NCBI GenBank assembly: GCA_003670925.1
Contig: QWQG01000165.1
Span: forward strand, 1-64,000
Origin: Planctomycetota bacterium
GTDB lineage: Bacteria; Planctomycetota; Planctomycetia; Planctomycetales; Planctomycetaceae
Length of the DNA: 64,000 bases
Direction of reading: 5' to 3'
Positions 1 through 64,000 of this stretch are shown piece after piece. Made by a program: the position numbers and the translations under genes. Position 1 is the first letter of the stretch, and the number at the start of each line of letters is the position of its first letter. The notes beneath the pieces are model-generated. The model saw only the letters and a program-made list of their open reading frames with translations, was not told the origin of the DNA and searched no databases.

Positions 1-139
1 CAATCCACCTGTAGGCGATAAGTGGAACAACTGAGGGCAATCGCACGTTGGAACTGGTCTCGGTCCAATGATTGCATGAGTTCATCTTTCGTCAAGGGTG
101 GGAAATCCGCCCTGCGGTTGATGACGAAGGAGCGAAGCG

Positions 140-319
140 ATGATGCGCGGACCGGCAGGCGTTATTTACAAACACTTTGAAGAAGTTACAGATCCGCGAA
201 TCAATCGAGGCACCAAACGCGTGAATAGCACTTCAAGCCGTGCTGCCTCTCCCCTGTGCCAGGCCATCGCGGAAGGCTTCATTCTCGATGTGCTGAACAC
301 CTCCACAACCTCTGACTGA
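140..319 (+). pseudogene. Relic of the N-terminal region of an ISAs1/DDE-type transposase (59 codons)
   Basis: Direct translation MMRGPAGVIYKHFEEVTDPRINRGTKRVNS...; the 'hFeevtDPRinRg' motif matches the conserved N-terminus of ISAs1-type transposases. No catalytic part follows; below the ORF-track length cut-off. Confidence 0.5.
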
Positions 320-403
320 TACTGGGCGATCTGAAATAAGGTGCAGGAAGATCCCGCGTTCGGTGCGGTGAAATCTACCTCTAGATTCTGTTGAAGAGGC
401 TGT

Positions 404-3400
404 TCATTTCAGAGCCATGCGTGATTTTGAATCTGGCATCCGGTGCTGTCCGTTCGCCAGCCCAAGCGATAAATTGAGTTGCGCACAGGCGGGTGGCAGA
501 CTCCGGGTGTCACCTGCGGAATCGCGAGGTGTCCACAGATACTGCCAACGACTCCATTCCGTCAGCGATTCGTAAAAGAGTACGGCATCACGGTTGGTTG
601 GAAAAATACCAGCGGCCGTTGCTTGACCGCTTGGTAAAGGCCGGAGCAAGCCTTTGCCCGACAAAGCCACGGTCAGCTCGTTTTCGAAATCGCTATTTGG
701 CCAGATGGCAAACCCGTCGGCCGTAATATCATACGGCTGGAAATTCAAAAAATGAGACTCCAGTTGCTCGCGAACCAGATCGATCCCGGACTTTCTAAAG
801 AAACCCTCGAGGGCATTCTGAAACGATTTGAGTTGATCGGTCGACGCGAATCTCAGCCAGCCTGATTCCGCGACTGATGCCGCCACCCAGCCGCTTTGCT
901 CCTGAAACAGGAGTCGGACTGGGGGGGTGCCCAAGCGGCTGCACTCTAGTTCCACATAAAAGCTGTTCGATGCCGCATGAACTCGACCGCAGTGCAGACC
1001 TGCATCCTTCCAGATCAGGCAAAATTTAAGGAGACTGACGAGTTCTCTTTCGACAAAACTCCGGATGGCTTTTTCAACATGTTCCAATTGCTCACGACTT
1101 GCACGCCGGGCGCTGAAGCGGCGGAATGATGCTTCTTGGTGTTCCAGCCGCCGCATGCGGCGAAACAGCTTTGGTAACGTGCCAGAATGAATCCCTGGCC
1201 GCAGCAAACGCGCAACAGTTTCTCCGTGACTACCGACCGGCGCAGGTGTGAGTTGTTGTTGGCGATTCGCCTGATAGAGCCGCCAGTTTTCCTTCAACTC
1301 CCAGACCACGAACCCAAAAATTCCCGGCAGGAAAAAGATATTAAAACCCGTCACCATGCCCGCCAGCCAGCTTCCCATGTACGGTTCGCACAACATAAAC
1401 ATCCATGCGCTGAGACCTTTAATGAAAGGGAAAAAAATCTTGTGGGCCACTGTGACAACCGGGAAGTGCTTGACGGGATGCAGCGTTGGTTCAATCAGCA
1501 GATTGACGTAAATTCGGATAAGAAACGACACAAAAGACCAGATGACTCCTACAAACGCTTTTGCCACAATTGACAGCCAACTCTCGTCACTGTGAAACCG
1601 TAGCCATTCATCGACAGCATACAGGAAGCGTTCGATAAAATTCAGCACGAGCCGGAACGTGTCGATAATCCAGTCAATCACCGCCATCACCACGCGTGCC
1701 CGCAACTTGTACCACGTATTGCCGACCCATTCTGCCGTCAGTTCTTGCGCATCCTGTCCCAACCGAGAATTCAAGGCTATGCTCAACAGAATCGCGATCG
1801 TCCCGGTCCACCACCATGTCAGTGTTTCCCCGATGATGAGCCATGGAATGGCACGCGTGCACAGCAGCGCTATGATGCTCGGTGACAATACGAGTCGCCG
1901 GATGCGTACGAACGTGCGATTTCGCAGCAGGAGTTGCACAAACGGCAGGCGCAAAATCTTCAGCGGCAAATCGATTAAAATCATCCGCGTCCGTCGCCAA
2001 ACCGACAAGACGGTTCGAAAGAACCAGCGTCGGAACGGTACGACGTGAATCAGAAACATCAGGAGAAAGCCGGTTACCAGAATCCAAGACAGCATTTCCA
2101 ACTGCCGATCGACAATCTGATCGACTGCATCGTCAGCAGTCAGTGTTGTCACGGCGATCACTTCGCGTAGTTCTTTATCGGCAGTCAGTTGATCTAAATT
2201 CGCTCGTGTTGCGTGAACAGGGTCTTCTTGTGGGCTGGCATCTCGCTCGGATTCAGCATTGTCTTCGAGTGTTTGACGTGGCGTATCGCGCGCATCTTTT
2301 TTAGCGTCAGCGATCAGTGCGGGCTGACGCGCAACCTCCGCCGGAATGGTTGCCGTCTCATCGGCAGGACCGGGTCTGTTCGTGACAACGTCCGGGTGTT
2401 CAATATTGGTGAACGCACCTCGACGGTTAAACAAGCCGATGATATGGCTGACGCCTTCCACGATAACGACGGCCCCTCCGAACGGGATGATCAAAAACTG
2501 TGTCGCAAATCTCCCGACGCGTGTCCCAAAAAACAGCGAACTCGTGATTTGCAACCAGCGCAGATAAAACTCGCCGCGACGATAGACGCCGTCCATCGCG
2601 ACATCTAGCCTGTCATCAGCCCGCAACAAATGGTCACCGCGATAGAGTTCGGTAAATTCGCTGAGGTCCGGCAACTTGAGATCATTCTTGCTGATCGCAT
2701 CACGCAAGTAGCCCATTGTCAGGTAGCCACGGCTGGCGATGCAGTCGAGCGAATCCTCAACGAGCTTGTCGAAAGCCACCTGTTCCGGCACGCTTGTCGG
2801 CTTGAGTTCAACGTCCATGAGCGTCTGACTGAGGGCCGGACGCATCCGTGTCCGCATCTGATCTTCCGCCAACCGAGTGGCATCGTGCAGCAGTTGCGTC
2901 AACCGCTGACGCTCAACCCCGCTCAAGCGCACATACACCAAACGCGATGCCGCGCTCGCCAGATGCTTGGCCATCGTCACTTCCCGCAGATTCGTCAGCG
3001 GACGGCGCATGGGTGTTTGGCCGCGACTTACGATCCACTTGACTAGATCGACCTTGTAGGTGACGCGTTCATGATCGAGACACACTTTTTGCAGATCGTA
3101 GAGCAAGCGTTTTTCCGAATTCCAAAATCCATGCACGGAGTTTGTGGCGAGTTCCGACAGCGACAAGTGCCAGTTCTCGGTTTCTTGTTCTGGAAACTCA
3201 ATCGCCCGCCGCAGGCGTTCGGTCAAGAACTGAAGGTCGGTGCGGGCTTTCTCTGTGGCCGCATTTCGCTTGTCGGATGATGTGGCTCGTTGTGACGCCA
3301 TGATGGCGTTGACGGCCGCTGCAACCGTGTTGCCGCGTTCGTTATTGCGATCACGCCGTCGCAGCAGACGCACGTAAGCACGGTCGGATTGTGTGATCCC

Positions 3401-4141
3401 CGTGTCTAGAGTCCAGTTGCGGCGCGTACTCACGAGGGCGGCTTCATCGCGCACGACATGCGGTGTCAGATCAGGCGTCGTCGCGCCGTACAATTGTGTG
3501 CGTGCGTAAATCTCGTCAGCGTTGATGTCCCGAGACAACACGTTCGTCAGTTGCGGTTGGCCCGCCAACGATGGGAACCAAGCAGCCAAGATGTCTGGCT
3601 CAAAACGCTGCAGTTCGCAGTAGAGTGCAATAAATTCCCGCCATGCCTCGATCCGCGAATCGGGATCGATCAACCGATGTTCGCTCCGCAGCACGAAGTG
3701 TGCTTCATCAAACTCGACCTGACCGATTTCGGCGATGCGTTCCTGCACATCAGATCGCCCGAGCTTGAGCTGGCACTTGAGAGTTAACTGGCGATCGAGT
3801 TCTGCGTGAAACAGGCGACGCCAGACTTGCTGCAGCAGTTCCTGCAGTGGCCAGTGCTCCAGTTCGCCTTCTTCCGGCTGACTGATCAGCAGACATCTGT
3901 CGGGCAAGTTGGAAAATGTTGCGAGGCCAAGTTCATCCGGATGTGTCAAATGCCGCACATCCACTGCAGCCACAACTTGGCTTTCTGGATGTGGAATCGA
4001 AGCCGACAGCTGGGCAAATCCAAATTGCTCGCGAATTACACGCCGAATTACCCGGCTCTCGACAAGGTAAGCCGATGCATCAGCTTGAGACAACGCTCGT
4101 CGGAGCTCATCAATTCGTGAAATTCCATCTCCCCGTGACAC
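404..4141 (-). CDS. Very large multi-pass membrane protein of unknown function (1245 aa)
   Basis: Long ORF, GTG start preceded by AAGGAGA; soluble N-terminal half, central and C-terminal blocks of hydrophobic helices, soluble C-terminal domain. Confidence 0.85.
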   Translation of the reverse strand: MSRGDGISRIDELRRALSQADASAYLVESRVIRRVIREQFGFAQLSASIPHPESQVVAAVDVRHLTHPDELGLATFSNLPDRCLLISQPEEGELEHWPLQELLQQVWRRLFHAELDRQLTLKCQLKLGRSDVQERIAEIGQVEFDEAHFVLRSEHRLIDPDSRIEAWREFIALYCELQRFEPDILAAWFPSLAGQPQLTNVLSRDINADEIYARTQLYGATTPDLTPHVVRDEAALVSTRRNWTLDTGITQSDRAYVRLLRRRDRNNERGNTVAAAVNAIMASQRATSSDKRNAATEKARTDLQFLTERLRRAIEFPEQETENWHLSLSELATNSVHGFWNSEKRLLYDLQKVCLDHERVTYKVDLVKWIVSRGQTPMRRPLTNLREVTMAKHLASAASRLVYVRLSGVERQRLTQLLHDATRLAEDQMRTRMRPALSQTLMDVELKPTSVPEQVAFDKLVEDSLDCIASRGYLTMGYLRDAISKNDLKLPDLSEFTELYRGDHLLRADDRLDVAMDGVYRRGEFYLRWLQITSSLFFGTRVGRFATQFLIIPFGGAVVIVEGVSHIIGLFNRRGAFTNIEHPDVVTNRPGPADETATIPAEVARQPALIADAKKDARDTPRQTLEDNAESERDASPQEDPVHATRANLDQLTADKELREVIAVTTLTADDAVDQIVDRQLEMLSWILVTGFLLMFLIHVVPFRRWFFRTVLSVWRRTRMILIDLPLKILRLPFVQLLLRNRTFVRIRRLVLSPSIIALLCTRAIPWLIIGETLTWWWTGTIAILLSIALNSRLGQDAQELTAEWVGNTWYKLRARVVMAVIDWIIDTFRLVLNFIERFLYAVDEWLRFHSDESWLSIVAKAFVGVIWSFVSFLIRIYVNLLIEPTLHPVKHFPVVTVAHKIFFPFIKGLSAWMFMLCEPYMGSWLAGMVTGFNIFFLPGIFGFVVWELKENWRLYQANRQQQLTPAPVGSHGETVARLLRPGIHSGTLPKLFRRMRRLEHQEASFRRFSARRASREQLEHVEKAIRSFVERELVSLLKFCLIWKDAGLHCGRVHAASNSFYVELECSRLGTPPVRLLFQEQSGWVAASVAESGWLRFASTDQLKSFQNALEGFFRKSGIDLVREQLESHFLNFQPYDITADGFAIWPNSDFENELTVALSGKGLLRPLPSGQATAAGIFPTNRDAVLFYESLTEWSRWQYLWTPRDSAGDTRSLPPACAQLNLSLGLANGQHRMPDSKSRMALK

Positions 4142-4234
4142 CGTATCTCCTTTTCAAATTCGGACAGCCGTCCGATGAGCTCCGTGGTACTCTAGTGGCC
4201 GGGCCATCATTGCAAAAGCGCCGACGTTGGTGAA

Positions 4235-4276
4235 ATGTCGAAGCCGACACATCGTTCGACATGGAGTGTCGGTTTC
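4235..4276 (+). promoter_or_regulatory. Overlapping inverted repeats that can form two mutually exclusive hairpins
   Basis: ATGTCGAA (4235-4242)/TTCGACAT (4255-4262) and GAAGCCGACAC (4240-4250)/GTGTCGGTTTC (4266-4276). Confidence 0.35.
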
Positions 4277-4518
4277 TCAACTTGCTGGGGTGTTTTCTGC
4301 TTTTGCATGCCGCATTGATTTTTACAGGAGGGGATGCGCTTCCAGCCCGTCCAACGCATCCTTTTTACAAACTGACTAGAAACTGCTGTATTTTCCGGAT
4401 GAACTGCTTGGTTTTTGACAGCGACTGCGGTAATTCAGTCATCTTCAATGATGCCGATCACCAGCGGACACATCGTTGTCAACGGGAAAATTTGCTTCAA
4501 TCCAAGGAGGAAGTAGTA

Positions 4519-5766
4519 ATGACATCTCAAGCAAAAACGTCCGGTCATTCTTATGGTGCCTATGCTTGGATTATTGTGGCGCTGCTGTTTCCGGTGGCGC
4601 TGCTCAATTACCTAGATCGGCAGATGCTGGCAGCGATGAAGCAGTCGATGGTGAGTGATATTCCTTCGATCAGCGACAAAGAACATTGGGGCGTTGTACT
4701 CGCAAGCTTCAAATGGGTGTACGCAATTCTGAGTCCCGTGGGGGGCTATGTCGCTGACCGTTACAGTCGTCGCCATGTGATCGTGTTGAGTCTCTTTGTC
4801 TGGTCACTTGTGACTTTTGCCACGGGTTTCGTCCACACATATGACCAACTGGTCTGGACACGGGCTTTGATGGGAATCAGTGAAGCCTTTTATATCCCCG
4901 CGGCGTTGGCTTTAATTACGGATTTTCACGTTGGTCGGACACGATCGACGGCGGTGAGTGTTCATCAGGCGGGGATTTACTCAGGGCTCATTTTAGGTGG
5001 CCTCACGGGGTTTGTCGCAGAAGATCCGATGCTCGGTTGGCGGACAGCATTCTACTGCTGTGGCGTACTTGGCATTCTGTATTCCGTGCCACTGATGCTC
5101 TTCTTGCGGAACCCCGCGCGTGCAGCTGAGCGCGCCCCGACCGATCCACTCGCGGCGCTTCGTGAATTGCTCACTAATCGCAATTTTCTCCTGCTGGTGG
5201 TTTACTTTACGTTGCCTGCGATTGCGGGCTGGGTCGTGAAGGACTGGATGCCCGATATTCTGCGGGAAAAATTTAATTTAAAGCAGGGGAAGGCGGGGTT
5301 GGTTTCAATGTTTGTCCATCCAGCATCGATTATGGGGGCGGCCATTGGCGGTCTATTGGCAGACTCCTGGATGAAGAAAGCAAACCGCGGCCGGATTTTT
5401 GTGAGTGCGATCGGGATGGCCATGTTTTTACCCGCATTGTTCAGTGTCGGCAACGCTTCATCGTTTTCAGTCGCCGTGATGGGCTTGGTTGTGTTCGGCC
5501 TTGGCTGGGGATTCTTCGACTGCAACAACATGCCGATCCTGTGCCAACTCACACGTCCTCAGCTGCGGGCCACCGGCTATGGAATCATGAACCTAGTCAG
5601 TATTAGTTGCGGAGGATTCAGCGACTGGGGCTTCGGGTTTTTGCGAGACCGCAACGTACCCCTCAACCTGATCTTCGGCGCGTTCGCACTGGTCGCGGCG
5701 GTGTCAATCGGGGTCGTGCTGCTGATTCGTCCACAACCGCAGACTGAGACGGAGTCACCCGTGTAA
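4519..5766 (+). CDS. MFS transporter
   Basis: Start chosen at ATG with AAGGAGGA upstream; 'NYLDRQMLAAM...GGYVADRYSRRHVI' MFS signature; about 12 hydrophobic segments. Confidence 0.9.
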   Translation: MTSQAKTSGHSYGAYAWIIVALLFPVALLNYLDRQMLAAMKQSMVSDIPSISDKEHWGVVLASFKWVYAILSPVGGYVADRYSRRHVIVLSLFVWSLVTFATGFVHTYDQLVWTRALMGISEAFYIPAALALITDFHVGRTRSTAVSVHQAGIYSGLILGGLTGFVAEDPMLGWRTAFYCCGVLGILYSVPLMLFLRNPARAAERAPTDPLAALRELLTNRNFLLLVVYFTLPAIAGWVVKDWMPDILREKFNLKQGKAGLVSMFVHPASIMGAAIGGLLADSWMKKANRGRIFVSAIGMAMFLPALFSVGNASSFSVAVMGLVVFGLGWGFFDCNNMPILCQLTRPQLRATGYGIMNLVSISCGGFSDWGFGFLRDRNVPLNLIFGAFALVAAVSIGVVLLIRPQPQTETESPV

Positions 5767-5999
5767 ATTCGTGGCGACTCGGAGCAGAACGGCAGCTCAT
5801 CACAACTCTTCTGGGGACTGGCTATCACTGCGGACGGCGGTGATTTAAAATATCGCACAGCGAGGGCGATGCTGATGAGGAAGATTCACGACCATGAATA
5901 GCTCAAGATGACATTGCTTAATCCAGTTCCACCCACCTTGCAGTTCGCTTCAGATCCCTTTTGAGTATCGCGAACTGTGCCAAAAATCAGGACATCCTC

Positions 6000-8123
6000 A
6001 TGCCAAGACGATCCCTTCAAACTTCTCTCCTAAATGGTGCCGCGCTGTGCGGTCTGATGCTGTGTGCCATTGGCATTCCGGAGGCAACTGCGTTCACCGA
6101 TGCACCTGAAGGCTTTAAACCGTTGTTCAATGGCCGTGACCTGAGCGGCTGGAAGGGACTGGTGGGGAATCCGAAGACGCGAGCGGCGATGCCACCCGAA
6201 GAACTGGCGTTACAGCAAAAGAAAGCTGACGCGAGCATGCGGGCGCATTGGAGCGTAGTAGACGGTGTGCTCGTTTTCGACGGAAAAGGAGAAAGCCTGT
6301 GTACCGCTAGCGATTATGGTGACTTTGAACTCTACGTCGACTGGAAGATCCTTAAAGGTGGTGACAGTGGTCTGTATCTCCGGGGAAGTCCCCAAGTCCA
6401 GATGTGGGATACGAACTTTGAGGATTACTATCGTCACGGAGCAGAGAACGGTTCTGGTTCACTCTGGAATAACCAACGAAACCCTCGGTTCCCTTTGCAG
6501 AAAGCCGACAAACCGGTTGGCGAGTGGAACACGTTTTTCATTCGGATGGTGGGCGAACGCGTCACCATTCGCCTGAACGATCAGCTCGTTGTCGACAACG
6601 TCGTTCTCGAAAATCTGTGGGAACGCGAACTGCCAATTTACCCTCGCGGGCAAATTGAACTGCAAAACCACGGCAACACGCTGTATTTTAAGCATCTGTA
6701 CGTACGAGAAATCGGGTCTGAAGAAGCCAACACACTGCTTGCGAAAAACGAGGCACATCACTACGCCAGCATCTTTAATGGGCGTGACTTCAGTGGCTGG
6801 AAAGGCGAGCTGGAGAATTATGATGTGGTGGACGGATCATTCAGTTGTAAAGAGGGCAAGGGTGGCACAGTCTTCACTGAAAAACAATATGCCGATTTTA
6901 GCGCTCGCATGGAATTCAAACTTCCGCCGGGCGGCAACAACGGGCTAGCCCTCCGTTACCCTGGCGCTGGTTATCCGCATGTCGATGGCCTTGAGTTGCA
7001 GGTGCTGGATTCTGAAGATCCGCAGTACGCGGCGCTCGATCCGCGACAGTATCACGGTTCAGTCTATGGACTCGTGGCTGCGCATCGCGGCTATTTGCGT
7101 CCAACCGGCGAATGGAATTTTCAACAGGTGACGATGCGCGGTTCAAAAATCAAAGTCGAACTCAACGGTTTTACAATTTTAGATAGCGACCTGAGTACGG
7201 TGCAGGAGTCAAAGGATGGAGCTGTGCCTCCTGGCGCAAAAAATCAGAGCGGTCACTTCGGATTTGCTGGGCACAATGACCCTGTGTCCTTCCGTAATCT
7301 TGCCATTCGTGAACTTCCCGGCGAACCTGCCGAACCTCCCTCACGGGAGACAGCCATTAGTCCCAAAGGTGGCCCTATTAAGTTGTTTAACGGACGGAAC
7401 ATGGACGGCCTGTACACTTGGATCAAAGATGCAACTTGGTCAGATCCTAATAAGGTGTTCACAGTCAAGGATGGCCTGCTTCATATTTCGGGTAACGGTT
7501 ATGGCGGGATCATCACGAACCAAGCTTATCGTGATTATCATTTGATTCTGGAATTCAAATTGGGCGACAAGACGTGGGCCGAACGTGTCGATCGAGCCCG
7601 CGATTCCGGGTTGCTCCTCCACTGTTGGGGTCCCGAAGGCGGCTATGGGCTTACGTGGATGGCGTCGATCGAGGCGCAGATTATTGAGGGCGGTGTGGGC
7701 GATATTCTGGTGCTGACCGGAACACATCCCGAAACGGGCCAAGTGTTTCCCACGACGTTGACGGCGGAGACCACCAAAGACCGCGACGGAGAGCTTGTCT
7801 GGAAAAAAGGCGGTGACCCCGCCACTATTTCGGCGGGCCGCATCAACTGGTTTGGCCGAGATGTGGAATGGGCCGACACGCTTGGCTTTCGAGGACGCGA
7901 AGACGTGGAAAGCAAGCACGGCGAATGGACTCGAATGGAGGTCATCGCCGACGGCGGGCATTTACTGTACAAGGTCAACGGCGTCGTGGTGAATGAAGCA
8001 ATTGCAGCCAAACCAGATTTCGGAAAACTTCTGTTGCAGACCGAGCAGGCCGAAATGTTTGTCCGCCGATTTGAACTCTGGCCTTTGGGGCAAGCTCCAG
8101 AGGACGAACTGCAACAGGACTAA
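6000..8123 (+). CDS. Secreted protein with three DUF1080 (3-keto-disaccharide hydrolase/LamG-like) domains
   Basis: Signal peptide; three repeats opening with 'LFNGRDLSGWKG', 'IFNGRDFSGWKG', 'LFNGRNMDGLYTW'. Confidence 0.9.
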   Translation: MPRRSLQTSLLNGAALCGLMLCAIGIPEATAFTDAPEGFKPLFNGRDLSGWKGLVGNPKTRAAMPPEELALQQKKADASMRAHWSVVDGVLVFDGKGESLCTASDYGDFELYVDWKILKGGDSGLYLRGSPQVQMWDTNFEDYYRHGAENGSGSLWNNQRNPRFPLQKADKPVGEWNTFFIRMVGERVTIRLNDQLVVDNVVLENLWERELPIYPRGQIELQNHGNTLYFKHLYVREIGSEEANTLLAKNEAHHYASIFNGRDFSGWKGELENYDVVDGSFSCKEGKGGTVFTEKQYADFSARMEFKLPPGGNNGLALRYPGAGYPHVDGLELQVLDSEDPQYAALDPRQYHGSVYGLVAAHRGYLRPTGEWNFQQVTMRGSKIKVELNGFTILDSDLSTVQESKDGAVPPGAKNQSGHFGFAGHNDPVSFRNLAIRELPGEPAEPPSRETAISPKGGPIKLFNGRNMDGLYTWIKDATWSDPNKVFTVKDGLLHISGNGYGGIITNQAYRDYHLILEFKLGDKTWAERVDRARDSGLLLHCWGPEGGYGLTWMASIEAQIIEGGVGDILVLTGTHPETGQVFPTTLTAETTKDRDGELVWKKGGDPATISAGRINWFGRDVEWADTLGFRGREDVESKHGEWTRMEVIADGGHLLYKVNGVVVNEAIAAKPDFGKLLLQTEQAEMFVRRFELWPLGQAPEDELQQD

Positions 8124-8537
8124 ACTCAAGGTGGTACATCTGCTGCCAATGCACAACTGCGTCTGGAGCTGAATTTGCGAGAATTCAAACTGGCGGGTCC
8201 CCGCCGAATTCTTGCAGATCCAGCGACGGAAAAGCGAAGATATTCTCTGCCGCTCGCATCAGAGTCCAACAGGGCGATCCCTCTCGCAATGACTCAACGC
8301 CACCTCTACCAGACGCCGACGAGTCTCACATGCTGAGGCAAAAATCCACATTTACCCCCCTAGATCGCCCGGATCCTGACGATTGAGCTAGCAGTTTCAT
8401 GACTTTTAGCTCCGTTTTCGGAGGGCCATGTTCCGGTGCTTGACCATCAGACACGGGCACCCAATAATTTGCCGCTCTTCAGGAGACTCACCCGTTTCCT
8501 AAACCGCTCTTGCCACATCTCGCGGGATTTTGACACA

Positions 8538-8927
8538 ATGAAGCCGGAAGAATTGACGAGTTTTCGGATGTTGCTGAGATTGCTTCAAGCACGCTTACGT
8601 GGCGATGTCGAGCAACTGCAGGAAGAGGCATTTTCAAGCTCAGAAGCGGGCGGCGACCAGCGGTCTTCCAATCATATGGCCGAAATGGGTTCAGACGCAT
8701 GGGATCTAGATTTCGCATTACAGCTTGTCGAAAACGATCAAGGTGTGCTGGATGAAATTTCACATGCCTTGAAGAAATTCGATGAAGGGCGTTATGGACT
8801 CTGTGAATTTTGTCTGGAGCAGGGACTTCCGGAAACCAAATCTAGAATTCCCAAAGCACGGTTGCAGGCGATTCCACATGCTCGAAACTGTGTCGATTGT
8901 GAACGAAAAAAGGAATTGAGCCGTTGA
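8538..8927 (+). CDS. TraR/DksA family C4 zinc-finger protein
   Basis: 'FDEGRYGLCEFCLEQGLPETKSRIPKARLQAIPHARNCVDCERK' DksA-type zinc finger; internal ATG preferred. Confidence 0.88.
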   Translation: MKPEELTSFRMLLRLLQARLRGDVEQLQEEAFSSSEAGGDQRSSNHMAEMGSDAWDLDFALQLVENDQGVLDEISHALKKFDEGRYGLCEFCLEQGLPETKSRIPKARLQAIPHARNCVDCERKKELSR

Positions 8928-9487
8928 AGCCGACTGTGACCAGAACTCGAATTCCTGTGTATGCTGCGATCACCATTTTAGGGTTGTCGGCAGACTTGGG
9001 AAGCAAGGAATGGGCGTTTCAGTCGCTGGGTCTCCACGGTCGTTCCCGCCTGTTCATCGATTCATGGCTCAAATTTGATCTCCTGACAAATCTGAATTAT
9101 GGTGCCCTCTGGGGATTTGGCCAAGGGATGGCTCCCGTGTTTGCTGTCCTTAGCATCGGAGCCTTTGTCGGTGTCATCTACTGGCTGTTTTTTTGTGGAG
9201 CGGCATCCAGTCTGTGGACGACGGTGGCTCTCGCGCTCGTTTCTGGTGGCACGCTCGGCAATCTCTATGATCGTCTGGGACTGCACGGAGTTCAGCCGCC
9301 CGGTGCGACGAAACCCGCGTTGGCAGTTCGTGACTTTCTGCATTTTCAATTTGGCAACTATGATTACCCGATTTTCAACATTGCAGACAGCTGCTTGGTC
9401 GCCGGAGCTATCATGCTGATGCTGCAATCGCTGAAGTCTGTCCCCGCTGAGACGCTGAGCAAAGCAACGACAAACGACGCGGCTTGA
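8924..9487 (+). CDS. lspA: Lipoprotein signal peptidase (signal peptidase II)
   Basis: Four hydrophobic segments; conserved Asp motifs 'GNLYDRLG' and 'FNIADSCLVAG'; 4-nt overlap with the upstream DksA-family gene; TTG start. Confidence 0.88.
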   Translation: MKPTVTRTRIPVYAAITILGLSADLGSKEWAFQSLGLHGRSRLFIDSWLKFDLLTNLNYGALWGFGQGMAPVFAVLSIGAFVGVIYWLFFCGAASSLWTTVALALVSGGTLGNLYDRLGLHGVQPPGATKPALAVRDFLHFQFGNYDYPIFNIADSCLVAGAIMLMLQSLKSVPAETLSKATTNDAA

Positions 9488-9818
9488 AACCCAGCCAGAT
9501 CATGAGTGCTATTCCACGGTGGGATCGTAATACTGCGTGTCAGCTGTAGAGGGTATTCTTTGTTGCTGAGAGCGTTACAGCATTCCGGAAGCCAGTGCGT
9601 CACCGGCGAAAGTTTCGTTGTGTGGATCGAATGTTAATGAGCGTTGGGGCGTCGTTGCGATGTGAGCTAGATCGCAGGAACAGGAGAAAACGGATTTCTC
9701 GCAGCAATTAGATTTTTGTTCAGAATTCCCGGTTCCTGTTCGCGAACAAGTCTGCAAGGAAATTTGTTGTTTCAGTATGTTCTGACACGAATCTTGATTA
9801 CTCTTCCCCCCGACACGT

Positions 9819-9904
9819 GGCCAGGTGGCGAAATAGGCAGACGCACGGGACTTAAAATCCCGGGCCCCTAAAGGGGCGTACGGGTTCGATTCCCGTCCTG
9901 GCTA
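9819..9904 (+). tRNA. tRNA-Leu (anticodon TAA)
   Basis: GGCCAGG...CCTGGCT acceptor with G-U at position 1:72, anticodon stem CGGGACTTAAAATCCCG, variable arm GGGCCCCTAAAGGGGC, T-arm ACGGGTTCGATTCCCGT. Confidence 0.93.
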
Positions 9905-10199
9905 ATTGAAAACTCAGTGCAAAATTGGTCGTGATAGCACGCTGCCGACCAAGCCGCGCTTGGTCGTTCCTATTTCTGGCGCTGCCGGGCTGCGTGGCGG
10001 TGTTGATGCTAGTGACGACCCTGAAGCTCTACCTGCTGGGATTGAACAGAGGGCTGTGGTAATCGAGCACAACACCAGTCGCATTGATCATGCGTATTTA
10101 CTCACCAAGTCGATACGGGGAACGCTCCTCGTCGCCCAAACCAGCGATGTTACGATTTGGGTAAGGTGTTGGTTGACGCTGCGGCTGTGGAAATGAGTC

Positions 10200-10425
10200 T
10201 TAAGTCGCAACCAAATTGGTGATCTGCATTGATGTTGTCCGAGAACGATTTTCTTCTAAACTGAACTCACGGCGAGCCATCTGTGCTTGAGTCTCGATGT
10301 CTTGGCAGAGGCGATAAAGATTCAGTGCCTGTTCCGTCACGAGGCCGGCGACGGAGCATGAGCGTGACCTAGACATTCAAGGTCTTGCCACAGTGGGGGC
10401 AGGTGACTTCGATTCTATCAGACAT
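10200..10425 (-). pseudogene. Decayed small zinc-ribbon protein gene
   Basis: MSDRIEVTCPHCGKTLNV* at 10425-10369, then in a shifted frame VTEQALNLYRLCQDIETQAQMARREFSLEENRSRTTSMQITNLVAT* to 10200. Confidence 0.4.
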
Positions 10426-11053
10426 GGCTTCCGCTTATTTTTCTACCTGTACACTTGCAAGACAAACGCTAAATAACCCCCTACGCGTCATATCCGTTAT
10501 CGCCTCGGCAAGTCTCTCACGATACTGCCTCACAATTGCTTCGTCAATGCGGTCGTCAATCGTCCAAACAGGTATGACGCGAGCCGCGTAATCGCAAAGC
10601 AAGCATGGGGATTTCGGCCGCAACCGCGTCCTCTCCGACGGCACGTTCACATGCAACTACGCAGCAGAGAGCAATCTTGGGGCGTGGTGGTGATGGTTCA
10701 AGCCAAAGCCAAACGCAAGCTGATGATGGTTCCACCACGGCCTAAGGGCATGATAACGCACGGCAAATTGCGGCGGCTGGCGTGCAACAACTCGTTAGCG
10801 GCGGTCAATGCGCAATTCTCGGAGATTCGATAAGTTCTCCCGGGATAACACACACCCTAGATCATGCGAGGTGTTTTTTTCTGTGATGCACGCAATAAGG
10901 TTGGCGCCAACTCGGTGTCAGCCACAGATCACGCACACGGGATGCGGGGGAGATTGGACCAACGTGGGGCAAAACCACGAGACTGAACCTGCGGGATAGG
11001 GTTAGTGCCCGGCACGCCGGACTCATCATTCCGTCTGCCACGTATCTAGTTTA

Positions 11054-12223
11054 ATGATCAACTCTGATGAAAGTGAAAGCCATGGCAGCGGCACGCAAAC
11101 GCAGCGACGGTTTATCGGCAAAATGTTAGACGAAAGGTGGCAGGCATCGCTCGGGATTGGCACAGATGTTAAGCGACACCGCAAAGCAAGCTACGGCAAG
11201 ACACGGGGGGAAGTTCAAAAGAAACTCCGGGCGGCACAAACAGCAAACGATGCCGGCCAATTGCCGACCACAACAAAGACAACTGGGGCCGAATACCTGA
11301 AGTTCTGGATGGAGAACATCAGCCGCGCTGCAGTATCAACGAAAGATCGGTATCAGGCCGACATCACGAAGCATATCAACCCGGTCATCGGCAAGGTTCG
11401 CCGGCAACAATTGACCGGACTGCACATTGACAGCGTGCTCAGCAAAGCACGAAGTGTTGAATTGTCACCCCGAAGTCAGCAGCACATTTTCAGCGTGCTC
11501 AGTAAAACGTTGAACGATGCTGTTAAGCGGGATCTGATTGGATTCAATCCATGTGCCAAGTCAGACAAGCCACGTCTGAGGAAATCGAAACACACGATTT
11601 GGACGGCGGACCAATCGCAGGCATTCCTGAAACATGTTGTTGGACATCGCTTTCTTGCACTGTTCACGCTCGCCATGTTCACGGGGATGCGGCAAGGTGA
11701 ATCCCTGGCGTTGTTCTGGTCCGACATCGACTGGACAAAGAACGAAATCCAGATTTCCAGAACCCTGACCGACAACAAAGGCAAGGCCACTATCGGAGAA
11801 GTTCCGAAGACTGACGCCGGAGACCGGGCAATCATTGTTCCGCCTTACGTCATGGATGCGATGGACAAGCATCGTGGCCGGATGATGATGGACGGACACC
11901 CGACGTCCGGCGAGAACCTTGTGTTCTGTAATCATGCGGGAAAGATCATCAACCGCAACAACCTTTTCAGCAGGACGTTTAAACCCTTGTGTGCGAAGGC
12001 CGGGGTTCCTGTTCTGGTCTGGCACGAAATGCGGCATACGACCGCTACGCTACTTCTGGAGAGTGGAATTCCGATCAACAACGTATCGGAACTGCTGGGA
12101 CATGCCAGTTCAGTCGTGACATCGCGAATCTATGCACACGCGACAAAGACGGGCATGGCGAGGGTGACAGCGGCAACGGCGAATCTGTTTCAGCCGATCA
12201 AAGCCGATAGCCCCGAAAATTGA
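11054..12223 (+). CDS. Tyrosine recombinase / phage-type integrase
   Basis: N-terminal SAM-like 'ASLGIGTDVKRHRKASYGKTRGEVQKKL'; catalytic R in 'FTGMRQGE', 'HEMRHTTATLLL', 'LGHASSVVTSRIYAH'. Confidence 0.93.
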   Translation: MINSDESESHGSGTQTQRRFIGKMLDERWQASLGIGTDVKRHRKASYGKTRGEVQKKLRAAQTANDAGQLPTTTKTTGAEYLKFWMENISRAAVSTKDRYQADITKHINPVIGKVRRQQLTGLHIDSVLSKARSVELSPRSQQHIFSVLSKTLNDAVKRDLIGFNPCAKSDKPRLRKSKHTIWTADQSQAFLKHVVGHRFLALFTLAMFTGMRQGESLALFWSDIDWTKNEIQISRTLTDNKGKATIGEVPKTDAGDRAIIVPPYVMDAMDKHRGRMMMDGHPTSGENLVFCNHAGKIINRNNLFSRTFKPLCAKAGVPVLVWHEMRHTTATLLLESGIPINNVSELLGHASSVVTSRIYAHATKTGMARVTAATANLFQPIKADSPEN

Positions 12224-12226
12224 AAT

Positions 12227-12250
12227 TGGGGGCAGAACTGGGGGCAGAAC
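12227..12250. repeat. Perfect 12-bp tandem duplication TGGGGGCAGAAC x2
   Basis: Read directly, 3 nt after the integrase stop codon. Confidence 0.9.
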
Positions 12251-12256
12251 ACAAAA

Positions 12257-12287
12257 AAAGGGTTTCCGATTTTTTCGGAAACCCTTT
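12257..12287. terminator. Bidirectional intrinsic terminator between integrase and tRNA-Phe
   Basis: Perfect 13-bp stem AAAGGGTTTCCGA-TTTTT-TCGGAAACCCTTT flanked by A-rich and T-rich tracts. Confidence 0.88.
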
Positions 12288-12298
12288 GTTTTATTGCA

Positions 12299-12371
12299 TG
12301 GGCAGAGGGGGAATTGAACCCCCGACACCAGGATTTTCAGTCCTGTGCTCTACCAACTGAGCTATCTGCCC
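12299..12371 (-). tRNA. tRNA-Phe (anticodon GAA)
   Basis: Reverse complement GGGCAGATAGCTCAGTTGGTAGAGCACAGGACTGAAAATCCTGGTGTCGGGGGTTCAATTCCCCCTCTGCCCA forms a full cloverleaf. Confidence 0.96.
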
Positions 12372-12566
12372 GAAAAAGCGTTTTGCGATGGCGTCCATCG
12401 CAAAATACCTTCACCCGCAGTCTTGGTTTCTATCAAACCCGACTGCGAGGCGGGGATGTTAGGGATTCATTTGAGCCATTACAAGACTTGGCACACGGGT
12501 TGAGCAACTTCGGGACACAGGATTCCAAAAAACATCATTCGTACCACATTTCCGCAGGAGATGACG

Positions 12567-15455
12567 TTAATGGCTCTTTTCCGGAAACACAGGACGAATC
12601 CTTGGGAAGCGGGGTACACGGGCAATGATACTTGCCGCCCGAATGCCTTTGGAATGGGATTTTTTTGCAGGAATCGCCTGGGCTGCCGGAGAATTTGCTT
12701 CAAGTAATGCGTCACTTTGAACCGGACTTGAAGGGACGATCTTTTCATTCCGTCGTTTTTCAGCGGCCTCGATCACAGCTCCTAGTGGTCCGGCGAGGAG
12801 GGCCGGCAACAGGATCACGTCACCCCAAAGTGCGGCGAAAATCATCCCTGCCATGATCCAGCCAAAGCGGCTGATTAAAAGTAGCTCCACAGGATACAAG
12901 GCCAGCATCCCGATCCCAATCGCGGCGCTGGTCTGCCAAAGAGCCGGAGCACAGTGTTCCAGTGATTTCGCGACAGCCTCTTGGCGGGGCATTCCCTGAC
13001 GCAACAATTCACGAAACCACGTGATCAGATGCAGTGTTCCATCGACGGCGAGTCCTAACGCAACGGATGCTGTAATCATCGTGCCGATATCAACGCGAAT
13101 CCCCGTCCAACCCAGCAGACCAAAAATCATCGCGACGGGCATCACATTCGGAAGCATGGCAAACAACGCGGCCGAAAGACTCCGCAGCATGCCAGCCATC
13201 ACGGCACAAATTAGCAGCAAAGCCATGCCAAAACTGCTGATCAGACTTTCCAGTAATGCGTTCTGCGTCCGCAAAAAAATGGGTACAAGTCCGGTGACGC
13301 GATGCACGGGCCTCCCGGCAGGAAATGTGGAGAGTTGCCGATCTGCGATCTCCCCCAGTTCCTTGGTCAAGATTGCGTAATCACAGTCCGACAAGATGCT
13401 GGACTGACAAGTGATTCGCCAGACTTCGTCGCCTGCGACATTCAGTTGCTCATCGCCCGATATCTTCCAGTCCGTCGATTTCTGAGGCAGTGCAATGAAC
13501 GACGCCAAGCCTTCGCCCGTTTCGCCACCCTTTTGGAGGCGTTCGTGTATTTTCTTTCCGATCAGATTCTCGCGAAGTTGAGCCTTACGACGTGCCCCGT
13601 TACTTTCGGCTGCATCGTCCTGTTTCTGCAAGTTAATAAACGATGCCAGCGACAACGTTCCGCTAACTTCAGGGTGCTCCTTCAGCGCCCGCTGAATCCC
13701 CAAAATGGCCCGGGCACGATCCAAGAAGGGAACTTTCTCCTGCATTTCCTGACTGAATCGCACAATCGTATCGACTGAGACAATTCCCGAAAGGTTCTCT
13801 TCAAGGAAGCGATAGTCCTGTAACACCCTTGAATCGTCCGGGAAATAGCGAATCACTTTCGTCTCGGTGCGAAAATAAAACATGCCCCAGAGGCAAATCG
13901 CCGTGAGCGCGAGATTCAGGAGACATGTCTTGCCGCGATGCAGTGCCAAAAATTGCCCTAGGCGATTCCAGATTTGATTGTTGATGTGTTCAGGTTGCGG
14001 TGGCCGGAGAGGCCAGTAAAGCATCAGCGACGGCAGAACGTAAAGCACGCACAGGAATGAAATAATGCAGCCGATGGCAGAATAGATTCCAAAGTCACGC
14101 ACGGGGATCAGCGAACTTACAGCCAATGAAGCGAGTCCGATTGCCGTCGTTACGCTTGCGAGGAAACAAGGCCACCAAGCCATGCGTGCTGCATGGACAA
14201 CGGATTTCGTGGCATCGTCGATCCCGGAGTTTTTCCAGTAGTTACAGATGTGAATTGCGCCCGAGGTGGTAATCACCATCAGCAGCGTCGGCATGACCAC
14301 GATCACCATGTTCATGGTGCCGCCAGTCACAGGCACCAGAGCCACTGCAGCAAACGAACATAGAATGGAAACGGACTGGACCAAAATCGCGAGTCGCAGG
14401 CTTCGCAGCATGAAGTATGTCAGGAATAAACTGATCGCAAACGACAGCAGAATCGGTGAGCGATGGTACAGGTTCCAAGCCGGAGCCGCCTTGTTCCATC
14501 CAGCCTGCACAACTGCTTTGTTCAATGAGGTTGCTGCTACTGCCCGACCGCCAAGATGCAGTTGTGACTCGGGAATTCCTTCAGCTAGGGCCGCGGCACG
14601 AATTAAGGCGATGGCTGCCATCTGGTCTGCTTCGCCCATTTCACTGAGTCCAACCGACATCGCAGCCATTGAGCCACGTACAAACCATGTGCTTTCAATA
14701 CAGGTTTCATCCGGATTGTTTGGAACCTTCATGGCAGCCAAAGCCTGCAGGAATCTCTTTGTCACATCATGGTCGATGTGCATTCGTGGCCAGTCAAGTT
14801 GAATGTCGGGCTCAGCCTGATTGGTGACATAGAGACGCGCCCCTTCATAAACCTGCCAGCCTGGCTCATCCTCCAGATCCAGATGCTGATCCGTAGGTTG
14901 CGGAAGTGAGCGTTCAATCATTTTTACGTCTAGCCCGAACTGCGATTTTGCAAGATCGGCGATTTCTCTTCCAATGCGCAGCGTGTTCGTGCGTTCCTGT
15001 GCAGTCGCACTGAGCTTCAAACACAGGGGGCCTTGCCCGACAAGCAAACCTTGGATGCTGTCCAATGCGACATCAAATGAAATGCCCTCGCTCATCATGC
15101 GTTTGAGGACGTCTGCGGGAACGGTCACATCATCGATCAGTTGCGAGCCGCCCTCACGTGTACCACCCTTTTCGATGCCCGACAGCCGTTGTGACATGGC
15201 CATCAGTCGCGGGTCGGTGACTGAACAGTCGTCCCAAGACACCAAGACGTTGTCTTGACTGGGAAACAAGTCCTGACACCAGTGCAAGATTTTTGCCTGA
15301 GGATCTTGGTCCGGTAACCAGCCCGTGACGTCGTTATCCAGCTGAATATATTTCAGCGACCATCCCATCACGGGAATCAGGAATACGATCCCGGTAAGAA
15401 GCCAGAGAGAAAGCCCATGCCCCCAAAGGTCTCGGCGTTCGAAAAACGACTTCAT
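12567..15455 (-). CDS. RND/MMPL-family exporter
   Basis: Two large periplasmic loops and two membrane blocks; 'VTTAIGLASLAVSSLIPVRDFGIYSAIG' and 'ITASVALGLAVDGTLHLITWF' RND/SSD-like motifs. Confidence 0.88.
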   Translation of the reverse strand: MKSFFERRDLWGHGLSLWLLTGIVFLIPVMGWSLKYIQLDNDVTGWLPDQDPQAKILHWCQDLFPSQDNVLVSWDDCSVTDPRLMAMSQRLSGIEKGGTREGGSQLIDDVTVPADVLKRMMSEGISFDVALDSIQGLLVGQGPLCLKLSATAQERTNTLRIGREIADLAKSQFGLDVKMIERSLPQPTDQHLDLEDEPGWQVYEGARLYVTNQAEPDIQLDWPRMHIDHDVTKRFLQALAAMKVPNNPDETCIESTWFVRGSMAAMSVGLSEMGEADQMAAIALIRAAALAEGIPESQLHLGGRAVAATSLNKAVVQAGWNKAAPAWNLYHRSPILLSFAISLFLTYFMLRSLRLAILVQSVSILCSFAAVALVPVTGGTMNMVIVVMPTLLMVITTSGAIHICNYWKNSGIDDATKSVVHAARMAWWPCFLASVTTAIGLASLAVSSLIPVRDFGIYSAIGCIISFLCVLYVLPSLMLYWPLRPPQPEHINNQIWNRLGQFLALHRGKTCLLNLALTAICLWGMFYFRTETKVIRYFPDDSRVLQDYRFLEENLSGIVSVDTIVRFSQEMQEKVPFLDRARAILGIQRALKEHPEVSGTLSLASFINLQKQDDAAESNGARRKAQLRENLIGKKIHERLQKGGETGEGLASFIALPQKSTDWKISGDEQLNVAGDEVWRITCQSSILSDCDYAILTKELGEIADRQLSTFPAGRPVHRVTGLVPIFLRTQNALLESLISSFGMALLLICAVMAGMLRSLSAALFAMLPNVMPVAMIFGLLGWTGIRVDIGTMITASVALGLAVDGTLHLITWFRELLRQGMPRQEAVAKSLEHCAPALWQTSAAIGIGMLALYPVELLLISRFGWIMAGMIFAALWGDVILLPALLAGPLGAVIEAAEKRRNEKIVPSSPVQSDALLEANSPAAQAIPAKKSHSKGIRAASIIARVPRFPRIRPVFPEKSH

Positions 15456-16030
15456 GTCGTTCGTCCGATCATTCTGAATTGACTGCGGATAAACAGGTGG
15501 GACTGATCGATTCGCGGAGAACGCAGCGAAGGACCTAGTCTGCTTTAGTCATCGACCGACGTCTGGATGAGGTACCATCGGAAATGCTATTTCTCCAACC
15601 ATCACCCCATTTCTCCCCGCGGAATGCACTGCAGAAATGGGTTGTTTTCATTGATGCAATGCGGCAATCTAGGCAGCCTGCACAGGATTTTTCAACGCTG
15701 ATTTTACCGGCTGCCAGCAAGGCAACTCTGCCTGAGGATCGACGAAGGCCCATAAGTCGATCAACAAACGGAGTGCTTCGGGCATGCAAACTTGATTCAG
15801 CTTGGGCTGTTGCCGGATCGCGAACTCACGTGATCAGTGGAGTGTGGCAGCGGCTGTGAGGGTTTTTACGATTGCAACGGCACGCTGTTGTTCGGCAACG
15901 TATTGGAATTCAAACGAGTCCGGCACGTGGTTGATGTCTATGCTAGGTTACCTCGGGCCGGCTGTATCATGACATCCGGGTTCTGCTCTCAACCGTCCAC
16001 TGCGGCGGTTGTTCTTGATCACGCAATGCC

Positions 16031-17773
16031 ATGCACCCCACATCCCCATCATCCATCCCGCGCTGGTTACACTCTGGGATTCTCACGCTGTTGATGCTAG
16101 TTGCAGCCAATCTGTTGGCATGGCGCAGTATCGAACCCGACCTGTGGGGACATATTCAGTACGGCGAAGACTGGATTCACGCAGGTAGAATGCCCACCAC
16201 CGCCAGTCACACGTATGCGACTCCTGAGCAGCCATGGGTCAACCATGAAAATCTGTTCGAACTGGCCGTGGCCTGCGGTCAGCGATCGATTGGTGGCTGT
16301 GGATTAATGATATTCAAATGTTTCTCAGGACTATGGTTGCTCTGGATAATGGTCCGGAATGCGTCGCGATCTGCAGTGCCCATATTGGTGGCAACCGTGG
16401 CTGTCATTCCTGTTGTGGCGGGGCTTGCGGAATTCTGGCTGATGCGTCCGCAACTCTTCAGTTTTCTATTCTTTGGGATCCTGCTGGTTGCCATCGACCG
16501 CGGATTTCGTGATTGGCAAACAACGAAGACGGTCGATCTGCGGTGGCTGTGGTGCTGTATTCCCCTGATGATCGCATGGACTAATTCGCACGGCGGGTTT
16601 GCGGCTGGACTTTGTGTATTTCTGGCGGTGCTGGGATTGCGTGGCATTGAATTGTGGCTGCAGCAAGGTCGCATGGCAACCCGCACTTTGACTCAATTTG
16701 CCGTGCTTGGTGTGGCTGCCATGCTTTCCGTGTTGGTCAATCCGTACGGCTATGAACTGCCTTACTGGATGTTGGTGTCGCTCAGTCAGCCACGGCCAGA
16801 AGTGTCTGAATGGGCAAGTATTCTCGACGGCGGTGGTGTGCTGTTCCCGTTTCTCGCGTTGTCGGGATTGTCGCTCGGATGCGTCTGTCTCACCCGTTTT
16901 AAGCGTGACTGGGTGCAGATCATCGTGCTTGGACTCATCGCCGTGCAGTCAATTGGCCACCTGCGGCATCTGCCGTTCTTTGCAATCGCCTTCGGATTCT
17001 GGATGCCGCAACACGTCTGGTCCCTGTGGCATCGACTTGTCGCATGGCGTCCGACACTGGGAGTCCACGAAGTATTCACCAGTCGCGCCGCGCGGCTGAT
17101 TGCACTGGAGGTGGCTGCCGTTGCCGCCGGACTTGTGGGATTGTTGTGTTCTACGATTGCAACATTTGGTGTTGATCGAAGTCAGTATCCCGTCTCTGCT
17201 TTTGAATATATGGCGCACGAACGTCTGAATGGACGCTTGGTGGTCACTTTCGACTGGGCACAGTATGCCTTGGCCGCTCTCGCACCCGACACAACTGTTG
17301 GCTTCGATGGTCGCTACGACACCTGCTATCCGCAGACCGTGGTGGACATGAATTTTGATCTGCTGTTTGGTTCAGACATGTCACGTCGCCATCGCGGTGC
17401 TGAGTCCGGGCCAGTGGATTCGAATCGTGTCCTTGAATTTGGAAATCCCGATCTGGTGCTCATGGATTGCATCGGCGACGTGTCTGCCGTGCTGCATCTG
17501 GACAATCATCCAGATTGGATTCCGTTGTATCGCGACGGACGAGCCGCTCTGTGGGGCCGCAGTTCTGTCTTTAACGCCCCGGCTTCTCCACGTTATGTGG
17601 CTCCTGAACGGCGTAGGATTTCTGCTGTGATGCCGGAGGGGATTGCCGCATGGCCAGGGTTTCCCAACCGTTCTGGCCGCAATGCCTTTTCCCCTAGTGT
17701 TGCCGCCAACGCATCCGGCGCAAGTCGGGTAAGCACAAGTTGGACAGAGTTGGAAGCGGCAAGTCAGCGCTAA
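16031..17773 (+). CDS. Multi-pass membrane protein, glycosyltransferase (GT-C)-like hypothetical
   Basis: Multiple TM helices; N-terminal 'EPDLWGHIQYGEDWIHAGRMP' loop resembles GT-C-like planctomycete membrane proteins. Confidence 0.75.
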   Translation: MHPTSPSSIPRWLHSGILTLLMLVAANLLAWRSIEPDLWGHIQYGEDWIHAGRMPTTASHTYATPEQPWVNHENLFELAVACGQRSIGGCGLMIFKCFSGLWLLWIMVRNASRSAVPILVATVAVIPVVAGLAEFWLMRPQLFSFLFFGILLVAIDRGFRDWQTTKTVDLRWLWCCIPLMIAWTNSHGGFAAGLCVFLAVLGLRGIELWLQQGRMATRTLTQFAVLGVAAMLSVLVNPYGYELPYWMLVSLSQPRPEVSEWASILDGGGVLFPFLALSGLSLGCVCLTRFKRDWVQIIVLGLIAVQSIGHLRHLPFFAIAFGFWMPQHVWSLWHRLVAWRPTLGVHEVFTSRAARLIALEVAAVAAGLVGLLCSTIATFGVDRSQYPVSAFEYMAHERLNGRLVVTFDWAQYALAALAPDTTVGFDGRYDTCYPQTVVDMNFDLLFGSDMSRRHRGAESGPVDSNRVLEFGNPDLVLMDCIGDVSAVLHLDNHPDWIPLYRDGRAALWGRSSVFNAPASPRYVAPERRRISAVMPEGIAAWPGFPNRSGRNAFSPSVAANASGASRVSTSWTELEAASQR

Positions 17774-18042
17774 GCCGGCATGCCTTCACAAGTCCCCCCG
17801 CCAAGGGACGGTCACTGTGTTTTCGGCTTGCTGGAATATTCCCCCTAAAATTAGCACAGCCTGCTCTCGCAAGAGCCAGCGGACAATTCGCGGACAGGAA
17901 ATTTTTTCCCTACGGGGAATTTTTTTCCATCCAAAGAGGTTGCTCGGGCAGGCCAAGGCCAGCCATTTTACCGGACCCACACAATCGCTTTACGCAGGAA
18001 GACCCTTGCTTCCCGCACATTCCACGTGGCTTGAACTTATTC

Positions 18043-18058
18043 TGGCGCGAGACTTGCA
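18043..18058 (+). promoter_or_regulatory. Putative sigma-54 (-24/-12) promoter of the flagellar operon
   Basis: TGGCGCGAGACTTGCA; one mismatch to TGGCACG-N4-TTGCA with correct spacing, 73 nt upstream of the flgF ATG. Confidence 0.7.
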
Positions 18059-18130
18059 GAGAGGGTTTCAAGGAAGGCTGCACAATTGGGCGTGCAGCGG
18101 GGCTGTGTATATCTCACGGATGAAGATTCC

Positions 18131-18871
18131 ATGATCTCAGGACTCTATAGCGCTGCGACGGCGATGGATGTGACGAATCGGCGACATGAAATGGTGTCCG
18201 AGAATCTCGCAAATCTACAGACGCCCGGTTATCGCCGCCGCGTGCTGTCACAATCAAGTTTCGACACAATGATGCAACCTTTGCAGGTGGCGACGGACGG
18301 TGTAGATTCTTCGAAACTGTTGGGTGCGACCACTGGCGACACCCAGTACGATTTCTCGCAGGGTCACATTCAAGAGACGAAACTAAAACTCGACGTCGCC
18401 CTTAACGGCGAGGGTTTTTTCACAGTGCAGAGCCCAGACGGCCCTCTTTATACGCGCAGTGGTGCGTTCCATCTCGATCCGGCGGGAACTCTTGTGAATG
18501 TCGATGGCCAGCCGATCCTAGGTATCGGCGGGCCGATTCAGGTTCCAGCCGGGGTGACGACCGAGCAAATTGAAATCACCAACGACGGCAGCGTCTACGC
18601 AAATGATCAGCAAATCGGACAGTTGGCATTGGTTCAGTTTGCCGACAACAACACGCTGACTGCAGTCGGAGCGTCGCTTTTTACCGCACCACCCGGGGCG
18701 GTGACGACTGGTAGTTCAGCAGAAGTTCTACAAGGCAGGCTAGAGATGTCAAATACGTCATCCGTCCACGAACTCATCAACATGATATCACTTTCGCGAC
18801 ATCGTGACGCGGCTCAGAAAGCACTCAACACGATTGCTGAATCGATTCAGAAGCGGATTGCGATGAGGTAG
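18131..18871 (+). CDS. flgF: Flagellar basal-body rod protein FlgF-like
   Basis: 'MISGLYSAATAMDVTNRRHEMVSENLANLQTPGYRR' and 'LNGEGFFTVQ'; immediately upstream of flgG. Confidence 0.88.
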   Translation: MISGLYSAATAMDVTNRRHEMVSENLANLQTPGYRRRVLSQSSFDTMMQPLQVATDGVDSSKLLGATTGDTQYDFSQGHIQETKLKLDVALNGEGFFTVQSPDGPLYTRSGAFHLDPAGTLVNVDGQPILGIGGPIQVPAGVTTEQIEITNDGSVYANDQQIGQLALVQFADNNTLTAVGASLFTAPPGAVTTGSSAEVLQGRLEMSNTSSVHELINMISLSRHRDAAQKALNTIAESIQKRIAMR

Positions 18872-18956
18872 TTGTCACACGAGATCCGTCAACCGGATGC
18901 ACGCCGAAGGCGTCGAGGCAGTACAATTTCTCGAGTAACCACACAGGAAACGCAAC

Positions 18957-19754
18957 ATGTTACGAGCACTCTATACAAGCGCCACAGGGATGAAGGCGCA
19001 GGAAATGCTCATCGACAATACGGCCAATAATCTGGCCAACGTTAACACCACTGCCTTCAAACGCAGCCGCATGGATTTTGCGGATCTGTATTACAGCAAC
19101 CAACGTGCGCCGGGCAGTTCAATTAGCAATGAGCAGGTATCACCAACTGGACTGCAGATCGGCAATGGCGTTCGCGTCGTGTCGACGAGTAAGAGTTTTG
19201 TGAGCGGGACCCCGGAGCAGACCGGGAATCCCTTGGACGTGGCCATTGAAGGCGATGGTTTTTTTCAGGTCGAGATTGGGAACGGAGAGACAAGGTACAC
19301 CCGGGCGGGAAGTTTCAAACTTGATAACGGAGGCCGCCTAACAACTCCGGACGGCTTCGTTGTGTTGCCTAACATCACAATCGCCAATGGGACTGACGGC
19401 ATGTCGATCACTATTGGCAAGGATGGAACCGTTCAAATCGGAACAGCAGGTTCGGATCAGGGGCGGCAGACATATGGACCAATTCAGATTGCTACATTTC
19501 TTAATCCATCTGGTTTGTCGAGCGAAGGGAATAACCTCTATAAAGCTACGGACGCGTCGGGGGCAGCAGTACCTGGAACACCGGCTGCGATCGGTTATGG
19601 ACAGTTGAATCAGGGCTTTCTAGAAGGCTCGAATGTTGAAGTTGTGACGGAACTCATTTCCCTGATCGCCGCACAGCGCGCTTACGAAATCAATTCCCGC
19701 GCGATTCGTGCCGGGGATGAAATGCTTCAAACAGCCACCGACATCGTTAGGTAG
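18957..19754 (+). CDS. flgG: Flagellar basal-body rod protein FlgG
   Basis: 'MLRALYTSATGMKAQEMLIDNTANNLANVNTTAFKRSR'; 'EGSNVEVVTELISLIAAQRAYEINSRAI'. Confidence 0.96.
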   Translation: MLRALYTSATGMKAQEMLIDNTANNLANVNTTAFKRSRMDFADLYYSNQRAPGSSISNEQVSPTGLQIGNGVRVVSTSKSFVSGTPEQTGNPLDVAIEGDGFFQVEIGNGETRYTRAGSFKLDNGGRLTTPDGFVVLPNITIANGTDGMSITIGKDGTVQIGTAGSDQGRQTYGPIQIATFLNPSGLSSEGNNLYKATDASGAAVPGTPAAIGYGQLNQGFLEGSNVEVVTELISLIAAQRAYEINSRAIRAGDEMLQTATDIVR

Positions 19755-19758
19755 TCTC

Positions 19759-20781
19759 ATGAATTTTTCGTTTGCATGTCGATGCGTCTGCCTGTTGCTG
19801 GCATTCCGCGCGGGCTTTGCGTCTGATGTTTTCGCTGGCCCTGCCGTCGCGGCAGATCTCCAGATTCAGTTGCACGAGACCTCCGTTGTCCACGGAAATC
19901 GTGTCTTGCTGAGTTCGATTGCGACGGTGTCCGGCAGTGATCCCGTCCTGAAAAAAGAAGTGGAAGATGTTGAGATCCAGTTGCTGGATGCCACACTCGC
20001 ATCAACCACAATTTCGCAGCGATTTGTCAACATCCGTTTGATCGTCGCTGGTTTCCGGATGGAGGACATGACACTTTCCGGTGCTGATCAAACCGTCGTT
20101 GTCTTTCAGCCGCAACAGAAGTTGACCGACACCCAAGTGGAGGAACAGGCATTAGTCGTCATGACGCAAGCGATGAATGCTAAACAGGAAGATCTGAAGG
20201 TGTTGCTGCAGAGCGGTTTTGTGCAAACGCTGCCGAAAAATCTGCACGGATTAGAGGGTCTGTACTTAAAGATTCTGCCCCCTACTAAGCAGGCACTTGG
20301 GCCCGTGACGCTGCTGGTGCAGGTTTGGCACAAGGACGCCTTACTTTCAGCACGACCAGCCGTTTTTGACGTGCGTCGCAAACATCGCGTCGCAGTGGCA
20401 AGGATCTCTTTGAGTCGCGAAGTTCCGATCGATGATTCTAACGTCCAGTTCGAAAATCGTTTCATGACAACTGAGATCGATGAGCTAGAACCAAACCAGA
20501 TTTTGGGACGCAGTGTGCGTGGAATTGTGCTCGCAGGTGCGGTTGTGCAGATGCGGGATTTGCAGACTACGACCCGTAAGAATGCGGACGTTTTGGTAAA
20601 AAAGGGTGACGCAGTGCAGGTGACCGCCATGGCGCGGCGACTGAGAACATCCATTCGCGATATAGAGGCCATGGAAGATGGTCAACTTGGCGACCGCATC
20701 AGAATGAAGAACCGGGATTCCGGGAAGGAAATTGTCGGCGAAGTTGTGGGCCCCGGCCAAACGATTGTGCGTCTGCAGTAG
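19759..20781 (+). CDS. flgA: Flagella basal body P-ring formation protein FlgA (SAF domain)
   Basis: Signal peptide; C-terminal SAF-like region 'VAVARISLSREVPIDDSNVQFENR...LGRSVRGIVLAGAVVQMRDLQTT..VKKGDAVQV'; position between flgG and flgH. Confidence 0.9.
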   Translation: MNFSFACRCVCLLLAFRAGFASDVFAGPAVAADLQIQLHETSVVHGNRVLLSSIATVSGSDPVLKKEVEDVEIQLLDATLASTTISQRFVNIRLIVAGFRMEDMTLSGADQTVVVFQPQQKLTDTQVEEQALVVMTQAMNAKQEDLKVLLQSGFVQTLPKNLHGLEGLYLKILPPTKQALGPVTLLVQVWHKDALLSARPAVFDVRRKHRVAVARISLSREVPIDDSNVQFENRFMTTEIDELEPNQILGRSVRGIVLAGAVVQMRDLQTTTRKNADVLVKKGDAVQVTAMARRLRTSIRDIEAMEDGQLGDRIRMKNRDSGKEIVGEVVGPGQTIVRLQ

Positions 20782-20963
20782 ACGCTGTCGCTGGGTAACT
20801 TGCAAGCTTTAATCCTCAGCGAAATGCCTAGGCCGCACAAGCAAACAGTGGAGTTGTTTTTATGCTTGAGCGAAACAGGATTTCAAGGCAATGCGCTCAG
20901 GTGTGAATTGGAGTTGCGGAGCGACTGAGTTCGATAAATCGATTGATCCACGACCCGTAGATT

Positions 20964-21617
20964 ATGAAGCAAGGAGGACTTCACATGAGACGACAAAGCC
21001 GACGCAATACGATCGCGTTGATCTTGGCTGCGATTTGTTCCGCGGCAGGCACAGTCCGCGGCGATTCCTTGTGGCCAAAACGCAATCCGCAGCGGGCCTA
21101 TCTGTGCCAAGATTCCCGCGCGCGAAATGTCGGAGATCTGGTGACGATTGTCGTCGCGGAACACTCGAACGTGGACAACAATGAAGACAAGTCGATGAGC
21201 AAATCTACGCGGAGCAAAGTGACAGCCGATTTTGAGGCATCTTCCGGGGGCGGGCTCGCCACGCAAGACTCCAACGCCGCGCTGGATCTGAGTAACAGTT
21301 CAGGACGCGATTTTAACGGCAAAGCTAGCTATAAAGATTCCCGCGGCTTCACTGACCAGATCACCGTCTCGGTCGTGGATGTGTTGCCCAATGGAAACAT
21401 GCTACTGGCCGGACGACGCACGCTTTCGATTGCCGGTGAACAACGGAATCTTATCATCTCGGGGATGGTGCGGCCGATTGACCTTGGTCCGGACAATAAA
21501 GTCAATTCCCGCTACGTTGCCGACCTGCGAACCGTCTATGAAGGCGACGGGCCGTCTCGGCAATTTGTGCGGCAGGGCTGGCTTGGGAGAGCGGCAAATA
21601 AAGTGTGGCCTTTTTGA
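20964..21617 (+). CDS. flgH: Flagellar L-ring protein FlgH
   Basis: 'DSRARNVGDLVTIVVAEHSNVDN...VSVVDVLPNGNMLLAGRRTLSIAGEQRNLIISGMVRPIDLGPDN'. Confidence 0.95.
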   Translation: MKQGGLHMRRQSRRNTIALILAAICSAAGTVRGDSLWPKRNPQRAYLCQDSRARNVGDLVTIVVAEHSNVDNNEDKSMSKSTRSKVTADFEASSGGGLATQDSNAALDLSNSSGRDFNGKASYKDSRGFTDQITVSVVDVLPNGNMLLAGRRTLSIAGEQRNLIISGMVRPIDLGPDNKVNSRYVADLRTVYEGDGPSRQFVRQGWLGRAANKVWPF

Positions 21618-21696
21618 AGCGTCATTTGAGAGTGGGACAACCAGCGGATAAGCCGCGGTTGCTCACCGGGCATATGTATCATCTTGGATTATTCTC

Positions 21697-22818
21697 ATGC
21701 TTCGCACGCTAGCTACACTTTGCCTCACGCTAACGCTCTCGAGTCCATTTGCGAGAGGTGCTGAGCCGCTCGTCCGGATTCGAGATATCACGCAGATTGC
21801 TGGCGAACATCCGAATCAACTCACCGGAATGGGGTTGGTGATTGGTCTGGCGGGAACTGGCGGAAACAGTCAAACAACGAAGCAGTTTGCCCTCAATCTA
21901 TTGCAGAAAATGGGAAATCGCGCGGATCCTGGATTGCGTGAGAACATCCAGCGGTCGCAAGAAAAAACCGACAACATGTCCGTGTCGCTCGTCACCGTCA
22001 CGCTGCCGCCGCATGCTAAAAAAGGCCAGCGAATCGACGTGACGGTCTCAGCATTTGACAATGCTAAGAGTCTGACTGGCGGCATTCTGGTCGCGACGGA
22101 ACTCTACGGTCCAGACGGAGAAGTGTATGTGATCGCCTCGGGCCCGATTTCATTGAACGGGGGAGATTTCGGAGGCCAAGCCGCCAGCGTCGTCAAGAAC
22201 CACCCAACCACCGGACGAATCCCTGGGGGCGGGACAGTGGAAGAAGAAGTGCCCTGCACGGTCTTCAAAAATGGAATCTTCGAATTGCTGTTGCGATCAC
22301 CACACTATATGACTGCGATGAATATCGCCGCCGCAATCAATCTTTACAGCCCCGGAACTGCGATTGTGCGTGACCCCGCGACCGTGGCCGTGCGTTTGCC
22401 CGCGTCGGCCAGCGGCGACGATTTTCGGTTTGTGGCAGAGTGTCAAGAGCTCACCGTGACTCCAGGCTCCATCGCCCGCGTTGTCATTAACGAACGCACG
22501 GGCACGATTGTGATCGGCAGTGACGTCAAGTTGTCTCAAGTCGCAGTGACCCATGGGAATTTGATTATCAGTACCGTTGAGACCCCGGAGGTTTCGCAGC
22601 CAGCACCATTCAGCAACGGAGAAACAAAAATTGTCCCGCGGACTTCTGTGGATGTGACGGAGCCAGGAGGCGTGATTAACGTGATTGATCAAAACGTGAC
22701 CGTCGGAGAGCTAGCGGCTTCGCTGAATGCACTGGGTGTCAGTCCGCGCGATCTGAGTTCGATCTTTCAAATGTTAAAGGAATCTGGGGCATTGCATGCA
22801 GACTTGCAGTTGAAATAG
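21697..22818 (+). CDS. flgI: Flagellar P-ring protein FlgI
   Basis: 'VRIRDITQIAGEHPNQLTGMGLVIGLAGTGG'; 'NERTGTIVIGSDVKLSQVAVTHGNLIIS'. Confidence 0.97.
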   Translation: MLRTLATLCLTLTLSSPFARGAEPLVRIRDITQIAGEHPNQLTGMGLVIGLAGTGGNSQTTKQFALNLLQKMGNRADPGLRENIQRSQEKTDNMSVSLVTVTLPPHAKKGQRIDVTVSAFDNAKSLTGGILVATELYGPDGEVYVIASGPISLNGGDFGGQAASVVKNHPTTGRIPGGGTVEEEVPCTVFKNGIFELLLRSPHYMTAMNIAAAINLYSPGTAIVRDPATVAVRLPASASGDDFRFVAECQELTVTPGSIARVVINERTGTIVIGSDVKLSQVAVTHGNLIISTVETPEVSQPAPFSNGETKIVPRTSVDVTEPGGVINVIDQNVTVGELAASLNALGVSPRDLSSIFQMLKESGALHADLQLK

Positions 22819-22946
22819 CTTAGTGAAGACGAAGCGACATCTTGTCATATGCGTGACAGATGCTGACGCATCGCGGTTCACCAGACTCCAATGCCACCAT
22901 CGTAGAATTTTGCGAATCCCAATTTAGAACTCATGGATTTAAGCCT

Positions 22947-23369
22947 ATGTTCATCAATCCAACCCCGACCATGCCCGCCGAGGCCTCGGAGAAAAACGCC
23001 GGAAGTGTCCTCGGAAAAAAATTGCCGGCGGCTGATTCTTTGAAATCCGCAAAGGTGGAGAAAGCTATCACGGAATTCGAGAGTCTGTTTCTGTCGATGA
23101 TGATTAAAGAGTTGCGACAGACAAGTTCCGGGGATGGGTTATTTCCGGGCGACGGCAGTGACACTTATGGTGGCATGTTTGACATGTTTCTGGGCCACGA
23201 ACTCGCGGCGGGCAAGGGGCTTGGCTTGGAATCTGTATTTCGTTCTTCAACGGCCATCAGTCAGTTCGAAAAGTACATGGGGCAAAGTGGATCGCTGATG
23301 ACTCGTGACACAGCAATGGAAGGATATCACCATGAACAACTCCGGGCCAGTTCCGTCGCAATACCTTGA
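22947..23369 (+). CDS. flgJ: Rod-binding protein (FlgJ N-terminal domain only)
   Basis: 'AITEFESLFLSMMIKELRQTSSGDGLFPGDGSDTYGGMFDMFLGHELA'; no glucosaminidase domain. Confidence 0.85.
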   Translation: MFINPTPTMPAEASEKNAGSVLGKKLPAADSLKSAKVEKAITEFESLFLSMMIKELRQTSSGDGLFPGDGSDTYGGMFDMFLGHELAAGKGLGLESVFRSSTAISQFEKYMGQSGSLMTRDTAMEGYHHEQLRASSVAIP

Positions 23370-23865
23370 ACCGACACACCTGCACGATCTGTTGCGACAT
23401 GTGGATGCGGAAGAGATCTCGCTGCGGAACACGCTGCGCCTCTTGCAGGTTATTCCAGCCATGTCGCAGTCTTCTAATGAAGGGGAACGGCGTGACATGC
23501 GACTGCGAATTGAACAGTCACTGCAACATGCGGCATTGCTGTCGCAGAACCGGCTCCGGGTGATGTTGGCTCTTGCGAGATTCCTCTCAATTCCTGTCGC
23601 TGACGTGAGTTTCTCAGCGTTGTTGCCCTATTCTTCGGCGGCTGCCATTCAACTGCTGATTCCGGCGCGGCGGCGACTTCAGTCGTTGGTTCGACAAGTG
23701 AGTGCACTCGTGCAGTCAGTGTCGTGGGTGATCAACGAATCACAACGTATCTACCTTACTGTTTTTGAATCATTGCCAGGGACAGCACCTTCATCGAATC
23801 GCTACGACGCGAGCGGACAGAAGAACCTCAATCCGGCTTTATTTCGTTTTGAAACTCGATCCTGA
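23332..23865 (+). CDS. FlgN-like flagellar export chaperone
   Basis: Helical protein in the FlgN position between flgJ and flgK; overlaps the flgJ 3' end; family call mainly from synteny. Confidence 0.6.
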   Translation: MNNSGPVPSQYLEPTHLHDLLRHVDAEEISLRNTLRLLQVIPAMSQSSNEGERRDMRLRIEQSLQHAALLSQNRLRVMLALARFLSIPVADVSFSALLPYSSAAAIQLLIPARRRLQSLVRQVSALVQSVSWVINESQRIYLTVFESLPGTAPSSNRYDASGQKNLNPALFRFETRS

Positions 23866-23877
23866 TAAGGCGCGGCG

Positions 23878-25584
23878 ATGAAGGCATTTGATATTGGCTT
23901 ATCCGCGCTTCGCGCGCAGCAGTTAACGCTGTCGGTGCAGGGTAATAATTTAGCCAACGCGGCAACTCCCGGATATCACCGCCAAGTCGCTGCCCTTGCG
24001 AGTCGGACTCCCCTGCGAGATGATCGTTTTGGCGTTGGGAGCGGAGTGGACGTGCTCGATGTGCGGCGTTTACAGGCGACTGCAATCGAAACCTCACTGC
24101 TGCGTAATGCATCCGAAGCTGGATACAGCCAACAGTCTGAGGATGTTGCCAAGCAGATTGAATCTTTGCTGACACCAGGCGACAATTCTATTCATGGATC
24201 ACTGTCCAAATTCTTCGATCGAATGGAGAAAGTCGCCAACGCACCACAGGATCGAACAGTGCGTCAGGAGTTTCTGACATCCGCATCTGAACTGATGGCG
24301 GGGTTCAAGGATCTGGATCAACAATTCGCGGCACTGGGACGTGACCTGAGCTTAGATCTCAGCGATTCCGTCAAGCAGGTGAATGCGCACATTAAAAACC
24401 TTGCGCAGTTAAATTCAGAGATCTTCCGGGCTCGGGCGGTAGGAACTCCCCCAAACGTATTGCTCGACCAGCGTGATCAGATCGCGACTGAACTTTCCGC
24501 ATACATGGAAGTTGATAATGTCACGACGGCAGACGGACATGAACAGACGAAACTTGCCGGTGGTAACGTGTCTATCGGCCTTCTTCCGGTGACGTTTCGC
24601 GTTGTTCGCGACGCAAATGGAACGACCGGGATTGGGATGAATGAACAGGCCACGGCGCTTCCGCTGACTTCCGGACGACTGGCCGCGATGACTGCCGCAT
24701 TGAATGAGACAGTTCCAGATTTTACGATACGGCTGCGAGATCTGTCTCGCGAAATTGTGCAGGCGGTCGATCAGCAGCATGCGCAGGGGATTTCAGACCA
24801 CGGTCCAGCGACAACGTTGCTGGGGAATCGCAGCGTCGTCGACGTCTCGTTGCCGCTGGGGCTGAGCAACCCAAAGTTTCCAATCCACTATGGAGATCTG
24901 TCAGTGACAGTGACAGATCGCACGACAGGTGTACGTCACACGTCGCAAATTACAATTGATCCGGACCGGGATTCTCTCACGGACGTGGCGTCGAAGTTGA
25001 GTACGATTTCTGGTGTCTCAGCCAGCGTTGACGGCGTCAGCAAGACGTTGCTGATTGTGGCCAACCCACCGTATTCGATCGACTTTGCCGGCAGGTCCGA
25101 CAATCCCCTAGACCCTACGGTCGCCAGTCATCCGGACGAAACAGGAATCCTTGCGGCGATGGGGATTGGTTCACTCTTCGAAGGCACGGAGCCCAGCACG
25201 TTCCGTGTTCGCAGTGAGATTTTGGAGAACCCCGATCAGCTTGCCGTGTCGCCCTCTGGGCAGTCGGGTGACGGGCGTAATATCGCGTCGATGGCGAACC
25301 TTCGCGACTCTAGGTTTGACGCGCTCGCCGGACGGACGTTTACGGAAGAGATGGCTGACGTGACCGCGGAGTCTGGTCTTCAGGTGCAGACGTCAGAAAG
25401 TCAGAACGGTCAATTGCAGGCTTTTCGACAGCGGCTGGAAATTGATCGTGACGCGGTTTCTGGTGTGGATATTAACGAAGAGATGATGCAGATGATGCAA
25501 ACTCAGCGTGCTTACCAAGCAGCCGCAAAAATCATTACGACTGCAGACCAGATGTTGTCAGAATTACTCCAGCTTGTTCGTTAA
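23878..25584 (+). CDS. flgK: Flagellar hook-associated protein FlgK
   Basis: 'MKAFDIGLSALRAQQLTLSVQGNNLANAATPGYHRQ'; C-terminal 'GVDINEEMMQMMQTQRAYQAAAKIITTADQMLSELLQ'. Confidence 0.96.
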   Translation: MKAFDIGLSALRAQQLTLSVQGNNLANAATPGYHRQVAALASRTPLRDDRFGVGSGVDVLDVRRLQATAIETSLLRNASEAGYSQQSEDVAKQIESLLTPGDNSIHGSLSKFFDRMEKVANAPQDRTVRQEFLTSASELMAGFKDLDQQFAALGRDLSLDLSDSVKQVNAHIKNLAQLNSEIFRARAVGTPPNVLLDQRDQIATELSAYMEVDNVTTADGHEQTKLAGGNVSIGLLPVTFRVVRDANGTTGIGMNEQATALPLTSGRLAAMTAALNETVPDFTIRLRDLSREIVQAVDQQHAQGISDHGPATTLLGNRSVVDVSLPLGLSNPKFPIHYGDLSVTVTDRTTGVRHTSQITIDPDRDSLTDVASKLSTISGVSASVDGVSKTLLIVANPPYSIDFAGRSDNPLDPTVASHPDETGILAAMGIGSLFEGTEPSTFRVRSEILENPDQLAVSPSGQSGDGRNIASMANLRDSRFDALAGRTFTEEMADVTAESGLQVQTSESQNGQLQAFRQRLEIDRDAVSGVDINEEMMQMMQTQRAYQAAAKIITTADQMLSELLQLVR

Positions 25585-25614
25585 TCCTGCTTCCTGAATT
25601 AAGTCCAAACGTTC

Positions 25615-27060
25615 ATGATCAATCGCATCACCCAATCTCAGATTTCAAAATCGTCTACCCAGCATTTGGTAGGTCAGACAGCGGAGATGTTCCGAAAGCA
25701 GCAGGAAATTAGTACGGGCCTCCGGATTCAACGCCCGTCGGATGACCCTAGTGGAATGCGGCGAAGTCTGATCCAGAAGGATCGACTCGATCGACTCGAC
25801 TCGCACCTTTCATCAATTCAGTTTGTGCAATCGCGATTGTCACAGGCAGCCGTCCAGTTACAGGACGCCAACACACTCCTGGTGCATGCAAAAGAAATCG
25901 CATTGCAGGCGCCGCAGGCCACCGATAGCAGCGAAATCAGCGTGCTCGTTACCGAACTGAATGGCATTCTCAATCAACTGACGCGTGTAGCAAACTCCAG
26001 AGATGAAAATGGCTATTTGTTCAGCGGTACTGCTAGCCAGACGTTGCCATTTCCCGACAACGCTGCGAACGGTGGTGAATCGGTGTATGCCGGATCACCT
26101 GCCAACACGCAATTGCTCATCACCGGCGATGCGGCACGTGAAGCACTCCTGGCCGGTGATCTCGTATTTCAGCCGATCGCCCGCGAAGCAACGGTCTTAA
26201 TCGGCACCACAGGAGCCAAAACCGGCACTGGCACGGACACCGCTACGGGAACTAGGAATTTACAAATCCGACACGATGCGACAACCTACTGGGGAGGATC
26301 GGGTGTGATGTCCGGTATTGGTTCCGGTGCGGGCGACACGATCATCGGGCAAGTAGGAACGCACCATCTGCAAGTCATCGACACGAGCGGCAATGGAACC
26401 TCCGGAACGTTTTCACTCAACGGCGGTCAAGCGGTCAATTTCACAAATATGGACACCAACATTCCAGTGGACGGTCTCTCTGGTGAACGAGTCTACCTCG
26501 ATGCTTCCGCAATTTTTGCTGGCTTCAATGGCACCGTGGATATCACATCGACGGGTACGATGTCGATCGATGGTGGGGCGACGACGACTCCGATCTCCTT
26601 TGCTGCCAATCAATTCGTGACCGATTCCCAAAATGGAGCCATCGTCAATCTTGACAGTTCGGCGATCAAACTTACCGGAACGGACCAACTGGAGTTCCCG
26701 GGTACCACCGACGTCTTTAATGCCATTCGTGCGTTGCGCGACGATCTCTTGAACACCCGCAACCTTTCCAACGGCGATCGGGCGACTGCGATCTCGCGCA
26801 GACTTGGAGATTTGGAACGTGTTCACGCACATGTGCTGGATATCATTGGCGTGCAATCCGTCAGTCTGCAACAAATTGATCAGTTGCAGAATCAAACGGA
26901 AGAACTTCAACTGTCTGGACAAATTCAATACAGCAATACAGTTTCCGCCGACATTACAGAGTCTGTCACGCGGTTAAAGGAACTAACCAACCTGCAGCAG
27001 TTCACGATGGCTGCAGTTGGGCAACTCCTGACACCTAATCTACTTGACTTTCTGCGGTAG
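25615..27060 (+). CDS. flgL: Flagellar hook-associated protein FlgL
   Basis: 'MINRITQSQISKSSTQHL...STGLRIQRPSDDPSGMRRSL'; terminal flagellin-like helices around a large variable insert. Confidence 0.93.
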   Translation: MINRITQSQISKSSTQHLVGQTAEMFRKQQEISTGLRIQRPSDDPSGMRRSLIQKDRLDRLDSHLSSIQFVQSRLSQAAVQLQDANTLLVHAKEIALQAPQATDSSEISVLVTELNGILNQLTRVANSRDENGYLFSGTASQTLPFPDNAANGGESVYAGSPANTQLLITGDAAREALLAGDLVFQPIAREATVLIGTTGAKTGTGTDTATGTRNLQIRHDATTYWGGSGVMSGIGSGAGDTIIGQVGTHHLQVIDTSGNGTSGTFSLNGGQAVNFTNMDTNIPVDGLSGERVYLDASAIFAGFNGTVDITSTGTMSIDGGATTTPISFAANQFVTDSQNGAIVNLDSSAIKLTGTDQLEFPGTTDVFNAIRALRDDLLNTRNLSNGDRATAISRRLGDLERVHAHVLDIIGVQSVSLQQIDQLQNQTEELQLSGQIQYSNTVSADITESVTRLKELTNLQQFTMAAVGQLLTPNLLDFLR

Positions 27061-27102
27061 TAAGGCATTCAGCAAAAAGCTATCGAAATCCGGAGAATTC
27101 CG

Positions 27103-27430
27103 AGTGGCAGTCTCAAGCATTTTTCGACAGCCTCGAAAACCAAAAATCCTACGCAGCGAACTCAATCAGTTTATCATAATGTTGCGTGCCAGTGATGTCA
27201 GTCTGATCCAGTTCGGCCAAGCAATTGCAAAGCATCCGGTGGTACTGAAGCAAATCCTCAGAACGGCGAACTCGTCGCTTACTGGCAGCGCTGTCGAAAT
27301 CACCGAAGCCTCGCACGCGGTTCTGTTCCTTGGCACGAATCGCGTGATATTTCTCTTGAACACGCTCCCGCCGGAAATCATTGAGGAAGACTTATTGTCC
27401 GATGGAGACAGTGTCGTAAAAAAAACGTGA
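27103..27430 (+). CDS. Mini-HDOD-domain protein (start uncertain; possibly a truncated gene)
   Basis: 'VSLIQFGQAIAKHPVVLKQILRTANSSLTGSAVEITEASHAVLFLGTNRVIFLLNTL' matches the HDOD core (AxxIxxDPxLxxxLLRxANS...I.SxxxAIxxLG). Confidence 0.55.
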
Positions 27431-27923
27431 CCTCCACGGATTTTTGGATTTCTTCTTCAAAGCACGCAGTCTCAAACTTGCATACGAAGTTTTTCGAATC
27501 AACAGACCACCCGCATCCATTGAAATCAACGCCCTCAACGCCTGAACGTCTAAATTCACTGCCATGAGTGGCCTCGAAATGCGGACGAAGCAGATCGTTT
27601 CAGAGCAAACGAACTTCAGGTCGGCAAGGCTGAATTTCGCTGCCACTCACAGCCAAATCTCGGTGTAGCAACTTTGCGGCAATGAGATCCAAACCTTGCA
27701 ATTGGTTCCATTGGGACTTCCGAGACTGAAAATTCCTGCAAAAACCGGCACTCAGGCTTCTGGATTGAAAAAAAAGGCTAAACAAAGTACACTTCCGGGC
27801 TTGCGGCGAAGGGCTGTCCTTGCTGCGATTTCTTCAATCGCTCATTCTGGCGTTCTAGGGTATTGTTCGCAAGTTGATTGCGATGGTATTCCCGCGGGGT
27901 GGGCTGGTGTTTGTGGAGTCGAA

Positions 27924-28193
27924 ATGACGATCAGTCTGGAACAAAAAAAGAAGATCATGGATGAACATGCAAAGACGCCGGGAGACACGGGGTCGCCGGA
28001 AGTTCAGATTGCAGTTTTGACTGCGGAAATTCAGGTCATTACAGAGCACTTGCAAACGCATTCAAAAGACTATTCAAGTCGTCGTGGTTTGCTCGCGAAA
28101 GTGAGTCGTCGCCGTCAGTTCCTCGATTATCTTAAACGCGATGATCTCAATCGCTATGTTGCGATCATCACTCGTCTGAATATCCGAAAGTAG
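27924..28193 (+). CDS. rpsO: 30S ribosomal protein S15
   Basis: 'MTISLEQKKKIMDEHAKTPGDTGSPEVQIAVLTAEIQVITEHLQTHSKDYSSRRGLLAKVSRRRQFLDYLKRDDLNRY'. Confidence 0.98.
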   Translation: MTISLEQKKKIMDEHAKTPGDTGSPEVQIAVLTAEIQVITEHLQTHSKDYSSRRGLLAKVSRRRQFLDYLKRDDLNRYVAIITRLNIRK

Positions 28194-28201
28194 AATGATC
28201 A

Positions 28202-28235
28202 GGCGTTGCTGCGGTTCCACCCGGCAACGCCTTTT
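28202..28235 (+). terminator. Intrinsic terminator after rpsO
   Basis: GGCGTTGC...GCAACGCC followed by TTTT. Confidence 0.8.
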
Positions 28236-28547
28236 CTGCTTTCTATTGTGTTGTTTGGTGTCGGTTTCGTTTCTGTTGGATGTTAAGTTGACTGCTGCCG
28301 CAGGTTCGTAGCGGATTGCCGCATCCTGTGGTGACTTTGAGTTGTCGGAAAATTGCAGGCCAGTTGTCAGGCGTCCCCGATGTTGGACGGTGTTGATCTC
28401 GGTAGTCTGTTGGCAGTTGAGCGGGCATAGTTCGCTGCTGCGTCCTTTCCTGATGTCGTAAAAGTTGCTGCACGAGCGTTGAATTTGACCTTCGATCCTG
28501 CCTGCGATGCAGTCCGTTTACCGGCTGGTCCGGGTAAGGAAGTTGTT

Positions 28548-30674
28548 GTGAATAAAGTTACAGTTGAGATTGAATTTGCAGGTCGGAAGTATGCATTGAC
28601 TACTGGTGAACTGGCAAAACAGTGCAGCGGTGCAGTGATGATACAGCATGGTGACACCAGCGTGTTCGTCGCCTCTCAAACAGGTCCCTCCCGTCCAGGG
28701 ACGGATTTCTTTCCCCTGACCGTCGATTACCGCGAACGTCTGGCTGCTGCCGGAAAATTTGCGGGTGGGTATCTGAAACGTGAAGGTCGTCCGACCACAC
28801 GCGAAGTACTGACCAGTCGCTTAACCGACCGTCCCATTCGTCCTTTGTTCCCAAAGGGATTTCGTGACGAAGTTCAGATTATGTGTAACGTCATGTCCTG
28901 TGACGGGGTTAATGATCCGGACGTGTTGAACATCACGGCCGCTAGCGCCGCCCTGATGATTTCGGGGATGCCCTTCAAGGGCCCGATCGCTGCTGTGCGG
29001 GTTGGTATGATTGACGATCAGTTGATCTTAATGCCGACCCGAGAGCAAATGGAAACAAGCAAGCTTGATCTAATCGTGGCGGGTTCAAAGAACGCGGTCC
29101 TGATGATCGAAGGTTTCGGCAACCAGATTCCTGAAAAGGAAATGGGCGATGCCATTATGTTTGCCCATAAAAATATTCAAACTCTGTGCGCTTTGCAGTT
29201 AGATCTGGTCAAACAGTCGGGCGTCGCTCCGACCGTGTTCCCGGAACCTGCCGTCAATCCCTTCTTCGCGAAGCTAAAGACGGAGGCATACAAACAATTG
29301 CAGGACGCGAAGTTAACAAAGATTAAGCAGGAGCGGGCCGAAAAGGTTCGTGAATTGAAGAAGGCGCTGATTGCAAAGTATTTCCCGGACGATGCAGTGA
29401 CCACTGCCGATGGCCTGACGAAGGCTCAGTTTGGTGAAGCGTTCCATGATGTTGAAGAACGCGTGGTCCGCGATATGATCATGGGTGGCAAGCGGATCGA
29501 CGGACGTGTTCCGACGGATCTGCGAGCTGTCAGCAGCAGTGTTTCAGTTCTGCCACGCGTCCACGGTTCTGCCGTGTTCACACGTGGTGAGACTCAGTCC
29601 ATGGCCACCTTGGTTCTGGGGACCACACGTGATCAGCAGAAATTTGACGGCCTGTTTGGCGAAGACGCGCAGCGTTTCATGCTGCACTACTATTTCCCTC
29701 CGTTTTCCGTTGGTGAATGTAAGCCACTTCGAGGGCCAGGACGTCGCGAAATCGGACATGGATGTCTGGCCGAACGATCGGTCTTGCCCGTCATTCCGCC
29801 GTCGGACAAATTCCCTTATACGATCAGGATTCTCTCAGATATTCTGGAATCCAACGGCAGCAGTTCAATGGCGTCTGTGTGTAGCGCCACCTTGGCTCTC
29901 ATGGACGCCGGTGTCCCGATTCTGCAGCCCGTAGCTGGGATCAGCATCGGTTTGGTCGAAGAAGGTAGTCGTTTTACCTTGCTGACGGATATCATGGGCG
30001 ACGAAGACCACTTCGGCGACATGGACTTCAAAGTTGCCGGCACTGGTCGTGGTGTCACGGGAATTCAGCTGGATCTTAAGAACGAAGGCATCAGCGAAGA
30101 AATTATTCGCGGCACACTTGAGCAGGCATTGAAAGCACGGAAGGAATTGTTGCGGGAAATGCTAACCGCCATCAGGCGTCCACGCGGTGAAGTGTCAGAA
30201 CATGCCCCGAAGCTTGTTCAGACATCCATCAATCCGGAAAAGATCGGTCTCTTGATCGGTCCAGGCGGAAAGACTATTCGTGCTATTCAAGAAGAGTCTG
30301 GAGCTCAGATTGACATTGCCGAAGACGGCACCGTCACAATTTCTGCAGTGAACGCCCAGTGCGCCGATATGGCACTGGCCCGCGTAGAAGCTCTGTGTGA
30401 GGAAATCCAGCCGGGACGCATTTATTTGGGTAAGGTCACTTCAATCAAGGACTTCGGTGCCTTCATTGAGATCGCTCCGGGCAAAGACGGACTGTGTCAC
30501 ATCTCCGAACTGTCGGATGGTTTTGTAAAGAACGTCTCGGACGTCTGCAAAATCGGTGACACGTTTGAAGTAAAGGTCATTGCAGTCGATGACCAGAACC
30601 GCGTGAAGCTGTCCCGGAAAGCTGTCCTGTTGGCATCTAAGCAGGATGCACCAGCAGACGACGACGAGGAATAA
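28548..30674 (+). CDS. pnp: Polyribonucleotide nucleotidyltransferase (PNPase); start codon uncertain (GTG 28548 or TTG 28479)
   Basis: Two RNase PH domains, KH ('IGLLIGPGGKTIRAIQEESGAQIDI') and S1 ('GRIYLGKVTSIKDFGAFIEIAPGKDGLCHISEL'). Confidence 0.97.
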   Translation: MNKVTVEIEFAGRKYALTTGELAKQCSGAVMIQHGDTSVFVASQTGPSRPGTDFFPLTVDYRERLAAAGKFAGGYLKREGRPTTREVLTSRLTDRPIRPLFPKGFRDEVQIMCNVMSCDGVNDPDVLNITAASAALMISGMPFKGPIAAVRVGMIDDQLILMPTREQMETSKLDLIVAGSKNAVLMIEGFGNQIPEKEMGDAIMFAHKNIQTLCALQLDLVKQSGVAPTVFPEPAVNPFFAKLKTEAYKQLQDAKLTKIKQERAEKVRELKKALIAKYFPDDAVTTADGLTKAQFGEAFHDVEERVVRDMIMGGKRIDGRVPTDLRAVSSSVSVLPRVHGSAVFTRGETQSMATLVLGTTRDQQKFDGLFGEDAQRFMLHYYFPPFSVGECKPLRGPGRREIGHGCLAERSVLPVIPPSDKFPYTIRILSDILESNGSSSMASVCSATLALMDAGVPILQPVAGISIGLVEEGSRFTLLTDIMGDEDHFGDMDFKVAGTGRGVTGIQLDLKNEGISEEIIRGTLEQALKARKELLREMLTAIRRPRGEVSEHAPKLVQTSINPEKIGLLIGPGGKTIRAIQEESGAQIDIAEDGTVTISAVNAQCADMALARVEALCEEIQPGRIYLGKVTSIKDFGAFIEIAPGKDGLCHISELSDGFVKNVSDVCKIGDTFEVKVIAVDDQNRVKLSRKAVLLASKQDAPADDDEE

Positions 30675-30687
30675 ACTAAGGACTTCG

Positions 30688-30717
30688 CAGGACGGGTTTT
30701 CGGACCCGTCCTGTTTT
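30688..30717 (+). terminator. Intrinsic terminator after pnp
   Basis: CAGGACGGG-TTTTCGGA-CCCGTCCTG followed by TTTT. Confidence 0.88.
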
Positions 30718-30879
30718 CATCCTCTGGGAGTGCGGCGGCTCGATGACGCTTTGGAATTCCGGGGGCAGCCATTTTGTCGATGAACACCTGAAATAAAGTT
30801 GCTTCGGGACAATGCAAAGCTCCGTCGAGCAGGAGCACTCCCGAAATGCAGCGTCATGCGTTCAACAACGCGCAAACTT

Positions 30880-31475
30880 CGATGCGAAGTCTAGGTTGCA
30901 GCACACTGGTCGCTTCGTCGCAAATCTGGCCCCCCATGTTCGACGTAGTTGTTGTGCTTGCCGCACGAGTACCGTGACCCGATCTTCCTGCGGATCGACA
31001 ATCCCGTATTCAGCGATGCCTGCTCGAGCATAATCGCGAGACTAACTTCATAGTCGCGAGTTCGCGCTTCCGTGCTGTGGCTCACAATCTCCAGTGCTAG
31101 GCCGATGAGCGTTGGGTAATCAACATCCGGCCCCGGAGCATTTTCCGGCGTAATAGAGACAAGGTCAGGTACCCCGCATCGTGCCTGGGAATAGTCTGGT
31201 TGGCAGCGGTGCAAACAAAGTCACAGAACCAGTCGGAGCTAGCGCTTCAAACAGACCAAGGTAAGCGTCCGAGGACCAGCCTTCCAGTACTACAGGCGAA
31301 CATCGGCGGTAACTGTGCTGACACGGATTTCGCATCCTGCTAGAATTCTTCCGGCCATCCGGGATTAGTGACTTTAATTTTAGGTCAGACAGACATCTCA
31401 GGGGTGTATCCAAGAATTTCGAGCGTCGTTTTGATTGACAGCCATGTGTGTGATCATGAGCGAAACTGTTCAATC
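30880..31475 (-). pseudogene. Frameshifted Uma2/DUF820-family nuclease relic
   Basis: 'PDLVSITPENAPGPDVDYPTLIGLALEIVSHSTEARTRDYEVSLAIMLEQAS' continues in another frame as 'EYGIVDPQEDRVTVLVR'; an upstream fragment lies in a third frame. Confidence 0.55.
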
Positions 31476-31516
31476 AGGACTGTGCCAACAAGCATAAAGG
31501 GCAGGCGGAACCGTTC

Positions 31517-32398
31517 ATGAAAGACCCAAGAGTACGATTAAGAAACCCTCTGATTGCGGCCGTGCTGGCGTTTGCGATCCCCGGGGCTGGACATTGGTAC
31601 CAAGGACGACGATTTAAAGCGACGATCTACTCCGTCTGCATCCTCACGATTTTCGTGTGGGGCATGATTTTGGGCGGTGGCCAGCCGGTCTATAGTCAAC
31701 TGATCTATCGCACTGAAGGCCAAGCTCCGACGGCTCAACTTCAGGCTTCCCTGCCGCGCATGAAGTTTTCTTTCGGTTATGCCGCGCAGGTGCTAGTCGG
31801 CGCACCAGCATGGCCTGCGATCATCCAAGAAATGCGGATTCGAAACAGCGACGCCGATATTAAATGGATCGATGGGCCGATCAAAAGCGACTTTCAAGGT
31901 CTTCTGTCACGCGGTTTTGGGAACCCCATGTCAGAAATGATCACCGGGACGATTGAACTGAATCCTGCCAACCCACAAGGCAGTGATGTCGTCACGGGGA
32001 CGCTACATGGTGTATTCGCGGATGGATCTACACGAGATTATGTATTGGCGGGTGACATTAACCTTGGGCGTAAAGTCTTTGGATCACCACGTCGTGAAGT
32101 TCGTTGTGATGTACTGACAATGGACGATGATGGCCGTGAAGTTTGGTTGAAGCTGGAAGGGAGTATCTCCCGAAGTGCTGTCGATTGGTTTCAAGCACCC
32201 CGTGATACGCTTGAACTGGATCGATTGAATGGTGAGTTGAGTCAGAATTTTGATATCGGGTCCGTTTTCACTTGGATCGCCGGTCTACTTAATCTCTTGG
32301 CGATCTGGGATGCCGCTGAAGGTCCAGCGTACGGCTACGGTGACGAAGAAGAAATTCCTGATGACGATGAACCCGCTCCAGAGAAAAAAACGGGCTGA
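31517..32398 (+). CDS. Conserved membrane protein (DUF6677-like)
   Basis: N-terminal 'PLIAAVLAFAIPGAGHWYQGRRFKATIYSVCILTIFVWGMILGG' and C-terminal TM 'TWIAGLLNLLAIWDAAEGPAYG'. Confidence 0.78.
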   Translation: MKDPRVRLRNPLIAAVLAFAIPGAGHWYQGRRFKATIYSVCILTIFVWGMILGGGQPVYSQLIYRTEGQAPTAQLQASLPRMKFSFGYAAQVLVGAPAWPAIIQEMRIRNSDADIKWIDGPIKSDFQGLLSRGFGNPMSEMITGTIELNPANPQGSDVVTGTLHGVFADGSTRDYVLAGDINLGRKVFGSPRREVRCDVLTMDDDGREVWLKLEGSISRSAVDWFQAPRDTLELDRLNGELSQNFDIGSVFTWIAGLLNLLAIWDAAEGPAYGYGDEEEIPDDDEPAPEKKTG

Positions 32399-32529
32399 CC
32401 CAATGTCTTGCGGTTTCGATGGTTGTGGTTGGACCACGCTCCACGTCAGCAATGGGACGCGGTCGTCGAATGCGAAAGTCGCAGCGCTGAACTCAGATTC
32501 CACTTGACGCAAATTTTCGGATCAAATGT

Positions 32530-32703
32530 ATGCAACTCGCCGCCCTTTATGCCATTCCACTGACCGTTGGCATCTCACTTGTTTACTCTGCCAGTCGCTT
32601 CGAATTGCCTGAGAAAATCTTGCGATCTGCTGTGCTGATGTTTGCCAAAACTATCGCCGCGCTTGTCGCGTTGTACTTAATTTTGTTGTATTTATCCCGA
32701 TAA
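32530..32703 (+). CDS. Small two-TM membrane protein (57 aa), not in ORF track
   Basis: MQLAALYAIPLTVGISLVYSASRFELPEKILRSAVLMFAKTIAALVALYLILLYLSR*; fills the gap between the DUF6677-like and GlmU-like genes. Confidence 0.6.
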   Translation: MQLAALYAIPLTVGISLVYSASRFELPEKILRSAVLMFAKTIAALVALYLILLYLSR

Positions 32704-32745
32704 CGCCTGTTACGCTGATGCAGAAACACGGATTGAATGTAGATC

Positions 32746-34020
32746 ATGCGGATCCTGCTGTTTGAAGACGCACGTGCTGAAGACCTGACACCCATTGCAT
32801 TGGTGCGACCAGTATTTGAACTGGTCTGTGGTCGTGATTCGCTGCGCCGGCGGTTGCAACGTTGGTTTCCGGAAGCGGACTTTGGCGTCTGGGTCAGACC
32901 TTGGCTGGTGGATGCCTATGCTGAAGAACAGCCTACAATTACGGTCAATAATCTCAACTGGATTCGCAGCGGTAAAGTTCTCGTGGTGAATGGCCGCTGG
33001 TTGCCGGAACGACGACTGACAGATCTGGATTTTGTGACACACCAAACTGGTTTTGTCGATGGCCATCCGGCATGGATGCTGATCCCCGGCGAAGAACTTG
33101 GCGAACTCATGCAGGGTGATCCCGCGACAGCATTGGGGCAGTATGCCAATAGTCAGCGGGGACTTCCGACAAGCGGATGTTGGATTCAATATCCATGGGA
33201 TCTCGTCTCCCAAAATGCGGCACAGTTAATTCGCGATTTTACTGACGAAGGAGTTTCCGATTTTCCAAAGTTGGAGCATGTTCAAGTCCTCGGCGATCCA
33301 ACGGATGTCTACATTTCTCGGCGGGCAGAAATCGATCCGTATGTTGTGATCGATGCTCGTAGTGGACCAGTGTCGATTGATCGCGATGCGAAGATTCAAT
33401 CCTTCACGCGGATCGAAGGCCCGTGTCATATCGGTCGTGGTTCACAACTATTTCGCGCTCTGGTCCGTAAGGGAACAACGATTGGTGAACACTGTCGAGT
33501 CGGCGGTGAAATTGAGGCATCGGTCATGCATAGTTACGTCAACAAGTACCACGAAGGTTTTGTTGGACACAGCTATATTTGTCCGTGGGTAAACATCGGA
33601 GCCATGTCGTGCACTTCGGATCTGAAAAACGACTACACGACAGTAAAGGTACCGCTCCGCGGTCAGATGATTGATTCTGGTTTAAGCAAAGTCGGATCTT
33701 TTATCGGTGATCATGCCAAGACTGCAATGGACAGTATGTTCAATTCCGGTTCATCCATTGGCATCTGCACAATGGTGATCCCCGGAGGACGACTATTGCC
33801 GCGAAATATTCCGTCGTTTAGCAGCGTGATGTTGGGTCAACTGTCGGACAACTGGACCCTCGATGCGGCAATTGAGACTGCTCGGTCGATGATGAACCGC
33901 CGCAATCAGACCTTAACAATAACAGCCGAACGCTTATTACGAATCGTGCATCAACGCACTGAACAAGAACGCCAGAACGTTCTGCAATATGCGATGAACC
34001 ACAAAGTGTTCCATGAATAG
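32746..34020 (+). CDS. GlmU-like putative sugar nucleotidyltransferase with left-handed beta-helix
   Basis: 'MRILLFEDARAEDLTPIALVRPVFELVCGRDSLRRRL' N-terminus; hexapeptide-repeat region 'GPVSIDRDAKIQSFTRIEGPCHIGRGSQLFRALVRKGTTIGEHCRVGGEIEASVMHSYVNKYHEGFVGHSYICPWVNIGA'. Confidence 0.88.
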   Translation: MRILLFEDARAEDLTPIALVRPVFELVCGRDSLRRRLQRWFPEADFGVWVRPWLVDAYAEEQPTITVNNLNWIRSGKVLVVNGRWLPERRLTDLDFVTHQTGFVDGHPAWMLIPGEELGELMQGDPATALGQYANSQRGLPTSGCWIQYPWDLVSQNAAQLIRDFTDEGVSDFPKLEHVQVLGDPTDVYISRRAEIDPYVVIDARSGPVSIDRDAKIQSFTRIEGPCHIGRGSQLFRALVRKGTTIGEHCRVGGEIEASVMHSYVNKYHEGFVGHSYICPWVNIGAMSCTSDLKNDYTTVKVPLRGQMIDSGLSKVGSFIGDHAKTAMDSMFNSGSSIGICTMVIPGGRLLPRNIPSFSSVMLGQLSDNWTLDAAIETARSMMNRRNQTLTITAERLLRIVHQRTEQERQNVLQYAMNHKVFHE

Positions 34021-34065
34021 TTCAGGGGCGGCGTCAGTCCGCAGTCCAATACGGCGGGAGCTGGA

Positions 34066-35058
34066 TCAGAAACTGCGAGTGTCGGGCGGGGCGACAGGCG
34101 CGGCATCTTTGCGGAAAACCATGTCAGTCGGTCGACCGCAGTGAGGACATGGGATTCGAAAATGGCTGGTCACTTTGGTGACTGCCCGCAGGTCTGGATT
34201 TGCTAGGCACAAGTTTCCCAAGGCATCAAAGCCGACTGCCTGAGTTCCCTCAGGCACACTGGCAAAGGTTTTGAAATCCTGTGGGCGAACTTGATCACGA
34301 CACACGAAAGTCAGCTGCGAATTTCCAGCCGCCCGGCCTACCAAGCCCAGCATGTTACCATCCGGCTGGAGCATCAATCGCGATGAACCTAGTGGAGCAA
34401 ATCCAGATGGAGTGATTTCACCGTTTCCGGCAATGTGAACCATTTCACCAGATACCAGTAAAGCTTCTGTTTGACCGCCAGCGTTTAGCACAAGATCGGA
34501 AACGGGCTGATAGATACGAGTAAGTTCCGTGACGCTGCCATTCGTCGTGATGACTACGATGCGATTTGCATCCTTTGACGCAACAATAAACTGCCCAATT
34601 GTGTCTCGCACAAATGATGTCGCGGCAAATGTCAGTTCGTGCAGCACGATGCTTTGCCCAATCGGGTTAACCATCTGAATCTGAGACTCGCGCGGATCAG
34701 AAGTCAGCACATACAGATTATCATCAGCATCGAGTTGAATGCGTTGGATGTGGCTGAGGTCTGAAATTGGCAAGCTCACTTCGCCATTGTCCCCCAAACG
34801 GAACACGCATTTCGCGCTCTTGTCGGCTACAAAAATGTGGCCGTTTTTTCCAATCCGCAGATCGACAGGTTCGATCACCTTCACCGGCAGGCGTTCAATC
34901 ACAGGCCGTGATGGCACAATGATCGGAGCGTGATCGTGTTTTTCAATGGCCCCCAAAGACGGAAGTTCGTCCGAGACGACAGACGTACTGCCAGCGAAGA
35001 TCGCCCCCCCAAAAAAAGTCGATGCGATGATTCTGGAAATCGTAAATGCTTTTTGCAT
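34066..35058 (-). CDS. Secreted NHL/beta-propeller-like hypothetical protein
   Basis: Signal peptide after the internal Met; repeats such as 'PVDLRIGKNGHIFVADKSAKCVFRLGDNGEV' and 'IQRIQLDADDNLYVLTSDPRESQIQMVNPIG'. Confidence 0.75.
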   Translation of the reverse strand: MQKAFTISRIIASTFFGGAIFAGSTSVVSDELPSLGAIEKHDHAPIIVPSRPVIERLPVKVIEPVDLRIGKNGHIFVADKSAKCVFRLGDNGEVSLPISDLSHIQRIQLDADDNLYVLTSDPRESQIQMVNPIGQSIVLHELTFAATSFVRDTIGQFIVASKDANRIVVITTNGSVTELTRIYQPVSDLVLNAGGQTEALLVSGEMVHIAGNGEITPSGFAPLGSSRLMLQPDGNMLGLVGRAAGNSQLTFVCRDQVRPQDFKTFASVPEGTQAVGFDALGNLCLANPDLRAVTKVTSHFRIPCPHCGRPTDMVFRKDAAPVAPPDTRSF

Positions 35059-35400
35059 TTTGCAAAGTTCCCCAAATCGTGGCCTAGCCGCGGAGATTCG
35101 ATCAACAACGCCAGAGAGTGCTCTCCGAATTATCGGCATACATTTTGACGCCGTCAATCATTTGATCCAGAAAATCTTTGCTAGGTGGCAAGCCGATGGC
35201 TTTTTCCGCCTCTGCCACACACAGAAGGACCTCTATCGCGATCGCCCGTCGGAAAATCTCAGAGTTCTGCTCAGTACAGGACCGTTCGCACCACAGAGCG
35301 CCGGCACCCTCCTAGAGTTGCAGCGAGGCCTTGCGTTTGCTCCGATGCACGCAACTCGAGTATCCTGTGGTATCCATTTTTCTACTTTAGGAAATATCAA

Positions 35401-36849
35401 ATGCCCAATCTAGAACTTCGATCTGCTTGCTTTTTGTGGCTCATGGTATTTGTTGCGGCTGTTTTGCAAACGGCTGTTTTGCATGCGGGTGAAGATGTCG
35501 CGTGGTTTCGTCGCGATCACGGGGTTGCGCCGGAAGGAGTGCTGCTGCCAACGGAGTTCGGTGAGGGGGAAGAGCGATTGTGGCGCGTCGAATTGTCGCC
35601 TGGAATTTCCACGCCGTGCCTCTGCGGCGATTCCATCTTCGTTACGACGTATGTGGCGGAGTCCAAAGAACTGGCGACTGTCGCCTTAGATCGTACGACC
35701 GGGAAGATTCGCTGGAAAAAAATTGTACCCACGCAGACTCTGGAAGCTTTTCATGACGTCGGAAGTCCGGCCTCAGCAACACCAGCTTGCAATGGGACGC
35801 AGGTATTTTCGTTCTTCGGAAGCTATGGATTGCTCTGCTACGATGTCAACGGACAGCTGCTGTGGGAAAGGCCGATGGGGCCGTTTCAGGACGAATTCGG
35901 TGCGTCCAGTTCCCCGGTGCTGGTTGGCAACAAAGTAATTTTGAATGAAGACCATGATCGCGACAGTTTTCTGATGGCTTTGGATCAACAGACAGGAGAA
36001 GTCGTCTGGAAAACCGCTCGTGAAGAGGCGACTCGGAGCTATGCCACTCCGGTAGTGTTCGAAAATCACGGACGCACGGAAATTCTGGTGGCAGGGTCAC
36101 GACAATTAGCCGCCTATGATCCGCACGATGGGAAAAAGCTCTGGTGGTTCGATGGCCTGTCGCGCATCGTTGACAGCACGCCGATGGTTGTGGACGGCGA
36201 CATCTATTTTGCCACATGGACGCCGGGTGGCGATTCGGACGACCGCATCCGCATGGAGCCTTTTCCCATGGCGTTGACGAGTTTTGACAAGAACAACGAC
36301 GGCGAAATTGGAAAGGACGAGCTTCCTCCAGGCAATCCAATTCTTGAACGATTCTTCCGCATTGATCTCAGCCAGAATCAGGGACTGGATCAACGGGAAT
36401 GGGAAAAGCACGCCCTTGTGTTTGAGCGTGCGCAGAACATCGCCGCTGCGATTCGACCTGGGAGTCACGGTCCGCTGCCTGCAGAAAACGTCAAATGGAA
36501 TTACCGCCGCAGTCTTCCGACGGTTCCCAGTTCCGTGGTCTATGACGGCGTGCTGTACATGATCAAAGACGGCGGCATTATTACGAGCCTTGATGCATCT
36601 AGCGGCGAGGCATTGAAACAGGCGCGCGCAATCGGTGGAGGCAGTTATTATGCATCCATCGTGGCTGGTGACGGAAAAATTTACCTGATCAACGATGGCG
36701 GCGTGGTCAGTATTTTGAAAGCCGGACGAGACTGGAGCATCCTTGGCAGCTACGATTTCAAAGAACGCATCCTTGCCACACCCGTCATCGCAGACGGGAT
36801 GATGTTGATTCGCACGGATAATGCGTTGTATGCGTTTCGGACGAGATGA
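35401..36849 (+). CDS. Secreted PQQ-like beta-propeller protein with embedded EF-hand pair
   Basis: 'LDRTTGKIRWKKIVPTQ', 'LLCYDVNGQLLWERPMG', 'LDQQTGEVVWKTARE' blades; 'DKNNDGEIGKDEL' and 'DLSQNQGLDQREW' EF-hand loops. Confidence 0.88.
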   Translation: MPNLELRSACFLWLMVFVAAVLQTAVLHAGEDVAWFRRDHGVAPEGVLLPTEFGEGEERLWRVELSPGISTPCLCGDSIFVTTYVAESKELATVALDRTTGKIRWKKIVPTQTLEAFHDVGSPASATPACNGTQVFSFFGSYGLLCYDVNGQLLWERPMGPFQDEFGASSSPVLVGNKVILNEDHDRDSFLMALDQQTGEVVWKTAREEATRSYATPVVFENHGRTEILVAGSRQLAAYDPHDGKKLWWFDGLSRIVDSTPMVVDGDIYFATWTPGGDSDDRIRMEPFPMALTSFDKNNDGEIGKDELPPGNPILERFFRIDLSQNQGLDQREWEKHALVFERAQNIAAAIRPGSHGPLPAENVKWNYRRSLPTVPSSVVYDGVLYMIKDGGIITSLDASSGEALKQARAIGGGSYYASIVAGDGKIYLINDGGVVSILKAGRDWSILGSYDFKERILATPVIADGMMLIRTDNALYAFRTR

Positions 36850-37053
36850 ACTAGGTGAACCGGTTGCATCCCATCCCTCTTCAATCATCGGTATCCATCA
36901 GGAGCTCCGGATCTAATCCTTGATCTGTAGCATGACAAAATAAAGCCGCATAAGTCACGCTAAATATGTCGCGGAATTGTGGAGACGCAACGGGTGCCCG
37001 TGCGACCTCGCAAAGGATCTTCTCGACGAAACGCGGCAGCAACATGGCTGAAT

Positions 37054-38145
37054 TCACCGCTGCGGATCGACGGCTAGGACAGCCCACGAGATGGGGCCAG
37101 ATTCAATGGTGCTGATGCGTGACAGTTCACCGATGCCAGTGATTCGGTAGCCCGTCACTCGACCGCTGGCTTCGCCCGCCGCGTAAAGATGGCGACCGTC
37201 GCGGGTGATTGTGAAGGAGCGGGGATTGGCTTCTGTGGGAGTCACAGAGATCAGCGTCAATTGGCCAGATGTCGGGTCGATGGCGAAGCCCGCGATGCTG
37301 TCGTGCCCGCGATTGGCGACGTACAAAAATTTGCCGTCGGCAGTCATGAGACAATCTGACGTTGAATTTTGATTGGCGTCGAATTCTTCCGGCAGCGACG
37401 ACACCGATTGCTGCAGAGTCAAGTGCTTCGTGATTTTGTCGTGTGTGTACATCGATGCTCCATCCTCAACGCTGCTGCCCGCTTCATTGCTGCAGTACAC
37501 CCAGCGATCTGAAGGGTGCAGGACAATGTGTCGAGGCTGCTGGCCAAGTCTTGCTGCAACGAACGGTGGATCGAGCGGCGTTAAATGACCGGACTGAGCG
37601 TCAAATCGAAACTGATCAATGCGATTCGCACCTGTATGTGACACATAGACCGCCTGATTCGCCAAGTCGATGGCGACTCCATGCGCTTTGTCAGCGGTTG
37701 CCACGGACTGGACGGGCACATCCGACAATCGTCCGTCACGTGCAACGCTGTGAACCGTGACTTTGTCACTCTCGTAGTAGGCCGTCAGCAGGAAATTCCC
37801 CCGGCGGTCAATCACCAGAAAAGCTGGATCGTCACCCGCATTGACAACGTTGATCAGGCTCAACTGTCCATTCGAGGGCTCGATGCGAAACGCCGCAAGC
37901 TGCCCGGAACTCCTCAGTGAAACCCATAAAATTCGCCCGTCACTCGACGAGGCCATAAACGCAGGCTCGGCTGGACAGGCCGTCACATGGCGACGCTCAA
38001 GTTCACCAGAATCCATGTTTCTGTGAAACGTCACGATCTGCCGCTGCTGCAGCAGACTCACGAACACAAACGATTCCCCCCAAGCCGTCAGCCCACTCGC
38101 AAAAAAGAGCGCCAAAGCAGCACTCAGAATAGAGATCGCTCTCAC
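37054..38145 (-). CDS. Secreted lactonase-family seven-bladed beta-propeller protein (6-phosphogluconolactonase-like)
   Basis: 'FLLTAYYESDKVTVHSV', 'RHIVLHPSDRWVYCSNEAGSSV', 'GKFLYVANRGHDSIAGFAIDPTSGQLTLISVTPTEANPRSFTITRDGRHLYAAGEASGRVTGYRI'. Confidence 0.92.
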   Translation of the reverse strand: MRAISILSAALALFFASGLTAWGESFVFVSLLQQRQIVTFHRNMDSGELERRHVTACPAEPAFMASSSDGRILWVSLRSSGQLAAFRIEPSNGQLSLINVVNAGDDPAFLVIDRRGNFLLTAYYESDKVTVHSVARDGRLSDVPVQSVATADKAHGVAIDLANQAVYVSHTGANRIDQFRFDAQSGHLTPLDPPFVAARLGQQPRHIVLHPSDRWVYCSNEAGSSVEDGASMYTHDKITKHLTLQQSVSSLPEEFDANQNSTSDCLMTADGKFLYVANRGHDSIAGFAIDPTSGQLTLISVTPTEANPRSFTITRDGRHLYAAGEASGRVTGYRITGIGELSRISTIESGPISWAVLAVDPQR

Positions 38146-38277
38146 TAAAAGGTTCCTAGCAGTCGGAGTGAAAATGGAGTGTGCTCAGAAAATTGGCAAT
38201 GACTCCACTGTTCCCGAAATTCAGTGTGTGCGTAAAATTCAGCATCGGCTAGCGGTGCTTGCCTCCGCTAACTCCGG

Positions 38278-38598
38278 TCACCCAATCCCGAAGAAAGGAG
38301 TGGCTTTAGGGCTCTCGTGAACAGTCCGATTCCAGTGTTCTATAAATGATTCACCATGTTCATCTTGAAGACTCTGACGCTGGTTGTTGACCGCTTGCAG
38401 GATTTCTGGCCACCAGACAGTATTCAGATACTCAGTTCGCCGCGACTGTTCTTCAATTGAAATGCCAGTTTGATGTGGATCCATTTCGGGGTGTTCGAAT
38501 TCCATCTCCTGCCAGTGATCATTATGGACGGGCACATTTCCATTCCTGTCATGAGGGAACAGATCACCAAGTTGGCCGAATAAAGACTTGTGGATCAT
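38278..38598 (-). CDS. Hypothetical protein (106 aa, acidic/His-rich)
   Basis: ATG preceded by AGGAGAT; no recognised family. Confidence 0.6.
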   Translation of the reverse strand: MIHKSLFGQLGDLFPHDRNGNVPVHNDHWQEMEFEHPEMDPHQTGISIEEQSRRTEYLNTVWWPEILQAVNNQRQSLQDEHGESFIEHWNRTVHESPKATPFFGIG

Positions 38599-38821
38599 GA
38601 TCAAATCTCCTGTGTCGTCTAAAGCATCAGTACGTTCTGCGGCAGTGTATCAGCGATTTCAGCAACGCTCAAACCACCATTAGCGCACTCCGCAAGGGCA
38701 CACAGAGCACAGCATGCACAATTTCTGAAGACAGTGCTGGATTGAGGGAGCCGGTCTGAATGCAGTGCGCACCACGTAAATCCATTGGTGGGCATAGGTC
38801 TTGTGTTTGCTCGTGATGGCC

Positions 38822-38998
38822 TCAGAGAGCGATAGCGGGGACTGGAAGATCGGTCGGTGACTCACCAGGGACAACCCCTTCATCCAGCGTTACCACGTAA
38901 ATAACCATGGAGATTAGCATGAGAATCACGGCTCCGATGAACCGCCAATCCTGATGGAGTTTTTGCTTGGGAAGTCCCTTGGTGTGGTGGTGGCTCAT
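38822..38998 (-). CDS. Small single-TM protein (58 aa), not in ORF track
   Basis: MSHHHTKGLPKQKLHQDWRFIGAVILMLISMVIYVVTLDEGVVPGESPTDLPVPAIAL*. Confidence 0.65.
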   Translation of the reverse strand: MSHHHTKGLPKQKLHQDWRFIGAVILMLISMVIYVVTLDEGVVPGESPTDLPVPAIAL

Positions 38999-39372
38999 GA
39001 GTGGATCACTTAGCGGAATTGTTTACGACGGTAATGATGCAAAAGTCTTTGGACATCCCCAGCAAGCCAATCCTGCTATTTATCAACGAGCTTCAAGCCG
39101 GCGGGGTGCAACGCGTATGTTTCACAAGGGTATGACTTCAGGAACAGAAACCATCCGTTTAAGATCGAGTACCGTGCAATCCCCTTGCTTTGGACACCAG
39201 ACCGCCTCCCGGACTCGACCCCGATTGTAACGGGCGACATTTTTCCAAACCGATGCCGCGATTCGAATTCTTCAATTTTCAAAACCCCACCAGTCTCCAC
39301 TTAGATCTGCACAAGCAAAACACGAGGCCGGGATCAGGCTGAGGATACCAATTCATTTTATTCGAACTGTAC

Positions 39373-39741
39373 TTATGCTTGGCTGAGCCATTCCTTAGCT
39401 GCCTCGAATTCCGTAGCGTCAAAATACTGAATCTTAGCCATGGTGAATGGTTTGCACACCAACGCCATCCACTTCTCCCAAGTCTTTTCACCAACCAACG
39501 CAATGCGTTTGATCTTCTTGCAATGCGTTATGGAGAACATGGTGTCGTCCCAAAGGGCCTTCACATCCCAGCCATGAAAGTCGTGAAACTGAGCAAGGAG
39601 ATTGACCTTGCCTTCCTTCGCAATTTCCGCATCTATGAGTGGGACAAACTTTTTGTAATCTTCGTCATGGAGTTTGCCGGTCATGATGAAACCGACAGTA
39701 TGTGCCGGAAGACCTGTGAGTTGTTCAATCATGTTCTTCAT
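39373..39741 (-). CDS. SpoIIAA-like STAS-fold protein
   Basis: 'VGFIMTGKLHDEDYKKFVPLIDAEIAKEGKVNLLAQFHDFHGWDVKALWDDTMFSITHCKKIKRIALVGEKTWEKWMALVCKPFTMAKIQYFDATEFEAAKEWL'. Confidence 0.88.
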   Translation of the reverse strand: MKNMIEQLTGLPAHTVGFIMTGKLHDEDYKKFVPLIDAEIAKEGKVNLLAQFHDFHGWDVKALWDDTMFSITHCKKIKRIALVGEKTWEKWMALVCKPFTMAKIQYFDATEFEAAKEWLSQA

Positions 39742-40202
39742 CCCTCAAACAAGGAAACGACGCCAATCCACGATTCTAATGAATCTCGAATCTCTATTCT
39801 TGCGAACACTGTCGTTTTTCGCGTTTTTGTTCGCATTTTTTCGGCGGCAAACGTGGGAAACATTGGAATCCGCAATCATGCTGCATCCAAGGCTAAAGCG
39901 GGAGACTGTCTGAAAATGTCTGCAATGCTGAGGTGCGTTTTGGAGTCTAGGGGCAAATATTTGGGGGGATGAACCTCGGCTCCATTTTCGCAGAGGGACG
40001 AGATAGCGACCGTTGAAGAACTCTGATCGGCGTGCGTCAATTGACTCCCCACTGAGTTGCAATCCGTCTCTCAAATTGTAATTCTTGTGATTCTGTTCCA
40101 ATCCGATTCGCCGCAATGATTCGGTACTTGGGGCGGATTGATGACGAGCTTCCGTTGCTGAGTATTTGGGTTTCCCGTGATTATTTCCTAAGGTTGCCTT
40201 TT

Positions 40203-41441
40203 ATGAAGTTAGCTCGCGCTTCCCGCGGTATTTTGGCTGTGTGCATGGTAATCGTCGGGCGTAATTGTTTCGCGGACGACGATGACGTTCGGACGATTCA
40301 TGCGCAGCCGAGCTTTGTGGTCTCAACGAAACAAGTTGAGCTGGCTGTCACTGAATTGGGCGGGCACATGGCGCCTGTGACGTTCTTCCGGGACTCCGAC
40401 AAGCCCGTTCGGCCGTACTACATCAGTCCGTGGCAGGATGAAGCAGCGTCAGTGATGCCAGCCCCCGTCTTGGTTCCGTTGCGTGGCGATTTCTTTTGCA
40501 TGCCATTCGGTTCAAACGCCGACCCCGTGGCGGGCGAAAAACATCCTCCACACGGTGAAATCGTCGGGACAAAATGGACACACCTCGGCACCAAGAAGTC
40601 GGGTGACGTAACCACTTTGACGATGTCAATCGACACGCTCGTGCGGCGGGGCCGAGTCACCAAAGAGCTCTCCCTAATCGATAGTCAAAACGTGATTTAC
40701 TTACGACACACGATTGACGGCTTTGCCGGCCACGTGCCACTCGGTCATCACGCCACGCTGGCAATGCCCGACAAAGAGGGAACCGTGCGACTCGCGGCCA
40801 GTCCATTTCGCTTCGGCATGACTTATCCTGGACAGTTCAGCGATCCAAAGCAGGGGGAGTATCAGTCGCTGCAACCGGGTGTGAAGTGGACAACATTGAC
40901 CAAAGTTCCGGTCATCTGGAAAGGAGAGCCCGATGCGGATCTCACGAAGTTGCCGGCGCGGCAAGGTTATGCCGATCTCATCCAGTTGGTGAACGAACCT
41001 TGGGAAAAAACCCATGGCCCGGCATGGATGACGGCTACGTTTGTCGATGCTGGCTACCTGTGGTTTTCCCTAAAAGATCCCGCTATTTTAAGTAGCACGG
41101 TGTTCTGGATCGAAAACCATGGCCGCCATGGCCATCCTTGGAGTGGCCGGAATAATTGCCTTGGACTTGAAGATGTCACTTCTTATTTTGCTGATGGTCT
41201 TCAGGCTTCAACTCACGAAAACATCTTGAGCAAAGACGGTGTACTCACCGCGCTCGAACTCAAGGCATCCGAACCTACGGCCGTGAATTATATTCAAGGT
41301 GCCGTAAAGATTCCCGCAGGTTTTGAAATGGTGAAAACGCTTGAATTTGCTCCGGGGCAAGTCACCTTCATCTCAACCACAGGGAACCGGGTCATTACTC
41401 CTGTAAAACACGAGTTTTTAAAAACTGGAAAGTTGCAGTGA
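40203..41441 (+). CDS. Secreted hypothetical protein, aldose-epimerase/mutarotase-like beta-sandwich
   Basis: Signal peptide; 'VELAVTELGGHMAPVTFFRD'; fold assignment inferred. Confidence 0.65.
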   Translation: MKLARASRGILAVCMVIVGRNCFADDDDVRTIHAQPSFVVSTKQVELAVTELGGHMAPVTFFRDSDKPVRPYYISPWQDEAASVMPAPVLVPLRGDFFCMPFGSNADPVAGEKHPPHGEIVGTKWTHLGTKKSGDVTTLTMSIDTLVRRGRVTKELSLIDSQNVIYLRHTIDGFAGHVPLGHHATLAMPDKEGTVRLAASPFRFGMTYPGQFSDPKQGEYQSLQPGVKWTTLTKVPVIWKGEPDADLTKLPARQGYADLIQLVNEPWEKTHGPAWMTATFVDAGYLWFSLKDPAILSSTVFWIENHGRHGHPWSGRNNCLGLEDVTSYFADGLQASTHENILSKDGVLTALELKASEPTAVNYIQGAVKIPAGFEMVKTLEFAPGQVTFISTTGNRVITPVKHEFLKTGKLQ

Positions 41442-41494
41442 AACCTTCAGCAGCATCCAGCCACGATGATACATTTACGAAGTTCGGAGTCGTC

Positions 41495-42478
41495 ATGAAG
41501 CATCCACTTTTGTTTCTGCTCGCGGGCACCATGCTGTGCGTCTTGGGGTGCGGGAAATCGCAGACGTCGTCAAGCGCGTCGTCGTCGAGTTCAACGTCTG
41601 CAGCATCGAAGGGCACGATCGGTGTTTCGTTGTTAACGCTGGACAACCCGTTTTTTAAGGTTATCGGCGACACAATCGCAGCCGAAGGAATTAAAAATAA
41701 CTATCAGACGATAGTAGTCAGCGCCGACAAGGACGTCGCAAAACAGAGCAATCAGATCAAAGATTTCATTGTCAAGAAGGTGAGCGCAATCGTGCTCAGC
41801 CCGTGCGATTCGAAGGCGATTGTGCCGGTCATTCAAGAGGCAAACAAAGCGGGAATTCCCGTGTTCACAGTCGATATCCCGTGCAGCGAACCCGGCGTTA
41901 AGATTGTCACGCAAGTCGCTACCGACAACTACGGCGGGGGAAAAGAAGCTGGGCGTGCGATGATCGAAGCGCTGGGTGAGGCTGGAGGCAAGGTGGCTGT
42001 CCTCCATTTTAAGCAAGCTGAAACTTGTTTGCTTCGCGTCAAAGGTTTTCATGAAGTCATCGACGAATACAACAAGACCGCTGCGGCCAAGATTAACGTA
42101 GTCACTGAACTCGAAAGCGGTGGAGCCAAAGATATGGGCTATAAGGCCGCCGAAGATTCGCTCCAAGCACATGCTGACTTGCGGGGAATCTTTGCGATCA
42201 ATGATCCTGCAGCGTTGGGCGCGCGAGCCGCATTGGAGAAAGCTGGAAAAGCCGATCAGGTTGTGATCGTTGGCTTTGATGGTCAGCCTGAAGGGAAGCA
42301 AGCCATCAAGGATGGGAAGATTTACGCGGACCCGATTCAGTTTCCCGACGAAATGGGGATTAAAATCGTGATGGCCATCGAACAGCACTCGAAAGGTGAA
42401 ACTCTCCCTTTAGAGATGCTCATCCCCACACGGCTGTATCGAAAAGCTGACGCTCAGGCAGATCCTGAACTCAAGTAA
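41495..42478 (+). CDS. Sugar ABC transporter substrate-binding lipoprotein (RbsB-like, Peripla_BP_4)
   Basis: Lipobox 'LCVLGCGKS'; 'TIGVSLLTLDNPFFKVIGDTIAAEG...QSNQIKDFIVKKVSAIVLSPCDSKAIVPVIQEANKAGIPVFTVD'. Confidence 0.95.
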   Translation: MKHPLLFLLAGTMLCVLGCGKSQTSSSASSSSSTSAASKGTIGVSLLTLDNPFFKVIGDTIAAEGIKNNYQTIVVSADKDVAKQSNQIKDFIVKKVSAIVLSPCDSKAIVPVIQEANKAGIPVFTVDIPCSEPGVKIVTQVATDNYGGGKEAGRAMIEALGEAGGKVAVLHFKQAETCLLRVKGFHEVIDEYNKTAAAKINVVTELESGGAKDMGYKAAEDSLQAHADLRGIFAINDPAALGARAALEKAGKADQVVIVGFDGQPEGKQAIKDGKIYADPIQFPDEMGIKIVMAIEQHSKGETLPLEMLIPTRLYRKADAQADPELK

Positions 42479-42646
42479 TCACTGGGCATAAATTGCCTTG
42501 AATTCAACAACGCCGGCGAGACTCTTCCCCCGTGCGGGGCAAGGTGGGCACAGCCGGATTCGCAAGAATTCGGAGGTATGGCATGAAAATTTGGATCGGC
42601 ATTGTGTTGGCTGGGGCGGAGCAATCATGCAACGGACGATAAGAAG

Positions 42647-44161
42647 ATGACAGATTCTGTCGCTGATTCCCCTCCGCCGCTCGCGCCTTTGTTGGAAATG
42701 CGGGGTGTCGTAAAGTCATTTCCGGGTGTAAAAGCGCTGCGTGGAGTGAACTTTTCGTTGAAGGCTGGCGAAGTATTAGCGTTGCTTGGCGAGAACGGAG
42801 CTGGAAAAAGCACGCTGATGAAAGTGCTGGGAGGTGCGTATCGTGCCGACGCCGGGGCGATTGAGATCGATGGCGTGGCCCAGAATTTTGTGTCGCCCCA
42901 AGACTCGCGCCGGGCGGGAGTCGCGGTTATTTACCAAGAGTTTAACCTAGTTCCAGGGCTGACCGCTTCCGAAAATATCTTTTTGGGGCACGAGACGACA
43001 TATGCCGGTTTTGTGGCACGAGGTCAGGAACGTCGACTCGCGTCGCAGCTCTTCCAGCGACTAGGTGTCAAGATCGATCTAGACGCGACTTGTCAGCAGC
43101 TAACAACAGCCCAGCAACAACTTGTCGAGATTGCGAAGGCGTTAGCGTTTGACGCACGCATTATCGTCATGGATGAACCAAGCGCCGCGTTGACGTCGCA
43201 CGAAGTCAGCCGGTTATTTGCAATCATTGAAGAGTTGAAGCGGCAAGGGATTGGGGTCGTTTATATTAGTCATCGGCTCGATGAAATCTTTACGGTGGCT
43301 GACCGAATCACGGTATTGCGTGATGGACTGAACGTGGGTGAGTGGCCGATTTTAGAGGTCAGTCGACAAGAACTGATCCACCGGATGGTTGGCCGCGAAT
43401 TGAACAACGAATTTCCGCAACGCGAAAAGTTAATCGGCCCACCACGGCTGGAAGTGACGGGGCTACGTTCTGGACGTAGGGTTCGAGGCGTGTCACTCTC
43501 AGTGGGGCGTGGTGAGATCCTCGCGTTAACTGGCTTAGTCGGTGCAGGTCGAACGGAAACGGTGCGGTTGATCTTTGGAGCCGACAAACGTGAAGCCGGA
43601 GAAATTCGGCTAGATGGTCGCATCTTGACCATTCACTCACCGAGCGATGCGATTGCCGCCGGAATTGGCCTGCTGACGGAGGACCGTAAACTTCAAGGAT
43701 TAGTGCTTGGTCATACCATGCGTGAGAATTTCGCACTCCCCAATTTGAATTGGCTCTCACATCGCGGCTTTGTGCAGTCTCGGCTTGAGAGCGAGGAATG
43801 CGCGAAGTATATCGCTAAACTTAGAATCAAAGTCACCAGTAGCGAACAGGTTGCAGGGACATTATCCGGAGGAAATCAGCAAAAAGTAGTCCTCGCCAAA
43901 TGGCTGGCTCGCAATTGCGACGTGCTGATTTTTGATGAGCCGACGCGGGGCATTGACGTAGGTGCGAAATACGAGATTTATCTCCTGATGAACGAACTTG
44001 TAGCCCAAGGAAAAGCAATCCTGATGATCAGCTCTGAATTGCCGGAGGTATTGGGGATGGCAGACCGCATTCTGGTGCTACACGAAGGTCGCGTGACCGG
44101 AGAGATTACCGACGTGCGGAGTGCGACACAGGAGCAGATTATGAAACTCGCCATCGCTTGA
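42647..44161 (+). CDS. Sugar ABC transporter ATP-binding protein (RbsA/MglA-like, double ABC)
   Basis: Walker A 'GENGAGKSTLMK', second ABC domain with 'LSGGNQQKVVLAKWLARNCDVLIFDEPTRGIDVGAK'. Confidence 0.96.
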   Translation: MTDSVADSPPPLAPLLEMRGVVKSFPGVKALRGVNFSLKAGEVLALLGENGAGKSTLMKVLGGAYRADAGAIEIDGVAQNFVSPQDSRRAGVAVIYQEFNLVPGLTASENIFLGHETTYAGFVARGQERRLASQLFQRLGVKIDLDATCQQLTTAQQQLVEIAKALAFDARIIVMDEPSAALTSHEVSRLFAIIEELKRQGIGVVYISHRLDEIFTVADRITVLRDGLNVGEWPILEVSRQELIHRMVGRELNNEFPQREKLIGPPRLEVTGLRSGRRVRGVSLSVGRGEILALTGLVGAGRTETVRLIFGADKREAGEIRLDGRILTIHSPSDAIAAGIGLLTEDRKLQGLVLGHTMRENFALPNLNWLSHRGFVQSRLESEECAKYIAKLRIKVTSSEQVAGTLSGGNQQKVVLAKWLARNCDVLIFDEPTRGIDVGAKYEIYLLMNELVAQGKAILMISSELPEVLGMADRILVLHEGRVTGEITDVRSATQEQIMKLAIA

Positions 44162-44174
44162 ACACAGGATTCCC

Positions 44175-45497
44175 ATGACTCGACCACCGTCTCGATTCCT
44201 AACCGACTACGGCATGATTTTTGGACTGGCATTGCTGTGTGTGTTCTTCAGCATTCGCACATACAGCGAGCAGTCTTCGACAGGCGAAGCGGCCGCTCGT
44301 CAAATCGCAAAAACCCTCAACTCACAGTTCGGGCAGACACCACGGGTCTTGATCGTTGCTCGCGATCAAGCCTCGGAAGCGCTGTTTGCAGCGAAGCTTG
44401 AAGTCGCCCTCAAAACGAGTGGCATAACCGTATTGGCGGTCGTCAAAGGAGAACCAACAGACGCTCGCACAGCTCTCCAGCAAATTGTTGCATCGGGAGG
44501 CACTTTGGATGCCATCGCCTGCACGCAAGCCACCGCGGCATGGCTGGTCTTCGCCGATTTGAAGTCCGACTTTCCGACTCTGGGTGATCCCAAGTTAGTG
44601 CAGCCAAATACCGAAAAATGGCCTGATTTTTTAAAATCAGAGAACCTTGTCAACATTGCCAACCAAATTGCGGTGATCGCGATCATTGCGATTGGAATGA
44701 CAATGGTGATCATCACCGGTGGGATTGACCTCTCGGTCGGTAGCTTGATTGCGTTATCGGCGGTCTTGGTTGCGAGGTTCATTCGCGATTATGCGGGAGC
44801 CGAACAAGCATCTCCGTTCGGGATGCTGCTCGCGTCGTTTGGTGCAGTCATGATCTGCGGCCTGCTGGGAGCTTTCTCAGGCGGCATGATCACCGTCTTT
44901 GGGATCCCACCGTTCATCGTCACGCTGGCCATGATGCTGGTCGGAAGCGGACTGGCTTATATCCTCGCGGCCGGTCAGTCGATTTATCAACTTCCAAATT
45001 CATTCGTGTGGATCGGTCGAGGTGAAGACTTGTGGAAGATCCCAAACGCGGTCTTGCTTATGCTGATTTTGTATGGCGCCGCGCATGTCCTGATGTCGCG
45101 GATGAAACTGGGACGGCAACTTTATGCCGTCGGCGGGAATCGCGAGGCGGCACGGCTATCCGGCGTTCCGGTCTGGCGCGTCTTAATATTCGCGTACATC
45201 GCGAGTGCGGGATTGGCTGGATTAGGTGGCGTCGTTATGGCGTCGCAACTTAAGAGCGGCTCAGCGACCTATGGTAACATGTACGAGTTGTATGTCATCG
45301 CGGCGGTTGTCGTGGGCGGAACCAGTCTGAGTGGTGGCGCAGGTAAAATGCTCGGAACGCTGATTGGAGCTTTTACGATCGCTGTCATCCAAAACGGGAT
45401 GAATCTGACAAACGTCGAAAGCTACACGCAGAAAGTTGTTTTGGGGGGGGTTATTCTGGGGGCAGTTCTCTTGGACAAGTTGCGGCATGGTCGTTGA
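44175..45497 (+). CDS. Sugar ABC transporter permease (RbsC-like) with N-terminal extracytoplasmic insert
   Basis: BPD_transp_2 motif 'GGIDLSVGSLIALSAVLVA', 'GGNREAARLSGV', 'VVVGGTSLSGGAGKMLGTLIGA'; about 130-aa insert after TM1. Confidence 0.94.
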   Translation: MTRPPSRFLTDYGMIFGLALLCVFFSIRTYSEQSSTGEAAARQIAKTLNSQFGQTPRVLIVARDQASEALFAAKLEVALKTSGITVLAVVKGEPTDARTALQQIVASGGTLDAIACTQATAAWLVFADLKSDFPTLGDPKLVQPNTEKWPDFLKSENLVNIANQIAVIAIIAIGMTMVIITGGIDLSVGSLIALSAVLVARFIRDYAGAEQASPFGMLLASFGAVMICGLLGAFSGGMITVFGIPPFIVTLAMMLVGSGLAYILAAGQSIYQLPNSFVWIGRGEDLWKIPNAVLLMLILYGAAHVLMSRMKLGRQLYAVGGNREAARLSGVPVWRVLIFAYIASAGLAGLGGVVMASQLKSGSATYGNMYELYVIAAVVVGGTSLSGGAGKMLGTLIGAFTIAVIQNGMNLTNVESYTQKVVLGGVILGAVLLDKLRHGR

Positions 45498-45565
45498 ACT
45501 AAAAGTCGACTACCGAGAACACGGAGCGGCAAAAACGGAACATCCAGGAGATGATGTCCGATGCT

Positions 45566-45612
45566 AAGGCGTCAGGCTGAGAGGCAAACTTCCGAGGGAA
45601 GACGCCTTCTTT
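45566..45612 (+). terminator. Putative intrinsic terminator after the ABC operon
   Basis: AAGGCGTC (45566-45573) ... GACGCCTT (45601-45608) followed by CTTTT. Confidence 0.6.
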
Positions 45613-45691
45613 TCAGAGATCCCAATTATTTTTCAACTCACTGCGCATTACGCAGATTGCACCCGAGCGCCGAGTGCGCGAAAGCTCAACG

Positions 45692-46609
45692 ATGAATACT
45701 TTAACCCGAAATTTGCTGCACGGTGTGCTTCCTGTGCTTCAGACACCGTTCACCGATCAAGGTGAGATCGATCGGACGGTGCTGGTGCGGGAGATTGATT
45801 GGGCATTTGAGACTGGTGCGGATGGCGTTGTTGTGGCGATGGTGAGTGAGATTCTGCGGCTGGGTTACCGCCGTCGCAGGGAACTTGTAGAACTCGTTTG
45901 TCAGGCTGCGCAGGGACGAGGTTTCTGCGTGGTGAGCGTGGGGGCCGAAAGTATCGCTGAAGCGGTGGAATTCGCAAGGCACGCCGAAGAGCATCGGGCC
46001 AGTGCCGTCATGGCGATCCCGCCGGTGGCGACCGGCCTGGGAGACGCGGCAACGCGGGAGTATTTTGCCGCGATCGCCGGCAGTATTTCGCTTCCGCTTG
46101 TGGTCCAAGACGCTTCCAGTTACGTCGGCGCTGCGATTGACTTGAGTGTGTACCTGAATCTGCTTGATGAATTCGGCGCGGACCGCATCTACTTCAAACC
46201 GGAAGCTAGTCCCCTTGGCCCAAACCTCAGTAGACTGCGCGATGCGTCTCAGGGCAAGGCACGCATCTTTGAAGGTTCGGGAGGAATCAATCTCGTCGAT
46301 TGCTACCGCCGCGGGATCGTAGGCACCATGCCGGGAACGGATTTGCTCGATGGCATCTTGGCACTCTGGAAAGCGCTGCAAGCAGGTGACGACGAACGGA
46401 CTTACCAGTTGTCGCTTCCAATCTGTGCCTTAGTGGCGTTGCAGCTCCAAGGCGGACTTGATGGATTCCTGGCGATCGAAAAATACCTGCTGCAGAAACG
46501 CGGACTTTTTATTAACACGAACCAGGTTCAGCCTGTTGCGTGGAAACTCGACGGCGAAACTCAGGCGGAAGTCGATCGACTGTTTGCCAGACTCCAGGCG
46601 GTTACCTGA
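45692..46609 (+). CDS. Dihydrodipicolinate synthase/N-acetylneuraminate lyase family aldolase
   Basis: '[47 protein letters not shown]' TIM barrel; catalytic Lys region '[11 protein letters not shown]'. Confidence 0.92.
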
Positions 46610-47901
46610 TGGCAGATCGTCCAACAACAGTGCGTTACCAAGTCCTTACGTGGCTCACATTGGCTGCTGCGGTGTCTTACCTTTGCCGAAATGCAGTCAG
46701 CGTGGCAGAAAGCACGGTTCGCAGTGAACTGGGTCTGACACTCGCACAGTCTGGCTGGTTCATGGGCGCATTTTTCTGGACCTACGCCGTCTTTCAGGTT
46801 CCGTGCGGATGGTTTGCCGAACGTGTCGGGACGCGAATCGCACTGAGTATCTTTGCTGTCGGTTGGTCCGTGGCCACGTTTGGCATCGGAGTCGCGCCGA
46901 TGTTCTGGCTGCTGATCGTCGCTCAGTTGATCATGGGCGTTGCGCAGGCCGGAGTATTCCCGGCGGCGTGCAATTCCATCGGCCAGTGGATGCCGCTGGC
47001 GCAGCGAACTTTGGGTTGCGGCGTATTCACCGCAGGCATGCAGATTGGTGCGATCATCGCCAGTTGGAGTGTCGGAGTATTGATACTTGAGTTCGACTGG
47101 CGTTGGATCTTTGTGGCCTTTTCCATGCCCGGAATTTTGTGGGCGTTAGGTTTCGTCTCTTGGTTTCGCGAGCGGCCAGAGCTGACTCCCGCCGTTAATT
47201 TACAGGAACTCGAACTGATCCGTGCGGGGCGCGACACGCGCGATGTGAATGCGAATGATGTAAATCCGCCAGTCGCAGACGACGATTGGGCTGGGCTGCT
47301 GAAGATTGCGCGGCGTCCATCGATGTTATGGTTGTGCGGTCAGCAAATTTGCCGAGCCAGCGGATATATGTTTTTTGCCAGTTGGTTTCCGACGTTTCTG
47401 CAGAAGACGCGTGATGTTTCTGTCGCAGAGTCTGGTTATCTGCAAGGGCTTGTGTTTGCCGGCACTCTAACCGGCTGCATCTTTGGCGGGATCCTGACGG
47501 ATTGGATCTGGCGACGAACGGGTGGTTTGCGTCTCAGCCGCAGCGGCGTCGGAGCGGCCGCGTTAGGAGCCTGCTCAATTCTCATCCTCGCGGCTTGGTT
47601 CGTGCAGAATGCCGAGTTGGCAGTAGCATTGCTGACACTGGGCTCGTTCTTCGCTGCGTTGGCGGGACCGGCTGCGTTTGCGGCTACGATTGATATCGGA
47701 GGCTCGCGGGTTCCCCAAGTCTTTGGATTGATGAACATGGTCGGCAATTTCGCTGCCGCAGCTTGTCCAGTCGTTGTTGGCAAGTTGTTTGAGGTTACGG
47801 CCGACTGGGACTTGGTTCTACTGCTGTTCGCCGGTGTCTATTTCACGGGCGCGATCTGCTGGATATTTGTGAATCCACAACCTCACGTTTCCAGCAACTG
47901 A
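46609..47901 (+). CDS. MFS transporter (sugar acid/anion:cation symporter-like)
   Basis: 'VSYLCRNAVSVAESTVRSELGLTLAQSGWFMGAFFWTYAVFQVPCGWFAERVGTR'; TGATG overlap with the DapA-family gene. Confidence 0.92.
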   Translation: MADRPTTVRYQVLTWLTLAAAVSYLCRNAVSVAESTVRSELGLTLAQSGWFMGAFFWTYAVFQVPCGWFAERVGTRIALSIFAVGWSVATFGIGVAPMFWLLIVAQLIMGVAQAGVFPAACNSIGQWMPLAQRTLGCGVFTAGMQIGAIIASWSVGVLILEFDWRWIFVAFSMPGILWALGFVSWFRERPELTPAVNLQELELIRAGRDTRDVNANDVNPPVADDDWAGLLKIARRPSMLWLCGQQICRASGYMFFASWFPTFLQKTRDVSVAESGYLQGLVFAGTLTGCIFGGILTDWIWRRTGGLRLSRSGVGAAALGACSILILAAWFVQNAELAVALLTLGSFFAALAGPAAFAATIDIGGSRVPQVFGLMNMVGNFAAAACPVVVGKLFEVTADWDLVLLLFAGVYFTGAICWIFVNPQPHVSSN

Positions 47902-48020
47902 TGGTTCCTGCTGCATGGTGATCGACATCACAACAAACGCGAAGAGCGCACAGCACGCCAGTTCAGTAGTTTTCGCCAACCACTTGGGATTTAATATTAC
48001 GCTAGCAGGTCATTGCTATT

Positions 48021-49721
48021 TTAGTTCTGTTCTGGCAAGGGGATCTCAAACAGTGGTGGCGCCTCATCTGCGGAAATCCGCGAGGGGATGCTGAGCGGGG
48101 ATGTGGCCGATACCTTCGTGCGAACTGCGACATCCCCGCCCCGCAGGAAGATGCCGCCCGATTTTTCAACGGCCTTTTTTCTTGCCGGATCATCCTGCTT
48201 GGCGTCTGCAGATGCTTGTTGCGTTGATGCCTGTTGCACCAGTTGCTCCAGATCATCCGAGATGGCTCGTGGACCGATGTCGTTTGCCGCCAGTTGCATT
48301 ACATCAGAAACCAGAGCCGCTTCCGGACCTGCATGGCTTGCCATGGCCAGCATCTGATCCGCAGTTTTGTTGTAGCCTCGTAGTTTTTGAAAAGTGCCAG
48401 CCAACAAAAGTCGATCTGACGATACCGGACGTTCGGCCAGCCAGTTCCAGAGTGGCCCGCCGTGCGAACGAGCGCGTTCGGGTGCTTTTTGCCCATACAG
48501 TTCTTCCGCAGTACACCATGGGCGCGAGGCATCGCTCTCCATCGTGAGTCCTGCTTTCAAGTACTTCGTGGCGTTTGGAAAATCCATCAGGGCGATTCGA
48601 ACCATCGCCATCCGCAGATAAGGAGCCCGGCGGTCCGGAGCAGTCTTTATCGCGGTGGCATAAAATACGTCCGCTGTCGTGTAGTCCGATTTGTGAAACG
48701 CATCATCGCCACTTGCCTGATATCGCAAACTGTGAATCTTTTCCGCCAGTGAGGAGATTTTCTGTTCACGTGACACCGCATTGAACTCATTTAGCACCGG
48801 GACACCATCCTCCGGAATTGGCACTTGTTGTGCCTCCGGAAGTAGAGCTGGGTTACCAATTTCCGGAGGGTGTGGGATTGGAGGCACCTCGACACCGTTG
48901 GGGTTCAAGACATGTGGATCGACAGCCGGTGTCAGGATGTCAATCAGGCGAGGATCAATTTGCATATATCCCGCAGCGGATTGCATGACGGGCTGCTGCA
49001 TGTTCAGATTCACGTTCAACATGAGCACGGTCGGAGCAATTCCAGCGGCGCCGAAGTATGGATTGAAACAGGACGCATACGAGCAATACGGCCAGCCCGA
49101 ATAGCCTCCATCGTTATTAGCCCCGAACGGCAGGAAGCCAAGATAGCCGTTGGCGATCGCGTTGCCGCCAAAGAAATTTGGACTGCAGACGCCAGTGCTG
49201 TTCCCAAACACAAACGGCGAATAGTTATTGAGCGGCGTGGGCCAGCTGCCAGGACAACCGTACCCACCTCCATAATTGAATCCACCGCCAGACACGCCAT
49301 ACGTCGTCACGCCTAGGTTGCGTGACGAGTAAGATGCGGTGCCGAAACCATTTCCGAAGGATACTCCACCTAGGGGAGCGTTTGCGTTGAAGCCACCGTA
49401 GTTGTATTGATACGCACCATTGTACGGTCCAGAGCCATTGTACATGCCATTATTGTTGTATGCTCCACCGCCGCCAAACTGGTTGATCATTCCAGATGCA
49501 CCGTAAATCACGGGGCTATTTCCCTGAAATCCCCCGACTGCATTTCCATAAGACATGCCCCCCCCGTGGTCCACGCCGCCAAATCCTGAACCGTGTGTAT
49601 GTCTGGAATGGTGCTGCGCCAGGCAGTTTGTCCCGAAACTCAGCAAACATGCGATCGAAGCAAGAGACAACGACCGCCGAAGCTGTAAAGCTTGGAAAAC
49701 ACGAGCAAAACAATCGGTCAT
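48021..49721 (-). CDS. Secreted Gly/Asn/Tyr-rich protein with C-terminal TPR-like region
   Basis: Signal peptide; 'GGGAYNNNGMYNGSGPYNGAYQYNYGGFNANAPLGG'; later 'SDYTTADVFYATAIKTAPDRRAPYLRMAMVRIALMDFPNATKYLKAGL'. Confidence 0.82.
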   Translation of the reverse strand: MTDCFARVFQALQLRRSLSLASIACLLSFGTNCLAQHHSRHTHGSGFGGVDHGGGMSYGNAVGGFQGNSPVIYGASGMINQFGGGGAYNNNGMYNGSGPYNGAYQYNYGGFNANAPLGGVSFGNGFGTASYSSRNLGVTTYGVSGGGFNYGGGYGCPGSWPTPLNNYSPFVFGNSTGVCSPNFFGGNAIANGYLGFLPFGANNDGGYSGWPYCSYASCFNPYFGAAGIAPTVLMLNVNLNMQQPVMQSAAGYMQIDPRLIDILTPAVDPHVLNPNGVEVPPIPHPPEIGNPALLPEAQQVPIPEDGVPVLNEFNAVSREQKISSLAEKIHSLRYQASGDDAFHKSDYTTADVFYATAIKTAPDRRAPYLRMAMVRIALMDFPNATKYLKAGLTMESDASRPWCTAEELYGQKAPERARSHGGPLWNWLAERPVSSDRLLLAGTFQKLRGYNKTADQMLAMASHAGPEAALVSDVMQLAANDIGPRAISDDLEQLVQQASTQQASADAKQDDPARKKAVEKSGGIFLRGGDVAVRTKVSATSPLSIPSRISADEAPPLFEIPLPEQN

Positions 49722-50025
49722 GGGAAAGCCTCAAATCCTACATGAGCACTCTTCAAGCAGTCAAAAACAGAAGCAGTCACTCTCGAGAACACCCGCCTGC
49801 GCAATTGTCCGCTTGTTTGCCGGAGTTCGCAAGTGGCAAAAACACACTCTGCACGTGTTTTTGGCTAGCCGGCATTTTGAAACCTAGATAGCAGCTAGGA
49901 TTGACACTCTGGTGCAAATAGTCCACAGTCTCAGGCAGGTAAACCAAAATGCGGAGAGTCGTTCGCGAACTCGATTCATTTAAGGCTAGATTATGTTCAC
50001 CACATTTTTTAGGAGATGCTGTCAG

Positions 50026-50634
50026 ATGATTCGATGGACAATGTTATTGATGTTAGGAATGGCGTCTGTCTGCTGCTTAGCGGCGACGATCGCCGACGAC
50101 AAAGACAAAGACAGCACTGACGAAAAGTCAGAAAAAGCCGACGATACAGATGCCAAGCCGGAAAAAGACGGCAAGAAGCCGACCGAAGACAAGTTCACTG
50201 CGAAGTGTCCTGTCTCCGGGGAAGCAGCAGTCAAAGAACAATTGACGGCGTATAAAGAGAAAGAAGTCTACTTCTGTTGTGACAAATGCAAAGCCGCTTT
50301 TGAAGCCGAACCTACAAAATTCGAAGTCAAAGCTAATCACCAGCTGGTGCAGACCAAACAGTTCAAACAGACGAAGTGCCCAATCTCTGGCGCAGATTTT
50401 GTGAAAGACCAGTCCACCAAAGTGGCTAATGTGAACGTTCGCTTCTGCTGTGAAAAATGCAAAGGTGCAGTTGATGCCGCTGAAGCTGATGCAAAACTCG
50501 AAATGATCTTTGCAGAAAAGGCATTCAAGACCGCCTTTGTTGCAGCCAAAGTGAAGTCGGCAGACGGTGACGCGAAAGGCAAGCCAAAAGCCGACAAGGC
50601 TGAAAAGAAAGCCGACAAGGTAAAGGCTGAGTAG
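50026..50634 (+). CDS. Secreted protein with two YHS/TRASH-like metal-binding modules
   Basis: Repeats 'KCPVSGEAAVKEQ...VYFCCDKCKAAFE' and 'KCPISGADFVKDQ...VRFCCEKCKGAVD'; Lys/Asp-rich N- and C-terminal linkers. Confidence 0.82.
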   Translation: MIRWTMLLMLGMASVCCLAATIADDKDKDSTDEKSEKADDTDAKPEKDGKKPTEDKFTAKCPVSGEAAVKEQLTAYKEKEVYFCCDKCKAAFEAEPTKFEVKANHQLVQTKQFKQTKCPISGADFVKDQSTKVANVNVRFCCEKCKGAVDAAEADAKLEMIFAEKAFKTAFVAAKVKSADGDAKGKPKADKAEKKADKVKAE

Positions 50635-50681
50635 CAGCTCGCAACTGCAGTGAGATTTGCAGTACACCTCGACACTCAAAG

Positions 50682-50711
50682 ACAGCAGCCTGTTCCTCAG
50701 GCTGCTGTTTT
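50682..50711 (+). terminator. Intrinsic terminator
   Basis: ACAGCAGCCTG-TTCCT-CAGGCTGCTGT followed by TTT. Confidence 0.85.
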
Positions 50712-50837
50712 CAATTACAGCGACAAGTTGGCAAGTTCCCGGCATCTAGCTTGCAGCGCCCGCTGCCGTTAAGATCAAGGCTTCTACGGGATTCGCTGAG
50801 CAGCAAATTTGACTGGATATCAAGTCGGGAATGAACC

Positions 50838-52523
50838 ATGATTTTTGAGTGCCATAATTCATTTTTCTTCAGCGTGGTGGCGGTGTTCGGGGTGCTAGTC
50901 GCCGTTGTTGCATCATCGTCTGCGTTTGCTCAGTCGCCCGACGGTGACGCGTCGTACGTGCTCGGGCCAGATTCAGAACGTCAGGCCGATGTGCCTCAGG
51001 GCGTCGTAACGAAACATGCATGGGTGAGCTCCATTTTTGCTGGCACCAAGCGTGAATACTTCGTCTACATTCCCGCGCAATACGACGGGATTCAACCTGC
51101 CTGCCTGATGGTGTTTCAGGATGGACACGCATACGTCGATGACACCGGGCAGTTTCGCGTCCCGATCGTGTTTGACAATTTAATTCATCGCGGCGAAATG
51201 CCCGTGACGATCGGATTGTTCATCAATCCTGGACACAATGGTGAAGTCCTTCCTGAAAATCCTTGGCGACCAGATAATCGCAGTTTCGAATACGACACGC
51301 TCAGCGATCAGTATGCACGCTTCGTGGCAGATGAACTATTGCCCCATGTTGTCGCCACACAGCAACTCAAGATCTCAGCCGACCCAGATGATCGCGCGAT
51401 AGCCGGAATTTCCAGCGGCGGAATCTGTGCCTTCACCGCTGCATGGGAGCATCCTGAATGGTTCAGTAAAGTTTTGAGTCATGTCGGCAGTTTTACGAAC
51501 ATTCGTAGCGGTCATAATTACGAAGCCCTCATTCGGAAAACTGAACGCAAACCGATTCGCGTCTTTCTGCAGGACGGTGAGAATGATCTGGATAACGAAC
51601 ATGGGAACTGGTGGCTGGCCAATCTGCAGATGGCAAAGGCCCTCAAATTCAAAGCCTATGACTCCAAGTTTGTCGGTGGTACCGGTGGACACAACGGAAA
51701 GCACGGTGGAGTCATTCTTCCGGAATCACTGATTTGGCTGTGGCGCGATCATGTGGTTGGCAACGCTGTGACAGCGGCATCAGGAGATGTCGATCCCACC
51801 CATGTTTACGTAGACAAATCCATTCAATTTACCGGCGGCGAATACACGGACGAAGAGTTTCACTACCGGCTGATGAAGCCTGTCACCGTCGATCCTGAGA
51901 TGACATATCCGTTGGTCGTGTTTTTGCACGGCGCCGGAGAGCGTGGCAACGACAATCAGAAGCAGTTGGCCTATTTCCCGACACAAATGGCCCAGCCGCG
52001 TTACCGCGAACGCTTCCCCTGTTTTGTCCTTGCTCCCCAGTGTCGCGACGATCATAAGTGGATGAATTCTGACTGGGCAGTGCCAAGCGATCCGATAATG
52101 CAGGAAACTCCTAGCGAACAAATGCAGACGGTGATGCAGATGATTCAAGTGACGCTGAAAGACGAAGCGATTGATCCCAATCGGGTGTATCTGACAGGTC
52201 TTTCCATGGGCGGATTTGGATCGTTCGATCTCGGGATTCGCCATCCGGACTGGTTTGCCGCAATCGCTCCGATTTGCGGTGCTGCCGATCCGACAAAATT
52301 GAGCGTGCTCAAAGAACAGCCGTTGTGGATTGTGCATGGCGGCAGTGACAGTGTCGTGTTACCCGATCGCAGCCGCAGCGCGGTAAAAGCCTTGTCAGAC
52401 GCGGGCGGGTCTCCGCGCTACATGGAACTCCCAGGTGTCGGCCACAATTCTTGGGCCCCTGCCTATACCGACAACGATGGACTTGTCCCGTGGCTCTTTC
52501 GCCAACGCCGCACGGCAAAGTAA
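50838..52523 (+). CDS. Secreted bi-modular alpha/beta-hydrolase (Fes/EstA-type esterase fused to phospholipase/carboxylesterase-like domain)
   Basis: N-domain 'AGISSGGICAFTAAWEHPEWFSKV'; C-domain 'TGLSMGGFGSFDLGIRHPDWFAAIAPICG' with HGGSDSVV and GVGHNSW. Confidence 0.9.
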   Translation: MIFECHNSFFFSVVAVFGVLVAVVASSSAFAQSPDGDASYVLGPDSERQADVPQGVVTKHAWVSSIFAGTKREYFVYIPAQYDGIQPACLMVFQDGHAYVDDTGQFRVPIVFDNLIHRGEMPVTIGLFINPGHNGEVLPENPWRPDNRSFEYDTLSDQYARFVADELLPHVVATQQLKISADPDDRAIAGISSGGICAFTAAWEHPEWFSKVLSHVGSFTNIRSGHNYEALIRKTERKPIRVFLQDGENDLDNEHGNWWLANLQMAKALKFKAYDSKFVGGTGGHNGKHGGVILPESLIWLWRDHVVGNAVTAASGDVDPTHVYVDKSIQFTGGEYTDEEFHYRLMKPVTVDPEMTYPLVVFLHGAGERGNDNQKQLAYFPTQMAQPRYRERFPCFVLAPQCRDDHKWMNSDWAVPSDPIMQETPSEQMQTVMQMIQVTLKDEAIDPNRVYLTGLSMGGFGSFDLGIRHPDWFAAIAPICGAADPTKLSVLKEQPLWIVHGGSDSVVLPDRSRSAVKALSDAGGSPRYMELPGVGHNSWAPAYTDNDGLVPWLFRQRRTAK

Positions 52524-52586
52524 TTTAACTCTCTAAGCTTAGACAGCGTTGTCGTTATCTTATGCCGACTTGCTCCACTCCAAGGC

Positions 52587-53492
52587 TTATCCGGACGACG
52601 GCAACAGTTGTTCAATTCTTCTGATTGCGTCGCGTACATCGTCGTTCCGCTGATCCCCGCCCGTGCGTTCGACACAGACCCACGTCTGCAGGTTTGCTTC
52701 GACAAGCGTCGGCAGGAGCTCAGTCCAGTCCACAGTACCGTCGCCAAACGGGACTTCAATGCCGCCTCCATCGACGTCTTTTTGAGCATCGCGAAGCCGT
52801 ACATAGCCTACGTTTTGATAGAGGTCGCGGAAGACACGAACTGGAGAGCTGCCGGTCATCGCACAGGAGGCCGAGTCGAACACAATTCCAACCGATCCGG
52901 CGGTAATCCGACTTAACAACTGCTGGATTCGCGGCAGTTCAAAACTGGAAAACTGCAGTTGCAGCAAGGCCCCGTAGCGGCCGCCAAAACTGGAGAGGTC
53001 ATTCAGAATATCGCAGAGCAGTTGAAACTTTTGAGCGTCAGTCGTGGCCGCAGACTGCAATGTCGACACTGCCGGTGCAAACGAGAATGGGTTTCGCAAT
53101 GAATCGACGTTGGTATCTGTGGGCGCACCAAGCTTTGTGACAGGAGTTGCAGAACCCGGATCCGGAATCCGACCGATACGAACCAGCAGTTCCGATGTGC
53201 CTAGTTTTCGCACAAGGGTCAGCGCTGCACGTATGCCATCCAGCCGCTGTTCCAAATGTTGCTCGTCGTAGATCGCATGCCGTGAAGAATACATGAGCCC
53301 GGCGACGCTGAGTTGATGCTCTGCGACGTAATGTTTTAACTGCCGCAAAGCCGTGTCTGAAAAATCTTCCGCTCTAACTTCAGTCCGCGCGTTGAGTCTC
53401 AGTCCCTGAATCTTGTTCTTGGCCGCCTGCTCGATGGCCTGCCGTAGGGGATTTCCAAAATCTTCTGTGGCTACTGCCAATCGAAGCGTCAT
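52587..53492 (-). CDS. Sugar phosphate isomerase/epimerase (xylose isomerase-like TIM barrel)
   Basis: 'VGIVFDSASCAMTGSSPVRVFRDLYQNVGYVRLRDAQKDVDGGGIEVPFGDGTVDWTELLPTL'. Confidence 0.85.
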   Translation of the reverse strand: MTLRLAVATEDFGNPLRQAIEQAAKNKIQGLRLNARTEVRAEDFSDTALRQLKHYVAEHQLSVAGLMYSSRHAIYDEQHLEQRLDGIRAALTLVRKLGTSELLVRIGRIPDPGSATPVTKLGAPTDTNVDSLRNPFSFAPAVSTLQSAATTDAQKFQLLCDILNDLSSFGGRYGALLQLQFSSFELPRIQQLLSRITAGSVGIVFDSASCAMTGSSPVRVFRDLYQNVGYVRLRDAQKDVDGGGIEVPFGDGTVDWTELLPTLVEANLQTWVCVERTGGDQRNDDVRDAIRRIEQLLPSSG

Positions 53493-53689
53493 TCGAAATT
53501 TGTCTCCCAACCAAGCGCTTAATACTGTGGATTCAATTGAAGCGGCCGCTCAGAGTTGCGTAGTCACTTCCGGTGGTCACCCCGAAAATACAGGCACGCA
53601 GCGCTCACGCTGCATGTGTTCAAATTTGAGTCTCGACGAATCCGGGCACGACTCAATCGTTATTTCGTGGAGTATAAAAACACTCGTCA

Positions 53690-55015
53690 TCACTTTGCCA
53701 GATTGACCCGCACCAGTTCCTTATCGTTCCTGGCAAACACACTCTTCATCGCAAATGCAGGATGTGACCAGATCGTCATGCGGCGTTGTACGGGGCGAGT
53801 CGGCTCAATCAGCTTGGCCCGACTGATTTCTTGGTAGCCCGACTCTGACAGATTCGCAATAATCAAATCCCCCTGTTCGTTGTGCAGGAAATAGCGGTCA
53901 CCCTGCGGCACGATAAACGCATTCCACCAACGTCCGTCCCCAGTCGCCTCCCGCGTTTCCCAAACACGTTCTCCAGTTTCTGTCTTCAAGCATCGCAATT
54001 GGCCGTAACTACAGATCCCAAAGATATTGTCTTGTGTCACAACCGGCGTGGGCATGATGGAATGCAATTTGTCAGTTTGCTGTTCATTGACCCCATTGCC
54101 TTTCCATAAAATCTCAGCATGGTTCGCACTCACTTTCAGCATCGTCGGCCCTTCATAGAACGATGTGAGGAAGAGGCGATCATCAAGTTTTCGTGGCATA
54201 GGAACGCAAAGCCCTGCCTTGATCTCCCATGGGACTTCCCACAACACTGTTCCGGTTTCGGGATCAAGCGACGATACGGCTGATGGATGCCAGATAATTA
54301 ATTGTCGTCGTCCAGCAAATTCATAGATGACAGGCGGGCAATAGCCGACTCCGGCGTCATTGAGTGATCGCCACATTTCTTTGCCTGTCACCTTGTCGAA
54401 ACAGACCACGAGCCCATTCTCTTTGCCGCCGACGATTGTAATTAGCTTCGCTCCATCGACCAGAGGGGCCGCGGCCATGCCCCATGTTGGAATCTCCGTA
54501 CCAAAATCTTGCTCAAATGATTTCTGCCAAAGAATGGAACCATCTTTCACATTAAGGCAAAACATATCGCCTTGAGCGCCGATGAAATAAGCTCTGTTTT
54601 CATCAATCACAGGTGTCGCGCGAGGCCCGTGGGAATAGCCAATCGTGTATCGCACATAGTATTCATGCTTCCATAACGTTGCGCCGGTCTCCGCATCAAA
54701 GCAATGCAAACGTTCCAGTTCGCCGTCCGCAATGCGATCACTCAGAAAGACGCGTCCCTCCGCCACCGCTGGTCCAGAATATCCTTCGGCGACTGCGACT
54801 GACCAAACCCGCGGCAGCAATCCGTCAGTCGGAAGCTTGTCCACAATTCCTACTTCATGCCAGACACAGTCTCGCTCCGGGCCACCCCACTGCGGCCAGT
54901 CATCGGCAATGCTGCTTACGTTGAGCACAACCATCGCCGCAAATAGCCCAGCCGCCACCTGACAATACGAGGCGGCCCAATTCAGGACCCGTGGAATTTT
55001 TGACATGAAATTCAT
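53690..55015 (-). CDS. Secreted PQQ-like beta-propeller repeat protein
   Basis: 'DWPQWGGPERDCVWHE' opening; 'FDAETGATLWKHEY', 'LNVKDGSILWQKSF', 'FDKVTGKEMWRSL', 'LDPETGTVLWEVPW' blades. Confidence 0.93.
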   Translation of the reverse strand: MNFMSKIPRVLNWAASYCQVAAGLFAAMVVLNVSSIADDWPQWGGPERDCVWHEVGIVDKLPTDGLLPRVWSVAVAEGYSGPAVAEGRVFLSDRIADGELERLHCFDAETGATLWKHEYYVRYTIGYSHGPRATPVIDENRAYFIGAQGDMFCLNVKDGSILWQKSFEQDFGTEIPTWGMAAAPLVDGAKLITIVGGKENGLVVCFDKVTGKEMWRSLNDAGVGYCPPVIYEFAGRRQLIIWHPSAVSSLDPETGTVLWEVPWEIKAGLCVPMPRKLDDRLFLTSFYEGPTMLKVSANHAEILWKGNGVNEQQTDKLHSIMPTPVVTQDNIFGICSYGQLRCLKTETGERVWETREATGDGRWWNAFIVPQGDRYFLHNEQGDLIIANLSESGYQEISRAKLIEPTRPVQRRMTIWSHPAFAMKSVFARNDKELVRVNLAK

Positions 55016-55020
55016 TTCGT

Positions 55021-55458
55021 TTAATCGGGTATCAGCAGGTCAGAATCACGCAAGAAACGCACATCGCTGTGGCTTTGTTCAAGGCTAAAGGTTGGTGCCT
55101 GTTTGAGCCCGTTGGCTTCAATGATGGGAACCACTTCGGTCGCACCATTCTGCGTAACACGGACGGAACCTAGATCGGGACCCAGATGCACTCGAAAAAT
55201 GATCCCGGAAAATGACAACTGATCACCCGGTAGAAGCGCTCCGCGAATAACTCGCTGTCCATTGACGCGTGTCCCGTTGGTGCTAGCAAGGTCGCGCAAG
55301 TAAAGCAGTCCATCCGTTTTAACCAGAACGCAGTGCTGCTTGGAAATGCTGGTATGATCAATCACCAGATCGCAGAGTTTAGAGCTGCGTCCGACAATTG
55401 TAACGGCATTCTGCAGCGTAACCGGCGGTCCACCGCGTTGCGGAATCAACTGAGCCAA
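55021..55458 (-). CDS. FHA-domain protein
   Basis: 'TIVGRSSKLCDLVIDHTSISKQHCVLVKTDGLLYLRDLASTNGTRVNGQRVIRGALLPGDQLSFSGIIFRV'. Confidence 0.93.
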   Translation of the reverse strand: MAQLIPQRGGPPVTLQNAVTIVGRSSKLCDLVIDHTSISKQHCVLVKTDGLLYLRDLASTNGTRVNGQRVIRGALLPGDQLSFSGIIFRVHLGPDLGSVRVTQNGATEVVPIIEANGLKQAPTFSLEQSHSDVRFLRDSDLLIPD

Positions 55459-55902
55459 CATTGTGGCGAATCCTGCGAACAATGAAACGATAGACCGAAG
55501 CAGTCTCTTGTTACGCCAGTCTGTGGTTCCACGCCAAGACTTTCAACCTTATTTTATCTGGATTCCTCATCGTTTCGACACTTTCAACCACTTCAATAGA
55601 GGCGCCAGCCTGTTCATCGTAAAAGTCGCCTCGTCAAGTGACTGCTGGCGCAGCGCACAGCAGGTCGGAGCGTATGCTGCGTAAAAAAAGTATCGATTCC
55701 GCCAGTCGGGAACCCTTTCCCTAGGCTCGTAGGTTCATTAGACTCCGCAGTCACAGGCAGCTTACCGAATCTTCGTGAGGTGCCATGGATACGTAATCGG
55801 AATCCGATCGAATCTTATTCGACGTTTGTTCCAAATTGCGTATTCTGCAGCAATTAGGATGCGACTGGCGGCTGTTTGGGATGTCGGAAGGGAGTCTGAT
55901 TG

Positions 55903-57594
55903 ATGGCGTTTGAGCCGCAACGATTTATGCATGCTGCCAACATCCGGCTGGACGTTCCTGTCAGCGTCCAAACCGCTGAAGCTCTGACCGACGAGCTACG
56001 CTTTGCGTTTGAAGACGCCACATTGCACGCTTTTGAAGAGGTGATTGAAGCGTCTATTCGACACGAGGTGGACTTTCTGCTGTTGTCGGGAAACGTGTTT
56101 ATCGAAGCCGATCGGAGCCTTCGCGCGAGGCTGACACTCTTGAGAGGTTTTAGTCGGCTTGCGGAACACGACATTCAGGTCTTTGTTTTGCCGGGTGACT
56201 CCGATCCTCCTGAAGCATGGCGTGCAATCCCGGCGATGCCTGAAAATGTCGTTGTTTGTTATAGTTCAAACCCGGAACCCGAAGAGCTGTACGTCAAGGA
56301 TCGTCTTGCCACGACGCTTTCATCGTCGATGTGGTTTGGTGAAGCGGATGCGTTCGGAATTCGCGTGCTGGCGACGGGCACTGACGGCATTCAACCGTTT
56401 CGCATCGGTGTTGTCAGCAAGGGAAAATATGAAGAAGCTCGACGCATGGCGGCCATGGCTGCCTCTGCATCAGACGAAACGCTTGCTGCTTCGCTGCTGA
56501 GCATGGCGTCAGGTGAACAGCTCAGCGGCCCACAGTCGCCCGCCAATTCCGACGAAGGGGGATCCACCCGGGTTTGGCGTTCTATTGATGCCGAAAATGG
56601 CAGTGCTCCCCGGAAGGTCGACACGGGTCACCGAAGGGTGAAACGATCTCAGGAAACGCTGGAAGTCACGGCATCAGACGCACACCCCTCACTTGATGCG
56701 GGATTTATGCGATACGTGGATGAGATGCTGCAAGACGGTCAATTAAGTTTCTTGGCACTTACTGGTGAACTGGCGCGCACCACGCTGTGGAGGGATGCAG
56801 GTGTTGTGCACTGTCCTGGCACAACTCAACCACGCAGTCAGCTGGAAGCTTCAGGCGGCGCGTGTTCGCTAGTCGAAGTTTCGGAAACGGGCGAGGTTCA
56901 AATTTCTTCCGTCGATACGAGTTGTGTGGACTGGAAGCAGATTGACCTCAATGTCGCGCCGCATACCAATTTGTCGTCAATTTTACAGCAGATGAAGACT
57001 CTGTTGCAGGGACAGAAGCCCGGGGCGGCCGACCGCATCTGGTCGGTCCAGTGGATACTTCGCGGGGCATTGCCAGATCTGCAGGAACTGGCTCGCAATG
57101 ATCTGGACGTTGCGGCAGCCGTGGAATTGGATGAGCTCAAGCACACCGGGCGCATGATTCGCCTGTTACACGAACTTCGATCACTTCCCAATGCTTGGTC
57201 ACCGCATGATCCACCCACGTCGCTCGCCGATCAATATCAAGAGTTCGCCGAGAGATCCAGTGTGCTCACAGACGATGCCCTGCAGTTGCTGATCGACACC
57301 AACAAAGAGCTCACGTCCGGTTGGAAACAGCGGTTAACATCCTTACTGCCGGCGGTTGATCCGGAGCAGATTATGGCACAACTGCGAACGGACGGGGCGA
57401 CATGGTTTGTGCCTGATTTTGGCATGGCCGAAAACCGTGACGACGAATCAGACCAGATTGCTGTGTCGGATGACATCGATGTCGTACCGGATGCATCCGA
57501 AAAGAGGGACCGTGTTAGGGACCTTGACGAATCTGCAGACATCGATTCGGAAGACATTGATGACGACGCGGAAGAGGATGAATCCGATGACTAA
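55903..57594 (+). CDS. SbcD/Mre11/YhaO-like metallophosphoesterase-fold protein with degenerate metal-binding motifs
   Basis: 'FMHAANIRLDVPV', 'DFLLLSGNVFIEADRSLRARLTLLRGFSRLAEHDIQVFVLPGDSDPPEAW' align to the DxH, GD and GNHD motifs but lack the ligands; followed by a YhaN-like gene. Confidence 0.82.
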   Translation: MAFEPQRFMHAANIRLDVPVSVQTAEALTDELRFAFEDATLHAFEEVIEASIRHEVDFLLLSGNVFIEADRSLRARLTLLRGFSRLAEHDIQVFVLPGDSDPPEAWRAIPAMPENVVVCYSSNPEPEELYVKDRLATTLSSSMWFGEADAFGIRVLATGTDGIQPFRIGVVSKGKYEEARRMAAMAASASDETLAASLLSMASGEQLSGPQSPANSDEGGSTRVWRSIDAENGSAPRKVDTGHRRVKRSQETLEVTASDAHPSLDAGFMRYVDEMLQDGQLSFLALTGELARTTLWRDAGVVHCPGTTQPRSQLEASGGACSLVEVSETGEVQISSVDTSCVDWKQIDLNVAPHTNLSSILQQMKTLLQGQKPGAADRIWSVQWILRGALPDLQELARNDLDVAAAVELDELKHTGRMIRLLHELRSLPNAWSPHDPPTSLADQYQEFAERSSVLTDDALQLLIDTNKELTSGWKQRLTSLLPAVDPEQIMAQLRTDGATWFVPDFGMAENRDDESDQIAVSDDIDVVPDASEKRDRVRDLDESADIDSEDIDDDAEEDESDD

Positions 57595-57636
57595 ACGCGG
57601 GGTTGCAGGCAGAGAGGTCTGGCAGAGGAATTCGGC

Positions 57637-60600
57637 ATGAAGCTGACAGAAATTGACATCGATCGTTTTCGCATCTGGCGCAATCTGTTGCTGCGACTTG
57701 ATCCAAAGGGGCTCAATGTCATCTACGGTCCCAATGAGGCCGGTAAGACGACGTTGATGCGTTTTATTCGATCGACGCTTTACGGTTACGAGCCACTGAC
57801 CACAGAACCGGCATTTCATCGACCGGATGCCGAGCAACCTTGGCGTGGAGCAGTGCGGTGCGAGCATGGCGGTCGCACATGGCGAATTCATCGCCGGGCT
57901 GAAGCGGCGGGGCCCGGTCGGCTGAGAATTTCCGGCGGTCAGGAAGGTGTCGCTAAAGACGTCGCATTGGACGATATTCTGTCGGGAACCAGTGAAGATG
58001 TTTACGCCGATATCTTTGCGGTTGGTGTCCGCGAGCTGCAGCAGTTAGCGACGCTGGGCACAAATCAGGTTGCCCAGTACATCTATGGTCTGTCGCTAGG
58101 ACCGCAGGGGCGTCAAATCCTAGACGCTCTTGCCGATGTTAAAGAACGTCGCACATCGATGTTTGGCGAAGACCATCGGTCGGGGCGGATTCCGCAGTTG
58201 TTCGACAAATATGCCAACCTGTCGGGCAGCCTTCGCAACTCTGGGCAGGCACGCGACAAGCATGCAAAACTCACGCATCGTCGTCAAGATTTGCTCCAAG
58301 AAATTGAAGAACTTCAGCATCGGGAAAGCCATGTCACCAACGAATTGCGTGGCTTGCGGTTTCTTCAGAATTGTCACAAACCATGGAAACGCATCCGAGA
58401 TCTCCAAGCAGAACAGTCCGGGCTGCAGATCGTACCGACGAATCCTACCGAAGCTTTGAAACTGCTGGCAGCCGCAGAAAAAGATCTCCTAGAATCCACC
58501 AACCGCCGCGATAAACTCAACGAGCAGGCGACGCAACTGCGTTCGCAGGCCGAACGGCTGCAGACGGATCCATTATTTGACAAAGAACGCTACGCGATTC
58601 AAAGTCTTGTCGATCAAAGCGACTGGCTGCGTCAAATTGAGGAACAAATTCGGAATGCCGAAGAACGCTCGTCAGAACTACGACGTGAACTGAATCATCA
58701 GATGACTCAATTGGGCAGCGGCTGGGCGGTCGAACGCCTAAATTCGATTGACACATCACCGGCAGCTCATCATCGCCTGCTCGAGGCCGCTCGACGATAT
58801 CAAGATACCGTTCAGCGTCGCGGGAAACTCAGGCGAATGTTGCGGAGTATGACCAGACGTAGTCAGAAGGAACTGGTGGAACTCAACACACAACTGGACG
58901 TTGTGGGGATTCCCGTTTTCGATGCCATCGAACTTGAACAGTTGCGCTTGCGGGAGTTAGAGAATCTCGGACGCCTCCGCCTGCAGGAAGAGCAACTGGC
59001 GCTCAAGATCCAGACCGTGCGGCGTGTGATCGATCGCGTAGACACCGACGAATCGATTCCGGCGTGGGTTGATAAAACGATCACGACGATGGGTTGGATT
59101 GGGGCTGGATTGTGCTTATTTGGGATCGCGACTTTCTCGCTGGGCGGCGAACCACGCCGGGCCCTCGGCGGTGCACTGGCCGCAGCCGCGTTTGGTTTTG
59201 CCGGAATTATGTGGTGGGGAGTTCGCAACGGTCTGCGAAATAACTTCGACGCGAAGGTTGGGATTAAGCTCGATGACATTGCCGACGAAGCAAGGCAGGC
59301 CGACCGACAGTTGCGATTGTTGCAGGAGCGCATTGGCCGCATGTCTCTGGCAGGTCGCCACGAAGACGCCAAAAACTGGAAATCATCTACCGCCGAGATG
59401 GTTGATCGCATCGGTGATTGTTCGGCCCGGATCGCCGATCTGGAGGTATTGCAACGAAAACAGACACGTGCGGCGTCCCGACGCATGCGGTTGAAGATGC
59501 TACGAGAACGTTATAAATCGGCACAGCAAACCGTCAACGAGCAGCGCCAAGCGTGGTGTCGCGTACTGACCTCGCTGGGCATGGACGAAACGGTACGGAT
59601 CGAACAGGCGTTCGACTGGTGGCGTCGCATTCAGGAAGTACGTGAAATGTTGACCCAATGGCGCAATTCGGCACCTGAGGTAGAAGGCTTGCGGCGGATG
59701 TTTGAGGCCATGCGCATGCGTGTGGAGCAATTAGGAAACCGGCTCACAAATGCCAAGAAGATGAATTTTTCTCGACCGCTGGAAGTCCTCACGTCATGGC
59801 AACAGGAACTCAAGACTCATGATCGGGATCGCACTGAGAAGCATCGTCTGATTGCAGAAAGCGAAGCTAAGCAATATGACGGACGGCATACGCAACATCA
59901 ATTGGAAGCGGCAGAATTGCGTCGAAGTGCCGTGCTTGCCCGTGCGGGTGTGTCGTCACGGGAAGAATTGACCAAGCAACAAGAATCTGAAGCTCGACGT
60001 GTGCAATTAGCCGCGCAGTTGAAAAAAGCCAACGAAGAATTGATGGATGCGTCATCTGCGGAGACAGAATTGGCCATCGTGGAAGATGATTTGATGCGAT
60101 TTGACGCGCTCAATGCTCGTGAAACAATTCAACTGCGAACTTCCGAGTTAGCGGATGTTGAACAGCGGCTGAATAAAAATCACGAGGAATTGGGGAGTCT
60201 CAAACAAGAGATCAAATTGTTGGAATCCGGCCGCGATTCCCATGCAGAATTCTTTCGAAAATCGCGTGTCGCAACGGAGATTTATCGTGCCTCGGAAGAT
60301 TGGTTGGCGCTGCAAATTGAATATGCTGCTGTCATGCAGATCCGCCGTCGCTTTGAACAGGAAAATATTTCCGGCACACTTGTGACTGCGTCTGGCTACA
60401 TGCATCGCATGACATCCGGCCGCTACCATCGCATCTGGGCGCCGCTGGGAGAAGACTTGTTGTGCATTGACGATGAATTCGGGCAAACTTTTCGTGTTGA
60501 ACAACTCAGTGGTGGCACGCGGGAACAACTGTTCCTTGCCATCCGATTTGCACTGGTGCGTGAATTTGCCAAACGCGGTGTAGAGCTGCCGCTCGTGATG

Positions 60601-60915
60601 GACGATTTGTTTGTCAATTTTGATCAGGAACGCACGGCAGCGGCGGCGGACTGTCTTTTGGAAGTTGCCCGCGAGGGCCAGCAGGTTCTGTTCTTTACTT
60701 GCCATGAACATATTGCCCAAATGTTTCAACAAAAACAGATCGAACCGTTGTGGCTGCCTGGCCACAAGGTTGCCTATGATGCACTTAAGCCGGAGCACGA
60801 CGCATCACACGCCGAAGACGCACATCGAATCGAAGGCGGCAGGCTTGTCTCCGATTCCGATGAATTGCTCGACGATGCTTGGGATCAAGCTAAAAGCAGC
60901 GATTCTCTCGCATAG
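57637..60915 (+). CDS. SbcC/Rad50/YhaN-like AAA ATPase with long coiled coils and central hydrophobic segment
   Basis: Walker A 'YGPNEAGKTTLMRFIRSTLYGYEP'; signature 'LSGGTREQLFLAIRFAL'; Walker B 'LPLVMDDLFVNFDQER'; 'FFTCHEH'; central 'GWIGAGLCLFGIATFSLGGEPRRALGGALAAAAFGFAGIMWWG'. Confidence 0.93.
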   Translation: MKLTEIDIDRFRIWRNLLLRLDPKGLNVIYGPNEAGKTTLMRFIRSTLYGYEPLTTEPAFHRPDAEQPWRGAVRCEHGGRTWRIHRRAEAAGPGRLRISGGQEGVAKDVALDDILSGTSEDVYADIFAVGVRELQQLATLGTNQVAQYIYGLSLGPQGRQILDALADVKERRTSMFGEDHRSGRIPQLFDKYANLSGSLRNSGQARDKHAKLTHRRQDLLQEIEELQHRESHVTNELRGLRFLQNCHKPWKRIRDLQAEQSGLQIVPTNPTEALKLLAAAEKDLLESTNRRDKLNEQATQLRSQAERLQTDPLFDKERYAIQSLVDQSDWLRQIEEQIRNAEERSSELRRELNHQMTQLGSGWAVERLNSIDTSPAAHHRLLEAARRYQDTVQRRGKLRRMLRSMTRRSQKELVELNTQLDVVGIPVFDAIELEQLRLRELENLGRLRLQEEQLALKIQTVRRVIDRVDTDESIPAWVDKTITTMGWIGAGLCLFGIATFSLGGEPRRALGGALAAAAFGFAGIMWWGVRNGLRNNFDAKVGIKLDDIADEARQADRQLRLLQERIGRMSLAGRHEDAKNWKSSTAEMVDRIGDCSARIADLEVLQRKQTRAASRRMRLKMLRERYKSAQQTVNEQRQAWCRVLTSLGMDETVRIEQAFDWWRRIQEVREMLTQWRNSAPEVEGLRRMFEAMRMRVEQLGNRLTNAKKMNFSRPLEVLTSWQQELKTHDRDRTEKHRLIAESEAKQYDGRHTQHQLEAAELRRSAVLARAGVSSREELTKQQESEARRVQLAAQLKKANEELMDASSAETELAIVEDDLMRFDALNARETIQLRTSELADVEQRLNKNHEELGSLKQEIKLLESGRDSHAEFFRKSRVATEIYRASEDWLALQIEYAAVMQIRRRFEQENISGTLVTASGYMHRMTSGRYHRIWAPLGEDLLCIDDEFGQTFRVEQLSGGTREQLFLAIRFALVREFAKRGVELPLVMDDLFVNFDQERTAAAADCLLEVAREGQQVLFFTCHEHIAQMFQQKQIEPLWLPGHKVAYDALKPEHDASHAEDAHRIEGGRLVSDSDELLDDAWDQAKSSDSLA

Positions 60916-60949
60916 TGACCAAACGTGATGAACCTAGACGCAAGCCAGA

Positions 60950-61600
60950 TATCGTCGCTGCCCTGCATCAGCGGCTCGCTGCCTCAGGGGGCAAACGTGA
61001 CGAGACAAGCAAGACTTGCCTTGCAACTGCGAAGTCCTGTGAATCGAACCGAGCATCACCCCAGCGGAACACAAATACCAGCACGGCTGCAATAACACCC
61101 AGTGTCATGAAAAATGTTCGCCATGTCGCGTCAGGAATCAGCAAGATTAACGCGGCAAAGTGGGGCTCCCATTAAAGCCCAGCGAACCGAAAACACCATG
61201 AATCCCCAATGCTCGACCCCGATTTTCCGGAGTTGTGATCGAAGTCATGAGTGCCAATCCAGCCGGATGATACATACTCGCAAAGACGCCCATGGCGAAC
61301 AATTGCACGGCCAAAATCTCAGCGGTCGTCGTGGATGCAAACGAGAGACACACAACCGCGGTGCCAGCGAGATACAGCGTGAGCACGCGGGAAGCGCCCA
61401 CGCGATCTGCCAGTATTCCTGTCAGAAAGGCGCCAAATCCAAATGGAATTCGTAGCAACGATCCGTACTGTCCGGATTGCTCCATAGTGAGATGAAACTC
61501 ACTGCAGACAATCTGTTCCACGCTGGAGAACGACTACTCCGTCAAGTGGACCATCGTGTGCGCACAAGATATCACAAGGACCATCGGCAGATTAGAATTG
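60950..61600 (-). pseudogene. Frameshifted, truncated MFS transporter gene
   Basis: 'MVLVISCAHTMVHLTE*' / 'SVEQIVCSEFHLTMEQSGQYGSLLRIPFGFGAFLTGILADRVGASRVLTLYLAG...GRALGIHGVFGSLGFNGSP' / 'HFAALILLIPDATWRTFFMTLGVIAAVLVFVFRWGDARFDSQ' in three different frames. Confidence 0.75.
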
Positions 61601-61624
61601 CGGTTGTTCAAGCAAGACTCAAAA

Positions 61625-62740
61625 TCAGCGTTGAAGTTCGGCAGTGAGTTCCGTGGTAGTGCTCGCAATATCGGCAGGGTCACGCAAGAACTCCTGCATC
61701 GCTTCCTGACTTGCGAAGAGCCAGATGTGCTTTCGGAACACGGCGGCGAATTCAAGACTTCCTGCCACGCGTTGTTCATCCTCAAGTAATGTCATCGCAC
61801 ACGCACCGTCCAGCATGGGCCAATACGTGTCTGGTGATGCAAGAAATCGTGATTTATTCTCGCTGCTTGAAAAATAGAGCGTCTGCCCGCGATAGTTGAC
61901 TTGACTGCGTGCCGTGCCTTTCACGAGTTCACGTCCATGCACAGCACTGACAAGACAGAGCCCGTCAAATGCCGGAGCTGACTTTTCCTCAGCCACGGCG
62001 CGGTGTTCCTGCTCACCGCTAATTGTCTTGAAAAATGAGTCCGGATCGGAATCACCCGCCGCAACACGGAACTCAGTAGGTTTCATTGAAGCAACGCTGC
62101 GGACATCGTCGAACCGATTCGCTGCGGAATCCCCCTCAGTGCGTCTTGCTTCGCGAGGAGAATCTGGCTGCGTGTGCGTCTCCAATTCCTGTTCTTTACG
62201 CGTCAGACGTGAAGGGTTGATCGGCTCGGGATCAAACAGCTCTGGTCGCGGCGCTGCTGTCATCGGACGCTGCGGTGAATTTTGGGCACTCACCGTTTTT
62301 GCTGCTCTACCCCGAGACGCATACGATGCGGTGACGGTTTCTAATTTCGGAATCAGTGCTTCCGGCGTCTGGAAGCCAGAGATGCGTTCAATAACCTTAA
62401 GTTCCGGTGTCACGATCAGGATCGCAGGCAGCCCCTTAATTCCCAGATCTTTTACTAGATCTTTGTTGTGATCTGCATCGACTCTGACAGCCACAAAGTC
62501 GTGGGAGATCCGTTCTGCGACGTCTGTGTTTGTAAATGTGCTCTTCTCCATCTTCTTGCAGAATACGCACCACTCAGCCGTGAACTCCATTAGCACGGGC
62601 TGACCGCTTGCGGCAGCGCGGTGAAGCGCGTCATCGATATCTGTGCACCACAGAATTTCAGCGGCCATCCCACTTTTGCAGACCATCATTGCTGTCGCAA
62701 GGACGAAAATGGTAAGACTTCGATTCAGGCTTGCGGACAT
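61625..62740 (-). CDS. Thioredoxin-fold protein with C-terminal tandem YHS-like segments
   Basis: 'EFTAEWCVFCKKMEKSTFTNTDVAERISHDFVAVRVDADHNKDLVKDLGIKGLPAILIV'; C-terminal 'GQTLYFSSSENKSRFLASPDTYWPML' and 'KHIWLFASQEAMQEFLRDP'. Confidence 0.88.
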   Translation of the reverse strand: MSASLNRSLTIFVLATAMMVCKSGMAAEILWCTDIDDALHRAAASGQPVLMEFTAEWCVFCKKMEKSTFTNTDVAERISHDFVAVRVDADHNKDLVKDLGIKGLPAILIVTPELKVIERISGFQTPEALIPKLETVTASYASRGRAAKTVSAQNSPQRPMTAAPRPELFDPEPINPSRLTRKEQELETHTQPDSPREARRTEGDSAANRFDDVRSVASMKPTEFRVAAGDSDPDSFFKTISGEQEHRAVAEEKSAPAFDGLCLVSAVHGRELVKGTARSQVNYRGQTLYFSSSENKSRFLASPDTYWPMLDGACAMTLLEDEQRVAGSLEFAAVFRKHIWLFASQEAMQEFLRDPADIASTTTELTAELQR

Positions 62741-63063
62741 TCCGTGACTCACAACGTGAAGGTTGGCTGGCTAGGCAACAGCACTGCCTTGAAAAGACAC
62801 TGCCCCGTTTCCGGTATCGGAAAACAGGGACTGGCTTCGTTGACGTCATAATCGGAAAAACCGAAACAGGAGGAAAAGTTTCTAAAGAGCTTCGCAAAAG
62901 GCCAATTCGTCGGCAAAATCTGCAGGTTGACGCGGATTTATCCCGCGTGGGCTGGCTACCCCGTGACTTTGCCTGACAGGCCCGCTCATGTCGCGAACCT
63001 TCAGCCACCATCCTCTTTCCATGACCAATCCCCGTCATCATGCGTTGGACATGAATGACCATC

Positions 63064-63936
63064 CTACGTTGCACGATCTTTGACGATTGGATTTGTCAGC
63101 CGACCGATGCCCGTAATCGTGATCGAAACTTCATCGCCGTTTTCTAAGGTAAAATTATCTTCAGGCACAACCCCGGTGCCGGTCATCAGAAACGCACCGT
63201 TTGGCAATTCATTTTCGCGGAACAGCCAAGCAACTAATTCTTCAGGCGTACGTTTCATCTGACTCAATTTGGTGCCGTCTGCTGATGCAATCTGCCCGTT
63301 CCGCCGGATCTCAAGTTGAATGTCGATTAAATCTGGGTTCAATGGCCCGTCCGCCAGTAAGACGCATGGGCCAAGTCCGGCACATTGTTTGTAGAATTTG
63401 GCCTGCGGCAGATACAGTGGATTTTCGCCCTCAATGTCACGAGCAGACATGTCGTTGCCAATCGTATATCCCACGATTCTTGCGTCTTTACTGATGACAA
63501 GTGTGAATTCTGGTTCCGGAACGCACCATTGACTATCGCTGCGAACACGCAGTGGTTGACCGGGGCCGGACACGCGGTTTGGTGTCGCTTTAAAGAAAAG
63601 TTCCGGACGGTCGGCCGTATAAACTTTATCATAATGTGACGCCGCTGCTGCCGACTCTTCCATCCTTGCGACCTGACTGCGCTTGTAAGTGACGCCCGCT
63701 GCCCACACTTCCTGCAGATCGATCGGTGCCAGAAACTGGATGTCAGAAAATGCCAGAAGTTGTGTATCGGGCTTTAGCAGGAATCGAGCGAGCCCTGCCG
63801 GATCAGCGGAGTTCAAAATATCCATCAACGAATGACACGCATCGATCTGAGTCAGATCGAGCGGCTGGACTGTGTTGTCATGGACAGCTGCAACACGTTG
63901 CGAACCGTCATTGAGCCGAATACGAGCCAGTTTCAC
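63064..63936 (-). CDS. Fumarylacetoacetate hydrolase family protein
   Basis: 'VWAAGVTYKRSQVARMEES'; 'VPEPEFTLVISKDARIVGYTIGNDMSARDIEGENPLYLPQAKFYKQCAGLGPCVL'. Confidence 0.93.
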   Translation of the reverse strand: MKLARIRLNDGSQRVAAVHDNTVQPLDLTQIDACHSLMDILNSADPAGLARFLLKPDTQLLAFSDIQFLAPIDLQEVWAAGVTYKRSQVARMEESAAAASHYDKVYTADRPELFFKATPNRVSGPGQPLRVRSDSQWCVPEPEFTLVISKDARIVGYTIGNDMSARDIEGENPLYLPQAKFYKQCAGLGPCVLLADGPLNPDLIDIQLEIRRNGQIASADGTKLSQMKRTPEELVAWLFRENELPNGAFLMTGTGVVPEDNFTLENGDEVSITITGIGRLTNPIVKDRAT

Positions 63937-64000
63937 GAGTGTATTCCTCTGGATAAGTCAGAATATTTGTCCGCTAGCTCTGTGCCATGTTGACATCCAG

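Follow-up and report, generated by a model that had tools for sequence, protein, structure and literature searches.

A pseudonuclease branch of the YhaNO family in planctomycetes, with a possible role in holding or sensing DNA

Can an Mre11-Rad50-type complex serve a purpose on DNA once its nuclease subunit has lost the residues needed for cutting? The question is raised by two adjacent genes in the window, a 64,000-nucleotide stretch of a planctomycete contig (QWQG01000165.1), in which the original prediction, made from the letters alone, recognised an Mre11/SbcD/YhaO-like protein with an apparently dead active site beside an intact Rad50/SbcC/YhaN-like ATPase. Both open reading frames are genuine and lie on the same strand with 42 bp between them:
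55903..57594, plus strand: pseudo-YhaO, Mre11/SbcD/YhaO fold, 563 aa, ATG at 55903, 0/8 metal/catalytic residues
57637..60915, plus strand: YhaN-type SMC-like ATPase, AAA_27, 1092 aa

The upstream protein, here termed pseudo-YhaO, is hardly recognisable by family models. No significant Pfam match was obtained, the Metallophos domain included, and all NCBIfam matches to Mre11/SbcD models fell below their cut-offs (TIGR00619, sbcd: 17.3 vs 77.65 bits). Still, when an AlphaFold2 model built from 36 relatives (mean pLDDT 74, most core blocks 80-97, with insert 202-262 and the C-terminal tail disordered) was compared with the PDB by Foldseek, 50/50 of the best matches were Mre11/SbcD chains (E 1e-11 to 2e-9, prob 1.00). 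The profile of the pseudo-YhaO family independently matches P. furiosus Mre11 (2.8e-16). The predicted structure thus shows the calcineurin-like (Mre11) phosphoesterase fold to be retained and, given that the best PDB matches are all of this type despite the missing Metallophos match, the degenerate motifs of the protein are neither chance nor misalignment.

Mre11-type phosphoesterases have seven metal ligands and a catalytic His (PMC4996933). When the 55903-57594 protein is aligned to intact YhaO and SbcD, its residues at the corresponding positions D8/H10/D49/N84/H85/H173/H206/H208 are N/R/N/D/S/S/G/L. None of the seven ligands (D8, H10, D49, N84, H173, H206, H208) is kept, the residues being N R N D S G L (0/7), and the catalytic H85 is replaced by Ser, with S/A/T/M found across the clade of this protein. 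The five degenerate motifs are exactly those originally quoted, and the claim of a nuclease subunit with a dead active site was borne out by the alignment (0/8 residues):
55930..55953, plus strand: degenerate motif I HAANIRLD, aa 10-17; D8 to N13 and H10 to R15, with N and R in 20/20 of the clade
56086..56100, plus strand: degenerate motif II SGNVF, aa 62-66; D49 to N64, with N in 20/20 of the clade
56191..56205, plus strand: degenerate motif III PGDSD, aa 97-101; N84 to D99 and catalytic H85 to S100, the next residue, D101, being retained
56410..56424, plus strand: degenerate motif IV VVSKG (GVVSKG, aa 169-174); H173 to S172, with S in 20/20 of the clade
56755..56772, plus strand: degenerate motif V ALTGEL, aa 285-290; H206 to G288 and H208 to L290
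57454..57591, plus strand: acidic C-terminal tail of pseudo-YhaO, about aa 518-563, predicted disordered (pLDDT < 50)

As judged from the alignment, loss of the chemistry at the eight original positions is well supported. Whether another chemistry has taken its place is a separate matter, as D99, D101, E289 or other conserved acids could in principle make up a new metal site, or the protein could catalyse a different reaction such as nucleotide hydrolysis. Consistent with such a reading, the replacements are fixed rather than random, with N8, R10, N49 and S173 invariant in 20/20 sequences like that of the window (for comparison, 37.5% of the first 200 columns reach 95% identity or more in the same 20 sequences); D101 and the PGxxQ loop (G306, Q309) are near-universal in dead and intact YhaO (alignment A2); and intermediate forms retain one half-site (D8/H10/D49/H208). 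However, the original positions have lost every His and every metal-site Asp, the sole acid there being the D/E at the N84 position, and in the remoter dead copies (class C) both the N/R/N/S replacements and D101 are absent. We consider an active enzyme of this kind distinctly unlikely.

The downstream protein scores 55.5 bits against the Pfam model AAA_27 (cut-off 22). Its ATPase head motifs (Walker A, signature and Walker B) are complete and invariant among 11 relatives, in agreement with the predicted intact partner:
57727..57750, plus strand: Walker A GPNEAGKT, aa 31-38; GPNEAGK invariant in alignment A1
60505..60528, plus strand: ABC signature LSGGTREQ, aa 957-964; conserved
60586..60624, plus strand: Walker B / D-loop LPLVMDDLFVNFD, aa 984-996; DD, N and D invariant in alignments A1 and A3
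59062..59232, plus strand: predicted two-helix membrane hairpin, aa 476-532, mid-coil in the place of the zinc hook, from hydropathy and predicted helices

The broader label of a Rad50/SbcC/YhaN-like ATPase held for its last member only. The protein is YhaN-type, matching AAA_27 rather than SbcC, and no CxxC zinc hook occurs in its 1092 aa; the identity of a zinc-hook Rad50/SbcC was consequently ruled out. At the corresponding place, the tip of the coil, helices are predicted at residues 476-501 and 506-572, joined by a 4-residue turn (the structure model of the ATPase, pTM 0.42, served for secondary structure only). The hairpin shows hydropathy peaks of 1.58 and 1.52 with 1-2 charged residues per helix, and the region is hydrophobic also in the relatives, most of which have a higher peak than the 1.58 of the 57637-60915 protein.

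A nuclease gene that has lost all its ligands, and whose product evolves faster than the ATPase, might be decaying and heading for loss. The orthologue alignment shows otherwise. Close orthologues do not retain the ligands: every one sampled from the genus has the dead motifs of the 55903-57594 protein (NRN..S) and 0/8 ligands. The frames are open, and across the genus pseudo-YhaO gives dN/dS values of 0.05-0.19, the N-terminal part of the ATPase values of 0.02-0.12. A second dead pair in the same genome (described below) is likewise under purifying selection (dN/dS 0.13-0.20), and degenerate copies occur in many families. A decaying copy amid intact orthologues, named beforehand as the contrary case, did not appear, and decay was rejected on the strength of dN/dS and conservation; we give it next to no credence. 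An adjacent upstream YhaO-like gene is present both for the 57637-60915 ATPase and for its relatives, and each gene of the pair was found in 14/15 other regions of the genus and its sister genus, some of these regions being contig fragments. As dN/dS and synteny show, purifying selection acts on both genes and their pairing is conserved.

The distribution of the pair was followed by a scan with the ATPase against one genome per species (85,488 species), blind to the active site of the neighbour, after which the neighbouring YhaO was scored. Among the matches listed, every neighbour outside Planctomycetota with both ends intact had 8/8 ligands, while incomplete neighbours there (L167, L172, L177) were not fully scorable. 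Within Planctomycetota, again among the matches listed, the scored neighbours retained 0-5/8, with L145 (8/8) as the single exception. In a tree of the ATPase head-domain columns, which contain none of the scored YhaO residues, ATPases with intact and with degenerate neighbours are split by a branch with SH-aLRT 99. The intact side holds ATPases with 8/8-ligand neighbours from several phyla together with the soluble planctomycete YhaN, and the degenerate side (0-5/8) is almost entirely planctomycete. L089 is an exception, on a very long branch and of unsure placement. The YhaO tree is concordant: one side of it holds 58 degenerate copies (SH-aLRT 93, with a long-branch caveat). Both trees, which point to a single origin, are built from divergent sequences with long branches; in them the dead pair appears as a coherent, largely planctomycete-restricted clade. 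A derivation of class C from an intact soluble planctomycete pair was not supported, the class C ATPase falling on the dead side of the tree.

Among 110 genomes sampled across the phylum, the best-scoring copy was degenerate in 7/7 genomes of the window's own family that had a match, and 17/30 of the best-scoring loci overall were intact. A few YhaO-like genes of other planctomycete families are degenerate too (L235 in G074, L241 in G135, L244 in G117), which makes further independent losses possible. A half-site class in Pirellulales (Rhodopirellula, Stieleria, Pirellula and Adhaeretor; loci L112, L125, L139, L144, L147, L151, L120 and similar) reads DHDxx[HY]GH. Here D8, H10, D49 and usually H208 are retained, a set which we take from the P. 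furiosus Mre11 structure to be metal site 1, and N84, H85 and H206 are lost, presumably metal site 2 and the catalytic His. The clade of the 55903-57594 protein has lost both sets. The distribution of half-site and 0/8 copies suggests that metal site 2 and the catalytic His went first, and metal site 1 later.

The membrane hairpin follows a related pattern. Among the planctomycete pairs with intact YhaO, YhaN was without a hairpin in 10/12 measured (L043, L047, L048, L050, L051, L058, L060, L083, L086 and L088; maximum hydropathy 0.5-1.4), the exceptions being L089 and L145, whereas degenerate pairs retain it, most of class C excepted. As intact YhaN pairs outside Planctomycetota also carry the hairpin, it was ruled out as a hallmark of the dead pair; it is probably ancestral to YhaN and therefore by itself no marker of new function. 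On this reading, the membrane-type complex would have lost its nuclease within planctomycetes and the soluble one retained it.

The genome of the window holds further members of the family. Contig C163 (L042/L096) encodes a second, distinct pair of class C, consisting of a pseudo-YhaO of about 390 aa with the motifs FLHTDSLRLG / IAGKFTES / IGGYPEID (0/8 ligands) and a YhaN-like ATPase; no clear membrane hairpin is seen in this pair. The proposed search for a canonical SbcCD elsewhere in the genome was positive, as an intact SbcD adjoins SbcC on contig C258, so that the cell need not rely on the dead pair for cutting. Searches of 18 genomes of the genus, this one included, turned up no intact YhaO. 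A different, intact phosphoesterase adjoining a P-loop ATPase (VYGKNESGKS) was seen in G026 (L205, contig C26), representing another MR-like pair.

The co-occurrence of dead and intact subunits bears on the possibility of a regulatory pseudonuclease, which would pair with, or compete against, an intact SbcCD or YhaNO and so tune its nuclease. A dead pair and an intact YhaO are found together in many planctomycetes (e.g. G022, G027-G029 and G033-G035), and the genus of the window has its intact SbcD. Conversely, no intact SbcD or YhaO, only degenerate ones, was found in three single-contig genomes of the family (G018, G021 and G030) by sequence-based searches, which a very divergent copy could escape, and every dead YhaO adjoins its own ATPase. 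Regulation of this type is hence unlikely, and from the three dead-only genomes it seems that an active partner of SbcD/YhaO type is not obligatory.

The surroundings of the pair bear on a different alternative, in which the complex would act as an anti-invader sensor, in the SMC manner of Lamassu or Wadjet, instead of in repair or tethering. The ATPase head weakly matches LmuB-type and other defence ATPases, mainly in the P-loop region, and a dead nuclease with an intact ATPase would fit a sensor. However, no single named PADLOC system was matched by both proteins, as pseudo-YhaO gave no match and that of the ATPase was partial and mostly P-loop-level. The 15 other regions of the genus and sister genus showed no third recurring gene beside the pair. 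The neighbourhood is not conserved and lacks a recurrent linked effector, and nearly all genus and family members have the pair, unlike a patchy defence system. With no PADLOC match for pseudo-YhaO and no recurrent effector, assignment as a defence system was rejected, and we regard such a role as very unlikely. Since the flanking genes are not conserved with the pair, a third operon partner or a nuclease next door was ruled out as well. An FHA-domain-like protein is encoded divergently upstream (55021-55482, minus strand); in relatives it is not conserved with the pair.

On balance we favour, by a modest measure of confidence, a YhaNO-type (Mre11-Rad50-like) pair with a pseudonuclease subunit that acts as a membrane-tethered, ATP-gated and non-cutting DNA clamp, tether or sensor. 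Pseudo-YhaO and YhaN would form a heteromeric complex, in which the dead phosphoesterase domain would provide a scaffold and a DNA-contact surface, and the YhaN head, by binding and hydrolysing ATP, would open and close the clamp on DNA. Tethered to the membrane via the predicted hairpin, the complex may hold, tether or sense DNA (ends, forks or incoming DNA) without cutting it; cutting in this genome, where it occurs, would fall to the separate, intact SbcCD. The nuclease-deficient SbcCD-H84Q retains its DNA-stimulated ATPase with a loss of about 15% (PMC6265447). The dead nuclease, the intact ATPase and their conservation all support the clamp, tether or sensor originally suggested, the function itself being our inference. 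More tentatively, and with somewhat less than an even chance of being right, the pair may represent a long-lived planctomycete subfamily of Mre11-Rad50 type in which the nuclease was lost stepwise, which now, anchored in the membrane and gated by ATP, tethers or senses DNA, and which in some species is the sole SbcD/YhaO-type complex detected.

Mre11-Rad50 complexes act on DNA both by cutting and by holding or sensing it, and the separation of these roles has relied on engineered mutants. If the favoured reading is true, a natural and long-conserved loss of the cutting chemistry alone would directly show selection for the ATPase-clamp function by itself, and a graded natural series (8/8, half-site, 0/8) is available for testing such clamp-only selection. 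Annotation as DNA repair exonucleases by homology only would be incorrect for a large part of Planctomycetota.

No description of a nuclease-dead YhaO/Mre11 in planctomycetes, or of this clade, was found in the open-access literature (subscription papers were outside the scope). The suggested unrecognised class stands as a coherent, largely planctomycete clade, but not as a new kind of complex: the pair is a pseudonuclease branch of the known YhaNO (SbcEF) family, conserved in many planctomycetes. One paper lists YhaNO under LexA/SOS as a putative cluster for DSB repair (PMC3896406); another implicates it in DSB repair, in a role that is poorly characterised (PMC6452273). With YhaNO of Bacillus and relatives the pair shares the order yhaO-yhaN, the AAA_27-type ATPase, the mid-coil hydrophobic hairpin and the Mre11-fold partner; it differs in that Firmicute and other non-planctomycete YhaO with both ends intact have 8/8 ligands (among the matches listed), compared to 0/8 in pseudo-YhaO. 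With SbcCD/Mre11-Rad50 it has in common the phosphoesterase fold and an adjacent Rad50-like ABC ATPase, but it lacks the di-metal site, the catalytic His and the CxxC zinc hook, and its SbcD model score is below the cut-off. A single change of the active-site His has been used to abolish nuclease activity in SbcCD-H84Q (PMC6265447) and Mre11-H125N (PMC7260605), comparable to motif III of pseudo-YhaO; these are laboratory variants with one change, whereas in pseudo-YhaO all eight positions have changed in an evolved and stable form. The B-subunits of eukaryotic DNA polymerases alpha and delta are likewise inactivated phosphoesterases turned scaffolds in a DNA-processing complex (PMC4996933), as pseudo-YhaO may be. 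However, these calcineurin-like proteins, related to archaeal DP1, have polymerases rather than SMC-like ATPases as partners, and were presumably inactivated independently.
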